Translations under genes and position numbers: made by a program
Part shown: piece after piece, positions 1 to 42,522 of the stretch
Position numbering within the stretch: the stretch's first letter is position 1
How the letters are laid out: each line of letters begins with the position of its first letter
Notes under the pieces: model-generated
Databases searched by the model: none
Seen by the model: the letters and a program-made list of their open reading frames with translations, nothing else
What the model was told of the DNA's origin: nothing
DNA from: a virus
DNA: 42,522 nucleotides
Reading direction: 5' to 3' (one strand)
Virus record (IMG/VR): IMGVR_UViG_3300003691_000019
Location: 1-42,522 of that record

Positions 1-2
1 TT

Positions 3-689
3 GGAGTTGTTAGAGTAGGTTTTGAAATTGGAAATTCTGTTATTTATGTGCATGAATTTACTCATGCAAATAGCGATACAGAACCTTATATACAAACTGC
101 AAACTTACCAATAAGATGTGGAATGACAGTTGATAGTGGAACGGCTACAACTTCAATGAACTATATTTGTTCTAGTGTTTCAAGTGAGGGAGGTATTCCG
201 CTTCCTATTGGCGTTCCTGTTGCTGTATTTGTGGACGAAAAACAAGCGGGTAATAATGATAGAGATCATTTGGTAAGTATTAGACCAAGAACTTTATTTA
301 ACGGATTTACAAACAGGGTAAAAATAGCCTATGTAGAGTTTACAATTACCGTAAATGGAAATAACCCTGTAAGATGGGAGCTTTGTATAGGGCAGGATTT
401 TAATGACGCTTTAGTTTGGAATAACGTAAATACTGAACATTCATCAATAGAGTATAGCGTCACAGAAACGGAAGCAGCAGGAAGCCCAACTTTAATAATT
501 GACACTGACACCATTGGGTCTGCAAAAGATTTAAGATTGTCAATGACTAGAAATATTGATATAAGAGTGCCTATTACGCTGGATTCAGCAGGACTACAAA
601 GATCAAATGGAACACTTTCACTTGTTGTAACTGGTGTTGATGGGAATAGTAATTGTTATGGAAAAATGAAATGGATTGAAATATACTAG
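3..689 (+). CDS. Phage virion structural protein, 5' partial
   Basis: The reading frame is open from the first complete codon at 3, so the true start lies before the window; the GTG at 48 is an internal Val codon. The first visible residues include GVVRVGFEIGN followed by VHEFTHAN...YIQTANLPIRCGM. A motif of the type H.F.HAN...Y..T..LPIRY recurs in phage virion proteins linked to tail tips or capsid decoration, and I use that as the basis for 'structural'. The visible part is beta-rich with no membrane segment. It is followed after 3 nt by the next gene and begins the right-hand end of the tail module. The exact role is not determined. Confidence 0.6.
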   Translation, partial: GVVRVGFEIGNSVIYVHEFTHANSDTEPYIQTANLPIRCGMTVDSGTATTSMNYICSSVSSEGGIPLPIGVPVAVFVDEKQAGNNDRDHLVSIRPRTLFNGFTNRVKIAYVEFTITVNGNNPVRWELCIGQDFNDALVWNNVNTEHSSIEYSVTETEAAGSPTLIIDTDTIGSAKDLRLSMTRNIDIRVPITLDSAGLQRSNGTLSLVVTGVDGNSNCYGKMKWIEIY

Positions 690-692
690 ATT

Positions 693-977
693 ATGCCTAC
701 TTATATTACAGTAACCACTACAACAAATAATATCATTGTTGATTTCAATGATTTAGAAAACCATCCACAGGTTTTAAGGAAAAGGAATTGGTTTCCTAGA
801 ACCTCAGTAGCTTATTGCACATTACTTCCATCGGCAGAAGCTATACTTATATATGTAGATGGTGGTGGTGAATGGAGACTAGATATGACTGGGGCTACTG
901 GCCTTCCTGTTACTTCTATTAATGGAACAACAATAACTGACAACGATCATTTATTTGAACGATTAAGCTTAATGTAA
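693..977 (+). CDS. Hypothetical protein, tail module (94 aa)
   Basis: Small protein with a Thr-rich N-terminus (MPTYITVTTTTNN) and a likely beta-rich body. It starts three bases after the upstream stop, behind a TAGATTATG start leader also seen at three other late genes. Its stop overlaps the next start (TAATG). N-termini of this kind are common in small fibre-associated proteins of Bacteroidota phages, and a similar one (MATTTITVIK) occurs at 40225. Function unrecognised; tail or fibre accessory by context only. Confidence 0.65.
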   Translation: MPTYITVTTTTNNIIVDFNDLENHPQVLRKRNWFPRTSVAYCTLLPSAEAILIYVDGGGEWRLDMTGATGLPVTSINGTTITDNDHLFERLSLM

Positions 978-1402
978 TGAAACCAGAACACATACAATAC
1001 ATAGATTTGCGTTATGTAAGGGGTAGAAGATCAGCAAAGCAAGTTGGAGATTTTAGCTGGGAGTTAAGACATGAATTAATGGTATTGCTTCCAGACTCAG
1101 AGCTTGTTATTATTCCTGCTGGATTTAAAACAGATTTAAGTTCTATTCCAGAGTTTTGGTGGAGTGTTCAAAAGCCTTTTGGTGATTTCATTCTAGCACC
1201 TATTGTCCACGATTGGATGTACAGAACTAATTACCGACAAGATGAGCTTGGTATTTACGGGGCTAGATTACACGCAGATAAAATGATGCTTTACATATCT
1301 AAGAAAACAAACAGCAAGAAGTGGCATAATAAGCTAGATAACATTGTGCGTTATTGGGGTGTTCGATTAGCAGGCTGGTACACTTGGAAGAAAGGTATGT
1401 GA
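977..1402 (+). CDS. DUF1353 family protein
   Basis: 141 residues matching the phage/prophage DUF1353 pattern: a central IPAGFKTDLSSIPEFWW stretch (about residues 46-62) followed by LAPIVHDWMYRT (about 72-83). The family is widespread in tailed phages next to tail-fibre and lysis genes; its biochemical role is not established, although the conserved His-Asp has led to suggestions of a hydrolase-like fold. Here it sits between structural genes and the large tail protein, with start codon overlapping the upstream stop. Confidence 0.8.
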   Translation: MKPEHIQYIDLRYVRGRRSAKQVGDFSWELRHELMVLLPDSELVIIPAGFKTDLSSIPEFWWSVQKPFGDFILAPIVHDWMYRTNYRQDELGIYGARLHADKMMLYISKKTNSKKWHNKLDNIVRYWGVRLAGWYTWKKGM

Positions 1403-1423
1403 TTAATTATTTAAATTTGAACA

Positions 1424-4030
1424 ATGGCAAGAGCGTATTTTACATTAGCAGGACTTTTTACCGATACTCAATTTGATAATGGGCAAGAGGTTAAACTTGA
1501 CTTACAGTCTATTAAGGTAGATGGAGTTGAGCAATTAACTGGCGACTATTTTACTGAGGTAATACCAGCTTTTGTAAATCCTCACACCACTAATTTATGG
1601 TCTTATGGAAACTGTACTCAATCTGGAACCTATCCAAATCCTACTTCAATTGCTTCCTGTACTACTGGTATTCCTAATTCTTTCAATCCTTTTAAAGAAA
1701 CGTGGCAAGTAAACTACTCAAATGTAGTTGATGGAGAGCATAGAGGGGAAATTGTAGATACGATTAGCGGTAATACATACGGCTTAGAGCAGTTTAAATT
1801 TGGCTTTGATAATATCGAGACTCCAGTAAACGATCAACCTTCTGGTGGTTCAAGTGGTGCTTCTGTAAAGGGCGCTTTCTATTTGGAGTATGATGATACT
1901 TTGGACTTTGAGATGATTATTAGAGTAACTACTAAAGATAGCTCTAATGTTATTTCAAAAGATGAAATACACACCTATACACATACTGCTGTAAACTGTT
2001 CTTTTGCTTATGAGGTAGAAGGGTTAGGATATGAACCAGTACAAGAACAATATTTTGGGCAAACAAATATAGTAGCTGCTCACGGCCCTTTTGTAGATGC
2101 AGGCAATGGCTTTGCTTATGCTGCTCCTGCAAGGTCTGGTTATATATGGAAGCTTGAATTAGTAAATGAAAACTTAACTACTATAGGGACTTTCCCTGCT
2201 GGTGGTGCTATTCAATACACATACGGTTTTTTATCACCAGTAGATAATAAGATATATTTTATGTCTTATGATTCTGGTGGTTCGCCAATTGATATTCTTG
2301 AATTTGACCCAGCAACAGAAACATATTCTACTTGGGGTACTTTTGGTGCAGGAGAAAAATTGGTTGCAGGTGTTATGATGCCTAACGGTGTTATATATGG
2401 TAGTGTTGTCGGTAATGGTAAGTTCTTAAAGATTGACACCGTTGGCAAATCCATTACAATATTAACCAATGGAGCAACTAATGGTGGTGGGCCATGTTTA
2501 TATGAGCCAGTAAGTGATATGATTTATATTATACCAGAAGGTGGCGCAACAACAGAGTTTTATAAAATTAACCCTAATACAGATGCTATTACAATCCACC
2601 CAGAGCCTTTATTAACTGGGACAATGTCAAGATACGGCACAATAAATTCAGAGGGTATAATTTATGTCAATGATCCAAGTTTTCCTGCCCCTGGAAAAGT
2701 GTTTAAGATTGATACACAATCAGGAGATACAGCTTCGGTTATTACTATGCCTTCAGGAGTGGGTACACAGGTGTTTGATTTCTTTTTAATGCCCGACGAG
2801 AATACTTATTTCCACGATATAGCAACAACAAGTTTATATAAAATAGAATCTGAGACAGATGGGATTCAATCTGTATTCAGTATTTCAGATAATAATAGCT
2901 ATGTGGATTTTACGGTTGTAGGTAATGATGTTTATTCTATCCCTGCAAATGAAGCAAACGAAGAGATATTAAAAATAACTTTTGAGGATCAAGGCTCTAG
3001 GGTTAATAGCGCAACAGCTTTTCTTTCTGGCGGTTTATCTGGATGGATAACAACTACTTGTGGTCAGGCTTTAACGGCTACTAATGACCCAATAGTAACT
3101 CAATCGCTTGGGATATTAACAGCAGACCCTACTACGACTACAGATAAAGTATTTGATCCAGATTTTATTAAAGCTTGTTGTTACTTTAGCCCAGTATTAG
3201 CGCATCCAACAGATGTAGATTCTTACAAGAATGATGTAAACGGGTTCTTGTTTCAATCGGTTACTAATTCTGCTGGTAATCCATTAAACACAATAACATT
3301 AACGCTATTAAAGAATGGTGGTGTTGCGAATGGTGGCACAGATATTCCATTGGTAGATAATACTTATGGAACTTATTACAATTACGGTTCTATTCCAGGA
3401 CATCCAGCAAAGAAAGGCTACCAGATTAGATGGCAAGATGTGTTAAATGTAGAAGGCGAAGGAACGTACCAATTACAAGTTGATATATCACTTTTTGCTT
3501 CCAGTACTACTCAGGTTAGCGTTCCTTTCAAGCTAAGAACATATACAAACGAAAGAGCAAAAGGTACGGTGCGGATCGAATCTGTAATGAACGGATATTT
3601 AAGAAACGAAGCAATAGATTACAGAGGTATTAAGTCTAAAGTATCAAAAGGCTTTGATGTTGATGGTTGGGTAGATCAGATTCGTTTTAGAGGTTTCTTT
3701 GGTAACAATCAACCAGAGTATGAGCAAGAGCAAATCATATTTACAAATAGAGTAAGCGAGCAGTTAAGATCAGAATTGATAAACAACTACGTTCTTCAAA
3801 CTATGAATCTTCCAAGCTGTATTACTGAGCCTATTTTAAAGTATCATAACTTGGCTAATTACTTGCGTATTACAGACTATAACGTAGTAAACCATAGAGA
3901 CGATTATGTTGATTTTAGAGTAGTATTTGATGGGGTAAATGACATTGCTTATAACTCTGTTTCTAATACTGCGGTTTTGAACTTAAAGTATAGAGATTAC
4001 AGACAAGATTATCAAAAAAGCAACTGTTAG
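1424..4030 (+). CDS. Large tail protein with inserted beta-propeller
   Basis: 868 residues in three parts. The N-terminal ~195 residues and the C-terminal ~360 residues look like tail/baseplate structural sequence; the C-terminal part holds many aromatic and charged beta strands (FRGFFGNN, DYVDFRVVFDGVND). Between about residues 210 and 510 lie repeated blades with recurring units such as KIYFMSYD, GVIYGSVV, FLKIDTVGK, VFKIDTQSG and LYKIESETD, typical of a six- or seven-bladed NHL/kelch-like beta-propeller. Propellers in tail proteins usually bind surface ligands, so host adhesion is a reasonable inference. A free-standing propeller of the same style is encoded at 39118-40221, and the two genes share an 18-nt identical start region. 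Confidence 0.7.
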   Translation: MARAYFTLAGLFTDTQFDNGQEVKLDLQSIKVDGVEQLTGDYFTEVIPAFVNPHTTNLWSYGNCTQSGTYPNPTSIASCTTGIPNSFNPFKETWQVNYSNVVDGEHRGEIVDTISGNTYGLEQFKFGFDNIETPVNDQPSGGSSGASVKGAFYLEYDDTLDFEMIIRVTTKDSSNVISKDEIHTYTHTAVNCSFAYEVEGLGYEPVQEQYFGQTNIVAAHGPFVDAGNGFAYAAPARSGYIWKLELVNENLTTIGTFPAGGAIQYTYGFLSPVDNKIYFMSYDSGGSPIDILEFDPATETYSTWGTFGAGEKLVAGVMMPNGVIYGSVVGNGKFLKIDTVGKSITILTNGATNGGGPCLYEPVSDMIYIIPEGGATTEFYKINPNTDAITIHPEPLLTGTMSRYGTINSEGIIYVNDPSFPAPGKVFKIDTQSGDTASVITMPSGVGTQVFDFFLMPDENTYFHDIATTSLYKIESETDGIQSVFSISDNNSYVDFTVVGNDVYSIPANEANEEILKITFEDQGSRVNSATAFLSGGLSGWITTTCGQALTATNDPIVTQSLGILTADPTTTTDKVFDPDFIKACCYFSPVLAHPTDVDSYKNDVNGFLFQSVTNSAGNPLNTITLTLLKNGGVANGGTDIPLVDNTYGTYYNYGSIPGHPAKKGYQIRWQDVLNVEGEGTYQLQVDISLFASSTTQVSVPFKLRTYTNERAKGTVRIESVMNGYLRNEAIDYRGIKSKVSKGFDVDGWVDQIRFRGFFGNNQPEYEQEQIIFTNRVSEQLRSELINNYVLQTMNLPSCITEPILKYHNLANYLRITDYNVVNHRDDYVDFRVVFDGVNDIAYNSVSNTAVLNLKYRDYRQDYQKSNC

Positions 4031-4053
4031 TAAATTATCATTAAATTAGTATC

Positions 4054-4308
4054 ATGCCACTAGATAAAATCGTACAAGGAGTAGAAGAAATGCTTAAAGA
4101 TGCTTCGGTAGGGGCTGGTGTGGTAACATTTTTCTTCGGCCATTTTGGTAATTTAACGCTCAAACTTTTACAACTAACAGACTTCGGTTTGGATTTAGAA
4201 GATGCTCTACATATTTGGGAAACACTTGTACGAACAGCAGTAGGGTTTGGAACTATCCTTGTCTTATGGTGGAGAATTAAAACCTTAAAGAAAAAATACA
4301 ATGGCTAA
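4054..4308 (+). CDS. Small two-helix membrane protein, candidate holin
   Basis: 84 residues with two hydrophobic stretches, VGAGVVTFFFGHF (about 21-33, moderate) and LVRTAVGFGTILVLWW (about 54-69), and a Lys-rich C-terminus (KTLKKKYNG). The gene overlaps the endolysin start by 8 nt, which is the usual position of a holin or holin-like antiholin. No family was recognised with certainty. A second, better holin candidate lies at 5385-5900, so this one could be the holin, an antiholin or a small tail-associated membrane protein. Confidence 0.55.
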   Translation: MPLDKIVQGVEEMLKDASVGAGVVTFFFGHFGNLTLKLLQLTDFGLDLEDALHIWETLVRTAVGFGTILVLWWRIKTLKKKYNG

Positions 4309-4759
4309 TTACGCTTTCAGTCAAACTTCATTAGATAGATTGGCTACAGTTCATCCAGATTTACAGAAGGTTGCACATAGAGCTTTAAGAATATCAATGC
4401 GCAGACATGATGGCGGTGTTGATTTCTCTATACCTCAATACGGTGGGAAACGTACAGCAGAGGAACAGAATGAGCTTTTTAACAAAAGTGTTAGTAAAGC
4501 AGATGGATATGAGAAGTTGAGTCATCACCAATCTGGAAATGCACTAGACGTTATTCCTTATATCACAGCAGATGGAATAAAGGGTAATGCTATTTATACA
4601 AAGAAGATAAGTGCGCAAAAAAGATCATTACTGTTTCACATGGTAGCGGTTTGTATGCTACAAGCAGCAAGTGAATTGGGTATTAAATTAGGTTACGGTG
4701 GGAACTGGCGATCGTTTAATGATGCTCCACACTATTCTCTGATTAGAGAATCAAATTAA
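4301..4759 (+). CDS. Endolysin, M15 family peptidase
   Basis: 152 residues with the M15 zinc-peptidase signature SxHxxGxAxD seen as SHHQSGNALD (residues 74-83), giving His76 and Asp83 as metal ligands, and a C-terminal DAPHYSL (141-147) with His144 as the third ligand. Upstream, about 45-65, is the GGKRTAEEQNELF segment typical of phage L-alanyl-D-glutamate / D-Ala-D-Ala peptidases of the M15C type. No signal peptide is visible, so access to peptidoglycan should need the neighbouring holin. Length is normal for a single-domain phage endolysin. The gene is followed by a stem-loop terminator. Confidence 0.88.
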   Translation: MANYAFSQTSLDRLATVHPDLQKVAHRALRISMRRHDGGVDFSIPQYGGKRTAEEQNELFNKSVSKADGYEKLSHHQSGNALDVIPYITADGIKGNAIYTKKISAQKRSLLFHMVAVCMLQAASELGIKLGYGGNWRSFNDAPHYSLIRESN

Positions 4760-4763
4760 ATTA

Positions 4764-4847
4764 ATGCAGAGTCGTGACTGCATCTATTATATTTTTAAAT
4801 CCATTGGGTGAGTAGTGTTCACGACCACGAAAGCTCAATGGTTTTTT
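4764..4847 (+). ncRNA. Hairpin plus terminator with complementary loops (module A)
   Basis: Just after the endolysin stop is a perfect 6-bp hairpin, ATGCAG (4764-4769) with CTGCAT (4778-4783), whose 8-nt loop is AGTCGTGA. The terminator beginning at 4801 has an apical loop TTCACGAC (4818-4825). GTCGTGA (4771-4777) and TCACGAC (4819-4825) are fully complementary over 7 nt, so the two loops can kiss. A second, sequence-unrelated example of the same design is at 21502-21602. Whether this is a separate RNA or the 3' end of the lysis transcript is not known; no clear promoter is seen in front of it. Confidence 0.45.
4801..4847 (+). terminator. Intrinsic terminator after the endolysin gene
   Basis: Outer stem CCATTGGG (4801-4808) pairs with CTCAATGG (4834-4841) with one G.U, an inner GTG/CAC stem (4815-4817 with 4826-4828) closes the apical loop, and a run of six T follows (4842-4847). 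It separates the endolysin from the HNH gene. It also argues against the GTG at 4808 as a start, since that codon would lie inside the terminator stem. Confidence 0.7.
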
Positions 4848-4852
4848 ATTTT

Positions 4853-5374
4853 ATGGAAGTATGGAAAGACATACAGGGCTACGAGGGTTATTACCAAGTT
4901 TCAAATTTAGGTAGGGTAAAGAGTCTAGAAAGGAAAGTTAAAAACTCAAAAAATTCTTTTAGAGTTGTAAAAGAAAAGGTGTTAAAACAGTCTGAAAAGA
5001 AAGAGGGATATTTAGATATATCCTTAACAATAAGCCAAAAAAGAAAACATTTTTACGTTCATAGATTGGTAGCTTCTCATTTTATAGGGGAACAAGAAAA
5101 AGGAATGGATGTAAACCATAAAAACGGAAACAAGAAAGATAATTGTGTTGAAAACCTAGAGTGGCTAACTAGAGCAGAAAACCACGCACACGCTTATAAT
5201 AAATTAAAAAGGTTTGGATCAAGAAGAAAACTTAATGAAGAAGATGTGTTTTTTATTAGACAAAATGCAAAAAAAGGAAATGGAGGTAATGTAAAAAAAC
5301 TTGCTAATATGTTTAATGTCACAACAGACACAATTAGAAATGTAGTAAATAGAAAATGGTATAATGAATATTAA
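4853..5374 (+). CDS. HNH homing endonuclease with NUMOD4 domain
   Basis: 173 residues from the ATG at 4853. The N-terminus MEVWKDIQGYEGYYQVSNLG is a classic NUMOD4 DNA-binding motif, followed by the HNH_3 nuclease core with VHRLVASHF, VNHKNGNKKDN and NLEWLTRAENHAHA (about residues 70-120). The C-terminal ~45 residues (LNEEDVFFIRQ...VKKLANMFNVTTDTIRNVVN) form a helix-turn-helix of the type that aids target recognition. Such genes are free-standing mobile elements that nick cognate phage DNA and spread by repair. Here it lies between the endolysin and a holin, directly behind a terminator, so it was probably inserted into the lysis cassette. A longer frame from GTG 4808 was rejected because it begins within the terminator. 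Confidence 0.88.
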   Translation: MEVWKDIQGYEGYYQVSNLGRVKSLERKVKNSKNSFRVVKEKVLKQSEKKEGYLDISLTISQKRKHFYVHRLVASHFIGEQEKGMDVNHKNGNKKDNCVENLEWLTRAENHAHAYNKLKRFGSRRKLNEEDVFFIRQNAKKGNGGNVKKLANMFNVTTDTIRNVVNRKWYNEY

Positions 5375-5384
5375 ATTTTAGATT

Positions 5385-5900
5385 ATGGGTAAGAAATTTA
5401 AAGAAACTAAGTTCGGTGCTTGGTTAAATAAAGCTGGCAATACGCTAAAAGACAACGTAGGCGATATTGCAGGGATCGCATTGAAAGTTGGAACTGGGAA
5501 TATCTCAGGGGCGATAGAAGATGCAACACAAATGATTAAGGGTAACGATAGCCCAGAAGCAAAAGAGTTGCTTACAGAGCTTGAAATGAACCTTAAAGAG
5601 TGGGAGAAGGAAATGTATGAGCTGGAAATTAAAGACAGGGACTCAGCGCGTAATAGAGAGATTGAAATAAAGAAAGCAGGTGGCAATGATATTATGATGA
5701 TAATAACTGGCTCTGTTGGCCTTTTAGCTTTCTTAGCGATAGTTTACACTGTTTTATTTAGAAACCTTCCAGAGGGCAATGAAAAGCTTGTTTATCACCT
5801 TCTAGGAATGGTAGAGGGTGTTGCTATTACAATGTTCGCTTATTACTTCGGGTCTAGTAAGGGATCAAAAGATAAAAGCGAAATGCTTTCTAATAAGTAG
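5385..5900 (+). CDS. Holin, GTA/3TM-type
   Basis: 171 residues. After an amphipathic N-terminal half rich in Lys/Glu (KDRDSARNREIEIKKAGG, about 83-100) come two hydrophobic segments, IMMIITGSVGLLAFLAIVYT (about 103-122) and LLGMVEGVAITMFAYYFG (about 138-155), then a polar tail SSKGSKDKSEML. The RDxxxRExE linker and the YYFGSSxGSxxK end are typical of the holin family described for gene transfer agent release (GTA_holin_3TM). It would let the endolysin reach the wall. It begins behind a TAGATTATG leader and ends at a promoter box at 5901. Confidence 0.72.
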   Translation: MGKKFKETKFGAWLNKAGNTLKDNVGDIAGIALKVGTGNISGAIEDATQMIKGNDSPEAKELLTELEMNLKEWEKEMYELEIKDRDSARNREIEIKKAGGNDIMMIITGSVGLLAFLAIVYTVLFRNLPEGNEKLVYHLLGMVEGVAITMFAYYFGSSKGSKDKSEMLSNK

Positions 5901-5908
5901 TATATTTG
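5901..5908 (+). promoter_or_regulatory. Promoter -7 box, Bacteroidota type
   Basis: TATATTTG matches the Bacteroidota -7 consensus TAnnTTTG and lies immediately after the holin stop. No good -33 TTTG is seen at the expected 17-23 nt upstream. The ATG 4 nt later is followed at once by a stop, so it would drive a short untranslated RNA ending at the terminator at 5965, if it is active. Confidence 0.3.
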
Positions 5909-5964
5909 AGCCATGTGATTCTGCTCTATTCTTGAGCGAGTTGGTTTTTTCATAATTGGTTTGG

Positions 5965-5995
5965 CGGTCAGGGTGGTTCCTGGCCGTTTTTTTTT
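5965..5995 (+). terminator. Strong intrinsic terminator between lysis and early modules
   Basis: CGGTCAGG (5965-5972) pairs with CCTGGCCG (5979-5986), 8 bp with one G.U, around the loop GTGGTT, followed by nine T (5987-5995). It is one of the few GC-rich spots here and marks the end of the late transcript before the early promoters. The stretch 5909-5964 between the last promoter box and this terminator contains no gene. Confidence 0.85.
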
Positions 5996-6014
5996 GCTTT
6001 CTTTTTTTATTCCC

Positions 6015-6032
6015 AATATATTTTTATATTTG
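6015..6032 (+). promoter_or_regulatory. Early promoter candidate
   Basis: The -7 box TATATTTG is at 6025-6032, overlapped by the motif ATATATTTTTATAT, which recurs before 6537 and near 13190. It directly follows the terminator at 5965 and precedes the first early genes by 21 nt. The -33 region is a T-rich tract without a clear TTTG. Confidence 0.5.
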
Positions 6033-6053
6033 AAGAAACCAATACATTAAACC

Positions 6054-6137
6054 ATGACAACGATAGAAATTATTTTTTACTCAATTGTAGTAGTAGGTGC
6101 TATTTATATGCTTTCAAACTTAGACTATGAAGGATAG
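6054..6137 (+). CDS. Single-helix membrane micropeptide (27 aa)
   Basis: A 27-codon frame from ATG 6054: MTTIEIIFYSIVVVGAIYML and a short acidic tail ending in DYEG. Nearly the whole peptide is one transmembrane helix. It begins after an AAACCA-rich leader like those of other early genes and overlaps the next start by 11 nt. Two other micropeptides of this type are at 13716 and 16478. Function unknown. Confidence 0.5.
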   Translation: MTTIEIIFYSIVVVGAIYMLSNLDYEG

Positions 6138-6294
6138 AGTAGAGCAAAAGCTAAAAGAGCTTGAAACAAAATTAGCACAAGCAGAAAAGAAGCTTGGCAA
6201 TACAGAGGTGCATTTATCTTATGGCGAACTAGGTAAAGTACACTTGGAAATAGAGAAGATAAAGTTTGCTATTATTCAAATTAACGAATTATGA
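6127..6294 (+). CDS. Small coiled-coil protein (55 aa)
   Basis: 55 residues from ATG 6127, starting MKDRVEQKLKELETKLAQAE and ending KIKFAIIQINEL; heptad-like Leu/Lys/Glu spacing suggests a helical hairpin or coiled coil. The start lies inside the upstream micropeptide and the stop overlaps the next start (ATGA), so the three early genes are translationally coupled. Function unknown. Confidence 0.55.
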   Translation: MKDRVEQKLKELETKLAQAEKKLGNTEVHLSYGELGKVHLEIEKIKFAIIQINEL

Positions 6295-6512
6295 CAGTAA
6301 TGGAATTAGTGAAGCAGATTGCTAGAAGGTTAGAGATTAATCTATCTGAGCTTGGAGTAAGGATCGGCAGGGGTGGCGGTTCTTCTTTGGGAAGATCATT
6401 AAGAGACGATTCTCTAAAGGTTAAGGACTTGAAAAAGTGCTTGGCTTGTGATGGTCAGGAACTTATAATCATCTACAAAGGAAAAAAAATTAGGATTGAT
6501 GACCTTAATTAA
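6291..6512 (+). CDS. XRE-like helix-turn-helix protein
   Basis: 73 residues with the layout of small prophage HTH proteins: a helix VMELVKQIARRLE, the putative turn and recognition region INLSELGVRIGRGGGSSLGRSL, a helix LKVKDLKKCLACDG and a terminal strand QELIIIYKGKKIRI. The order ELxxxLG...SLxxxLKxxxLKxxDLxxIxxxLxxxxxI is typical of XRE-type phage regulators. The GRGGG in place of a normal turn makes DNA contact uncertain. As the third early gene it could control early transcription; no operator could be assigned. Confidence 0.5.
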   Translation: MTVMELVKQIARRLEINLSELGVRIGRGGGSSLGRSLRDDSLKVKDLKKCLACDGQELIIIYKGKKIRIDDLN

Positions 6513-6513
6513 A

Positions 6514-6533
6514 TATATTTTTATATTTTTATA
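6514..6533 (+). promoter_or_regulatory. Promoter candidate before 6537
   Basis: The motif ATATATTTTTATAT is repeated here, giving TATATTTT at 6522-6529 as a -7-like box with ATTG ending at 6498 as a possible -33 element. The box ends 7 nt before the ATG at 6537, leaving almost no leader. Confidence 0.35.
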
Positions 6534-6536
6534 TCC

Positions 6537-6761
6537 ATGTACAGCGACAGAGTAAAACTATTAGAAGATTGCGAATACTTGATTGATGTTATTGACAGCA
6601 AGCACAGACGTATTTTAGACATGAAAATTAACGTGCCAGCTAGTTATGACTTTAGAGGAAGGCAAAAGTATTTCTCAGACGTATTAGCAGAAGAAAGGTT
6701 GCTCAGAAGAATGAAGAAGATATACAACAACAAAGTAAACCAATTAACATTACCAATATGA
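6537..6761 (+). CDS. Hypothetical helical protein, first of two tandem paralogues
   Basis: 74 residues, likely all-helical. Aligned with the next gene it shares the frame RVxLLE...IDS...P..Y...R...L....R..RxYN..NQL over about 66 residues with one gap, so the pair arose by an old tandem duplication. The C-terminus KKIYNNKVNQL is the best conserved part. Stop and next start overlap (ATGA). No known family. Confidence 0.65.
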   Translation: MYSDRVKLLEDCEYLIDVIDSKHRRILDMKINVPASYDFRGRQKYFSDVLAEERLLRRMKKIYNNKVNQLTLPI

Positions 6762-6991
6762 ACAGACTAAGTAGAATAGAGTTACTAGAAAAAGCCACAG
6801 ACTGGCTAGCTTACATTGATAGCCAAGTAGATCAATTATGGCACTTTGAATTTCATCCACCAGAGTACTATCAAATGTTTAACAGAATGAATGAGTATGA
6901 CTGGCATTTGGAGTGCTTTAAGAGACACATTGAAAGAAGCAAAAGAATTTACAACTCAATTATAAACCAATTACAAACTAAAAACTTTTAG
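6758..6991 (+). CDS. Hypothetical helical protein, second tandem paralogue
   Basis: 77 residues, aromatic-rich in the middle (LWHFEFHPPEYYQMFNRM). It shares with the upstream protein the LLE, IDS, P..Y and IYNxxxNQL positions. It lies just before the recombination genes and may belong to the same transcript. Function unknown. Confidence 0.65.
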   Translation: MNRLSRIELLEKATDWLAYIDSQVDQLWHFEFHPPEYYQMFNRMNEYDWHLECFKRHIERSKRIYNSIINQLQTKNF

Positions 6992-6994
6992 AAA

Positions 6995-7600
6995 ATGAAA
7001 AACCTAAACCAAGCAATGATTGCAGTAATGCAAGAGGTTAAAAGTATTGACAAGGATTTAACCGTAGGAACAGGTAGTTACTCTTATAAAGGAGTGGCAG
7101 ACAAAGATGTTAAGCAAGCAATTGGCCAAGCAATGGCGAAGAACGGATTGACTTGTGTTCCTATTAAAATAGAGCCGACTACAACTGTTGATCGTTGGAC
7201 AGAAACTTATAAAGGAAATGAGAAAACAAAAACAAGTGTTTTCGTTGAGGTTCTTGTTACTTTTCGTATAAGCCATGACTCTGGAGAATCAGTTGAAATA
7301 ATGGGATATGGACACGGTCAAGATAGTAATGATAAGGCAGCTGGAAAAGCTACAACTTATGCCTTGAAAAATGCTCTTTTATATTCGTTTCTTGTGCCAA
7401 CTGGTTCAATTGATGATACTGACAATACACATTCAAATGAAGCTCAAACACCAACAAAACAAAAACCTAAGCTAACAGACGATAGATTCGCTAAAGCATT
7501 AGAAGCTGTTAAGACTGGCTCTTTTGATCCTGCGGAGTTGGAAGAAAAATACGAACTAACAGAAAACCAAGTTGAACAATTAAACAAATTACTAGCATGA
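6995..7600 (+). CDS. erf: ERF-family single-strand annealing protein
   Basis: 201 residues. The family core runs from about residue 5 to 130: AVMQEVKSIDKDL, a YSYKGV segment, then MGYGHGQDSNDKAAGKATTY and ALKNALLYSFLVPTG, the Gly/Ala-rich hallmark of ERF recombinases. These proteins form rings or filaments on single-stranded DNA and anneal complementary strands in phage recombination. The C-terminal tail (about 145-201) is a Lys-rich linker and a short helical domain. The stop overlaps the start of a YqaJ/lambda-exonuclease-like gene, which would supply the resected ends, so the two form a standard two-component recombination system. Confidence 0.9.
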   Translation: MKNLNQAMIAVMQEVKSIDKDLTVGTGSYSYKGVADKDVKQAIGQAMAKNGLTCVPIKIEPTTTVDRWTETYKGNEKTKTSVFVEVLVTFRISHDSGESVEIMGYGHGQDSNDKAAGKATTYALKNALLYSFLVPTGSIDDTDNTHSNEAQTPTKQKPKLTDDRFAKALEAVKTGSFDPAELEEKYELTENQVEQLNKLLA

Positions 7601-8268
7601 AAGATTTAGTAGTAAGATGCTCAGAATTAAAGCAATTAATGACCAAGAGCAGAAGCAAAAGCGATCCATTGAGCGCAACCACAAAAACTTGGTTAAAAGA
7701 CAAAGTGAAGGAACAGTTCTTAGGCTATCGCAAAGTATTAGATACTCCAGCGATCAAGAAAGGCAACGAGATGGAAGGGGAAGCGATAGCATTGCTTTCT
7801 CAACTCCACGATGACTTTTATGTAAAGCATGAAGGAAGGCAAACAAATGAATGGTTAACGGGTGAATGTGATATTTTAGACGAAGCAATCCATGATATTA
7901 AATGTTCCTGGAGTTGGGAAACCTTCCCTATCTTTAATGAAGATGCACAAGAAGCAGTTAAGAAAGCTGGGTACGATTGGCAGATGAGAGGTTACATGAT
8001 GTTATACGATAGAACAGAAGCCTATGTTCATTACTGTATGATGACAACACCGAGACATTTATTAAAGCCTTGGGAAATCGAAAACGATAAAGAGGAAATC
8101 AACCTTTTTAATGATACAATACACCAAGCAGACTGGGCAGATATTGAACAGCGTATAACGAGCGTAAAAGTAGAAAGGGATGCAGATATAGAAGCAGATA
8201 TGAAAGCTCAGTACGATCTAGCTAACGAGTATTGGAAGCAACTTTGGGAAGAAATAACGAACAAATGA
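7597..8268 (+). CDS. YqaJ/lambda-exonuclease-like PD-(D/E)XK nuclease
   Basis: 223 residues. Nuclease positions seen: KGNEMEGEAI (55-64) with Glu60/Glu62, LTGECDIL (87-94) with Asp92, and HDIKCS (99-104) giving the D-x-K pair Asp100/Lys102; downstream YDWQMRGYMMLY (about 135-146) is the conserved Gln-containing helix of this family. It should resect double-stranded DNA 5' to 3' and hand single strands to the ERF protein encoded just upstream. Start overlaps that gene (ATGA), and its own stop overlaps the next start. Confidence 0.85.
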   Translation: MKDLVVRCSELKQLMTKSRSKSDPLSATTKTWLKDKVKEQFLGYRKVLDTPAIKKGNEMEGEAIALLSQLHDDFYVKHEGRQTNEWLTGECDILDEAIHDIKCSWSWETFPIFNEDAQEAVKKAGYDWQMRGYMMLYDRTEAYVHYCMMTTPRHLLKPWEIENDKEEINLFNDTIHQADWADIEQRITSVKVERDADIEADMKAQYDLANEYWKQLWEEITNK

Positions 8269-8564
8269 AAGTAAAGGCCATTATGAAACGATGCTATCAA
8301 TTGGCTTTATTTGAAGATGAGGTTCGATATACTAGCAATGCACACTTTTTTATAGATCAGATTAAAGAGCATACAGAGGGGATGGATGAAGCTGCGAAGA
8401 TGATCAAAAAGACGAACACTATTGCAGAGAAGCACTTCCAAGAAATGAAAAGAGAGCTGGTGGAAAATGTTTACCAGCTTTTTTTAATGGCCGAACATTT
8501 TAACATAAATTTAGAGAAAGAATTAACCATAAAAACCAAAGAAGATGATGAAGAAGATGAGTAA
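8265..8564 (+). CDS. Hypothetical helical protein (99 aa)
   Basis: Start chosen at ATG 8265 because it forms an ATGA overlap with the nuclease gene; a frame from 8232 would overlap by 37 nt. The protein is helical (MKVKAIMKRCYQLALFEDEV...IKEHTEGMDEAAKMIKKTN) with a strongly acidic end KEDDEEDE. No family recognised; it lies in the recombination cluster and may be an accessory factor. Confidence 0.6.
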   Translation: MKVKAIMKRCYQLALFEDEVRYTSNAHFFIDQIKEHTEGMDEAAKMIKKTNTIAEKHFQEMKRELVENVYQLFLMAEHFNINLEKELTIKTKEDDEEDE

Positions 8565-8856
8565 AATCAAAGACCAAGTTCACAAGCTGATAGCAGTTAA
8601 ACCAGAGCTAAGAGACAATGATCTTAGATTGATTGCTGAGTATTACTTTTACCACGTTGGAAGGGAAGAAATTAAAAACCTTTCTGCAATAGATTTGCTT
8701 TCAATGATGGCAGAGGGGAAGTTACCGCACAGCGAATCAATTACAAGAGTGAGAAGGAAACTCCAGGAAGAATACCCTGATCTTAGAGGTAAGACTTATA
8801 AAGCTAGAAAGCAAGAGGAAGAAAAGGTGAGACAACAAATAATCAAAGGGCTATGA
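8545..8856 (+). CDS. Hypothetical protein, phage HTH-like family
   Basis: 103 residues, possibly starting at 8557 (MSKIKD) instead of 8545. The layout VHKLIAVKPELRDNDLRLIAEYYF, a 20-residue middle and LPHSESITRVRRKLQEEYPDLRGKTYKARK is seen in many small phage proteins in which the second half (S.ESI.R.RRK.Q...P.LRG) resembles a DNA-binding helix. It overlaps both neighbours. Role unknown; nucleic-acid binding is an inference from the basic helix. Confidence 0.65.
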   Translation: MMKKMSKIKDQVHKLIAVKPELRDNDLRLIAEYYFYHVGREEIKNLSAIDLLSMMAEGKLPHSESITRVRRKLQEEYPDLRGKTYKARKQEEEKVRQQIIKGL

Positions 8857-9044
8857 GTAAACCAAAAACAATACCCTTCCAGAAGATGTTAAAGACTCTG
8901 GATGATCTAGGCTACAAGTTCAGCTCGAATAAAGAGCAAGACTTTTTTATAAGAACTAAATGTCAGTTGCAGCAAACTGAGAAAAACGGAAAACCAATTT
9001 TTGTACTTTATATTGATAGAGTACCAGTAGGAATGTATAGTTAA
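8853..9044 (+). CDS. Hypothetical protein (63 aa)
   Basis: 63 residues, beginning MSKPKTIPFQKMLKTLDDLG and ending in two likely beta strands (KPIFVLYIDRVPVGMYS). Start overlaps the upstream stop (ATGA). No known domain recognised. Confidence 0.6.
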   Translation: MSKPKTIPFQKMLKTLDDLGYKFSSNKEQDFFIRTKCQLQQTEKNGKPIFVLYIDRVPVGMYS

Positions 9045-9049
9045 AACTT

Positions 9050-9670
9050 ATGAAAATAACCAACGAAGATAATATGGACTTAATGGCCCGTTACCCTGAC
9101 AATTATTTCGATTTGGCTATCGTTGATCCACCTTATGGGATAGATGCCAGTAGAATGACTATGGGAAAAGGAAGTGCGAATGATAAGAAAAAACATGACA
9201 CATCAAAAAAATGGGACTTAAACACACCAGATAAGGAGTATTTTAATGAGCTTAAAAGAGTTTCAAAAAACCAGATTATTTGGGGTGGAAATTATTTTAA
9301 CCTACCGCCTAGCAGGTGTTGGCTTTTATGGGATAAAAAAGATTAAAACTCTGATTTTGCTAGTCATGAAATGGCTTGGACTTCTTTTGATAGGGTTGTA
9401 AAATGTTTCCAAAGAGCAAGGGCTGCAGGTGGGGATTCTTTTAATAAAATCCACCCCACCCAAAAACCCGTCAAACTTTACGAATGGCTCTTAATGAACT
9501 ACGCGAAAGAAGGTGACAAAATTTTAGATACCCATTTAGGCAGCGGAAGTATAGCTATTGCCTGCCATAACCTAGGGTTTGACTTAACAGCTTGCGAATT
9601 AGATAAAGATTATTTTGACTCCGCAATGAAACGAATAGAAAACCACACTAAACAATTACGAATATTTTAA
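9050..9670 (+). pseudogene. DNA methyltransferase split by an in-frame stop
   Basis: One frame encodes a complete N4/N6-type amino methyltransferase apart from a TAA at 9344-9346. The N-terminal part has motif IV VDPPYGIDAS and WGGNYFNLPPSRCWLLWDKKD; the same frame resumes with NSDFASHEMAWTSFDRVVK, IHPTQKPVKLYEWLL and the SAM-binding DTHLGSGSIAIACHNLGF. The order IV then I places it in the beta class, and the total of 206 codons is the normal phage length. Translation could restart at ATG 9371, 25 nt after the stop, giving two chains of 98 and 99 residues that might complement each other. Otherwise it is a nonsense allele or a sequencing error. Confidence 0.8.
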
Positions 9671-9683
9671 AACCAAAACAATT

Positions 9684-10133
9684 ATGAAAGCAGAAGTAAT
9701 GGCAGGAATGGACAGAATTAATCAAGCAGAGCTAAGAGATATTATGAAAGTAGTTGCAGATTCTTATTTTATCACAGTAGAAGACATCCAATCTGGAAGG
9801 AGAAAGCGACCTATTCCAGATGCAAAGAAAACCTATTGCATGATCGCTAAGGAATTGAACCCAGATTTAACACTACATGAAGTGGGGATGGCTTTAGACT
9901 TCGGTGGGGATCACTCAATGGTAGTTTACAATTATAAGAAGGGCAAAGACCTTTATGAGATTGACCGATATTTCAGACAGAAGTATGATAAGTGCATAGC
10001 TTTAATTAGAAAGCTAAACGGTAAAAAGACAGGCATTATATCTAAAGCACATATAGGCTGGTACTACGACAAGCCAGATGAGCTTAAAGATTATGACCTA
10101 AAGCAATCACTAAGTCAGGATATTCTTCTATAA
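9684..10133 (+). CDS. DnaA domain IV-like DNA-binding protein
   Basis: 149 residues without the DnaA ATPase. Residues about 18-85 follow the DnaA C-terminal domain: IMKVVADSYFITVEDIQSGRRKRPI, a helix AKKTYCMIAKEL, and HEVGMALDFGGDHSMVVYNYKK, the last corresponding to the DnaA signature FGGRDHTTVxHA. In DnaA this helix-turn-helix reads DnaA boxes. A free-standing copy could recognise a phage origin or compete with host DnaA. The C-terminal ~60 residues are unique. It sits upstream of the replication genes. No cluster of DnaA boxes was found in the window. Confidence 0.72.
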   Translation: MKAEVMAGMDRINQAELRDIMKVVADSYFITVEDIQSGRRKRPIPDAKKTYCMIAKELNPDLTLHEVGMALDFGGDHSMVVYNYKKGKDLYEIDRYFRQKYDKCIALIRKLNGKKTGIISKAHIGWYYDKPDELKDYDLKQSLSQDILL

Positions 10134-10154
10134 ACATAGAAGCAAATTTAACGA

Positions 10155-10343
10155 ATGAAGGGCAAAAAAAAGGGTGGTAAAATATGTGTTTTCGCAGATT
10201 TGAAACCTCAGCTATCTTTGTTTGATAATAGTACTTGCACCCAATGCGGAATCAGAATCCAAGAAAATCACGTTTATTGTAATGATTGTGCTAAGGTTTG
10301 GGTAGAGAAGTATTTGAATCCAGATTGGTTGGAAAAGAAATAA
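10155..10343 (+). CDS. Small zinc-ribbon protein (62 aa)
   Basis: 62 residues with a Lys-rich N-terminus (MKGKKKGGK) and a four-cysteine knuckle CTQCGIRIQENHVYCNDC, two CxxC pairs 11 residues apart, which should bind one zinc. Such proteins are frequent among phage middle genes; binding to nucleic acid or a host protein is possible. Function unknown. Confidence 0.6.
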   Translation: MKGKKKGGKICVFADLKPQLSLFDNSTCTQCGIRIQENHVYCNDCAKVWVEKYLNPDWLEKK

Positions 10344-10358
10344 TTAAACAGTTGTAAA
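10344..10358 (+). repeat. 15-nt direct repeat, copy 1
   Basis: TTAAACAGTTGTAAA occurs here and again at 10550-10564. The two copies flank the small HTH gene at 10377. Copy 1 lies just upstream of a promoter-like box (TATATTAG at 10365-10372), a suitable place for an operator. Confidence 0.5.
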
Positions 10359-10364
10359 ATTTAT

Positions 10365-10372
10365 TATATTAG
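10365..10372 (+). promoter_or_regulatory. -7-like box four nt before a start codon
   Basis: TATATTAG fits TAnnTT[T/A]G and ends 4 nt before the ATG at 10377. If used, transcription would begin at or within the start codon. The -33 region is occupied by the 15-nt repeat. Confidence 0.35.
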
Positions 10373-10376
10373 TAAC

Positions 10377-10532
10377 ATGAAAGAACTAAAGATTGATAGG
10401 ACTAAACTAAAGACTGTCAAGAATTACGCAAAAGAAAATGGATTAGATCGGCAAAGGGTCTATTATATGATTAGGACAGGATTATTAACCGCAGAGAAAA
10501 TAGATGGCGTTACTTTTATAAAGTTGCCTTAA
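10377..10532 (+). CDS. Small MerR/excisionase-like HTH protein (51 aa)
   Basis: 51 residues: MKELKIDRTKLKTVKNYAKEN, then GLDRQRVYYMIRTGLLT and EKIDGVTFIKL. The order 'helix - turn - helix with Y..I..G.L - strand I.G..FI' is that of minimal MerR/excisionase-type winged HTH proteins. It is flanked by two exact 15-nt repeats that could be its binding sites, the second lying 2 nt before the start of the replication gene at 10567. Possible autoregulator of the replication genes; inference only. Confidence 0.6.
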   Translation: MKELKIDRTKLKTVKNYAKENGLDRQRVYYMIRTGLLTAEKIDGVTFIKLP

Positions 10533-10549
10533 AATTTTTTGCTTAAAAT

Positions 10550-10564
10550 TTAAACAGTTGTAAA
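10550..10564 (+). repeat. 15-nt direct repeat, copy 2
   Basis: Second copy of TTAAACAGTTGTAAA, 206 bp after the first, ending 2 nt before the ATG of the DUF4373 gene. Just upstream, AAATTTT (10532-10538) and AAAATTT (10545-10551) can form an AT-only stem. A protein or RNA contact here would block translation or transcription of the replication gene. Confidence 0.5.
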
Positions 10565-10566
10565 CA

Positions 10567-11319
10567 ATGGCTAGACCGCAAAGAAATAACGTAGATTACT
10601 TTCCTTTTATCTGTAAGGAAGGTAGGGCTGTATTCTATATAGAACAGAAATATGGTAACGATGGTTATGCGACTTGGATCAAGTTGCTAAGACAGTTAGC
10701 AGTAACAGATCATCATTATTTAAACTTATCAGATGAGGTAGATTTAATGTACCTAGCTGCTAAATGCAGGGTAACAAATGAAGTACTAAAAGACATCATT
10801 AATGACCTTGTAAAGCTGGGAGAATTTGACTCTTATTTATGGGAAGAATGCTCTGTAATTTGGAACGCAAAATTTGTAGAAAATATTGAGGATGCGTACA
10901 GTAAGAGAAATAATAACATCATGAATTATGAGGGTTTAAAGGAACATTTAATTTGTTTAGGGGTACTTAAACCAAGTAAAAGTAGGAGTAAAGGTGGCAG
11001 AAACACACAAAGTATAGTAGAGTATAGTAAAGAAGAAGAGAGTAAAGAAGATAAGATTAAAGAATTGTTTGAGCGATTTTGGAATTTATACGATAAAAAA
11101 ACTTCTAGAGAAAAGGCTTATCAAAAATTTAGAAAGCTAAAGCCAGAAGAAATGGAGAAACTATTTCAGCACGTTCCAAAGTATGTTCAAGCAACTCCAG
11201 ATAAGCAGTTTAGAAAAGACCCTAGCACATATCTAAATAACAAATCATTTAACGATGAGATAATTGAAAGAAATACTAACTCAGGAGAAAAGTCTATTTA
11301 TGACTTTGACTTCGCTTAA
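10567..11319 (+). CDS. DUF4373 (Lin1244/Lin1753-type) replication protein
   Basis: 250 residues. The N-terminal ~110 match the DUF4373 layout: MARPQRNNVDYFPFICKEG, IEQKYGNDGYATWIKLLRQLA, then LNLSDEVDLMYLAAKC and VIWNAKFVENIEDA. This winged-helix domain occurs in phage replisome organisers and DnaD-like initiators. A polar linker (about 135-165) leads to a C-terminal region (LFERFWNLYDKKTSREKAYQKF...PDKQFRKDPSTYLNN) of the type found at the end of phage replication proteins. It probably binds the origin and recruits the helicase loader. Position before the next conserved helical gene supports a replication role. Confidence 0.8.
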   Translation: MARPQRNNVDYFPFICKEGRAVFYIEQKYGNDGYATWIKLLRQLAVTDHHYLNLSDEVDLMYLAAKCRVTNEVLKDIINDLVKLGEFDSYLWEECSVIWNAKFVENIEDAYSKRNNNIMNYEGLKEHLICLGVLKPSKSRSKGGRNTQSIVEYSKEEESKEDKIKELFERFWNLYDKKTSREKAYQKFRKLKPEEMEKLFQHVPKYVQATPDKQFRKDPSTYLNNKSFNDEIIERNTNSGEKSIYDFDFA

Positions 11320-11330
11320 AACAAAAAAAA

Positions 11331-12161
11331 ATGAACGAAATACAAGTACAGCAAGACAAGATTATTCAGACGTATCAACATCAGATACCTCAACTATTTA
11401 GGAATACTATTAAAATTAGAGATTATAAAAATGATTCTCCAGGATGGCCTAAACTAAGAACAATGCTAAACGCTTGTGCTTTAATGGTGGGTGCAGAACA
11501 GCCAGTTGATGAGCTTTATAGCGTAATAAAGCAAGTAATGATAAACGAGTTTAAAGACTTTAGCCCAGAAGAAGTGCTAATGGCTTTTTACAAAAAAGTA
11601 GGTGGAAAGTTAGATGTTCAAGCAGATCACTATGGAAGATTATCTGGAGAGTACATAGGCAAAGTTTTAAACGCCTATAAAGCCTATCGCCATAAACAAT
11701 TATCTGAGGAAATAAAAAACGCACCTAAAGAGGAAGCGGTAGTTGATCCAAGCATGGAAGTTAAAATACAAGCAAGGAGAGAGTGGTTGCAAAATTGTTT
11801 TATTAAGCCTTACTATGATCTAAAAAAAGGCATTAATAAATTTGATAGAACTAATGGGGCGATGTTTTTTAAACGGCTTTATCAGCATAAATTAATCAAT
11901 GTTAGCCAAGAAGAGATAGCAAAGTACAGACAACTAGCAGTACAAAGGCTGGAGTCAATTAGTAGAAGCGGAGACCTTAGAGATGCGCAGAAGTTTAAAA
12001 GAGAATTGGAATCAATGAAACAAGGAATGGAAACTGACTTAAATAAGAAGATAAAAGATGAAGCTTGTTATCTTTATTTCATAGATTGGGCCAGAGAGCA
12101 AATACAAAAAGGAACGGATATTGAAAACTATTTAGAAACTAATAACTTTTATGTGATATGA
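11331..12161 (+). CDS. Putative replication accessory / helicase-loader-like protein
   Basis: 276 residues, mostly helical. The N-terminal half (PGWPKLRTMLNACALMVGAEQP..., FSPEEVLMAFYKKVGGKL) and the C-terminal half (EVKIQARREWLQNC...AREQIQKGTDIENYLE) show no Walker motif, so it is not a DnaC-type ATPase. Bacteroidota phages often carry a protein of this kind directly after the DUF4373 protein. Its role in loading the host helicase is inferred from position only. Confidence 0.5.
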   Translation: MNEIQVQQDKIIQTYQHQIPQLFRNTIKIRDYKNDSPGWPKLRTMLNACALMVGAEQPVDELYSVIKQVMINEFKDFSPEEVLMAFYKKVGGKLDVQADHYGRLSGEYIGKVLNAYKAYRHKQLSEEIKNAPKEEAVVDPSMEVKIQARREWLQNCFIKPYYDLKKGINKFDRTNGAMFFKRLYQHKLINVSQEEIAKYRQLAVQRLESISRSGDLRDAQKFKRELESMKQGMETDLNKKIKDEACYLYFIDWAREQIQKGTDIENYLETNNFYVI

Positions 12162-12295
12162 AAACAGACCCACAAGGAAACAAACTACTAGCAGTATATC
12201 ATCTTAGAGAGCTGATCGAAGAAACACCAAACGATGAAGAACTAGGAAAGAAAATTAGAGAGATTTGGAACTACATTAACACATACGAGGATTAA
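12158..12295 (+). CDS. Hypothetical protein (45 aa)
   Basis: 45 residues, helical and acidic (LLAVYHLRELIEETPNDEELG...). Start overlaps the upstream stop (ATGA) and its own stop overlaps the next start (TAATG). The tight coupling on both sides is the main support that it is real. Function unknown. Confidence 0.55.
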   Translation: MKTDPQGNKLLAVYHLRELIEETPNDEELGKKIREIWNYINTYED

Positions 12296-12453
12296 TGGAA
12301 GTAGAGTATAAAAGAATACCATGCGAGACTACTAAATGGGATGAGATAGTAGAGCTGGTGAAGAAAATGCAAAGCCAAGGATGGGAGTTTTTAGATAGAA
12401 TCGAGGGTATTGCTATATTTAGGAAAGTGAGTAAAAGTGAGAAACATAAATGA
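12295..12453 (+). CDS. Hypothetical protein (52 aa)
   Basis: 52 residues starting MEVEYKRIPCETTKWDEIVELVKKMQ and continuing QGWEFLDRIEGIAIFRK. The strand-helix-strand order with GWEF resembles the DUF4177/DUF1737-like small fold common in phages. Overlaps both neighbours. Confidence 0.55.
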   Translation: MEVEYKRIPCETTKWDEIVELVKKMQSQGWEFLDRIEGIAIFRKVSKSEKHK

Positions 12454-12815
12454 CAACTAAAAAAGAAATAATCTACGGCAATACTCCGAGCAAGTCTAAT
12501 TCATACAAGATAATTAGAATGGGTGGCAGATGTAGCTTAATGAAAAGCAAAGCAATGAAAGCTTATGAGGATAAGTTTTATATGCAACTTTCTGGAGAAT
12601 TAAGAGGGTTAATGATCGAGGGCTTGTTCGAGTTTGAAATAGATGTTTACTATCCTTCTATGCGCTCTGATCTTGATGGAGTTCTAAAGGCTGTCCTGGA
12701 CTGCTTGCAGAAAACCAAAACCATAAAAAACGATAACAAATGCGTTAAGATTATTGCACGAAAGTTTGTTGATAAAGAAAACCCAAGAGTGGAATTTACA
12801 TTAACAGAACTTTGA
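12450..12815 (+). CDS. rusA: RusA-like Holliday junction resolvase
   Basis: 121 residues, the usual RusA size. Diagnostic features are TPSKSNSYK near the start, VYYPSMRSDLDGVLKAVLD (67-84) and IKNDNKC (92-98). By analogy with E. coli RusA the catalytic acids are Asp74, Asp76 and Asp95 with Lys80. The dimer cuts four-way junctions, here presumably made by ERF recombination and by replication, before packaging. It lies at the end of the replication genes. Confidence 0.88.
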   Translation: MTTKKEIIYGNTPSKSNSYKIIRMGGRCSLMKSKAMKAYEDKFYMQLSGELRGLMIEGLFEFEIDVYYPSMRSDLDGVLKAVLDCLQKTKTIKNDNKCVKIIARKFVDKENPRVEFTLTEL

Positions 12816-12825
12816 TAATATTGTT

Positions 12826-12833
12826 TAGATTAG
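12826..12833 (+). promoter_or_regulatory. -7-like box four nt before a start codon
   Basis: TAGATTAG (TAnnTTAG type) ends 4 nt before the ATG at 12838, the same geometry as at 10365 and 18083. A TTTG at 12811 is too close to be a normal -33 element. Confidence 0.3.
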
Positions 12834-12837
12834 TTCT

Positions 12838-13152
12838 ATGGATGACTTCTTTTTTACATACAACTGTGAGAATTGCGGAGAAGAAGTGCCAAATGACTTT
12901 AACTACTGCCCTAACTGCGGAAAGCAAATGCAATACAGCCAGATAGACCCCCATAAGTTTAAGATGAAGGTGTTAGAGCTTCTGCAAGAACTCAGACAAA
13001 CGGCAAAGAAAAAAAAGAGGGCCATGTATATCGAGGGCTTTTCTAGCGATGAGATCAAGAGAGTGATTAAGAACCATGACGATAACAGACAAGTTTTATC
13101 AGATCAAGCAATGGATAAGATTGAAGAGATAAACTGGTGGTGGTATAATTAA
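12838..13152 (+). CDS. Zinc-ribbon protein (104 aa)
   Basis: The N-terminal ~35 residues form a zinc ribbon with paired knuckles CENCGEEV and CPNCGKQ. The rest is helical (KMKVLELLQELRQTAKKKKRAMYIEG) with a Lys-rich stretch and a C-terminal WWWYN. Double zinc-ribbon proteins of this kind often contact nucleic acids or RNA polymerase, but no specific family was recognised. Confidence 0.7.
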   Translation: MDDFFFTYNCENCGEEVPNDFNYCPNCGKQMQYSQIDPHKFKMKVLELLQELRQTAKKKKRAMYIEGFSSDEIKRVIKNHDDNRQVLSDQAMDKIEEINWWWYN

Positions 13153-13175
13153 TTTCAATTTTTTTTCTTGAAAAG

Positions 13176-13206
13176 TTTTGCGGATGGATATATTTTTATA
13201 TCTTAG
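13176..13206 (+). promoter_or_regulatory. Bacteroidota-type promoter
   Basis: TTTTG (13176-13180) as -33 and TATCTTAG (13199-13206) as -7, spaced 18 nt, the best two-part match to the Bacteroidota promoter in the window. It also holds the third copy of ATATATTTTTATAT. It begins a transcript of small genes from 13239. Confidence 0.55.
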
Positions 13207-13238
13207 AGGTATAACAATAACCAATTAAACCAAAAGAC

Positions 13239-13367
13239 ATGACAAATTTAGAAATGACATTTATCAAAGCAGTTAAAGAGTTAATGGATTTAGGATTAAC
13301 ACAAGAAGAAGCAAAAAAAGAAGTAAAGTTTGCAATGAATATCATTTGCGACATTTTAGAAAAGTAA
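13239..13367 (+). CDS. Hypothetical helical protein (42 aa)
   Basis: 42 residues: MTNLEMTFIKAVKELMDLGL then TQEEAKKEVKFAMNIICDIL. It is preceded at 4 nt by the 16-nt leader AACCAATTAAACCAAA, which occurs again at the same distance before 13421. That repeated leader is the main evidence that this short frame is translated. Function unknown. Confidence 0.55.
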   Translation: MTNLEMTFIKAVKELMDLGLTQEEAKKEVKFAMNIICDILEK

Positions 13368-13373
13368 TAATAA

Positions 13374-13391
13374 GGGAGGATAAACCCTCCC
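13374..13391 (+). terminator. GC hairpin between small genes, weak terminator or attenuator
   Basis: GGGAGG (13374-13379) pairs perfectly with CCTCCC (13386-13391) around ATAAAC, followed only by ATTTTAC. The short T tract suggests partial termination or mRNA-end stabilisation rather than a full stop. Confidence 0.5.
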
Positions 13392-13420
13392 ATTTTACTA
13401 AACCAATTAAACCAAACAAA

Positions 13421-13741
13421 ATGAGATTTTCAGAATTAACCTATCAGAGCAAAACGATTACCAGCTACGACTTTGAATTTACTTTTACCAAAGATGCTAC
13501 TGAGTACATTATAAGCGGTGAGTATGAAGCTAAAGTTTATGCAAAGCATGATCCAGGAACTTACTGGCAACCACCAGAGACGGAAGTAGATATTGACTTA
13601 GATATTGATTTGGATAGCCTTGAAATTTACGACATGACTAAAGATGAGGAATCGAACATGATACCAAGCAAGGAAATGATTGCTTTTATCGAGGATTGTC
13701 TTACTGATTACATAGATGAAAACTACCAAGATTTTGAATAG
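13421..13741 (+). CDS. Hypothetical acidic protein (106 aa)
   Basis: Start set at ATG 13421 (MRFSELTYQSK) because it follows the 16-nt leader by 4 nt; the longer frame from 13346 would overlap the upstream gene and run through the hairpin. The protein is very acidic, with an IDLDIDLDSLEIYD stretch (about 55-70) and CLTDYIDENYQDFE at the end. The first half may be a small beta domain. Function unknown; acidic middle-gene products often act as DNA mimics or host-protein inhibitors, but nothing specific supports that here. Confidence 0.6.
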   Translation: MRFSELTYQSKTITSYDFEFTFTKDATEYIISGEYEAKVYAKHDPGTYWQPPETEVDIDLDIDLDSLEIYDMTKDEESNMIPSKEMIAFIEDCLTDYIDENYQDFE

Positions 13742-13805
13742 AGTATTACAAATAGCAAGCATTATCTGGATCGCTTCGGTGGTCTGGATGATATTAAATA
13801 GATAA
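13716..13805 (+). CDS. Single-helix membrane micropeptide (29 aa)
   Basis: A 29-codon frame starting inside the 3' end of the upstream gene: MKTTKILNRVLQIASIIWIA and a hydrophobic SVVWMILNR. Basic N-terminus and one membrane helix. It fills the otherwise empty gap before 13825, which supports it. Unknown role. Confidence 0.4.
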   Translation: MKTTKILNRVLQIASIIWIASVVWMILNR

Positions 13806-13824
13806 ACCAAAAACCAAAAGTGAA

Positions 13825-14160
13825 ATGAAAACACTAAAAGAAATAGCAGAACGGGAAGCGGAGAAGCTTTATCCTTTTTTAGAAGAAAGAGGGATGGTTG
13901 AACAGCTTCAAAACGTGAGCTTAGAGGAGTGTAGACAAGCCTACATCGCAGGCCGTTTAAAATCCCCCGACTTAGAAGAGTTTAAGAGGGCTGTAGAAAA
14001 AGAAGCGGAAAAAAGATACCCTTATCAAGAGCAGGGCAAGCCTTTTGTTGGAGAAGGTGTAGATTGGATGAACGATTCAATAAAGGATGAGAGAAAAGCC
14101 TGCATTGATGGCGCTCTCTGGGCCTTTGAATACATAACGAAAACAAGTAATAACAAATAA
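13825..14160 (+). CDS. Hypothetical protein with internal duplication (111 aa)
   Basis: Two halves repeat the same pattern: IAEREAEKLYPFLEE ... EECRQAYIAG (about 7-42) and VEKEAEKRYPYQEQ ... DERKACIDGALWA (about 56-100). Each unit has an E-x-EA-EK-x-YP helix and an ExxxAYIxGA-like helix. The second motif (ACIDGALWA) is common in small phage proteins of unknown function. Likely an internal tandem duplication of a helical module. Confidence 0.65.
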   Translation: MKTLKEIAEREAEKLYPFLEERGMVEQLQNVSLEECRQAYIAGRLKSPDLEEFKRAVEKEAEKRYPYQEQGKPFVGEGVDWMNDSIKDERKACIDGALWAFEYITKTSNNK

Positions 14161-14172
14161 AAATCAAATAAA

Positions 14173-14469
14173 ATGAAAAATCAAATCGGAAAAAAAGTAA
14201 TCGTAAGAGCAGACAGAGCAGGAGTATTCTTTGGAACTCTTACAGCAAAAAAGAAAGATGAGGTTCAATTAAAAAACGCTCGTAAAATCTACTATTGGTC
14301 AGGTGCTAACGCAATTGAAGAAATTGCAAAAAGCGGAATTGACACGGAGAATAGTAAGGTTACGGTTGAGGTTGAGGAAATGGAAGTTATGCAAGTTATT
14401 CAAATCGTACCTTGTACAGAAAAGGCAATTACTAACATTGAAAGCTGTAAGGAATGGACAAGAAAGTAA
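14173..14469 (+). CDS. DUF6948 family protein
   Basis: 98 residues with the family's opening IGKKVIVRADRAGVFFGTL and the following RKIYYWSGANAIEEIAKSG, then QIVPCTEKAITNIESCKEW. The family is widespread in phages and prophages of gut and environmental bacteria; its function is not known. It often neighbours a DUF7666-type gene, as here, with which it overlaps by 16 nt. Confidence 0.78.
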   Translation: MKNQIGKKVIVRADRAGVFFGTLTAKKKDEVQLKNARKIYYWSGANAIEEIAKSGIDTENSKVTVEVEEMEVMQVIQIVPCTEKAITNIESCKEWTRK

Positions 14470-15149
14470 AAGAGTTTTTAAAGGTGGATGCTTATCCTAA
14501 TGGCTATGGCGATGGCTATGGCTCTGGCTATGGCTCTGGCTATGGCTCTGGCGATGGCTCTGGCGATGGCTCTGGCTATGGCTCTGGCTATGGCGATGGC
14601 TCTGGCTATGGCTATGGCTATGGCTATGGCTCTGGCTATGGCTCTGGCTATGGCGATGGCGATGGCTATGGCTTAAAATCTTTAAACGGACTTAAAATTT
14701 ACATAGTTGATGGTATTGAAACTATAATAACGAGCGTTAAAAAGAATGTTGCTAAAGGATTTACGGTAAACAAAGACCTTACATTAAAACCTTGTTTAAT
14801 TGCTAAAGGTGAAAACAAATTTAGCCACGGATCAACATTAAAAGAGGCTGTAAATTCACTTCAAGAAAAGTTGTTGCAGGATTTACCAGTACCGCAAAGG
14901 ATAGCTAAATTCTTAGAGAACTTTAAGCCAAAAAAGAAGTACAAAGCTAAGAAGTATTACAAGTGGCATTTCTTTTTAACTGGCTCTTGTGAGTTTGGCC
15001 GTAGGGATTTTGTAGATCAAAACGGGATAGACTTAGAAAACGACAAATTTACGGTTCAGGAGTTTATTGACAAGGTTCGTAATGCTTTCGGAAGTGATGT
15101 TATTAAGCAGTTAGAGAGTGAATACATAACGAAAGGAGGGGAGGGATGA
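14454..15149 (+). CDS. DUF7666-like protein with Gly-X repeat region
   Basis: 231 residues. After MDKKVKEFLKVDAYPN comes a run of 28 Gly-X dipeptides (X = Tyr, Ser or Asp; about residues 17-72), then a conserved body: LKIYIVDGIETIITSVKKNV, KGFTVNKDLTLKPCLIAKG, FSHGSTLKEAVNSLQEKL and a C-terminal WHFFLTGSCEFGRRDFV ... DLENDKFTVQEFI. The body matches a phage family of unknown function (DUF7666-type), in which a Gly-rich repeat near the N-terminus is usual. Overlaps the neighbours on both sides. Confidence 0.72.
   Translation: MDKKVKEFLKVDAYPNGYGDGYGSGYGSGYGSGDGSGDGSGYGSGYGDGSGYGYGYGYGSGYGSGYGDGDGYGLKSLNGLKIYIVDGIETIITSVKKNVAKGFTVNKDLTLKPCLIAKGENKFSHGSTLKEAVNSLQEKLLQDLPVPQRIAKFLENFKPKKKYKAKKYYKWHFFLTGSCEFGRRDFVDQNGIDLENDKFTVQEFIDKVRNAFGSDVIKQLESEYITKGGEG
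14502..14669 (+). repeat. 6-bp coding microsatellite, GGC-(TAT/TCT/GAT)x28
   Basis: Twenty-eight hexamers alternate GGC with TAT, TCT or GAT. Glycine is always GGC although the phage is AT-rich, so the tract grew by slippage or unequal exchange. The unit is a multiple of three, so length changes keep the frame and the variable codons differ mostly by single bases. Confidence 0.9.
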
Positions 15150-15571
15150 AAGACAGAATATACACATCAAAGCCAGTAGATAAAACAGCAAGATTAGTAA
15201 CGGGAGAACAGCCTGATGACGATGTTAAAAGAGATTTTTATCACGGCCAACACTATCTAAGCAAAGACAAACCACCTACTATTCCTTGGATTGGGCCTAG
15301 AAAGCTTGATTTAACTGGTAAACTTTTTGCAGGTGGTAGAATGATTGTTATAGGGCTTTTTGTTAAACAATCTAATTGTAAAAGCGAGAGTTCAAGATGG
15401 CTTGTGCAATGTAAGTGCGGTTATTATACTGTCAGAAAAGGGAAAACGATAAGAAAAAACATCGATGGAGGTAAGAAGGATTGCTGTCAAGTTTGTAAAA
15501 GTGCAGAAACTAGAAGAAGAAGTGCGGAATACTTTGCTAATGAAGAATTAAAAACCAATAAACCCAACTGA
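15146..15571 (+). CDS. Putative zinc-binding protein (141 aa)
   Basis: 141 residues. The second half contains CKCGYYTVRKGKTIRKN, CCQVC and SAETRRRSAEYF, a CxC...CCxxC cluster with a basic loop, like small phage proteins that bind zinc and perhaps DNA. A Pro-rich linker, KDKPPTIPWIGPRKLDLTG, precedes a short beta section (MIVIGLFVKQ). No defined family; likely nucleic-acid binding by the basic zinc loop. Confidence 0.6.
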   Translation: MKDRIYTSKPVDKTARLVTGEQPDDDVKRDFYHGQHYLSKDKPPTIPWIGPRKLDLTGKLFAGGRMIVIGLFVKQSNCKSESSRWLVQCKCGYYTVRKGKTIRKNIDGGKKDCCQVCKSAETRRRSAEYFANEELKTNKPN

Positions 15572-15572
15572 A

Positions 15573-15761
15573 ATGGAAAAGAAAAAAAATAATATTATAG
15601 TTGTGCAAGGCTCTGTGCCACAGTTTGAAGAATATTTAAACACAGCCAACAAAAAAGGTTATGTGCCTTATGGGGCAATGACTTCCGTTGTGATACAAGA
15701 CGAAATAGTCCACACACAAATAATGATTGACTATACTTATAAACAAGTCAATAGAGTTTAA
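15573..15761 (+). CDS. DUF1737-like small protein (62 aa)
   Basis: 62 residues: NNIIVVQGSVPQFEEYLNTANKKGYVPYG..TSVVIQDEIVHTQIM. The order strand (VVQG), helix (FEEYLNTANKKGY), strand (GAMTSV) and strand (HTQIMID) is that of the DUF1737/DUF4177 fold. Function unknown. Confidence 0.55.
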   Translation: MEKKKNNIIVVQGSVPQFEEYLNTANKKGYVPYGAMTSVVIQDEIVHTQIMIDYTYKQVNRV

Positions 15762-15793
15762 CCCCCACCAAATAACAACTAAAAACGATTGAA

Positions 15794-16093
15794 ATGGAAG
15801 GATTGAAAAAAGGTGACTATGTTTTAGCTACAAAGTACAAAGACGGGCACGGGAAAGACCAGTTTTGCGTAGGCTTTTTTAGGGATATGACGTGGCACGG
15901 AAGGTATAATATTGTAGATGACACAGGGTGTTTATTTAGACATAATGGATTTAGACGGGCTGAAAAAATAAGTGCAGAAGAAGGTGCTTTAGTGGTAGAG
16001 AACGCAAAGGAAATTGAAGAAAAAGGATATGGCGTTTGGGATTTTATAAAAGGAAATGTATTTGAGTTATACCCCAAGCAACAGGGCGAATAG
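15794..16093 (+). CDS. Hypothetical phage protein (99 aa)
   Basis: 99 residues starting GLKKGDYVLATKYKDGHGKD, then FCVGFFRDMTWHGRYNIVDD and LFRHNGFRRAEKISAEEG. The GDYVLATKW.DG....CVGFF...RY.VVD..G..FR.NGFRR pattern belongs to a family found in many phages without assigned function. Beta-rich N-terminus and helical C-terminus. Confidence 0.65.
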   Translation: MEGLKKGDYVLATKYKDGHGKDQFCVGFFRDMTWHGRYNIVDDTGCLFRHNGFRRAEKISAEEGALVVENAKEIEEKGYGVWDFIKGNVFELYPKQQGE

Positions 16094-16118
16094 TTGCGGA
16101 AATTAAAAAATAGGAAAG

Positions 16119-16460
16119 ATGGAACAAATACAACAATTATTAGATATTTTAAAAAGTACGCCTGAAATGGCAATTTGGGCTTTAATTATTTACTTCATTT
16201 TTATACTGCTGAAATTAGCTTCATGGGTATATTCCCTGAAAGTTATTTTACAACTTTTTATTAAACGGTATTTTGATTACAAAGAGAATAAAATAACAAA
16301 AGGAAAAGGGGCAGAAATAGCAGCAATGTTTGAAAAGGAAAAAATATCAAACGTTGATTATAGTTTATTGATTGAACTTTTACAATCAGTTAAAGAGAAT
16401 AGTAATTACATACATGAATCAGATTTAAAAAAAGCTATTAAAAAGCTAAAACAAGATTAA
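16119..16460 (+). CDS. Membrane protein with cytoplasmic helical tail (113 aa)
   Basis: One or two hydrophobic stretches, MAIWALIIYFIFILLKLASW (about 17-36) and VILQLFIKRYF (about 42-52), followed by a charged helical tail (AEIAAMFEKEK...LLIELLQSVKEN...LKKAIKKLKQD). Late-early position next to another small membrane peptide suggests host membrane targeting, for example superinfection exclusion, but no family was recognised. Confidence 0.6.
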   Translation: MEQIQQLLDILKSTPEMAIWALIIYFIFILLKLASWVYSLKVILQLFIKRYFDYKENKITKGKGAEIAAMFEKEKISNVDYSLLIELLQSVKENSNYIHESDLKKAIKKLKQD

Positions 16461-16477
16461 CCGAAAAAATTAGAGAG

Positions 16478-16555
16478 ATGGAAGGAATAACAGTACCAAT
16501 ATTAACACTAGCTCTGATTGTAGTTGTTTGTGTAATCGGAGTGAGCACAAAGTAA
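16478..16555 (+). CDS. Single-helix membrane micropeptide (25 aa)
   Basis: 25 codons: MEGITVPILTLALIVVVCVIG and STK, a nearly pure membrane helix. It ends the early/middle gene run and directly precedes the gene-free control region. The short length makes it uncertain, but it is one of three similar peptides here. Confidence 0.42.
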   Translation: MEGITVPILTLALIVVVCVIGVSTK

Positions 16556-16834
16556 TTACGTTTACTCTGTAACACATTTTGACATAAATAATGTTGGTTT
16601 TGTAACACATTTTAATGTTTATTGATGCAGTAAATGACACCAAAAAAGCACAAAACAAGCCAAAAGAACATTATTGTGTTGATTTAGTGATAATTCGCAA
16701 TTCGCGAACCACGAATACATAATAACCGCACAACAGCAAAACATAATATAATGCCAGACAGATGATATACCCCGAAACAGTACTCACTTTTTTTATCATC
16801 TTGGGCCTTTTCAAAGACCTTAAAAAATAATTTA
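16556..16834 (+). promoter_or_regulatory. Gene-free control region before the packaging genes
   Basis: About 280 nt without a credible frame, followed by the promoter box at 16835. It contains two copies of TGTAACACATTTT (16568-16580 and 16601-16613) 33 nt apart, and a 24-bp dyad at 16693-16716: ATTCG-CAA-TTCG and CGAA-CCA-CGAAT, centred on the palindrome TTCGCGAA, with 18 of 24 positions symmetric. These look like protein-binding sites between early/middle and late genes; a packaging start site is also possible because the terminase genes follow. Confidence 0.55.
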
Positions 16835-16842
16835 TACCTTTA
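16835..16842 (+). promoter_or_regulatory. -7-like box before the packaging genes
   Basis: TACCTTTA (followed by G) fits TAnnTTT[G/A]. TTTTC at 16808-16812 could act as a weak -33 element at a spacing of 22. It lies 18 nt before the GTG at 16861 and would start the packaging transcript. Confidence 0.35.
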
Positions 16843-16860
16843 GTGCATTGACTATCAGTA

Positions 16861-18078
16861 GTGAATAAGTATCAACAGCACATCGAAGAAGCAATTGAGT
16901 TCTACAACGAGGGGTATTCTCAACGGCAAATCTGTAAGCTTCTTACTCAGAAACACGGCTCTGTTTTCGATCAATCTCACTTATCGAAAGCATTAAAAAA
17001 ACATCCGCAATACAGGCCAAGGACATTTACTCCTGGAGACAATACGAGCAATAGAAAACCAATGCCCGAATGGTATGTTGAAGATCAGATTGAAAAGCAG
17101 ATTGAACAGAATGGGCTATCTATTCCAGATCAAGTAAACTGGAAACACGCTTGGCTAAAAGATAAAAATGGGGCTAGTATATTCATTAAGAATAACTCTG
17201 AGGTAATTGGATTCGATCAGATGCGAGAGGATTTAATGCTCGATATGAAGGAGTACAGCCCTAAGTTCACTCCGATTAAAAGAAAGGTTGTTAATGATCC
17301 GCATTTATTAGTGATTGACCCTGCGGATTTACACATAGGGAAGCTGGCAGACCCATACGATACTAGAGATACTTATAACCATGATATTGCAATAGAAAGA
17401 GCTTTAGAGGGAGTGGATGGTATATTGCAAAAAGCAAGTGGATTTCCTATTGAGAAGATATTATTTGTAGTCGGCTCAGATGTTCTTCATGTAGATTCTA
17501 AGAGCAACACCACGACAAGCGGAACACCTCAAGATGTTTCTCAAAAGTGGTACAGGAGTTATTTAATGGCTAGGGATTTATACATAAGAATTGTAGAAAC
17601 ATTAATGCTAGTAGCAGATGTTCATATACAATACAATCCAGATAACCATGCTTATCATAGTGGATTTATGCTAGTAGATTCGCTATACTGTTGGTTTAGA
17701 AATTCTAAAAATATAACTTGGAATATTGACATGAACCACCGTAAATATTACAAATACGGGAACAGCCTTATAGGAACATCTCATGGAGACTCTGGTAAGA
17801 TGGATCAACTACCTTTAGCAATGTCTTTAGAAGCTAAAGATTACTGGGCGCAATGCAAATACTATTACTGGTATTTAGAACACATACACCACAGACAGTA
17901 TTATAAGTTTATGGCTGGAAAAGACACGCAGGGAGTAAGTATTGAGTTTTTACGGTCTGCTTCTGGAACTGATAGCTGGCACGCTCAGAACATCTATACA
18001 AACAACTTCAAAGCAATAGAAGCTTTTATCCACCATAAAGAAAACGGCCAAATAGCAAAGTTTACCCATTTATTTTAA
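16861..18078 (+). CDS. HTH-metallophosphoesterase fusion
   Basis: 405 residues with a GTG start. The first ~50 residues (HIEEAIEFYNEGYSQRQICKLL...FDQSHLSKAL) form a helix-turn-helix. From about 148 a calcineurin-like phosphoesterase follows with all metal-binding steps visible: DLH (156-158), GSD (206-208), the NH pair in DNHAYH (262-263), SHGD (307-310) and EHIHH (340-344), where the last replaces the usual GHxH. Enzymes of this type include DNA nucleases and phosphodiesterases. As the first gene of the packaging block it may process DNA ends or act in recombination; substrate unknown. Confidence 0.72.
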   Translation: MNKYQQHIEEAIEFYNEGYSQRQICKLLTQKHGSVFDQSHLSKALKKHPQYRPRTFTPGDNTSNRKPMPEWYVEDQIEKQIEQNGLSIPDQVNWKHAWLKDKNGASIFIKNNSEVIGFDQMREDLMLDMKEYSPKFTPIKRKVVNDPHLLVIDPADLHIGKLADPYDTRDTYNHDIAIERALEGVDGILQKASGFPIEKILFVVGSDVLHVDSKSNTTTSGTPQDVSQKWYRSYLMARDLYIRIVETLMLVADVHIQYNPDNHAYHSGFMLVDSLYCWFRNSKNITWNIDMNHRKYYKYGNSLIGTSHGDSGKMDQLPLAMSLEAKDYWAQCKYYYWYLEHIHHRQYYKFMAGKDTQGVSIEFLRSASGTDSWHAQNIYTNNFKAIEAFIHHKENGQIAKFTHLF

Positions 18079-18082
18079 TTCG

Positions 18083-18090
18083 TATCTTTA
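18083..18090 (+). promoter_or_regulatory. -7-like box four nt before a start codon
   Basis: TATCTTTA ends 4 nt before the ATG at 18095; TTTA ending at 18064 gives a near-consensus -33 with 18-nt spacing. Suggests a leaderless transcript of the membrane gene. Confidence 0.4.
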
Positions 18091-18094
18091 CGCC

Positions 18095-18454
18095 ATGACC
18101 ACCGAAGGACTAAAACAGGTTAAAATGTGGGTGATTGGCGTAGCTGGTCTTGCAGGATCAATTACAGCATTATACAACTTCCACCTCAACATGATGGAAA
18201 ACATCAAAGAGTTCGTGCATAAAGAATCAGCACCAATAGCGCATAAAGTCGCTTTGAGAGAGATTAAAGCTACTGTTGATAGTATCTACTCGGTTAGAGA
18301 AAATACAATCCATGTAGGGCTTAGATACGATCCAGAAGCAAAGAAAGTAAGATACACGCATACCAACGGGGCAATGTATAGAGCCTTTTACGATTCTGCT
18401 CAGGATAAGTGGTATTTCATTAATGATAATAACATTCCAGAGTGGTGTAAATAA
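18095..18454 (+). CDS. Hypothetical membrane-anchored protein (119 aa)
   Basis: One N-terminal membrane helix, VKMWVIGVAGLAGSITALYNF (about 9-29), followed by a soluble part with a helix (KVALREIKATVDSIYS) and a beta-rich end (IHVGLRYDP ... WYFINDNNIPEWCK). The helix is preceded by Lys residues, suggesting that the soluble part lies outside the cytoplasm. No family recognised; lies within packaging genes. Confidence 0.55.
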   Translation: MTTEGLKQVKMWVIGVAGLAGSITALYNFHLNMMENIKEFVHKESAPIAHKVALREIKATVDSIYSVRENTIHVGLRYDPEAKKVRYTHTNGAMYRAFYDSAQDKWYFINDNNIPEWCK

Positions 18455-18461
18455 AATTGCG

Positions 18462-18469
18462 TACATTTA
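18462..18469 (+). promoter_or_regulatory. -7-like box before the ParB-like gene
   Basis: TACATTTA, 20 nt before the ATG at 18490, without a clear -33 element. Weak on its own, listed because it shares the TAnnTTTA form with boxes at 16835, 18083 and 20980. Confidence 0.25.
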
Positions 18470-18489
18470 AGTATTCATAAAAGGGTAGT

Positions 18490-18993
18490 ATGAACTTAGA
18501 AAAAGTCAAAATAGGGGAAATTAAACCAAATCCAAATAACCCCAGATTAATAAAAGATACAAAGTTTAACCAGCTTGTAAAGTCTATTAAGGACTTTCCA
18601 GACATGATGAAGATTCGCCCAATAGTGGTGAACCAAGAGGGCATTATATTAGCTGGTAACATGAGATACCACGCTTGTAAACATTTGAAGAAAAAAACCG
18701 TAGAAGTATTACGAGTTGATTTGAATGATGAAAGACAGCGTGAGTTTTTGGTGAAAGATAACAACAATTTTGGCGAATGGAACTGGGATGACATTGCTAA
18801 CGAATGGAACACAGCAGAGCTAGTAGAATGGGGCATGGATATTCCTTCTTTTGATATTCCAGAGCCACAAGAAAAGCAAAAGGATATAACTTTCAAGCTA
18901 ACCATATCACCAGACTACTCAGATATTGAACATGAAGTAAGAGCAGAGCTGGAAGAAATGAAAGGGAAGTATAACGGTTTAACTGTGAAGTAA
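18490..18993 (+). CDS. ParB-like nuclease-domain protein
   Basis: 167 residues. The ParB/sulfiredoxin fold is evident from VKIGEIKPNPNNPRLIKD, a helix LVKSIKDFPDM, then RPIVVNQEGIILAGNMRYHACKHL, where GNMRYHA corresponds to the GERR box of ParB. The C-terminal part (EWNWDDIANEWNTAELVEWGM) is the form typical of phage ParB-like proteins next to terminase genes. Some such proteins cut DNA; a partition role is not implied. Ends with a 1-nt overlap onto the small terminase gene. Confidence 0.82.
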   Translation: MNLEKVKIGEIKPNPNNPRLIKDTKFNQLVKSIKDFPDMMKIRPIVVNQEGIILAGNMRYHACKHLKKKTVEVLRVDLNDERQREFLVKDNNNFGEWNWDDIANEWNTAELVEWGMDIPSFDIPEPQEKQKDITFKLTISPDYSDIEHEVRAELEEMKGKYNGLTVK

Positions 18994-19367
18994 TGGCAAG
19001 AAGCAAGAAAGATAATAAAGAGAGGTACGAAAAAGAAATACTAGAAACGATCAAGAAATACAACATACTTGATATAGTGTCTATTTTTGCTTTTTATAAG
19101 GGGTGCTGTAGGTCCACCTTTTACAATTACGGCTTGGACAGATTGGACAGTATTAAAAACGCTATTGATGATAATAAGGTTATTACTAGGCATAGTTTAA
19201 AAGGAAAATGGGCTAATTCAGATAACGCAACGCTTCAACTAGCCTTGTTTAAGTTGATTTGTTCAGAAGAAGAAAGAGATGCCTTGTCTATGCAGAAGGT
19301 AGATCACACTAGCAAGGGCGAAAAAATAAACATTCCTATTTCAGCTTGGAAGAAAGAAGATGAGTAA
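18993..19367 (+). CDS. terS: Terminase small subunit (putative)
   Basis: 124 residues directly upstream of, and overlapping by one base, the large terminase. The N-terminal helices (ERYEKEILETIKKYNILDIVSIFAFY..CCRSTFYNYG) can form a helix-turn-helix; the later KGKWANSDNATLQLALFKLICSEEERDAL is the part most typical of Bacteroidota-phage small terminases. It would recognise the packaging site and regulate the large subunit. Assignment rests on position and fold pattern. Confidence 0.72.
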   Translation: MARSKKDNKERYEKEILETIKKYNILDIVSIFAFYKGCCRSTFYNYGLDRLDSIKNAIDDNKVITRHSLKGKWANSDNATLQLALFKLICSEEERDALSMQKVDHTSKGEKINIPISAWKKEDE

Positions 19368-20578
19368 TGGTTACTCTTATTCCAAAGTTCAAACCAATGT
19401 ACTCAGATGGCTATCGGTACTGCCTTTGTACTGGTGGTCGAGGTAGTTCTAAATCCTTCCACGTTTCGGACTTCTTATTAAAGCTAACATACGAGCAAGG
19501 CCATGTAATACTGTTCACTCGTTACACTTTAACCTCAGCACATTTATCTATTATTCCAGAGTTCATTGAAAAGATAGAGCTGTATGGAGTAGAGGACAGC
19601 TTTGAGGTAACAAAGACTGAGATAGTAAACAAGCACACAGGAAGCAAGATAATATTCAAAGGGATTAGGACCAGCTCTGGAAACCAGACCGCAGCCCTAA
19701 AGTCTATTCAAGGTGTTACAACCTTTGTGCTAGATGAAGCAGAGGAATTGGTGGATGAAGAAATATTCGATAAGATCAACGAATCTGTAAGGAAGAAAGG
19801 AGTACAAAACAGAGTGATAATTGTGTTGAACCCTACTACTAAAGAGCATTGGATTTATAAGCGGTTTTTTGAGGATAAGATGGTAACTCCTGGAGAATGT
19901 ACCAAGCAAGACGATACTGTTTACATCCACACTACTTACTTAGATAACCTTCAAAACCTTTCGGAATCGTTTATAAAGGGTTTTAAAAGGCTAGAACAGG
20001 AGAACCCAAAGAAGTACGCTCATAGGGTAATGGGTGGATGGCTAGAGAAAGCAGATGGAGTTGTATTTGAAAATTGGTCTATTGGTAAGTTTGAAGAAGT
20101 CGGCCAAGTGATCTATGGGCAAGATTACGGTTATTCTCCAGACCCTACCACATTGATTAAGGTAAGCATTGACAAGCGCAGGAAGAAGATATTTATCAAA
20201 GAGTGCTTTGTAGAAAATAACCTTAGTACAGATGAGATAATAAGGCGTAATAAAGAGCATTGTGGCAAAGGGTTAATAATTGGTGATAGTGCAGAGCCTA
20301 GATTGATAAATGACATTAGAAAGCAAGGTGTTAATATCATTCCATGTACTAAAGGGGCTGGAAGTATTATAGCTGGAATAAACATAATGCTAGAGTACGA
20401 GCTTATTGTTGATCCAGATAGCAGAAATGTAGTGAAGGAATTAAACAACTATATCTACTCAGATAAGAAAAGCCAACTGGTTATTGATGACTATAATCAT
20501 ACGATTGATGCAGTTAGGTATAGCGTTTACCATCAATTAAGGAATCCGCATAGAGTTGGCCTTAGACAAAAAAACTAA
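19367..20578 (+). CDS. terL: Terminase large subunit
   Basis: 403 residues of the Terminase_3/XtmB type. Walker A is CTGGRGSSKS (21-30), Walker B TTFVLDEAEEL about 100 residues later, followed by the coupling motif region NPTTKEHW. The C-terminal RNase H-like nuclease shows YGQDYGYSPDPTTL, IIGDSAEP and a terminal HTIDAVRYSVYHQL supplying the acidic residues. It powers DNA translocation into the prohead and cuts the concatemer. Length is normal, and no intron or intein is present. Confidence 0.92.
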   Translation: MVTLIPKFKPMYSDGYRYCLCTGGRGSSKSFHVSDFLLKLTYEQGHVILFTRYTLTSAHLSIIPEFIEKIELYGVEDSFEVTKTEIVNKHTGSKIIFKGIRTSSGNQTAALKSIQGVTTFVLDEAEELVDEEIFDKINESVRKKGVQNRVIIVLNPTTKEHWIYKRFFEDKMVTPGECTKQDDTVYIHTTYLDNLQNLSESFIKGFKRLEQENPKKYAHRVMGGWLEKADGVVFENWSIGKFEEVGQVIYGQDYGYSPDPTTLIKVSIDKRRKKIFIKECFVENNLSTDEIIRRNKEHCGKGLIIGDSAEPRLINDIRKQGVNIIPCTKGAGSIIAGINIMLEYELIVDPDSRNVVKELNNYIYSDKKSQLVIDDYNHTIDAVRYSVYHQLRNPHRVGLRQKN

Positions 20579-20641
20579 CAATTGTTTTGGTGGTATAGAT
20601 ATAAAAATGTAGTTTTGATAAGAATCTAAAATCAATTAATT

Positions 20642-20836
20642 ATGGAGCACGACAACTCAAACACATTCGTATTATTTACGAACAACAAAAAGGAAACAGA
20701 CAAGCATCCAGATTACACAGGTAAAGTAATCTTGGAAGATGGAAAAGAATTAAGGTTGGCAGCTTGGCTCAGAGAGAGCAAAAGCGGAACTAAGTTTATC
20801 TCAGGGAAGGTAAGTGAGTTCCTGGAAAAGAAATAG
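20642..20836 (+). CDS. DUF736-like small protein (64 aa)
   Basis: 64 residues: SNTFVLFTNNKKETDKHPDYTGKV, then ELRLAAWLRESKSGTKFISGKV. The order F.N.KKE..KHPDYTG.....GKE.RLAAW..ESKSG.KF is that of DUF736-like small phage/plasmid proteins with a likely single OB- or SH3-like beta barrel. Function unknown. The 63-nt gap before it holds no other feature. Confidence 0.65.
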   Translation: MEHDNSNTFVLFTNNKKETDKHPDYTGKVILEDGKELRLAAWLRESKSGTKFISGKVSEFLEKK

Positions 20837-20858
20837 CAACCAGAAAGCACTACGAGCG

Positions 20859-20977
20859 CAGATCAAAGTGATTTGCCCTTCTAGTAAGTCGTTCTTTTAA
20901 CTAGCGGAAGAGAAAAACGCTAGGGTTTAAATTGGTAAGAAGGGTCAGGATAGGTGAAAGTTTCTTGGCCCTTTTTT
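20859..20977 (+). ncRNA. Structured intergenic RNA ending in a terminator
   Basis: Between the stop at 20836 and the next start at 20991 are three hairpins: CAGATCA/TGATTTG with triloop AAG (20859-20875), CTAGCG/CGCTAG (20901-20906 with 20918-20923) and the terminator at 20940. CCCTTCT (20876-20882) is also exactly complementary to AGAAGGG (20938-20944), the left side of the terminator, so a competing anti-terminator pairing is possible. It could be a small RNA or a controlled 3' end. Confidence 0.4.
20940..20977 (+). terminator. Intrinsic terminator after the DUF736-like gene
   Basis: AAGGGTCAGG (20940-20949) pairs with CTTGGCCCTT (20964-20973), ten pairs with two G.U, around a 14-nt loop, and the T tract 20972-20977 follows. 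It should end the packaging transcript. Confidence 0.75.
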
Positions 20978-20979
20978 AT

Positions 20980-20987
20980 TACCTTTA
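20980..20987 (+). promoter_or_regulatory. -7-like box three nt before a start codon
   Basis: TACCTTTA sits right after the terminator T tract and ends 3 nt before the ATG at 20991. Geometry like 10365, 12826 and 18083. The -33 region overlaps the terminator. Confidence 0.33.
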
Positions 20988-20990
20988 AGC

Positions 20991-21128
20991 ATGACCACAA
21001 TAGCAGTAAACGGTTTAAACGGGCTTTTAGAAGTTTTACTCTTGTTAGAGGATCAAGGGGCTAAGAACTACTCCAGCTACATGGATTTAGAAAGCGATAT
21101 GTTTTACATTAATGTTTACCACGAATGA
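20991..21128 (+). CDS. Hypothetical protein (45 aa)
   Basis: 45 residues: MTTIAVNGLNGLLEVLLLLEDQG then YSSYMDLESDMFYINVYHE. A helix and a beta hairpin are likely. Its stop overlaps the next start (ATGA), and it lies directly downstream of a promoter-like box. Unknown function. Confidence 0.5.
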   Translation: MTTIAVNGLNGLLEVLLLLEDQGAKNYSSYMDLESDMFYINVYHE

Positions 21129-21253
21129 CCTATCAAGAAGTAATAGAAGCTCTGCATGAGCTAGGCTGGGAAGATTTAGACAAGTTGAACTCAGAAGCGG
21201 TGGAGTTGATAGAAGATGTTATTTTAGTAATGAACCAAAACAAAAAGAGATGA
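21125..21253 (+). CDS. Hypothetical protein (42 aa)
   Basis: 42 residues, acidic and helical (MTYQEVIEALHELGWEDLDK..SEAVELIEDVILVM). Overlaps both neighbours by ATGA, so three small genes here form a coupled set. Confidence 0.5.
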   Translation: MTYQEVIEALHELGWEDLDKLNSEAVELIEDVILVMNQNKKR

Positions 21254-21486
21254 GTTGGAACCATAGATTATTAGCACACAAAGATGGAGAAGATTATTAT
21301 TATCAAATCCATGAAGTTTATTATGATGAAAAAGGAAAACCTAACGGATATACAGAACGTGGTATATCGGTTGGTGGCGATAACTTAGAAGGTGTTAATT
21401 GGGTTTTAGATAGGATGCGAGAGTGTTTAAATAAACCCATATTGTCTGTGGACAACTTTCCAAAAGAACATAAAGAATCAAAATAA
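21250..21486 (+). CDS. Conserved small phage protein (78 aa)
   Basis: 78 residues: MSWNHRLLAHKDGEDYYYQIHEVYYDEKGKPNGYTER, then a helix WVLDRMRECLNKPIL. The MSWNYR....DGE..Y.I.EVYYD..G.P pattern is shared by small proteins of many phages and plasmids; function unknown. It ends just before the small-RNA promoter at 21491. Confidence 0.65.
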   Translation: MSWNHRLLAHKDGEDYYYQIHEVYYDEKGKPNGYTERGISVGGDNLEGVNWVLDRMRECLNKPILSVDNFPKEHKESK

Positions 21487-21490
21487 TTTA

Positions 21491-21498
21491 TATCTTTG
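21491..21498 (+). promoter_or_regulatory. Promoter -7 box of the small RNA
   Basis: TATCTTTG is a full match to TAnnTTTG and ends 3 nt before the first hairpin at 21502, where transcription would be expected to start. No TTTG was found at the usual -33 spacing. Confidence 0.45.
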
Positions 21499-21501
21499 AA
21501 G

Positions 21502-21602
21502 TGTTCGTAATGGAGGTATGAACAGATAAAGACATTATACGGGGAAGGCACTTCTCCAGAAATTAAGTCCTATGTACCTCCATTGCATAGGGCTTTTTTT
21601 TT
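21502..21602 (+). ncRNA. Candidate ~100-nt small RNA with kissing loops (module B)
   Basis: Three hairpins. H1: TGTTCGTA (21502-21509) with TATGAACA (21517-21524), 8 bp with one G.U, loop ATGGAGG. H2: GGGGAAG (21541-21547) with CTTCTCC (21551-21557), loop GCA. H3 is the terminator with loop CCTCCAT (21577-21583). The H1 and H3 loops are complementary over all seven bases, and the complementarity extends to ten counting closing bases (21509-21518 with 21575-21584). No frame of useful length is present; GGAGGTATG would open a 3-codon peptide only. It sits between a promoter box and a T tract, so an independent RNA is likely. Confidence 0.55.
21567..21602 (+). terminator. Terminator of the small RNA
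   Basis: GTCCTATGTA (21567-21576) pairs with TTGCATAGGGC (21584-21593, two G.U), leaving the 7-nt loop CCTCCAT, followed by nine T (21594-21602). Confidence 0.8.
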
Positions 21603-21631
21603 GCACTTAAACGAACAGACATACAAGGCCG

Positions 21632-21823
21632 TTGCTGTTCAGACTCCATACAGCTTTAACAAAAAGGATTAAAACAAACGGCAACCAGTCAGAAAAGACG
21701 AAGTTAGAACTTGTGAAGTGTATGCAATGTCCAATCCCCGACAACATACGACTTGAAGCAATAAGCACAAGCCTAACTTATGACCCTAGACGCTGTAATG
21801 TCAAGGCGACCTGTAAAAGGTAA
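21632..21823 (+). CDS. Doubtful small Cys-containing frame (63 aa)
   Basis: A frame from TTG 21632 with four Cys in KCMQCPIPD and RRCNVKATCKR, which could bind zinc. There is no ATG before position 21719 (MQCPIPD), no leader like those of other genes, and codon use is more GC-rich than the neighbours. It lies between two structured RNA regions and may simply be non-coding. Confidence 0.25.
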   Translation: MLFRLHTALTKRIKTNGNQSEKTKLELVKCMQCPIPDNIRLEAISTSLTYDPRRCNVKATCKR

Positions 21824-21842
21824 GGATGGGAATTGCTGATTA

Positions 21843-21926
21843 AGGCTGAGGTTCGATCTAAATAACTCTTATTTTATCGGATCAGGTTCTTGAGTACTTT
21901 CAAGGATATAAGGGGAACTATAGCCT
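21843..21926 (+). other. Predicted three-way-junction fold
   Basis: AGGCT and GTTC (21843-21847, 21851-21854) pair with GAAC and AGCCT (21915-21918, 21922-21926) across a 3x3 internal loop. Inside lie GATC-AAATAA/TTATTT-GATC (21855-21883) and TTCTTGA/TCAAGGA (21887-21893 with 21900-21906). No gene explains the region. It could be an RNA leader or a DNA site; hand-drawn folds in AT-rich DNA are weak evidence. Confidence 0.3.
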
Positions 21927-21930
21927 AAAC

Positions 21931-21960
21931 TTAGCCATTAAATAAAATTTAGTACATTTG
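21931..21960 (+). promoter_or_regulatory. Promoter of the head-gene operon
   Basis: TTAG (21931-21934) and TACATTTG (21953-21960) with 18-nt spacing; the -7 box is a full TAnnTTTG match. It lies 73 nt before the first structural gene at 22034. Confidence 0.5.
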
Positions 21961-22033
21961 GAGTAGAGATATTCAATGACGGGTAGTTGATTCTCAATAA
22001 TTAACAGAATAAAAAACTCTAATAATTTAGATT

Positions 22034-22645
22034 ATGGCTATTAATTGCGACTGCCCGTTGCCAACGGCAATAGGCGATATTACTCCAAACACTTGTCCAG
22101 AGAACTTTTCTCAGATTCAAAAGGTAATCTTCCAAAGACGAGGATTTGTATTTGATGGAAGTGCTGGAAAGGACATTACTTTGTTGGCTGACTGGCAAAC
22201 TTTACAAGCTGCTGCTGATGACACAAAGGCTCAAATTTCTCCATTTGCTTACAATGCAATCATTACTGCTGGTGAAGCGATCACTAACGGTGGTGGAGAC
22301 AACACTACTTTGAATGGTGAAGTAGAATTAGTTGGTGTGAATCCTTCTGTATTTACTGCTGAGTTCAGATCATTGGATTCTGCTACTATTGCACAATTGC
22401 AAACTTTGAACTGCGAAACTGGTCTTGGTGTTTACTTTGTTACTAAAGATGAAGATATTATCGCAAATGAAGAATCTGCTGGTAACTATACTGTTTTCCC
22501 AGTTTCTTCTTTCTTCGTAGGAGACAAGACAAACAATGGTTTTGCTACTAAGGACATGAACATGGTTTCATTTAACATGGAAGCTTGTTGGTCTGCTGCT
22601 TATTCTAAGCAAGCTGTGGCATTTGATCCATTAACTGAACTGTAA
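22034..22645 (+). CDS. Probable abundant virion protein (203 aa)
   Basis: 203 residues with a Cys-rich start, MAINCDCPLPTAIGDITPNTCPENFSQIQKV, then FQRRGFVFDG and alternating beta strands (VELVGVNPSVFTAEF, GLGVYFVTKDEDI, NYTVFPVSSFFVGD). Leu TTG, Ala GCT and Thr ACT dominate, as in the major capsid gene and unlike the neighbours, which suggests strong expression. It is the first gene after the head-operon promoter and precedes the portal. Tail tube, neck or decoration protein are all possible; I could not choose. Confidence 0.6.
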   Translation: MAINCDCPLPTAIGDITPNTCPENFSQIQKVIFQRRGFVFDGSAGKDITLLADWQTLQAAADDTKAQISPFAYNAIITAGEAITNGGGDNTTLNGEVELVGVNPSVFTAEFRSLDSATIAQLQTLNCETGLGVYFVTKDEDIIANEESAGNYTVFPVSSFFVGDKTNNGFATKDMNMVSFNMEACWSAAYSKQAVAFDPLTEL

Positions 22646-22866
22646 TGATTATTACATTACAAATTAAAGGTACTGATGAGGTGCGTGATTTCGAGAGAAG
22701 TCATGCCCTTAGAGTACTTCGCTTGCCAAAAAGCGTTTATACACTTCCAAAGGATTCACCTTATCAATTCGTAGATAATGAGCTTAGACGTATCAAAAGT
22801 GAAGAAACTGGTGGAGAAGCCACCAAGAAAAGAACTTCTACAAGAAGCAAAAAATCACGAAAATAG
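22645..22866 (+). CDS. Small basic-tailed protein overlapping the portal gene (73 aa)
   Basis: 73 residues: a strand MIITLQIKGTDEVRDFE, a helix and a Lys/Arg-rich tail KKRTSTRSKKSRK. Its stop is 89 nt inside the portal frame. The N-terminal part may be a small head-assembly protein and the tail may contact DNA. Start shares one base with the upstream stop. Confidence 0.55.
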   Translation: MIITLQIKGTDEVRDFERSHALRVLRLPKSVYTLPKDSPYQFVDNELRRIKSEETGGEATKKRTSTRSKKSRK

Positions 22867-24496
22867 ATTGGTGCTACATTCTGAAGCTGTTGTTAAGTCA
22901 GTAGCTTTTAGAAGTGATAATCCAGCATTTAATGACTTCCTTAACTGGGTAAAGTCTTTTTTGCCGTTTGATAAATACCAAAGGTTTAGACAGCTTATCA
23001 AGACTCCTTATGCTTCTTTGAAGGTAACGAGTGAAATTTGGACTGAGCTAGAAAGAATCTTTGATGGCCAAAACTCTTTCTTTAATTATGAGTTTACAAC
23101 TACTGAACTCCAGGAAGATTTCATGGCTTATCTAAAGCAGATTGATGACAGAAATTTCTTTAAGACTTTTGGATTCGATCAATTAAAATATTCTATTAAC
23201 TCTGTATTAGTAGTTGATTTACCAGCAGAGCCAGAAGATACTCGATTAGAGCCTTTTTATTATTTCGTATCAGTTGATAGTATCATTGATATTAAAACGG
23301 ATATGAAGGGCGAAGTAAAGCACATTATCTTTAAGCTAGGTGAGAATACCATAGGTGCTTATTGTAGTGAGTATTACAGAGTATTTGACACTACTAACGA
23401 TACTTTAACTTTGGTATCAGAGAGTGAACATGGGTTGGGTTACTGCCCTGCTTCATTCTTCTGGGACAAAGACCTAAGAGCAGACAACTGTTATTTGAAG
23501 AAATCGCCTTTAACAGATTGCTTGGCTCAATTAGATAGATACTTGGCCCTTGATACGTTCAAGGAACACGCAGACCTTTACGCACCTTTTCCTATTGTTG
23601 TTTCAATGGAAAAGCTATGCAATTATGAAGGTTGTCAAGATGGATGGATCAACAAAGAGCAAAGACAGTATTACAACGATACTGATTACGATATTGTTTA
23701 CACTCCTGTTAAATGTCCAGCTTGTGAGGAAAGAGAATTAATCGGTGCAGGAACAAATTTTGAGTACCCAGCACCACAAGCAACAGACAGTCCAGATTTA
23801 AGTAATCCAGTAGAGATTGTTTCTGCTGATGTTAAACCATTAGAATATATCCAAGCGAAATTAGCAGACGTTTCTGCATCAATTAAAAGCGCAGTTATTG
23901 GAACTGGCTCTAAGATGATCAATGACCAAGCTATAAACGAGATGCAAGTAATGGGTAGTTTTGAGAGCCGTAGAAATGTTCTTATTACTATCAAAGAAAG
24001 CTTTGAGAGAATCCATAAGTTTGCTAACGATACAGTTGCTAAATTAAGATATGCGGATAGTTTTGTAGGTTCTACTGTTTACTATGGCGATGAGTTCTAT
24101 CTAAAGAATTTGGAAACCTTACAGGAAGAATACAAGATGGCAAAGGAGAATGGAGAGCCAGACGAGGAGATTGATGCTATTTACAGACAAATTATCCAGA
24201 CTAAATACAAGGGAAATAAAGACAAGATCAAAAGGGCTTGGATATTATACAACTTAAACCCAATGCCACATAACTCACTAGAGGAAGCTAAAGAATTGTT
24301 TGATGCTGGTGTAGTTGATCGAGAAACTTTCACTATTAAGGCTAGATTCAATAACTTTATAGCGAGGTTTGAAAGAGAGCAAACAAACGTAATCTTCTTT
24401 GGAGAGGATGCTAACTTTGATTCTCGAATAGATAGTATTTATTCACAATTAATTATATATGCAAATGAAAGCGAACAATTACGAACAGACGCTTAA
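22778..24496 (+). CDS. Portal protein
   Basis: 572 residues, located between terminase/first structural gene and scaffold/capsid as expected for a portal. The N-terminal domain (KSFLPFDKYQRFRQLIKTPY), a helix-rich middle with ADVSASIKSAVIGTGS and NEMQVMGSFESRRNVL, and a long C-terminal helical part (AKENGEPDEEIDAIYRQII) agree with portal proteins of Bacteroidota siphoviruses. An unusual insertion carries four Cys: Cys281 and Cys286 (CNYEGC) with Cys313 and Cys316 (CPAC), likely one zinc site in the clip or wing region. It should form the dodecameric DNA gate bound by TerL. Confidence 0.78.
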   Translation: MSLDVSKVKKLVEKPPRKELLQEAKNHENRLVLHSEAVVKSVAFRSDNPAFNDFLNWVKSFLPFDKYQRFRQLIKTPYASLKVTSEIWTELERIFDGQNSFFNYEFTTTELQEDFMAYLKQIDDRNFFKTFGFDQLKYSINSVLVVDLPAEPEDTRLEPFYYFVSVDSIIDIKTDMKGEVKHIIFKLGENTIGAYCSEYYRVFDTTNDTLTLVSESEHGLGYCPASFFWDKDLRADNCYLKKSPLTDCLAQLDRYLALDTFKEHADLYAPFPIVVSMEKLCNYEGCQDGWINKEQRQYYNDTDYDIVYTPVKCPACEERELIGAGTNFEYPAPQATDSPDLSNPVEIVSADVKPLEYIQAKLADVSASIKSAVIGTGSKMINDQAINEMQVMGSFESRRNVLITIKESFERIHKFANDTVAKLRYADSFVGSTVYYGDEFYLKNLETLQEEYKMAKENGEPDEEIDAIYRQIIQTKYKGNKDKIKRAWILYNLNPMPHNSLEEAKELFDAGVVDRETFTIKARFNNFIARFEREQTNVIFFGEDANFDSRIDSIYSQLIIYANESEQLRTDA

Positions 24497-24800
24497 GCAA
24501 GTACCAAAAGAGTGGGGTATTAACGTACCAGATTCCATTTCAGATGCTTGTAAAGATTATTACCATGTTCTTATGGTAAGAAGAGAAAACAATCCAGAAC
24601 AGGAAACTTACCACACTATTGCTAGTGTGCAACAGTACCCTAAAGATGGATGGAACAAAAGAAAAGGTGCTATTAAAGATATGTTGCCAGTATTAGGTTA
24701 CAAGCACATGTTTATTTTGCACGATCCTACAAAGCCAGAGCCAGTAAAAAAGGCAGGCAGACCAAAGAAAACAGAGGAAGAAACCTCAACAGAAGATTAA
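24459..24800 (+). CDS. Hypothetical head-module protein (113 aa)
   Basis: 113 residues, overlapping the portal end by 38 nt; ATG 24465 is an alternative start. The body (KEWGINVPDSISDACKDYYHVLMVRRENN...YHTIASVQQYPKDGWNKR) is followed by a Lys/Pro-rich tail KPEPVKKAGRPKKTEEE containing an AT-hook-like GRP motif that could bind DNA. Position between portal and scaffold suggests a head-assembly factor. Not recognised. Confidence 0.6.
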   Translation: MQMKANNYEQTLKQVPKEWGINVPDSISDACKDYYHVLMVRRENNPEQETYHTIASVQQYPKDGWNKRKGAIKDMLPVLGYKHMFILHDPTKPEPVKKAGRPKKTEEETSTED

Positions 24801-24824
24801 TACTAACATAATAAAGGGTAGATT

Positions 24825-25748
24825 ATGGACAATTTAGATTTGAACCAACTACAGGAAGCCTTTAACTCGAATGAAGAGTTAAGAGGGCAATTACTAGAAA
24901 CTATTGCTAACTCAGATGCAGGAAAGCAATATTTAAACAACTATGCTACTAACCACTTTGAGCAAAACATAGGCACGAAGATTGGGGAAGTACATGGTGC
25001 TTATGACAAGGACTTCGAGGAAGTGCTAGGTGTTAAAAAGCCAGATGGTGTAAAAAGCTATGTATTCTGGAAGGATGAGGTTGCTAAGTTGAAAGACTTG
25101 GCTTCAAGTGCTGATCCTAAAACTTTAGAAGAATTAAAGTCAAAGAATGAGCAGTTGCAATCAATGATCGATAACAACGAACAAGCTAAGTACTTGAAAG
25201 ATGAACTAGACTCTTTCAAAAAACAGTACTCTAGTGAGATTGAAGAAAAGAATCGAGTTATTGAAGAGTTTAACAACAAGCAGAGAATGTTCACTATCCA
25301 AGGAGAGTTGAACAAAGCATTGAGCAACATGAACTTTAACGAAACATTGCCAGAGGATGTAAGGAATACTTATATCTCAAATGTTACTGAGAAGTTATTG
25401 GCAGATGCAAAAATATTGGAAGATGGTAGTATTGCTTTTTACGATGGTGGTGAGTTGATCACTAACAAAAAGACAATGAGCAAGGCTACAGCTTCTGAAA
25501 TCTTGGCTAACAGTCTAAAGAGTATTATTGCTAGTAAAGCAGATACTACTGGTGGTGGTGGTCAAGAGCCTGGAGTGGCAAAGAGACCAAGTAATGTTAC
25601 TTTCTCAAACGCTAAGAGTAAACTAGAGCTTCAGAGCCTAGTTGAAAGCTCTTTACTTGCAGATGGACTCAGAAAGGGTACAAGTGAGTTTACCACTAAG
25701 CAAGACGAGTTATTAGCGGAGTATGGGAAGGATTTACCGTTGCGATAA
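24825..25748 (+). CDS. Scaffolding protein (putative)
   Basis: 307 residues, acidic, with a long coiled coil in the middle (ELKSKNEQLQSMIDNNEQAK...LKDELDSFKKQYSSEIEEKN, about 105-160) and a Gly-rich linker TTGGGGQEPG near 242-251. Coiled-coil character, size and place directly before the major capsid gene are those of a phage scaffold. The C-terminal helix-rich end probably contacts the capsid protein. Starts behind a TAGATTATGG leader. Confidence 0.72.
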   Translation: MDNLDLNQLQEAFNSNEELRGQLLETIANSDAGKQYLNNYATNHFEQNIGTKIGEVHGAYDKDFEEVLGVKKPDGVKSYVFWKDEVAKLKDLASSADPKTLEELKSKNEQLQSMIDNNEQAKYLKDELDSFKKQYSSEIEEKNRVIEEFNNKQRMFTIQGELNKALSNMNFNETLPEDVRNTYISNVTEKLLADAKILEDGSIAFYDGGELITNKKTMSKATASEILANSLKSIIASKADTTGGGGQEPGVAKRPSNVTFSNAKSKLELQSLVESSLLADGLRKGTSEFTTKQDELLAEYGKDLPLR

Positions 25749-25768
25749 GGTTTTTTTTGTACTTTAGT
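25741..25768 (+). promoter_or_regulatory. Promoter candidate for the major capsid gene
   Basis: TTG (25741-25743) and TACTTTAG (25761-25768) with 17-nt spacing, partly within the end of the scaffold gene. The 72-nt leader to the capsid start contains a GTGG-AAGG-CCAC hairpin (25791-25802) and no gene. Confidence 0.45.
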
Positions 25769-25840
25769 ATCAAATGTGTCCTTTGAAGGGTGGAAGGCCA
25801 CGAAGTAAATAAGTAAATTTTAATTTAATTTTTTAGAAAA

Positions 25841-26905
25841 ATGGCAGGTTTAGCAAATACTCTAACACAGAGCTTGCGTACTCAATACCCTTCAAACTTG
25901 GATAAGTATGAAGATAGATTGTCTGAGTACGGGGCATGGGCATTGTTCAAAATGGACACAATGTCACCAGAATCAATCATCACTCCAGACGTTATTGAAA
26001 CGGCTGCTGGATCAATGGGTAACACCCTAACAATTCCAGTTATTGATGGAGACGATGTAACAATTGGAAACGTACGTTCTTGTACTATTGCAGATTACGA
26101 GAATGTTTCTAACTTGATCACAGTAACTTTCGTTACTTATCAATTTGGATTCACAATGGTTCCAGCGCAATACCAAAATAACGATATCAAGTACCAAGCA
26201 GACTTCGATAGAAAATTGTTAAAGTTCTTGAAGAAGTTCGCTGCTACTTTGGATTCTGCTGCGGTTGCAAAATTGGAAGCAGACAAAACTCAAGTAATGA
26301 ACTCTGCGTTCATCGGAGTTGGTCAAAAGTACGGTGCTTTGGTAGGTAACGCAATCCAAGTAACTGATGCACAAAAGAACTTGATCTTTAACGATTTGAC
26401 TTCTATCCAAGCAGAGGATGACTTCTACGGAAGATACAATGTATTGGGTTCTCAAACTTTGAGATCAGTAATTGGCGAATACGCTAACCAAGGGGCAGGA
26501 AATGCTACTAACACTCAGTTCCAATTCGGTGAGTATGACTTCGGTTATTCTAACAGAGTTACTGTAGGTGCTGGTAACGCTTCTACTTTCTTCTCAATGC
26601 CTAAAGGTACTTTGGCTACTTTCAACAGAAACGAGCCAGATGCTAGATTAGGTTCAGTAATTGATTCTAACAACTACTGGGAAGAAGTACAGGTTCCTAT
26701 CGTTGATTTGACAATGGGTGTTCACTACTCTAGAGAGTGTGCTGATAACTCAGGAATCAATGGTGGTTCTGGTGCATCTCACTTGACTGGTTCAATGAAA
26801 GAAACCTTCATCTGGTCTACTGATGTTGCATTCATTACTGCTTACAACAGCGATCCAGTTACTTTGGCTGGTCCAATCTTCAAAGGTGAAATTTCAGCTT
26901 CATAA
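25841..26905 (+). CDS. Major capsid protein
   Basis: 354 residues. The gene follows the scaffold and is bounded by its own promoter box and a strong terminator, as expected for the most abundant product. The sequence (MAGLANTLTQSLRTQYP, GNTLTIPVIDGDD, RKLLKFLKKFAATLDSAAVA, NVLGSQTLRSVIGEYANQG, FSMPKGTLATFNRN) suggests the long spine helix and peripheral domain of the HK97 fold. Codon choice is strongly biased (TTG, GCT, ACT). No N-terminal cleavage site can be assigned from sequence alone. Confidence 0.82.
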   Translation: MAGLANTLTQSLRTQYPSNLDKYEDRLSEYGAWALFKMDTMSPESIITPDVIETAAGSMGNTLTIPVIDGDDVTIGNVRSCTIADYENVSNLITVTFVTYQFGFTMVPAQYQNNDIKYQADFDRKLLKFLKKFAATLDSAAVAKLEADKTQVMNSAFIGVGQKYGALVGNAIQVTDAQKNLIFNDLTSIQAEDDFYGRYNVLGSQTLRSVIGEYANQGAGNATNTQFQFGEYDFGYSNRVTVGAGNASTFFSMPKGTLATFNRNEPDARLGSVIDSNNYWEEVQVPIVDLTMGVHYSRECADNSGINGGSGASHLTGSMKETFIWSTDVAFITAYNSDPVTLAGPIFKGEISAS

Positions 26906-26933
26906 TTAGCTTGATTCATTCATAGGGAAAGAG

Positions 26934-26966
26934 GGGTGTGTTCAAAATAGCACACCCTTTTTTTTT
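26934..26966 (+). terminator. Terminator after the major capsid gene
   Basis: GGGTGTG (26934-26940) pairs perfectly with CACACCC (26951-26957), one further T.G pair is possible, and nine T follow (26958-26966). It lets the capsid gene be expressed above the neck and tail genes. Confidence 0.88.
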
Positions 26967-26990
26967 AATTTAGTAGAAAATAGAATAGGT

Positions 26991-28133
26991 ATGTTTGACG
27001 TAAGTAAGATTCAAAGTTGTTTTGCGACTATTAACGGGTGGAGAAATTCAAGCGATCCCGATGTGCCACAGATTACTGACCCGAACCTTTTGACTTCGGA
27101 TAGTGGTTTAGTGTATAATGATTTTCATCCATTGATTGAGATGGAGAATATTAGCAATACGATTCCAGAAACAAAGGACTTAGAGGAATACTTACAAGAG
27201 AAGGTTGATAGTGCTACTGCGAAGGTTATCCGTAAATGGGCTAACTGGAAGAAAGAAATGCAATCAACTAAGACTATCTTGGCTAACGCTTCTGCTTTTA
27301 CAGGAGTGGCAAAGTTTACAAATACGATTATCAATGAGAGTAGGTTTGTAGGAATCCAGGTAAAGGTAAAAGATAGTTTAGGTGTAAATATCAAGATTGA
27401 TAGATTGGGCTTGCAGTTTACTGAGATTCAAACGAATTTACCTATTTATGTTTTCCACACCAGCCAAAAGAATTATGTACAAAGGATTCTGGTAAGTACT
27501 ACAAAAGCCAATTCAATGGAGTGGGTAGCTTTATCAGAGCCAATAAATTTATCTTATTATGGGTCTAATGATACTGGTGGCTTCTATTATATTGGCTATT
27601 ATCAAGACGATATTCTTGGACAAGCCTTACGAAAAGACTTCAACTGGGAAAAGTTCTGCGGTGGATGCGCAGGAAGGCAAGCAGCGCAAATCTGGAACAC
27701 AAGATTAAAGTTCATGGACATGACTCCAATGTATGTTGCTAGTGGCGATTATACAGTTATGGAGATGTTCGATTACGAGGATGCGGTAAGTGCGGTAGAT
27801 AACAACTATGGAATTAACCTAACAACTACGATTACTTGCGATTTGTCTGATTATATCTGTGAACAAAAACAAACCTTTGCAGATGCGATAGGGAAACAGG
27901 TTGCTGTTGATATATTAAATGACATGAAGCATAGCAATAGAGCGAATAGAATTGCTGAGGTAAACAGAAACATGATTATAAGGGATTTAGAAGGGGATAG
28001 AGAGACTTTCGAGGAAGGTTTAGCGATGAGGTTAGAAACTGCGATTAGGTCGCTAGATTTTGACTTTTCAAAGATTGATAGCCCTTGTTTACCAGATAAC
28101 AAGAAGTATGGTATTTCGCAAAGAGCTATATAG
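26991..28133 (+). CDS. Structural protein after the capsid gene (380 aa)
   Basis: 380 residues beginning MFDVSKIQSCFATINGWRNS; middle section beta-rich (VGIQVKVKDSLGVNIKIDRLGLQF, YYIGYYQDD) and a Cys-rich FCGGCAGRQAAQIWN near 221-235. The C-terminal half is helical (FADAIGKQVAVDILNDMKHS). Bacteroidota siphoviruses often encode such a protein between capsid and neck genes. Neck, connector or minor capsid roles are possible; not assigned. Confidence 0.6.
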   Translation: MFDVSKIQSCFATINGWRNSSDPDVPQITDPNLLTSDSGLVYNDFHPLIEMENISNTIPETKDLEEYLQEKVDSATAKVIRKWANWKKEMQSTKTILANASAFTGVAKFTNTIINESRFVGIQVKVKDSLGVNIKIDRLGLQFTEIQTNLPIYVFHTSQKNYVQRILVSTTKANSMEWVALSEPINLSYYGSNDTGGFYYIGYYQDDILGQALRKDFNWEKFCGGCAGRQAAQIWNTRLKFMDMTPMYVASGDYTVMEMFDYEDAVSAVDNNYGINLTTTITCDLSDYICEQKQTFADAIGKQVAVDILNDMKHSNRANRIAEVNRNMIIRDLEGDRETFEEGLAMRLETAIRSLDFDFSKIDSPCLPDNKKYGISQRAI

Positions 28134-28135
28134 CA

Positions 28136-28291
28136 ATGAAAAACAAGATAAAAGTAAACGAGCTTGGAGTAAATCTGAGCGAGTTAATAGATATGGACTC
28201 TGTAGATAAGAGTATAACGAAGGTAGAGGAAGTATTGAAGGCGTTAAAGGATTTAAAAACAACGATAGAGCAACTGGATCAAAATTTATAA
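28136..28291 (+). CDS. Small helical protein (51 aa)
   Basis: 51 residues: NKIKVNELGVNLSELIDMDS and VDKSITKVEEVLKALKDLKTT, two helices with coiled-coil spacing. It fills the only gap in this stretch, starts 3 nt after the upstream stop and ends with a TAATG overlap. Function unknown. Confidence 0.55.
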   Translation: MKNKIKVNELGVNLSELIDMDSVDKSITKVEEVLKALKDLKTTIEQLDQNL

Positions 28292-28725
28292 TGTTACCAA
28301 CTGAGCAATTAAAAAAGAACTTGATAAGATTAAAGCAAGGTGGAATCCAGAGCCTTGTCAAGAGTGGTATAGTTAAAAACGTGGGCTATATCAAAGAATT
28401 GCAGACAGAGGAACAAATGTTTGAGGGTATTCGATCAGATGGCAGTAATATTACTCCAGAATATACAGGGTTCACTAAAAGAATAAAAGCTAGTAAAGGC
28501 GACCCATACGATAGAGTAACTTTGAAAGATACAGGCGACTTCTACAAGAAGGTTTACATTAAGCTGGACCAAGATAGTTTTGCTCTTGATAGTTCTGATC
28601 CTAAAAGGGATGAATTGGTGCATAAGTACAAGCCAGAGATATTTGGCTTAACAGATAAGAATAAAAGAAAACTATCCGAAAGGATGAGAGATACTTTATT
28701 GAAGCAAATAAAAGACAGATTATAA
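28291..28725 (+). CDS. Probable neck/head-tail completion protein (144 aa)
   Basis: 144 residues with VTLKDTGDFYKKVYIKLDQDSFALDSSDPKRDELVHKYKPEIFGLTDKN broken over about 80-125. A TLxDTGxFYxx...SSDxKxxxLxxKYxxxIFGL pattern is common in siphovirus neck proteins of Bacteroidota. Place between the capsid and tail-terminator-like genes agrees with a head-tail joining role. Exact function inferred. Confidence 0.6.
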   Translation: MLPTEQLKKNLIRLKQGGIQSLVKSGIVKNVGYIKELQTEEQMFEGIRSDGSNITPEYTGFTKRIKASKGDPYDRVTLKDTGDFYKKVYIKLDQDSFALDSSDPKRDELVHKYKPEIFGLTDKNKRKLSERMRDTLLKQIKDRL

Positions 28726-29301
28726 ATGGCTTATCAAACACCTACTGTACCAATTCCACCTAACCCAGTCTTTATGGATAAAGCATTGGGCGAGATTCAA
28801 ACAGAGCTAAGTACTATTTCTTGGCTTACTCATGCCTTTGGGCGTAGTTACATTAAAGTAGAAATACGATCTGGAACAGAGTTAAGAGTTCCAATGGTGT
28901 ATAAAGGACAAGCTGAGTACTTGCCTGTTCAATTCAACGACAACTTACAAGCACAGTCATTCTTCGAGGTAGGCGATCAAGTAATAGAGGGCGAATGGGA
29001 TGATAATTTGCTTAACTTTTTTACTGTTGATGTTGGTCTAATTGTTTGGGCCAATTTGAAGAAGATTGACAGCGTAAAAGGAAATAGTTATTATTTTGCA
29101 GAGGAATTAAAAAGGGATATTAGAAACGTATTGAGAGGTGCTAACTTTTACTTTGGTGTTTCAGTTACTTCTATCCAAGAAGATATTGATGAAATATTTG
29201 CAGAGTATAACTTTGAGCAAGTAGAGAAGCAGTACTTTTCTTACCCTTATGTAGGTTTTAGAGTGAACTTTGATTTGACTATACCAGAGGAATGTGTTTA
29301 G
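28726..29301 (+). CDS. Tail terminator/completion-like protein (191 aa)
   Basis: 191 residues with a beta-alpha-beta layout (YIKVEIRSGTELRVPMVYKG, FFEVGDQVIEGEWDDNL, VDVGLIVWANLKKID, and a final YPYVGFRVNFDLTIPEECV). Position just before the tail assembly chaperones suits a tail terminator or completion protein. No direct family match was recognised. Confidence 0.5.
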   Translation: MAYQTPTVPIPPNPVFMDKALGEIQTELSTISWLTHAFGRSYIKVEIRSGTELRVPMVYKGQAEYLPVQFNDNLQAQSFFEVGDQVIEGEWDDNLLNFFTVDVGLIVWANLKKIDSVKGNSYYFAEELKRDIRNVLRGANFYFGVSVTSIQEDIDEIFAEYNFEQVEKQYFSYPYVGFRVNFDLTIPEECV

Positions 29302-29576
29302 AGTTCTACATTAGTATCAAAAAGGCGGTTTACTTCGCTGTATTTGCATCATTATTCATTAATGGTCTATTTATACTATTAGAGAAATTCGGGCTATTAG
29401 ATTGGCTTAGAATGAGAGTGACAAACAACCTTATTAGTAAAATGCTAGACTGTTATTTTTGTCTGGCACACCATATCACATTATTAGTAACCATTCCTGT
29501 TATGATTATGGACTTTAACGTAACATATTTAGCAGTTCCATTGATGGTGGCAGGAGTAATAAACCTTATGAAATGA
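29292..29576 (+). CDS. Small membrane protein with CxFC motif (94 aa)
   Basis: 94 residues with two or three membrane helices: VYFAVFASLFINGLFILL (about 13-30), HHITLLVTIPVMIM (about 60-73) and LAVPLMVAGVINL (about 80-92). Between them is MLDCYFCLAHH, a CxxC with adjacent His, resembling the C.FC...W motif of DUF1360-like membrane proteins. It is unusual among tail genes and overlaps both neighbours. A role in tail attachment to, or protection of, the host membrane is conceivable but unsupported. Confidence 0.58.
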   Translation: MCLEFYISIKKAVYFAVFASLFINGLFILLEKFGLLDWLRMRVTNNLISKMLDCYFCLAHHITLLVTIPVMIMDFNVTYLAVPLMVAGVINLMK

Positions 29577-29965
29577 AACCAGAATTAGAGTTTTACAATG
29601 ACATTCAAGACCTTCCTTTAGAGAGGTTCAATGCTTTTAACAAGTATGTAATGTTAGATACTGAGCTTGGGAGTTCGATCCAGGACTTTGATAAGATAGT
29701 AGTCAGAATCCATGAGTTTATTAATAAAGAGATGACAGAGGATGCAGTAAAGGAATTAATGAACCTAAGATTTGTAGTGAATAACGTATTAAATGAGAAT
29801 AACTTGAAGGGATTGGCTTTTGCTTCGTTAATCAAGAAAGTAAACGGTAAGGCCGTTGAAGATTATACAGAAGAAAAACTACGGGAACTTTTGAAGGAGT
29901 TGAGCGATAAAGGCTTGACGATTGGCGAAGTTGATAGTACCGTTAAGGAAGTAAAAAAAAAATAG
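29573..29965 (+). CDS. Tail assembly chaperone, gpG-like
   Basis: 130 residues, helical, acidic and Lys-rich (FINKEMTEDAVKELMNLRFVVNNVL...KLRELLKELSDKGL) ending EVKKK. It lies two genes upstream of the tape measure gene, the conserved place of gpG/gpGT chaperones. The last codons lie on a run of ten A just before TAG, a slippery site that would allow a -1 shift into the next frame. Confidence 0.75.
   Translation: MKPELEFYNDIQDLPLERFNAFNKYVMLDTELGSSIQDFDKIVVRIHEFINKEMTEDAVKELMNLRFVVNNVLNENNLKGLAFASLIKKVNGKAVEDYTEEKLRELLKELSDKGLTIGEVDSTVKEVKKK
29953..29965 (+). promoter_or_regulatory. Programmed -1 frameshift site
   Basis: Ten A (29953-29962) read as AAA AAA AAA directly before the TAG at 29963. 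A -1 slip leads into the frame AAA ATA GAG TTT GAA, which stays open to 30330. The downstream frame has no ATG near its start (only a TTG at 29995), which supports translation by frameshift. Confidence 0.75.
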
Positions 29966-30330
29966 AGTTTGAACTAAAGACATTCTTCCCTGAGTTGTTT
30001 GATGATGGGCAGGATTTTCAAGCTAGATTGAACAGGAAGGAAAGGTTATTGGCTTTGTGCGATTTAATGTTGGCAAAGGAAGAAGAGAAAGACGAAGCGA
30101 GCAAAAGACTTTTCAAGGCAGAGCAGGCTTTATTAAACTTGTTTAGGCCTAAGAATTTTATAGGAACTAACTCTTATGAAATTGCTTTTGAAAAGAACTT
30201 CCAAGTGCTTTGTCATGGTTTGAATAGCCACACGAACAAAGACGTAAAAAGAATGACTGTATTAGAAGCATACAGTTTAATGGAAATGTTAAAGAAACAG
30301 CAACAACAAAATGGCAGAAAATCCGATTAA
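29962..30330 (+). CDS. gpT-like extension of the tail chaperone (frameshift part)
   Basis: In the -1 frame the sequence continues IEFELKTFFPELFDDGQDFQARLNRKERLLALCDLML, then a helical section ending MEMLKKQQQQNGRKSD. Joined to the upstream frame it gives a fusion of about 252 residues, the gpGT product that binds the tape measure protein during tail assembly. Independent start at TTG 29995 is possible but less likely. Overlaps the tape measure start by 20 nt. Confidence 0.72.
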   Translation: MEFELKTFFPELFDDGQDFQARLNRKERLLALCDLMLAKEEEKDEASKRLFKAEQALLNLFRPKNFIGTNSYEIAFEKNFQVLCHGLNSHTNKDVKRMTVLEAYSLMEMLKKQQQQNGRKSD

Positions 30331-33300
30331 ATACAGCGACTTATTCCAAGATGATGGTGCGCTAGATAAATTGATAAAAAAGATTGCTGAACTAGAATCT
30401 GTTTATAAAGGGCTTGGTGGTAGCATTATATCTCAGATAAAAAAGATCAAGTCGGAGAGTGAGAAGTTAAATGTAGCAGAAGAAAAATCTACTGACGAAA
30501 TAGCAAAGAAAGAGAAAGAGCTAGAGAAACTTATCAAGGAGTACGATAAGTTGATGAAGATTGAAAAGGAAGTACAAGAGACTAAAAAGAAGGCTAGTAA
30601 ACTAGCCAAAGAGGAACAAAGGCTACTTGAAAAGCGCAATGATCTAACACAGGAAGCAGCGGTAGAAAATGCCAAGTTAAAGCTAGAAATACAAGAGCTA
30701 AATAAAGCGAATAAACAACAAGCAAGAGAAGCACTTGGATTGGTAGATGCCTATGAAAAGCAAGGCAAGAGGTTAGCCACTTTAAGACGGCAATACAAGA
30801 ACCTTGTATTAGAGGGTAAAGAAAACACAGAGCAAGCCCAAAAGTTATTCATCGAGGTAACAAAGTTAGATAAAGAGTTAAAAGACTTAGATGCTTCTGT
30901 TGGCCAAACGGGAAGAAACGTAGGTAATTATAAAGAGTCTGTAAAAGAAGCTTTAGAAGAAACAAATCTATGGGGCGAAGGATTGACAAACGCCATTGAT
31001 AAAAGTGGTGTTCTTGGTGGAGTGTTGCAGAAACTTCAAACTGTTATTGCTTTATTGACTAAAGCTAAGAGTGCTGATGAGAATCAAACGAAGTCTAACA
31101 TTGCTATTACAAGACTTCAAGATAAGGCTACTAAAGGGGCTACTGTAACTCAAAGAGCGTTTGGTAGAGCACAATTATTTTCTGCTAGGGCAGCAAGAGT
31201 GTTGGGTAAAGCGTTTAAAGCCACTGGTATTGGTTTATTGATCGTTGCTCTTGGTGGTTTAGTATCTTTATTAAGCAGAACTCAGAACGGTATAGATGGT
31301 CTTTCTAGAGTCATTGAAACATTAGAGCAAACGATACAAGTTTTAGTAAGGAGACTTTCTTTTTGGGGTGCAGCACTAGCATCTTTTTTTACTGGAATAG
31401 GACAGGGTATAGCAGAAATTATAACAGCAATAAAAAACTTTGAAGCTCCAGACTTCACAGAGAGCACAAATAGTTTTGCAGAAGCTCTAGAGAATTTGAA
31501 ATCTGTCTTTTCTGGAATACTAGATGAACTAGATAGGGCTTTTGAACAGGGGAAAAGAATTAGCCAGCTTGAAGCGCAAAGGCGAAAAGGTGCTATTTTA
31601 CTTAGAGAAGAGATTGCTAAATTAAATGCAGAAGCAGCAAAAGGAGAAGAAATTGAAGGGGATAATACTAAAAGTTTTGAAGAAAGGAAAGAAGCTATAT
31701 TATCAGCATCGAGAGCGCAAGAAGAAGCTAGTAGAAAGCAAGTTGAGCTTATTAAAGGAGAGATTCAAGTAATAGAAGAACGTCAAAGACTAGCCAGAGA
31801 GAGCGTTAAGGATCAGCAACAACTAGAAACATTGTTGGTATCTCAAAGAGAGGAGTTGAGTGAAAAAACTGTTGAATTAATTGAAGCAGAGGGAGAAGCT
31901 GTTATAAGGCAATTGGCCATCCGTAGGGTAGCCAATCAATTAGAGCAAGACTTGATTGAAAAGAACTTGGATATACTTATTGATGGGTTTGATAACCAAA
32001 AGACGATCAATGAGCAATTAATAGCGGATGAGAAAAGGCTATTTGAAGCAAGAAGGGAAACTTTAAAAAAAACCAAAAAACTTAGACAAGAAGTATTTGA
32101 ATCAGAAATAGCGGAAATACAAAAAACAACTGATGAGCAAATAAATGTTTTAGAACTTCAAGAACTTTTAGCAGAAGGTGATAGTATTAGACTTAATGAA
32201 AAAATACGTTTACTAGGCTTGTCTGAAATATTAGAAGGAAGGTTATTAGAAGTTTTAAGGGAAAATAATACTGCTACTAATGATTTAGCTGTTGCAGAGA
32301 AAGAGTTAAACGAATCTAGAATTGCTTTCTTAAAAGAAACGATTACAGCTACAGAGGACTTAGCCATTGCTAATGAGCGAAACGTACAGAAAAGAGAGCA
32401 AATGCAAGAAGATGCCAGAGTAAGAAGGGAAAAGGCAGAACTTGAAACACAAATTAAGATTGCAGAAGGAGACGAGGAATTAACAAAGGCTCTTATTGCT
32501 AAAAAAGAACAACTACAAATAGAAGCGGATCAAAAGTCTGCTGATTTGCGTATTAGTTCAATTGAAGCACAAAACGAAAGAGAGTTGAAAGAGCTTGAAA
32601 TAGGACTCCTGGAACAAGGCGAAAAGTCAAAAGATATAAATGCTAAAATATCTGATGAGCGTATTAACCAATTAGAGGAAGAAATACAATCAAGACAAGC
32701 CTTAAACCTTGATGCTGTTGATCAAGAGTTAGAACTTGCTAGATTAAAAGCTACAAGAGAAAAGGAAATAGAGCAGGAGAAGTATGAGGAATTGGCTCAG
32801 ATTAGAGATGCTTTTGTAGGTGGTACTATTGATGCGTTTATTGAAGAGAATGATAAAAGAAGTGCATTATTGGATGAGCAAGTAGATAATACTCAAAAGA
32901 GCATTGATAGACAGAAAACACTTGCAGAAGATGGGGTTGCTAATACATTAGCTTTCGAGGAAGCGGAGTTAGCGAAGTTGGAACAAAAGAAGCAACAAGC
33001 AGAGAAGGAAAGAATAAGACTAGAGAAAGTCAAGGCTTTGTATTCTGCTTATAGTGCTGCTGCTAGTAATAATGACGAACAAGCAATATTAAAAGCCCTT
33101 AGGGATTTAGCAATTTTAGAAGGTATCGCTGCTTCGGTTCAAGGATCATTCGGAGAAGGTACTGGTGAGCATGGAACTATTGCAGATGCTCTTGATGTAA
33201 GACAAGGCGGTGTTAAAGGTGGTAATGTTTTATCCAGAGGTATATTTAAAGGCGAGAAACACGCTAAAAAAGGCTTTGGTATTCCAGTACTTGTTGAAGG

Positions 33301-33628
33301 CGGTGAGGGTATTTTATCTACTAAGCAAATGAACGCTTTAGGCAAGGATAACTTCATGCAATTAACTCAGGCTTTAGATAGTGGAGTAGTGGGAAGTAAT
33401 TTCTTTAGCGATCAAATACCAATGATTCCAGAGGTTAATTCTATTAGTATTGATTTGGGTGGTATTAGTGCTAAATTAAACGATGTTGAAAGAGCGATTA
33501 AGGAAAAGCCAGTACAACAAGTGAATGTTGAAAACCTAAGAGAATCTTACATGGATATTGTAGATACTACGATAAAAGGCAAGAAGAAGTTAATTAGCAG
33601 ATACAGAGTCAATAAAAAGCGAATCTAA
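30311..33628 (+). CDS. Tape measure protein
   Basis: 1105 residues. Long coiled coils fill the first ~200 (ELEKLIKEYDKLMKIEKEVQE) and the region from about 440 to 890. A hydrophobic block KATGIGLLIVALGGLVSLLSR (about 304-324) and another hydrophobic, Gly-rich stretch LSFWGAALASFFTGIGQGIAE (about 349-369) are the usual membrane-spanning or pore-forming parts. The C-terminal ~170 residues include HAKKGFGIPVLVEGGEGILS. The protein sets tail length; 1105 residues of mostly helix suggest a tail well over 100 nm. It follows the frameshifted chaperone gene, as in classic siphoviruses. Confidence 0.9.
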   Translation: MAENPIKYSDLFQDDGALDKLIKKIAELESVYKGLGGSIISQIKKIKSESEKLNVAEEKSTDEIAKKEKELEKLIKEYDKLMKIEKEVQETKKKASKLAKEEQRLLEKRNDLTQEAAVENAKLKLEIQELNKANKQQAREALGLVDAYEKQGKRLATLRRQYKNLVLEGKENTEQAQKLFIEVTKLDKELKDLDASVGQTGRNVGNYKESVKEALEETNLWGEGLTNAIDKSGVLGGVLQKLQTVIALLTKAKSADENQTKSNIAITRLQDKATKGATVTQRAFGRAQLFSARAARVLGKAFKATGIGLLIVALGGLVSLLSRTQNGIDGLSRVIETLEQTIQVLVRRLSFWGAALASFFTGIGQGIAEIITAIKNFEAPDFTESTNSFAEALENLKSVFSGILDELDRAFEQGKRISQLEAQRRKGAILLREEIAKLNAEAAKGEEIEGDNTKSFEERKEAILSASRAQEEASRKQVELIKGEIQVIEERQRLARESVKDQQQLETLLVSQREELSEKTVELIEAEGEAVIRQLAIRRVANQLEQDLIEKNLDILIDGFDNQKTINEQLIADEKRLFEARRETLKKTKKLRQEVFESEIAEIQKTTDEQINVLELQELLAEGDSIRLNEKIRLLGLSEILEGRLLEVLRENNTATNDLAVAEKELNESRIAFLKETITATEDLAIANERNVQKREQMQEDARVRREKAELETQIKIAEGDEELTKALIAKKEQLQIEADQKSADLRISSIEAQNERELKELEIGLLEQGEKSKDINAKISDERINQLEEEIQSRQALNLDAVDQELELARLKATREKEIEQEKYEELAQIRDAFVGGTIDAFIEENDKRSALLDEQVDNTQKSIDRQKTLAEDGVANTLAFEEAELAKLEQKKQQAEKERIRLEKVKALYSAYSAAASNNDEQAILKALRDLAILEGIAASVQGSFGEGTGEHGTIADALDVRQGGVKGGNVLSRGIFKGEKHAKKGFGIPVLVEGGEGILSTKQMNALGKDNFMQLTQALDSGVVGSNFFSDQIPMIPEVNSISIDLGGISAKLNDVERAIKEKPVQQVNVENLRESYMDIVDTTIKGKKKLISRYRVNKKRI

Positions 33629-35454
33629 TGGTACAATTAGAGTTTGAAATAAACGGGAAACCAGCAGGTACTCCAAAGAACGCAAGCGAGATTAAGTTAA
33701 TATCTAACTGGGCAGAAACATCAACTGAGGATAATGCAGAAGCAGAGATAAGCACAAATACATTACAGTTTGCTTTGCAGGATGCTACAGATATTAGCAA
33801 CCACGTTCTAGGTGGATTAAATGGGGCGACTCAGGGAATATTTGAAGGTTTGCCGTATAAGATCAACCTCAAAAACCTAAAGGATAGCACTATAACTAAT
33901 ATCCTTGATGGGTATATTGACTTGGTAGATGACAGCACTTTTATTTCATGCGATGAGGTGGAAGCGAGTGTTAAAAAAAGAAACAACTTAGACTGGTTTT
34001 CTGCTAGAGCAGACAGTTTCTCTTTTGCTTATTTGGCCGATCCAAGTTATCAAGGCTCAGGGGCAATAACTAATGCTGATTATGTTAGTATTCCTTATGT
34101 TCTAAACTTTAGGCCAGATGAAACAGTATTGGCAACCACCGCTATAGCTTTGTTCTTATGTGTACAAGCGGTACGAGACGAAATTATACAACTTGCTAAA
34201 GCTACTGCTGATGCTGGAGAAGTTCTTGATGTGCTTCCTGGTACAAACATTGGTGATATTATTGCTGGCGCTGTAGCCTTTGTTATAGCCCTTGCTTATT
34301 TATTTGCAGTAGTGTTAGCTATTGTAACCATGATAAACGAATTAATAGAACAATTATACCCTGCTGTTAGATCACACAAAGGTATTCGTATTGTTAATCT
34401 GTTTCTTAAAGGTTGTTTGCACTTAGGTTTAGAGTTTTCCAGCACTATTTTTGATGTAGTAAACAACACAGTACAAGGCAATATCAATACAAACAAATAT
34501 TTAGGTTTGGTGTTTATGCCAGTACAAGATGAAAAAGGGAATAAAGGGATTTTTAATACCCAAGCAAAAACAGGAGTGCCAAAACAAAATAGTGCTATTT
34601 ACAACTTTGGGGATTTTATCCGAGTAATGAAACAGATGTTTAACGCTCAGATCAAAATAGAGGGTAAGACGCTTAGATTTGAGAGGAGAGATTATTGGCA
34701 AAAGAAAGCTTCATGGACTATGCCAGATGTTGAAACAGACCAGAGTTTAAGACTGAGTTCGTTTAAATACAATACAAACGAAGCTTTAAGTAATTTCTTG
34801 ATAAGCTACCAAACAGATTCACAAGACGAGAATACACTAGAGAATTTCGTAGGGACAAACATTCAAGTAATAACAGAGCCTAATACAATTAGTGATAAAG
34901 AGCTTGTTAATATTAAAGGATTTGGAGAAGTTAGACTTCCGTTTGCCAGAGCTATTAGGAAAGAGAGTTTGAACGATATAGAAAACGCAATAAAGCCAAT
35001 ACGTGATGCTATAAGTGGTATTGTTTATTTGGTATCATTAGGAAGAAAATCTATACCATCGACAAGTGAAAGAATAGGGGTTATGAATTTATCTGCTCAC
35101 ACAACAGCAGTAGATAAAATCTTCTTTGTAGAAGGCACAAAAAATAAGATAAGTAGCACAAATAATTTAACTGCTTCTGATCTGTATAATGAATTTCATT
35201 ACATTGATGCGTTTTACAATCCACAAACACAAGAGCATAATCAGTATAAAGTTTACGAGGGCGTAGAGATACCATTCTGTATTGACGATTGGAGAGCTTT
35301 ACAGACCAATAACTTTTTTACTACACCAGATGGAAAAGATGGTGAGATACTGAAAGTTGAGTGGGATATAAACAACGAGAAGGCTGTTGTAGATTACAAA
35401 ATCAAAGAACTTTACACGAAAAATCTTAAATTAGTATTTAATGTCGGTGCATAG
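33628..35454 (+). CDS. Distal tail / baseplate hub protein (608 aa)
   Basis: 608 residues directly after the tape measure gene, where distal-tail and hub proteins lie. N-terminal beta-rich part (LEFEINGKPAGTPKNASEIKL), then an unusual hydrophobic stretch GDIIAGAVAFVIALAYLFAVVLA (about 209-231, split by position), followed by FGDFIRVMKQMFNAQIKIEGKTL and RLSSFKYNTNEAL. The latter section resembles the gp27/hub-like folds of tail tips. The hydrophobic segment may insert into the host membrane during infection. Assignment by position and composition. Confidence 0.62.
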   Translation: MVQLEFEINGKPAGTPKNASEIKLISNWAETSTEDNAEAEISTNTLQFALQDATDISNHVLGGLNGATQGIFEGLPYKINLKNLKDSTITNILDGYIDLVDDSTFISCDEVEASVKKRNNLDWFSARADSFSFAYLADPSYQGSGAITNADYVSIPYVLNFRPDETVLATTAIALFLCVQAVRDEIIQLAKATADAGEVLDVLPGTNIGDIIAGAVAFVIALAYLFAVVLAIVTMINELIEQLYPAVRSHKGIRIVNLFLKGCLHLGLEFSSTIFDVVNNTVQGNINTNKYLGLVFMPVQDEKGNKGIFNTQAKTGVPKQNSAIYNFGDFIRVMKQMFNAQIKIEGKTLRFERRDYWQKKASWTMPDVETDQSLRLSSFKYNTNEALSNFLISYQTDSQDENTLENFVGTNIQVITEPNTISDKELVNIKGFGEVRLPFARAIRKESLNDIENAIKPIRDAISGIVYLVSLGRKSIPSTSERIGVMNLSAHTTAVDKIFFVEGTKNKISSTNNLTASDLYNEFHYIDAFYNPQTQEHNQYKVYEGVEIPFCIDDWRALQTNNFFTTPDGKDGEILKVEWDINNEKAVVDYKIKELYTKNLKLVFNVGA

Positions 35455-35704
35455 CAATTTAAAAACAGCAGTAGAAAGCCTAAACAAGTTAGGGGAAGTT
35501 CTGGAGTCAAACAAAAAATTGATGAAGGAAACCTTTTCTTATGTTGAAGAAAACTTGACAGGCGAGGATAAAAGCACTTTTCAACAGTTCGTTAAAGAGT
35601 CAAACGATCTTGTAAACAATGCAGGGAAGGTGGACTTCCACGAAGCAATGAGATTAATGAACGAATTGAAAGAAAAGTATGGCAAGCGCAACAGTAGTAA
35701 GTAG
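35441..35704 (+). CDS. Small helical tail protein (87 aa)
   Basis: 87 residues, Lys/Glu-rich and helical (LKTAVESLNKLGEVLESNKKLM...ETFSYVEENLTG). Overlaps the hub gene by 14 nt and the next gene by 26 nt. Possibly a chaperone or accessory for tip assembly; no family recognised. Confidence 0.6.
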   Translation: MSVHSNLKTAVESLNKLGEVLESNKKLMKETFSYVEENLTGEDKSTFQQFVKESNDLVNNAGKVDFHEAMRLMNELKEKYGKRNSSK

Positions 35705-38165
35705 AGTTTTTACGAATTTCTTTCGGCCAGAAACAACTGACTTTCTGATAGGAAATGTAGGTGATTACATCCAAGAAGAAATAGTATTTGATGTTGAGAT
35801 TGCTTTTACTAGCTCAATATCTGAGGAATTAATAGTAACCAATAATGATACAATAGAAAAAGTAAATGGCTCTTTCTATGATGATGGTTTTACGATAGGT
35901 TCTACGGTTCAAGTTACAGCAGATGTAAATGGTACGCTAATGGATATTAGCGGAACGGTTGCTAACCTTTCTCCGAACTTTATGACTCTTACTGGTATTG
36001 TAGATAATGCGCCTTATGTTGGTGGTTTACAAAACGGTACTTATCCACTTAATGATGGAACTAATGACCGTAAAGCAATGACTGTTTCAAGCGCAACTGG
36101 AATAGAGGGTGTAGAGTTTGAATTTGCTTTAGTGTCTAATACAGATTATCAATCTGGTGTTTTTACAGGAATAATTGATGGCACTACTTCAAACTTTAAA
36201 TATAATAGTGTAGATACACTTGCTTTAAGTGGCTCTGCTTCTATGAGTCCTAATGGGTTCCAGTCTAGCCATGCTGTTGTAATTGAGCCAACAATAACTT
36301 ATGTTGCTGATTTAGGAACAAGCAAAAGATACGGAGTTACTATATATTATGTGATAGGCCCGTTTTGGGATGCGCTAACAGATTTAGAGAATCAAACAAG
36401 GCCACCTTTCTTTTTTGATACTGAGTGTTTAACTAGTGTTGTAAATATTAAGTTTTTTCCACAAGTTGGAAATCCTAATATAGTTATACAGCCAGATACT
36501 ACACAGACTCAAAAGCTGGGCAATACAGGATGGTTTAACGAGAGCAGAAACGGTGGTGCTAATAATTTTAGTGTGGTTTCTTTTGAGTTGTTTAATAGTA
36601 ACTCGATTCCAGTTAATACTATCCAGAGCAACTTTAATACTGATTTTACTCTTATTCTTGATGATCCAAATAACACGGCATTAAGTGAATATTCACTAGG
36701 CTGGTTATGGACTCCAGAAGATACTTCTTTGTACTCTAACAGTACAGATTACTTCCATGAGAATTGTATGCTTTCTACTTTCGGCTCTATTATACCTTTA
36801 ACAGAAGCGAGTGGAAGTGCAGTAAATGGTGGTACTGCTTATGCAAGACCAGGAAGTAATTCTAAAATGCAAATTAGGTTTATTAGCCTAGTTCGATCTG
36901 GAAACAATGTAATTATAAAAGGAAGGTTTGAGCCTACGCAAGAATTTGGCACTTACATTGATTCGCTTGGCGGTTCAGATTTAAACTATGTTTTTTGGGT
37001 GTCTGCTGGGCAAGAAAGCTTATCAACTACTCAGAGCGATAGAGTTAGTTTATTAGTTCAGTATGGAGAGTTAAACACTACAAATACTTTAACTCAGGCA
37101 ACAACGGTAACTAATAGCTTTCTAGAGCATCCACAGCCAGTTAGTCAAGTTGGTGTGGCTACTTATGAGGGTGCGGTAGAAGATGAGGTTGTAGGAAGAT
37201 CAACACTAGCGGTAAATGTTCAACAAGGGGAAGAAATAGAAGAAATAGCCATAACGATAGAAGGGTATAACATATCCACTCAAGCAAGTTATATCTTAGA
37301 AGAAGCGGTGTTTGATACAACGGCCTTCCCGAAGGATGCTAATAATATACAGCAGATTGATATAGATACTACAAGGGGCTTTAAAATGGCTTCTGGAGTA
37401 GATAAGAACGAGGTTAAAATATTTAGAAGCCCAAGCGAAGATACAGCAACAGAGGTTGCTTATAGATCGTTGTATGCTTTTAGGTTACGGTGGGAAGATT
37501 GGATTGAAAATCTAAATGTAGATAGCGACTTCTTTAATAATACTCAGTTAAATAAAGGTTTAAACCAAGACTGGGCAACTAAAGATGATATAACAAACTG
37601 GAAGATTACTTATAACGTAGGGTTAAGGATCAACAGAGCTGGAACGATTGTAAACACCAAACAAAGCTCTGATATTGTTATTCGAGATTATGAAGAAAGC
37701 AATATTTACGATGGTGCTATTACTTTATACAACGATACAAAAACAGTATCTAATTTTATTGGTATAAATGCTAGTGGAATAAGAGAAAATGCAATAGGTA
37801 GAAATGTAAACACATGGGTAGAAGCAGACTTTGATTTAGAAGATGTGCTTGGTGATGTTGGCGATATTAACGATTACTACGGTGTTATTCGTATTGAGGA
37901 ATACCGTAATGGCGGTATTACAGCTATTGATATGCTGAGTACTATCTTGGATAACGAAACGGCATCGAATTTATTAATACCTTTAACAGGGGAAAGCAAG
38001 ACGAAAATTACGAAGGTAAGTGCAACAAAAATAAGGCTAGAGTGCTATATTGATTACACTAAATTACAGGCAGGGGGCGCTACTTATAAGGTAAGTGCAA
38101 GATTGGGGGCGAAGAACATTAATTTAGGTAAGTACTCCAGCCAATATAGTTTAAAATACAATTAG
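35679..38165 (+). CDS. Large tail-tip/baseplate protein (828 aa)
   Basis: 828 residues, nearly all beta: MASATVVSRVFTNFFRPETT, repeated small Gly/Thr/Ser-rich strands, WDALTDLENQTRPPFFFD near 228-245, LRWEDWIENLNVDSDFFNN in the last third, and a terminal KVSARLGAKNINLGKYSSQY. The RWEDW segment resembles the RWQDVLN segment of the 868-residue protein, so the two large tail proteins may share a domain. Likely structural baseplate or tip protein. Confidence 0.62.
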   Translation: MASATVVSRVFTNFFRPETTDFLIGNVGDYIQEEIVFDVEIAFTSSISEELIVTNNDTIEKVNGSFYDDGFTIGSTVQVTADVNGTLMDISGTVANLSPNFMTLTGIVDNAPYVGGLQNGTYPLNDGTNDRKAMTVSSATGIEGVEFEFALVSNTDYQSGVFTGIIDGTTSNFKYNSVDTLALSGSASMSPNGFQSSHAVVIEPTITYVADLGTSKRYGVTIYYVIGPFWDALTDLENQTRPPFFFDTECLTSVVNIKFFPQVGNPNIVIQPDTTQTQKLGNTGWFNESRNGGANNFSVVSFELFNSNSIPVNTIQSNFNTDFTLILDDPNNTALSEYSLGWLWTPEDTSLYSNSTDYFHENCMLSTFGSIIPLTEASGSAVNGGTAYARPGSNSKMQIRFISLVRSGNNVIIKGRFEPTQEFGTYIDSLGGSDLNYVFWVSAGQESLSTTQSDRVSLLVQYGELNTTNTLTQATTVTNSFLEHPQPVSQVGVATYEGAVEDEVVGRSTLAVNVQQGEEIEEIAITIEGYNISTQASYILEEAVFDTTAFPKDANNIQQIDIDTTRGFKMASGVDKNEVKIFRSPSEDTATEVAYRSLYAFRLRWEDWIENLNVDSDFFNNTQLNKGLNQDWATKDDITNWKITYNVGLRINRAGTIVNTKQSSDIVIRDYEESNIYDGAITLYNDTKTVSNFIGINASGIRENAIGRNVNTWVEADFDLEDVLGDVGDINDYYGVIRIEEYRNGGITAIDMLSTILDNETASNLLIPLTGESKTKITKVSATKIRLECYIDYTKLQAGGATYKVSARLGAKNINLGKYSSQYSLKYN

Positions 38166-38168
38166 GAT

Positions 38169-39107
38169 ATGGCAGATTTAGGTAGTATAGCAGCTCTGAA
38201 AGCAGCGTGGGATGCAATAGTAAACAATACTGTTCCAGATGAAAGCATTGAGCCAGACGATCATAATGCTTTAATTGATGATTTGTTAGACACGATTACT
38301 GGTTTAGATAAAGTATTAAGAGCAAACGCAGAAACTGGTGGTTACAATTTAACGGTAACAGCAGGTGATTTAGTAAGGCTTGCAGATTCTGGTTTCTTTG
38401 GTGATATAGATACAGCGACTTTAACGGCAGATAGAACTTACACTTTTCAAGATGCTTCTGGTGTGGTTGCTTTTTTGTCTGATATTCCAGCAGGATATAC
38501 ACACCCAAACCACACAGGTGAAGTAACATCAACGGGAGATGGTGCAACGGCTTTAGATTCAAGCGCGATCACTAACAAAGGAAATGTGACGGCCGCAAGT
38601 GGCGATTTAATTTTGATCGCTGATATAAGTGATTCGAATACGTTGCGGCGTGTTACGGCTCAAAGCATTGCAGATTTAGGCGGTGTAACTGATGGTGATA
38701 AAGGTGATATTACCGTAAGTGGAAGTGGTGCAACATGGACTATTGATAATGATACTATTGATACAGCAAGAATACAAAATGATGCTATAACCTATGATAA
38801 AATACAAAATGTAACAGATGAAAGGTTATTAGGCAATTTTAGCGGTAGTGTTGGTAGTGTTCAAGAAATAGGGTTGAGTGATGACCTTCAAGTATTATTA
38901 GGTGTTTTAGGGCTTAATACAAACCCTCTTTATATTTCAGATATAACAACGGTTAATTTGTTAGACGATGTTGCAAACTGGGATGTAAACGGAAACTATA
39001 CAGGAACAGCAATTACTGGAACTTTTCAAGGGCAGAAGCATTACAACTCAACTTATTATTTTACCGCTGTTCACGATAATATTTGGATAAGAATAGCAAG
39101 AGCATAA
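38169..39107 (+). CDS. Tail fibre protein (312 aa)
   Basis: 312 residues. Starts with a helical section (ALKAAWDAIVNNTVPDE...DDHNALIDDLLDTI), then a beta-rich ATLTADRTYTFQDASGVVAFL, a fibre-like THPNHTGEVTSTGDGATALD and IDNDTIDTARIQNDAITYDKI repeats. Such HTGEVT and DGA-type motifs are usual in trimeric tail fibres. First gene of the fibre array. Confidence 0.72.
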   Translation: MADLGSIAALKAAWDAIVNNTVPDESIEPDDHNALIDDLLDTITGLDKVLRANAETGGYNLTVTAGDLVRLADSGFFGDIDTATLTADRTYTFQDASGVVAFLSDIPAGYTHPNHTGEVTSTGDGATALDSSAITNKGNVTAASGDLILIADISDSNTLRRVTAQSIADLGGVTDGDKGDITVSGSGATWTIDNDTIDTARIQNDAITYDKIQNVTDERLLGNFSGSVGSVQEIGLSDDLQVLLGVLGLNTNPLYISDITTVNLLDDVANWDVNGNYTGTAITGTFQGQKHYNSTYYFTAVHDNIWIRIARA

Positions 39108-39117
39108 AATTTGAACA

Positions 39118-40221
39118 ATGGCAATAATTAAAGAAGAAAGCAAAACATTTCCTTTGTGGTTCCAAGATGAGACTATAAATGCTAATTATGAAAGGGAATT
39201 TCATAGATGTTTAGAAAATCTACCTTTTAGTGTTTCTCAAACATTAAGTCAATCTGATAAAACAGATGCAGGCTTAACAAGTGGAACAAGATACAAAGGT
39301 GCAATAAGTACAGAAAATGCAATCTATTTTATACCTGACGAAGCATTACAGGTTATGAAATACGTTCCAAGTACAGATACTATTTCTTTTTTTGGTGTTG
39401 CTGGTTCTAATTACGGTTGCAGAGGTGGGGTTTTAGCACCCAACGGAAAGATATACTGCGCCCCTGCAAGTGGAACAGATGTTTTAATAATTGATACTAA
39501 TACAGATACCGTTTCAACTGTAACAGTAACAACAGGAACGGACTTAAAATGGGTTAGTGGTGTTTATTCCTCTAATGGTAAAGTTTATTTTGCGCCTTAC
39601 CAAAGAACTACGGATATATTAGTTTTTGATACTACAGACGATACTACAAACTACTTAATTTCAACAGGTATTGCTGTTAATACGTCAGGCGGTTATGCAA
39701 GTGGCAATATATCAACAGATGGTTTTACAGTTTATTTTGCCCCGTATAGTGAAACGGCAGTTTTAAAGGTGGACACTTCACAACCTGCAATGAGCGAAAC
39801 AGTTTCAACATTCGGTTCTTTTGTTGGGGGTGCAAAGTGGAATAGCTCAATCAATTACAAAGGCCACGTTTATTTCGTTGGTAGTTCATCAAGTATTTTA
39901 AAGGTGGATTATTCAGATGATTCAAATAGCTTACTTTCTTTCTCTGGCGATAAATTTGGAAGCACTTTGCACCCTGACGGAAAGATATATAGCGTTCCTT
40001 CTTTTGGGTCTTTGTTGCGTATTTTTGATATTGAAGGAGAGGTTCAAGAAAGCTCTGTAACTTTAAGTCCAGCGGGATCAGGTATGTATGGTATAGTAAC
40101 TGCTTTCGATGGTAAAATGTACACAAGCCCTGGTTTTGGTGATGCTAGAATACGTATTTTAGGTGATGGTGTTGATGTGAATAAAAATTATATGCTAGGT
40201 AGATTTAATAATAAATTGTAA
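39118..40221 (+). CDS. Free-standing beta-propeller tail protein
   Basis: 367 residues. After ~60 N-terminal residues come recurring blades: AIYFIPDEALQVMKYVPST, KIYCAPASGTDVLIIDTNT, KVYFAPYQRTTDILVFDTT, TVYFAPYSETAVLKVDTS, HVYFVGSSSSILKVDYSD and KIYSVPSFGSLLRIFDIEG. Each unit reads 'G.VYFAP......L.IDT.T', at least six blades. It resembles the propeller inserted in the 868-residue tail protein; likely surface-ligand binding. The start leader AAATTTGAACAATGGCAA is identical over 18 nt to that of the 868-residue gene. Confidence 0.72.
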   Translation: MAIIKEESKTFPLWFQDETINANYEREFHRCLENLPFSVSQTLSQSDKTDAGLTSGTRYKGAISTENAIYFIPDEALQVMKYVPSTDTISFFGVAGSNYGCRGGVLAPNGKIYCAPASGTDVLIIDTNTDTVSTVTVTTGTDLKWVSGVYSSNGKVYFAPYQRTTDILVFDTTDDTTNYLISTGIAVNTSGGYASGNISTDGFTVYFAPYSETAVLKVDTSQPAMSETVSTFGSFVGGAKWNSSINYKGHVYFVGSSSSILKVDYSDDSNSLLSFSGDKFGSTLHPDGKIYSVPSFGSLLRIFDIEGEVQESSVTLSPAGSGMYGIVTAFDGKMYTSPGFGDARIRILGDGVDVNKNYMLGRFNNKL

Positions 40222-40224
40222 GAA

Positions 40225-40455
40225 ATGGCAACTACAACAATAACAGTAATAAAATTAAATGCTATTCAAAAAGCTTGGGTGGAGAATGAAAATTCAACCA
40301 ACAGCAATAAAGCCATGATTATTGATTACGTAGACACTAGTAATATAGAGCATAATGATTGTCTTTGTTCAAGTGTTTTAACAAAAACAGGCTATGAAGA
40401 TTGGGCAACTTATTTTGATGGGGTAACTACAACCGACATTGATATAAATATTTAA
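40225..40455 (+). CDS. Hypothetical fibre-module protein (76 aa)
   Basis: 76 residues: MATTTITVIKLNAIQKAWVEN...NDCLCSSVLTKTGYEDWATYF. The TTTITV start resembles the protein at 693. Likely a small fibre accessory or chaperone; starts 3 nt after the propeller gene. Not recognised. Confidence 0.55.
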   Translation: MATTTITVIKLNAIQKAWVENENSTNSNKAMIIDYVDTSNIEHNDCLCSSVLTKTGYEDWATYFDGVTTTDIDINI

Positions 40456-40459
40456 TAAA

Positions 40460-40651
40460 ATGGAAGTAACTGAAACTAAAGACGAAGTAGCAGAAGCACA
40501 AGCTTTATTACAAGCAAAAGAAAACGAGAAGATTAAAGCTTTTCAAAAAGAGTACCAAGAACTAGCACAGAAGTATGGTTATGGTATGTCTCCAATAGTT
40601 CAAATAACTGCTAGTGGAGTAGAAGCGAATCTTACTATCGTTAAATTGTGA
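40460..40651 (+). CDS. Coiled-coil small protein (63 aa)
   Basis: 63 residues with a coiled-coil first half (ETKDEVAEAQALLQAKENEK) and a beta end QITASGVEANLTIVKL. Could be a trimerisation or capping piece of the fibres. Its stop overlaps the next start. Confidence 0.55.
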   Translation: MEVTETKDEVAEAQALLQAKENEKIKAFQKEYQELAQKYGYGMSPIVQITASGVEANLTIVKL

Positions 40652-40752
40652 GACTTGTAGTAAAAAAAGATATGTGGGGTAATATTATCTGGAAGGATAA
40701 AAAGTGTTGGATTCCAGAAATGGAGTTTATAATTATAAAAGATGGCGACTAG
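40648..40752 (+). CDS. Small protein (34 aa), GTG start
   Basis: 34 residues: a GTG start overlapping the upstream stop (GTGA), then RLVVKKDMWGNIIWKDKKC and WIPEMEFIIIKDGD; the stop lies 11 nt inside the next gene. Overlap on both sides and a plausible beta layout support it, but it is short. Confidence 0.42.
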   Translation: MRLVVKKDMWGNIIWKDKKCWIPEMEFIIIKDGD

Positions 40753-41104
40753 ACACGCAATACCAGTTTTCACGGCTCAGGACATGACTATTAGCGATAG
40801 TTTTACTTTTAAGACTTCGACTAATTACGGGCTGTTCTTACAGCTTAATTGGACTGGATTGAGTGGAGAAGCTAGATTCAAGGTTCAAGGCTCTAACGAT
40901 GGCTCTAACTGGTCTGATTACCCTCTTGTTGATTGTGGGGTATGTGTTTATGAAAGAGAGATACTTGGAACAGCAGACAACGTAGGGGTAATGATACAAA
41001 ACTGGTTTCCAGATTACCTAAGAGTTGTTTACACTTCTAATACTGCTACGGCTGGAACTATTAACGGCCTTTTAACTCTGATTGATAACCAAGATGTAAA
41101 TTGA
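40742..41104 (+). CDS. Beta-sandwich virion protein (120 aa)
   Basis: 120 residues of alternating strands: SFTFKTSTNYGLFLQLNWTG, EARFKVQGSNDGSNWSDYPLVD, VGVMIQNWFPDYLRVVYTSN and TAGTINGLLTLID. The 'FKVQGSNDGSNW..YP' motif occurs in discoidin-like and tail-fibre accessory domains of Bacteroidota phages. Probable fibre or tip domain that binds host glycans; inferred. Confidence 0.6.
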   Translation: MATRHAIPVFTAQDMTISDSFTFKTSTNYGLFLQLNWTGLSGEARFKVQGSNDGSNWSDYPLVDCGVCVYEREILGTADNVGVMIQNWFPDYLRVVYTSNTATAGTINGLLTLIDNQDVN

Positions 41105-41105
41105 T

Positions 41106-41780
41106 ATGGGCCAGATTCTAACCGATGGGATGCTTCTTGGGTCTGGTGGAAGTGGCACTAATATTACAATAGTTGCTAACTACAGCGCACTTCCCGATCC
41201 TACAACTGTTGCTGGTAGCTTTTATTGGGCTAGTGATAGTCAAGGAACGCAATGGCTTCCAGGTTCTTTAGGTGGAACTTATTACAACTCTGGACTATAT
41301 TACTCAAACGGTGTAGATTGGGAGTACCATGAAACGCCTTATAATGCTTCACAAGCTCAGGTAAACATTGGAACAAGCGCAACCACGTTTGTTAGTCCAG
41401 CGACATTAGCAAACTACTCTAGGTGGGCAAATATATTCACTACTCCTTTAATGTTTGGGGGTGCAAGAAACAAAAACACAACCAATGCTTATTTACAAGT
41501 AAGCGGTGTTTACTCGAATGTAGTTCCTATTGAGCTACCAGTAAACGCAAAGATTAAATCAATTATAGCTGGAACGGATGGGGCAGAAACATGGACAGCA
41601 GAGATTCATGGTAACGGTTCTCCAATTGCAGGGGCTTTTTTAGCTTTAACTGCTACAGATAGCGGAACGATAGATGGATTGAATATTAGTGTAACGGCTG
41701 GTACGAAGCTATCATTGTACTGTAATGGAACAAACATAAAGCGACCTAGAATTTTTGTAATTTTAAGTAACGAAGTATAA
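41106..41780 (+). CDS. Tail fibre protein (224 aa)
   Basis: 224 residues. The N-terminus has a Gly-rich LLGSGGSGTN; then YSALPDPTTVAGSFYWASDSQG and NASQAQVNIGTSATTFVSPATLANYSRW, the latter typical of fibre shafts. The C-terminal ~100 residues form a beta domain (PIELPVNAKIKSIIAGTDG...GTKLSLYCNGTNIKRPRIFVIL), likely the receptor-binding tip. Confidence 0.68.
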   Translation: MGQILTDGMLLGSGGSGTNITIVANYSALPDPTTVAGSFYWASDSQGTQWLPGSLGGTYYNSGLYYSNGVDWEYHETPYNASQAQVNIGTSATTFVSPATLANYSRWANIFTTPLMFGGARNKNTTNAYLQVSGVYSNVVPIELPVNAKIKSIIAGTDGAETWTAEIHGNGSPIAGAFLALTATDSGTIDGLNISVTAGTKLSLYCNGTNIKRPRIFVILSNEV

Positions 41781-41800
41781 CAATTTAAACCCTTAACACA

Positions 41801-42451
41801 ATGGCAAAAACTTTTGAGATTAGTACGGTAGCAGCAGGCACGTACACAATTACTGATTTAGGCGCAAGATCATTTACTCACCCAGTAGTAGATGTTGATT
41901 TAGCTTTAGAATATACATTAGAAGAAATTAGAGACTCAGAAGATTTGAGAGCTTTAATTGAAGCTGGTGATTTAACAGCAACCTTTGATGGAACTGTTGC
42001 AATTACTTCTGGTGCTTTGTTCGATGAGTACTTGGTAGATTTCGATCACAAGCAAGTAAAGCAAAACACGGATGACATTGCAGCGATTGATGTAACTGGA
42101 AAAAAGACTTGGGCTTATACCTTTACAGAGGATAAGAAAATTAAAGGAGATAGATATTTGAAAACTGGTAACGGTGTTTTTTCTAACCTTTCTCCATACA
42201 TTGTACCATTGGCTTGTAGCCTTTACGGTATTTCAGTAAAGAGTGAAGATGGTACTGCAATATCTTACAACATCATTGTAGAGGATGATGGAGTAACAGC
42301 ACATACAGAAGCGGTAACAACTGCGGATAGTTCTTTTGATGGGGCTTTAGCTGTAGCGGTTGCATCTGGTAGTGAGATTGCTGTAAAAGCAGACCATACT
42401 GGAGACGATATTGATAACTTGACAGTAACAGTTTACTTTGAAGAAGCATAA
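41801..42451 (+). CDS. Tail fibre protein (216 aa)
   Basis: 216 residues: FEISTVAAGTYTITDLGARSFTHPVVDVD at the N-terminus (split), then a helix LEEIRDSEDLRALIEAGDL, DIAAIDVTGKKTWAYTFTED and a C-terminal beta domain with NIIVEDDGVTAHTEAV. The N-terminal part is repeated in the next, partial gene, so it is probably a shared attachment domain. Confidence 0.65.
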   Translation: MAKTFEISTVAAGTYTITDLGARSFTHPVVDVDLALEYTLEEIRDSEDLRALIEAGDLTATFDGTVAITSGALFDEYLVDFDHKQVKQNTDDIAAIDVTGKKTWAYTFTEDKKIKGDRYLKTGNGVFSNLSPYIVPLACSLYGISVKSEDGTAISYNIIVEDDGVTAHTEAVTTADSSFDGALAVAVASGSEIAVKADHTGDDIDNLTVTVYFEEA

Positions 42452-42454
42452 TAA

Positions 42455-42522
42455 ATGGCTGTATTACTAACAACTGTTTCAACAGTAACTATTAATGATT
42501 TAGGGGGGCGTACTTTTACGCA
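42455..42522 (+). CDS. Tail fibre protein, 3' partial
   Basis: Starts at ATG 42455 and runs off the window: MAVLLTTVSTVTINDLGGRT. It aligns with TVAAGTYTITDLGARSFTH of the preceding protein, indicating tandem fibre genes with a common N-terminal domain. In direct head-to-tail joining with position 1 the frame would meet a stop after a few codons, so the window ends are not an in-frame circle junction. Confidence 0.55.
   Translation, partial: MAVLLTTVSTVTINDLGGRTFT

Follow-up and report, generated by a model that had tools for sequence, protein, structure and literature searches.

In the ColE1 RNAI/RNAII system, two RNAs are brought into contact by kissing loops of 7 nt that are fully paired. 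The late leader of lambda-type phages consists of pR', the 6S RNA and tR', and the phage phi29 has a packaging RNA of about 100 nt in which two loops are complementary to each other. Short phage RNAs also include sar of P22, c4 of P1/P7 and OOP of lambda, and of these sar and c4 are functionally tied to ant (PMC12197685). Small RNAs of Bacteroidota phages are hardly described as far as searches show, and in open-access papers an RNA of the kind considered here was not found for these phages.

The stretch of DNA analysed here (the window; 42,522 nucleotides of IMGVR_UViG_3300003691_000019) is a 42.5-kb IMG/VR contig of a tailed phage. Its head and portal proteins belong to a family common to phages of Flavobacterium, Croceibacter, Elizabethkingia, Bacteroides, Parabacteroides and Alistipes, and the virus is one of Bacteroidota bacteria. 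A sequence-only reading of the window had noticed a -7 promoter box, a 3-nt gap, two hairpins (H1 and H2), a terminator hairpin (H3) and a T tract in this order, and each of these was located in the sequence and by RNAfold (Table 1). The putative RNA that they delimit represents a new small-RNA family with an unusual predicted pairing between the loops of the first hairpin and the terminator; it has two members so far, the second being a unit in another phage, L160 (IMGVR_UViG_3300028381_000029).

Table 1. Positions in the window of the parts of the element and of neighbouring features
Feature	Position	Strand	Basis or remark
-7 promoter box TATCTTTG, Bacteroidota TAnnTTTG type	21491..21498	+	sequence; ATCTTT at same place in L160
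H1, 8-bp hairpin with one G.U; loop ATGGAGG at 21510-21516	21502-21509/21517-21524	+	sequence, RNAfold
Linker AAAGACATT, single-stranded; candidate recognition site	21528..21536	+	identical in L160
H2, 7-bp hairpin with one G.U; triloop GCA	21541-21547/21551-21557	+	RNAfold
H3, terminator hairpin, 12 bp including two G.U; loop CCTCCAT at 21577-21583	21565-21576/21584-21595	+	
T tract of intrinsic terminator, nine T	21594..21602	+	sequence
AATGGAGGTA, 10-nt partner of 21575-21584	21509..21518	+	sequence
TACCTCCATT, 10-nt partner of 21509-21518	21575..21584	+	sequence
Terminase, upstream of element	19367-20578		
78-aa ORF, phrog_21321, upstream of element	21250-21486		
Separate -7 box TACATTTG, between terminator and head gene	21953		
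Head-protein gene, phrog_8193, downstream of element	from 22034		

The gap between the box and H1 is AAG. RNAfold returned exactly H1, H2 and H3 for the window element, at -32.5 kcal/mol with a small outer extension of H3, and the fold was more stable than expected (z = -4.06), no sequence among 200 shuffles being as stable. H3 was classed as an intrinsic terminator by its G+C-containing hairpin of 12 pairs and the T run directly 3' of it. The complementarity of the outer loops over seven bases was confirmed and extends beyond them to 10 nt, and the computed energy of the H1-H3 loop duplex is about -9.7 kcal/mol.

The window was scanned for two hairpins at most 150 nt apart whose loops are complementary over 7 nt, and exactly one match was obtained. 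In 1,500 dinucleotide-preserving shuffles, such pairs arose at 0.047 per window with weak stems, at 0.0007 per window with both stems at H1 strength, and in 0 of the 1,500 when one stem had to approach H3 or a T-rich tail was required, all of these chance figures for loop complementarity being post hoc. Both strands of the related-phage loci (1.12 Mb) contained four weak loop-complementary cases, none of them terminator-like.

The box TATCTTTG at 21491-21498 agrees with the -7 box TAnnTTTG of the Bacteroidota sigma-ABfr promoter. The motif TANNTTTG occurs 56 times in the window against 57.8 expected, that is, at chance frequency, and the -7 box alone is weak evidence. Neither TTTG nor TTG was present at the -33 position of the window box; for Flavobacterium johnsoniae, a TAnnTTTG consensus is reported in which a -33 motif was not identified (PMC7366714). 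L160 has a full -33/-7 promoter, TTTTG-N19-TATCTTTA, with the last base of TATCTTTA off consensus. The chance frequency of the box would suit an ordinary terminator of the upstream operon, beside which the loop match and the -7 box are incidental, and such terminators are common just 5' of the head-gene promoter in relatives (found in several, including L003, L004, L006 and L011). We consider this improbable in view of the shuffle tests and of L160, which keeps both loops, the linker and the box in order.

L160 was found with a gapped pattern of two 9-nt loop words applied to IMG/VR, which 13 stretches matched, a number that chance could give. Since the two loops were the search key, their identity in L160 is not independent evidence. 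The unit lies on the minus strand at about 2855-2972 (the same as L381 6148-6267) and consists of the ATCTTT box, H1 directly 3' of it with a TGGAGG loop, AAAGACATT at nearly the same distance from H1 as in the window, H2 with a triloop, and a terminator with a TGTACCTCCAT apex followed by a T tract. Its fold is likewise stable (z = -4.33), and it has a 10-nt complementarity, TATGGAGGTA/TACCTCCATA, equivalent to that of the window. H2 has its triloop at the same place and is longer and different in sequence. By dinucleotide-sampled L160 sequences, the chance that the upstream word and the linker word would both be shared was 0.00025, a figure that leaves hairpin, terminator and order uncounted. 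A model built from the window sequence alone scored L160 at 35 bits, with the next best match at 20.9 bits in the 349 kb searched. The latter, a candidate in L137, was rejected, its first hairpin lying inside a gene.

The stems differ between the two members and still pair. In H3, 4 of the 12 pairs differ, one of them on both sides (T-A to G-C); in H1, aligned by hand according to structure with one bulge, there are two double-sided changes (C-G to G-C and G-C to T-A) and a one-sided one. The compensatory changes thus include three double-sided ones, a small sample from a single homologue. The loops are identical and complementary in both phages, without covariation, and what seemed to be covariation at the base adjoining each loop was set aside, being forced by the closing pairs of the hairpins. 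A coding reading of the element was also rejected: ATG GAG GTA runs into a stop either immediately or two codons on, and the alignment gaps between the copies are not multiples of three. With the box, hairpin order, linker and loops kept and the H1 and H3 stems changed but still pairing, the folded phage RNA of about 100 nt that had been suggested is well supported; a conserved folded RNA is supported by these comparisons, and the RNA is probably a real molecule. The same observations bear on a DNA-level inverted repeat with operator half-sites in place of an RNA structure, which would account for ATGGAGGTA and TACCTCCAT just 3' of a promoter-like box in both phages. This is scarcely credible, given that the H1 and H3 stems covary around the repeats, that a T tract follows the second repeat in both phages, and that elsewhere in the window TGGAGGTA recurs exactly at 5281 and 15466, within listed ORF spans.

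Further members were sought in several collections. No match at the gathering score was obtained in Rfam 15, where the best sub-threshold matches were far below it; an exact 22-mer scan of IMG/VR gave no match, and blastn of the element with its flanks against phage records gave nothing meaningful. A 20-base three-part pattern matched 87 IMG/VR stretches and 111 stretches of the genome collection, of which only the window and L160 were left after structure filtering. The covariance model found only generic terminators in about 1,190 sampled Bacteroidota genomes and nothing convincing in about 90 related phage records. Within the limits of the genome searches, the RNA appears to belong to phages.

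Close relatives were picked by their head, portal and terminase proteins. The element was absent from the terminase-head interval of those closest by head protein (e.g. L097, L098, L002 and L016), including L097, whose head protein is 75% identical to that of the window; other sequence fills the site in these relatives. At the same site in L002 and L015/L016, a -7-like box is followed after about 90 nt by a terminator-like hairpin, and these were rejected as homologues since their sequence is unrelated. In L160, the unit is flanked by a 136-aa gene and an AntA/KilAC antirepressor gene, as against the phrog_21321 protein and the head gene in the window, and such differing neighbours suit a self-contained module. 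Upstream of the L160 unit is a probable major capsid protein of 334 aa, which adjoins a protease-like gene and had no match among phage records. The unit sits in a one-strand gene run that continues to glycosyltransferase-like and probable portal genes, as named from a reading of their sequences.

The main rival to a small-RNA gene is a promoter-leader-attenuator, in which the element would be a 5' leader whose terminator is sometimes read through into the next operon. We regard this as possible but rather unlikely, and say the same of its proposed mode, in which the H1 loop, by pairing with that of the terminator as it emerges, or a factor on H1 or the linker would tune read-through. The layout would be comparable to that of phage late promoters with a short, terminated RNA behind them. 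One of the two complementary loops belongs to the terminator itself, and late structural genes surround or directly follow the unit in both phages. In L160, about 25-35 nt separate the T tract from the start of the antirepressor gene and contain no -7 box, so that the gene needs read-through of the terminator, from the box of the unit or from an upstream promoter. In the window, by contrast, about 430 nt without a convincing ORF extend from the terminator to the head gene, which has its separate -7 box, and the downstream genes differ between the two phages. Moreover, the 10-nt loop pairing leaves 10 of the 12 terminator pairs of H3 intact and is thus not an obvious antiterminator.

Other features were observed in the window and in related phages. 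The region at 21603-21950 (about 340 nt without a convincing ORF; G+C 0.39; fold z = -2.1) had no Rfam or phage match and is possibly another RNA or a packaging site. In many phages of the family (window, L002, L004, L006-L008, L012-L014, L098-L107 and L116-L148), the mRNA leader of the head gene (phrog_8193) has a short hairpin between the -7 box and the ATG, with a loop of about NA(A/C)GGG(A/T)NN (about 21974-21991 in the window). Across 30 matches, 100 of the 120 cells for its inner four pairs are paired; dealing 3' arms to other sequences gave a mean of 67 and a maximum of 83 in 2,000 shuffles, uncorrected for sequence kinship. This hairpin, one example of which had no Rfam match at the gathering score, seems to be a covarying cis-element. 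A conserved terminator-like element, GTTTATGGTTTCGGGGTTGTAACG...CGTTCGCCCCGTTTTTT, lies 5' of the head-gene promoter in L099-L108. The intergenic stretch at 20837-20985 of the window, after an SSB-like gene, contains hairpins nested in one another (CTAGCG...CGCTAG), with a strong terminator at about 20972, and is possibly another structured RNA. At 5901-5996, a -7 box TATATTTG at a gene end and, about 85 nt further on, a strong nine-T terminator were seen; this is the layout of the element without complementary loops, and the next -7 box is at 6025. The terminases of L015 (5241-7265) and L016 are encoded in a 674-aa frame; close to its end is an insertion that resembles an intein, part of it HNH-like.

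The H1 loop had also been likened to a Shine-Dalgarno (SD) sequence. This holds for the 6-nt core GGAGGT only, and Bacteroidota ribosomes scarcely use SD (PMC9976891). In another reading, one loop would mimic an SD (GGAGGU) and the other an anti-SD (ACCUCC); as separate recognition sites, they might act on the tail of 16S rRNA or on the few mRNAs that carry an SD, rpsU among them, and their complementarity to each other would follow from SD/anti-SD identity or mask both. Exact GGAGGT and ACCTCC cores are invariant in both members, and in Flavobacteriales, ribosomes that lack bS21 use an extended SD of rpsU (PMC9976891); the complementarity, at 10 nt, exceeds the SD core, and we judge such separate sites decidedly improbable. 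It is harder still to credit a mobile phage RNA in which the two mimics hide one another and, once released, act on the unusual way in which Bacteroidota start translation, through either the rpsU SD or the free 16S tail of ribosomes that lack bS21.

We give about an even chance to a phage small-RNA gene whose terminator loop kisses the first hairpin and whose product probably acts in trans. The sigma-ABfr-type -7 box would start an RNA of about 100 nt, which would fold into three hairpins and end at its own intrinsic terminator. The 7-nt apical loops of H1 and the terminator hairpin, complementary over all seven bases, suit a kissing complex, either within one RNA or between two copies, by which the 5' hairpin would be joined to that of the terminator. 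Loop pairing would make the RNA a closed, compact body in which the AAAGACAUU linker stays single-stranded, a likely recognition site. The RNA would probably act in trans on phage or host RNA or protein; a trans-acting structured RNA would be expected to form a self-contained unit, as is seen here in two phages whose neighbouring genes differ, and to keep its loops and linker constant while the stems vary. Target prediction at the gene starts of the phage itself gave nothing above shuffled background. We infer transcription from the box, the loop contact, action in trans and any target. As to a function through loop-loop contact, the complementary loops are compatible with it and the H1-H3 contact is likely; the contact cannot be shown by comparison because both loops are invariant, an invariance equally expected of two independent recognition sites. 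With two members, from phages that are otherwise unlike but share these loops, the family offers a concrete, testable RNA, and docking of the 5' hairpin on its own terminator would link folding, termination and stability in one short transcript.

Compared with the systems described above, the element resembles sar, c4 and OOP as a short phage RNA, and the L160 unit adjoins an antirepressor gene as sar and c4 are tied to ant (PMC12197685). It differs from these three in its hosts, in not being antisense to a neighbouring gene as far as seen, in having no Rfam match and in carrying its complementary loops within the same RNA. With lambda pR'-6S RNA-tR' it shares a promoter, a short RNA and a terminator near phage late genes, whereas no Q-like factor was identified and a second promoter box precedes the head gene of the window. 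Like the phi29 packaging RNA, it is about 100 nt long with two complementary loops and lies, in the window, near packaging genes; unlike it, it has no Rfam match, no indicated packaging role and loops of 7 nt, one of which belongs to a terminator. As in ColE1 RNAI/RNAII, two hairpins have 7-nt loops complementary over all seven bases, but the two loops of the element belong to a single transcript, one of them capping an intrinsic terminator.
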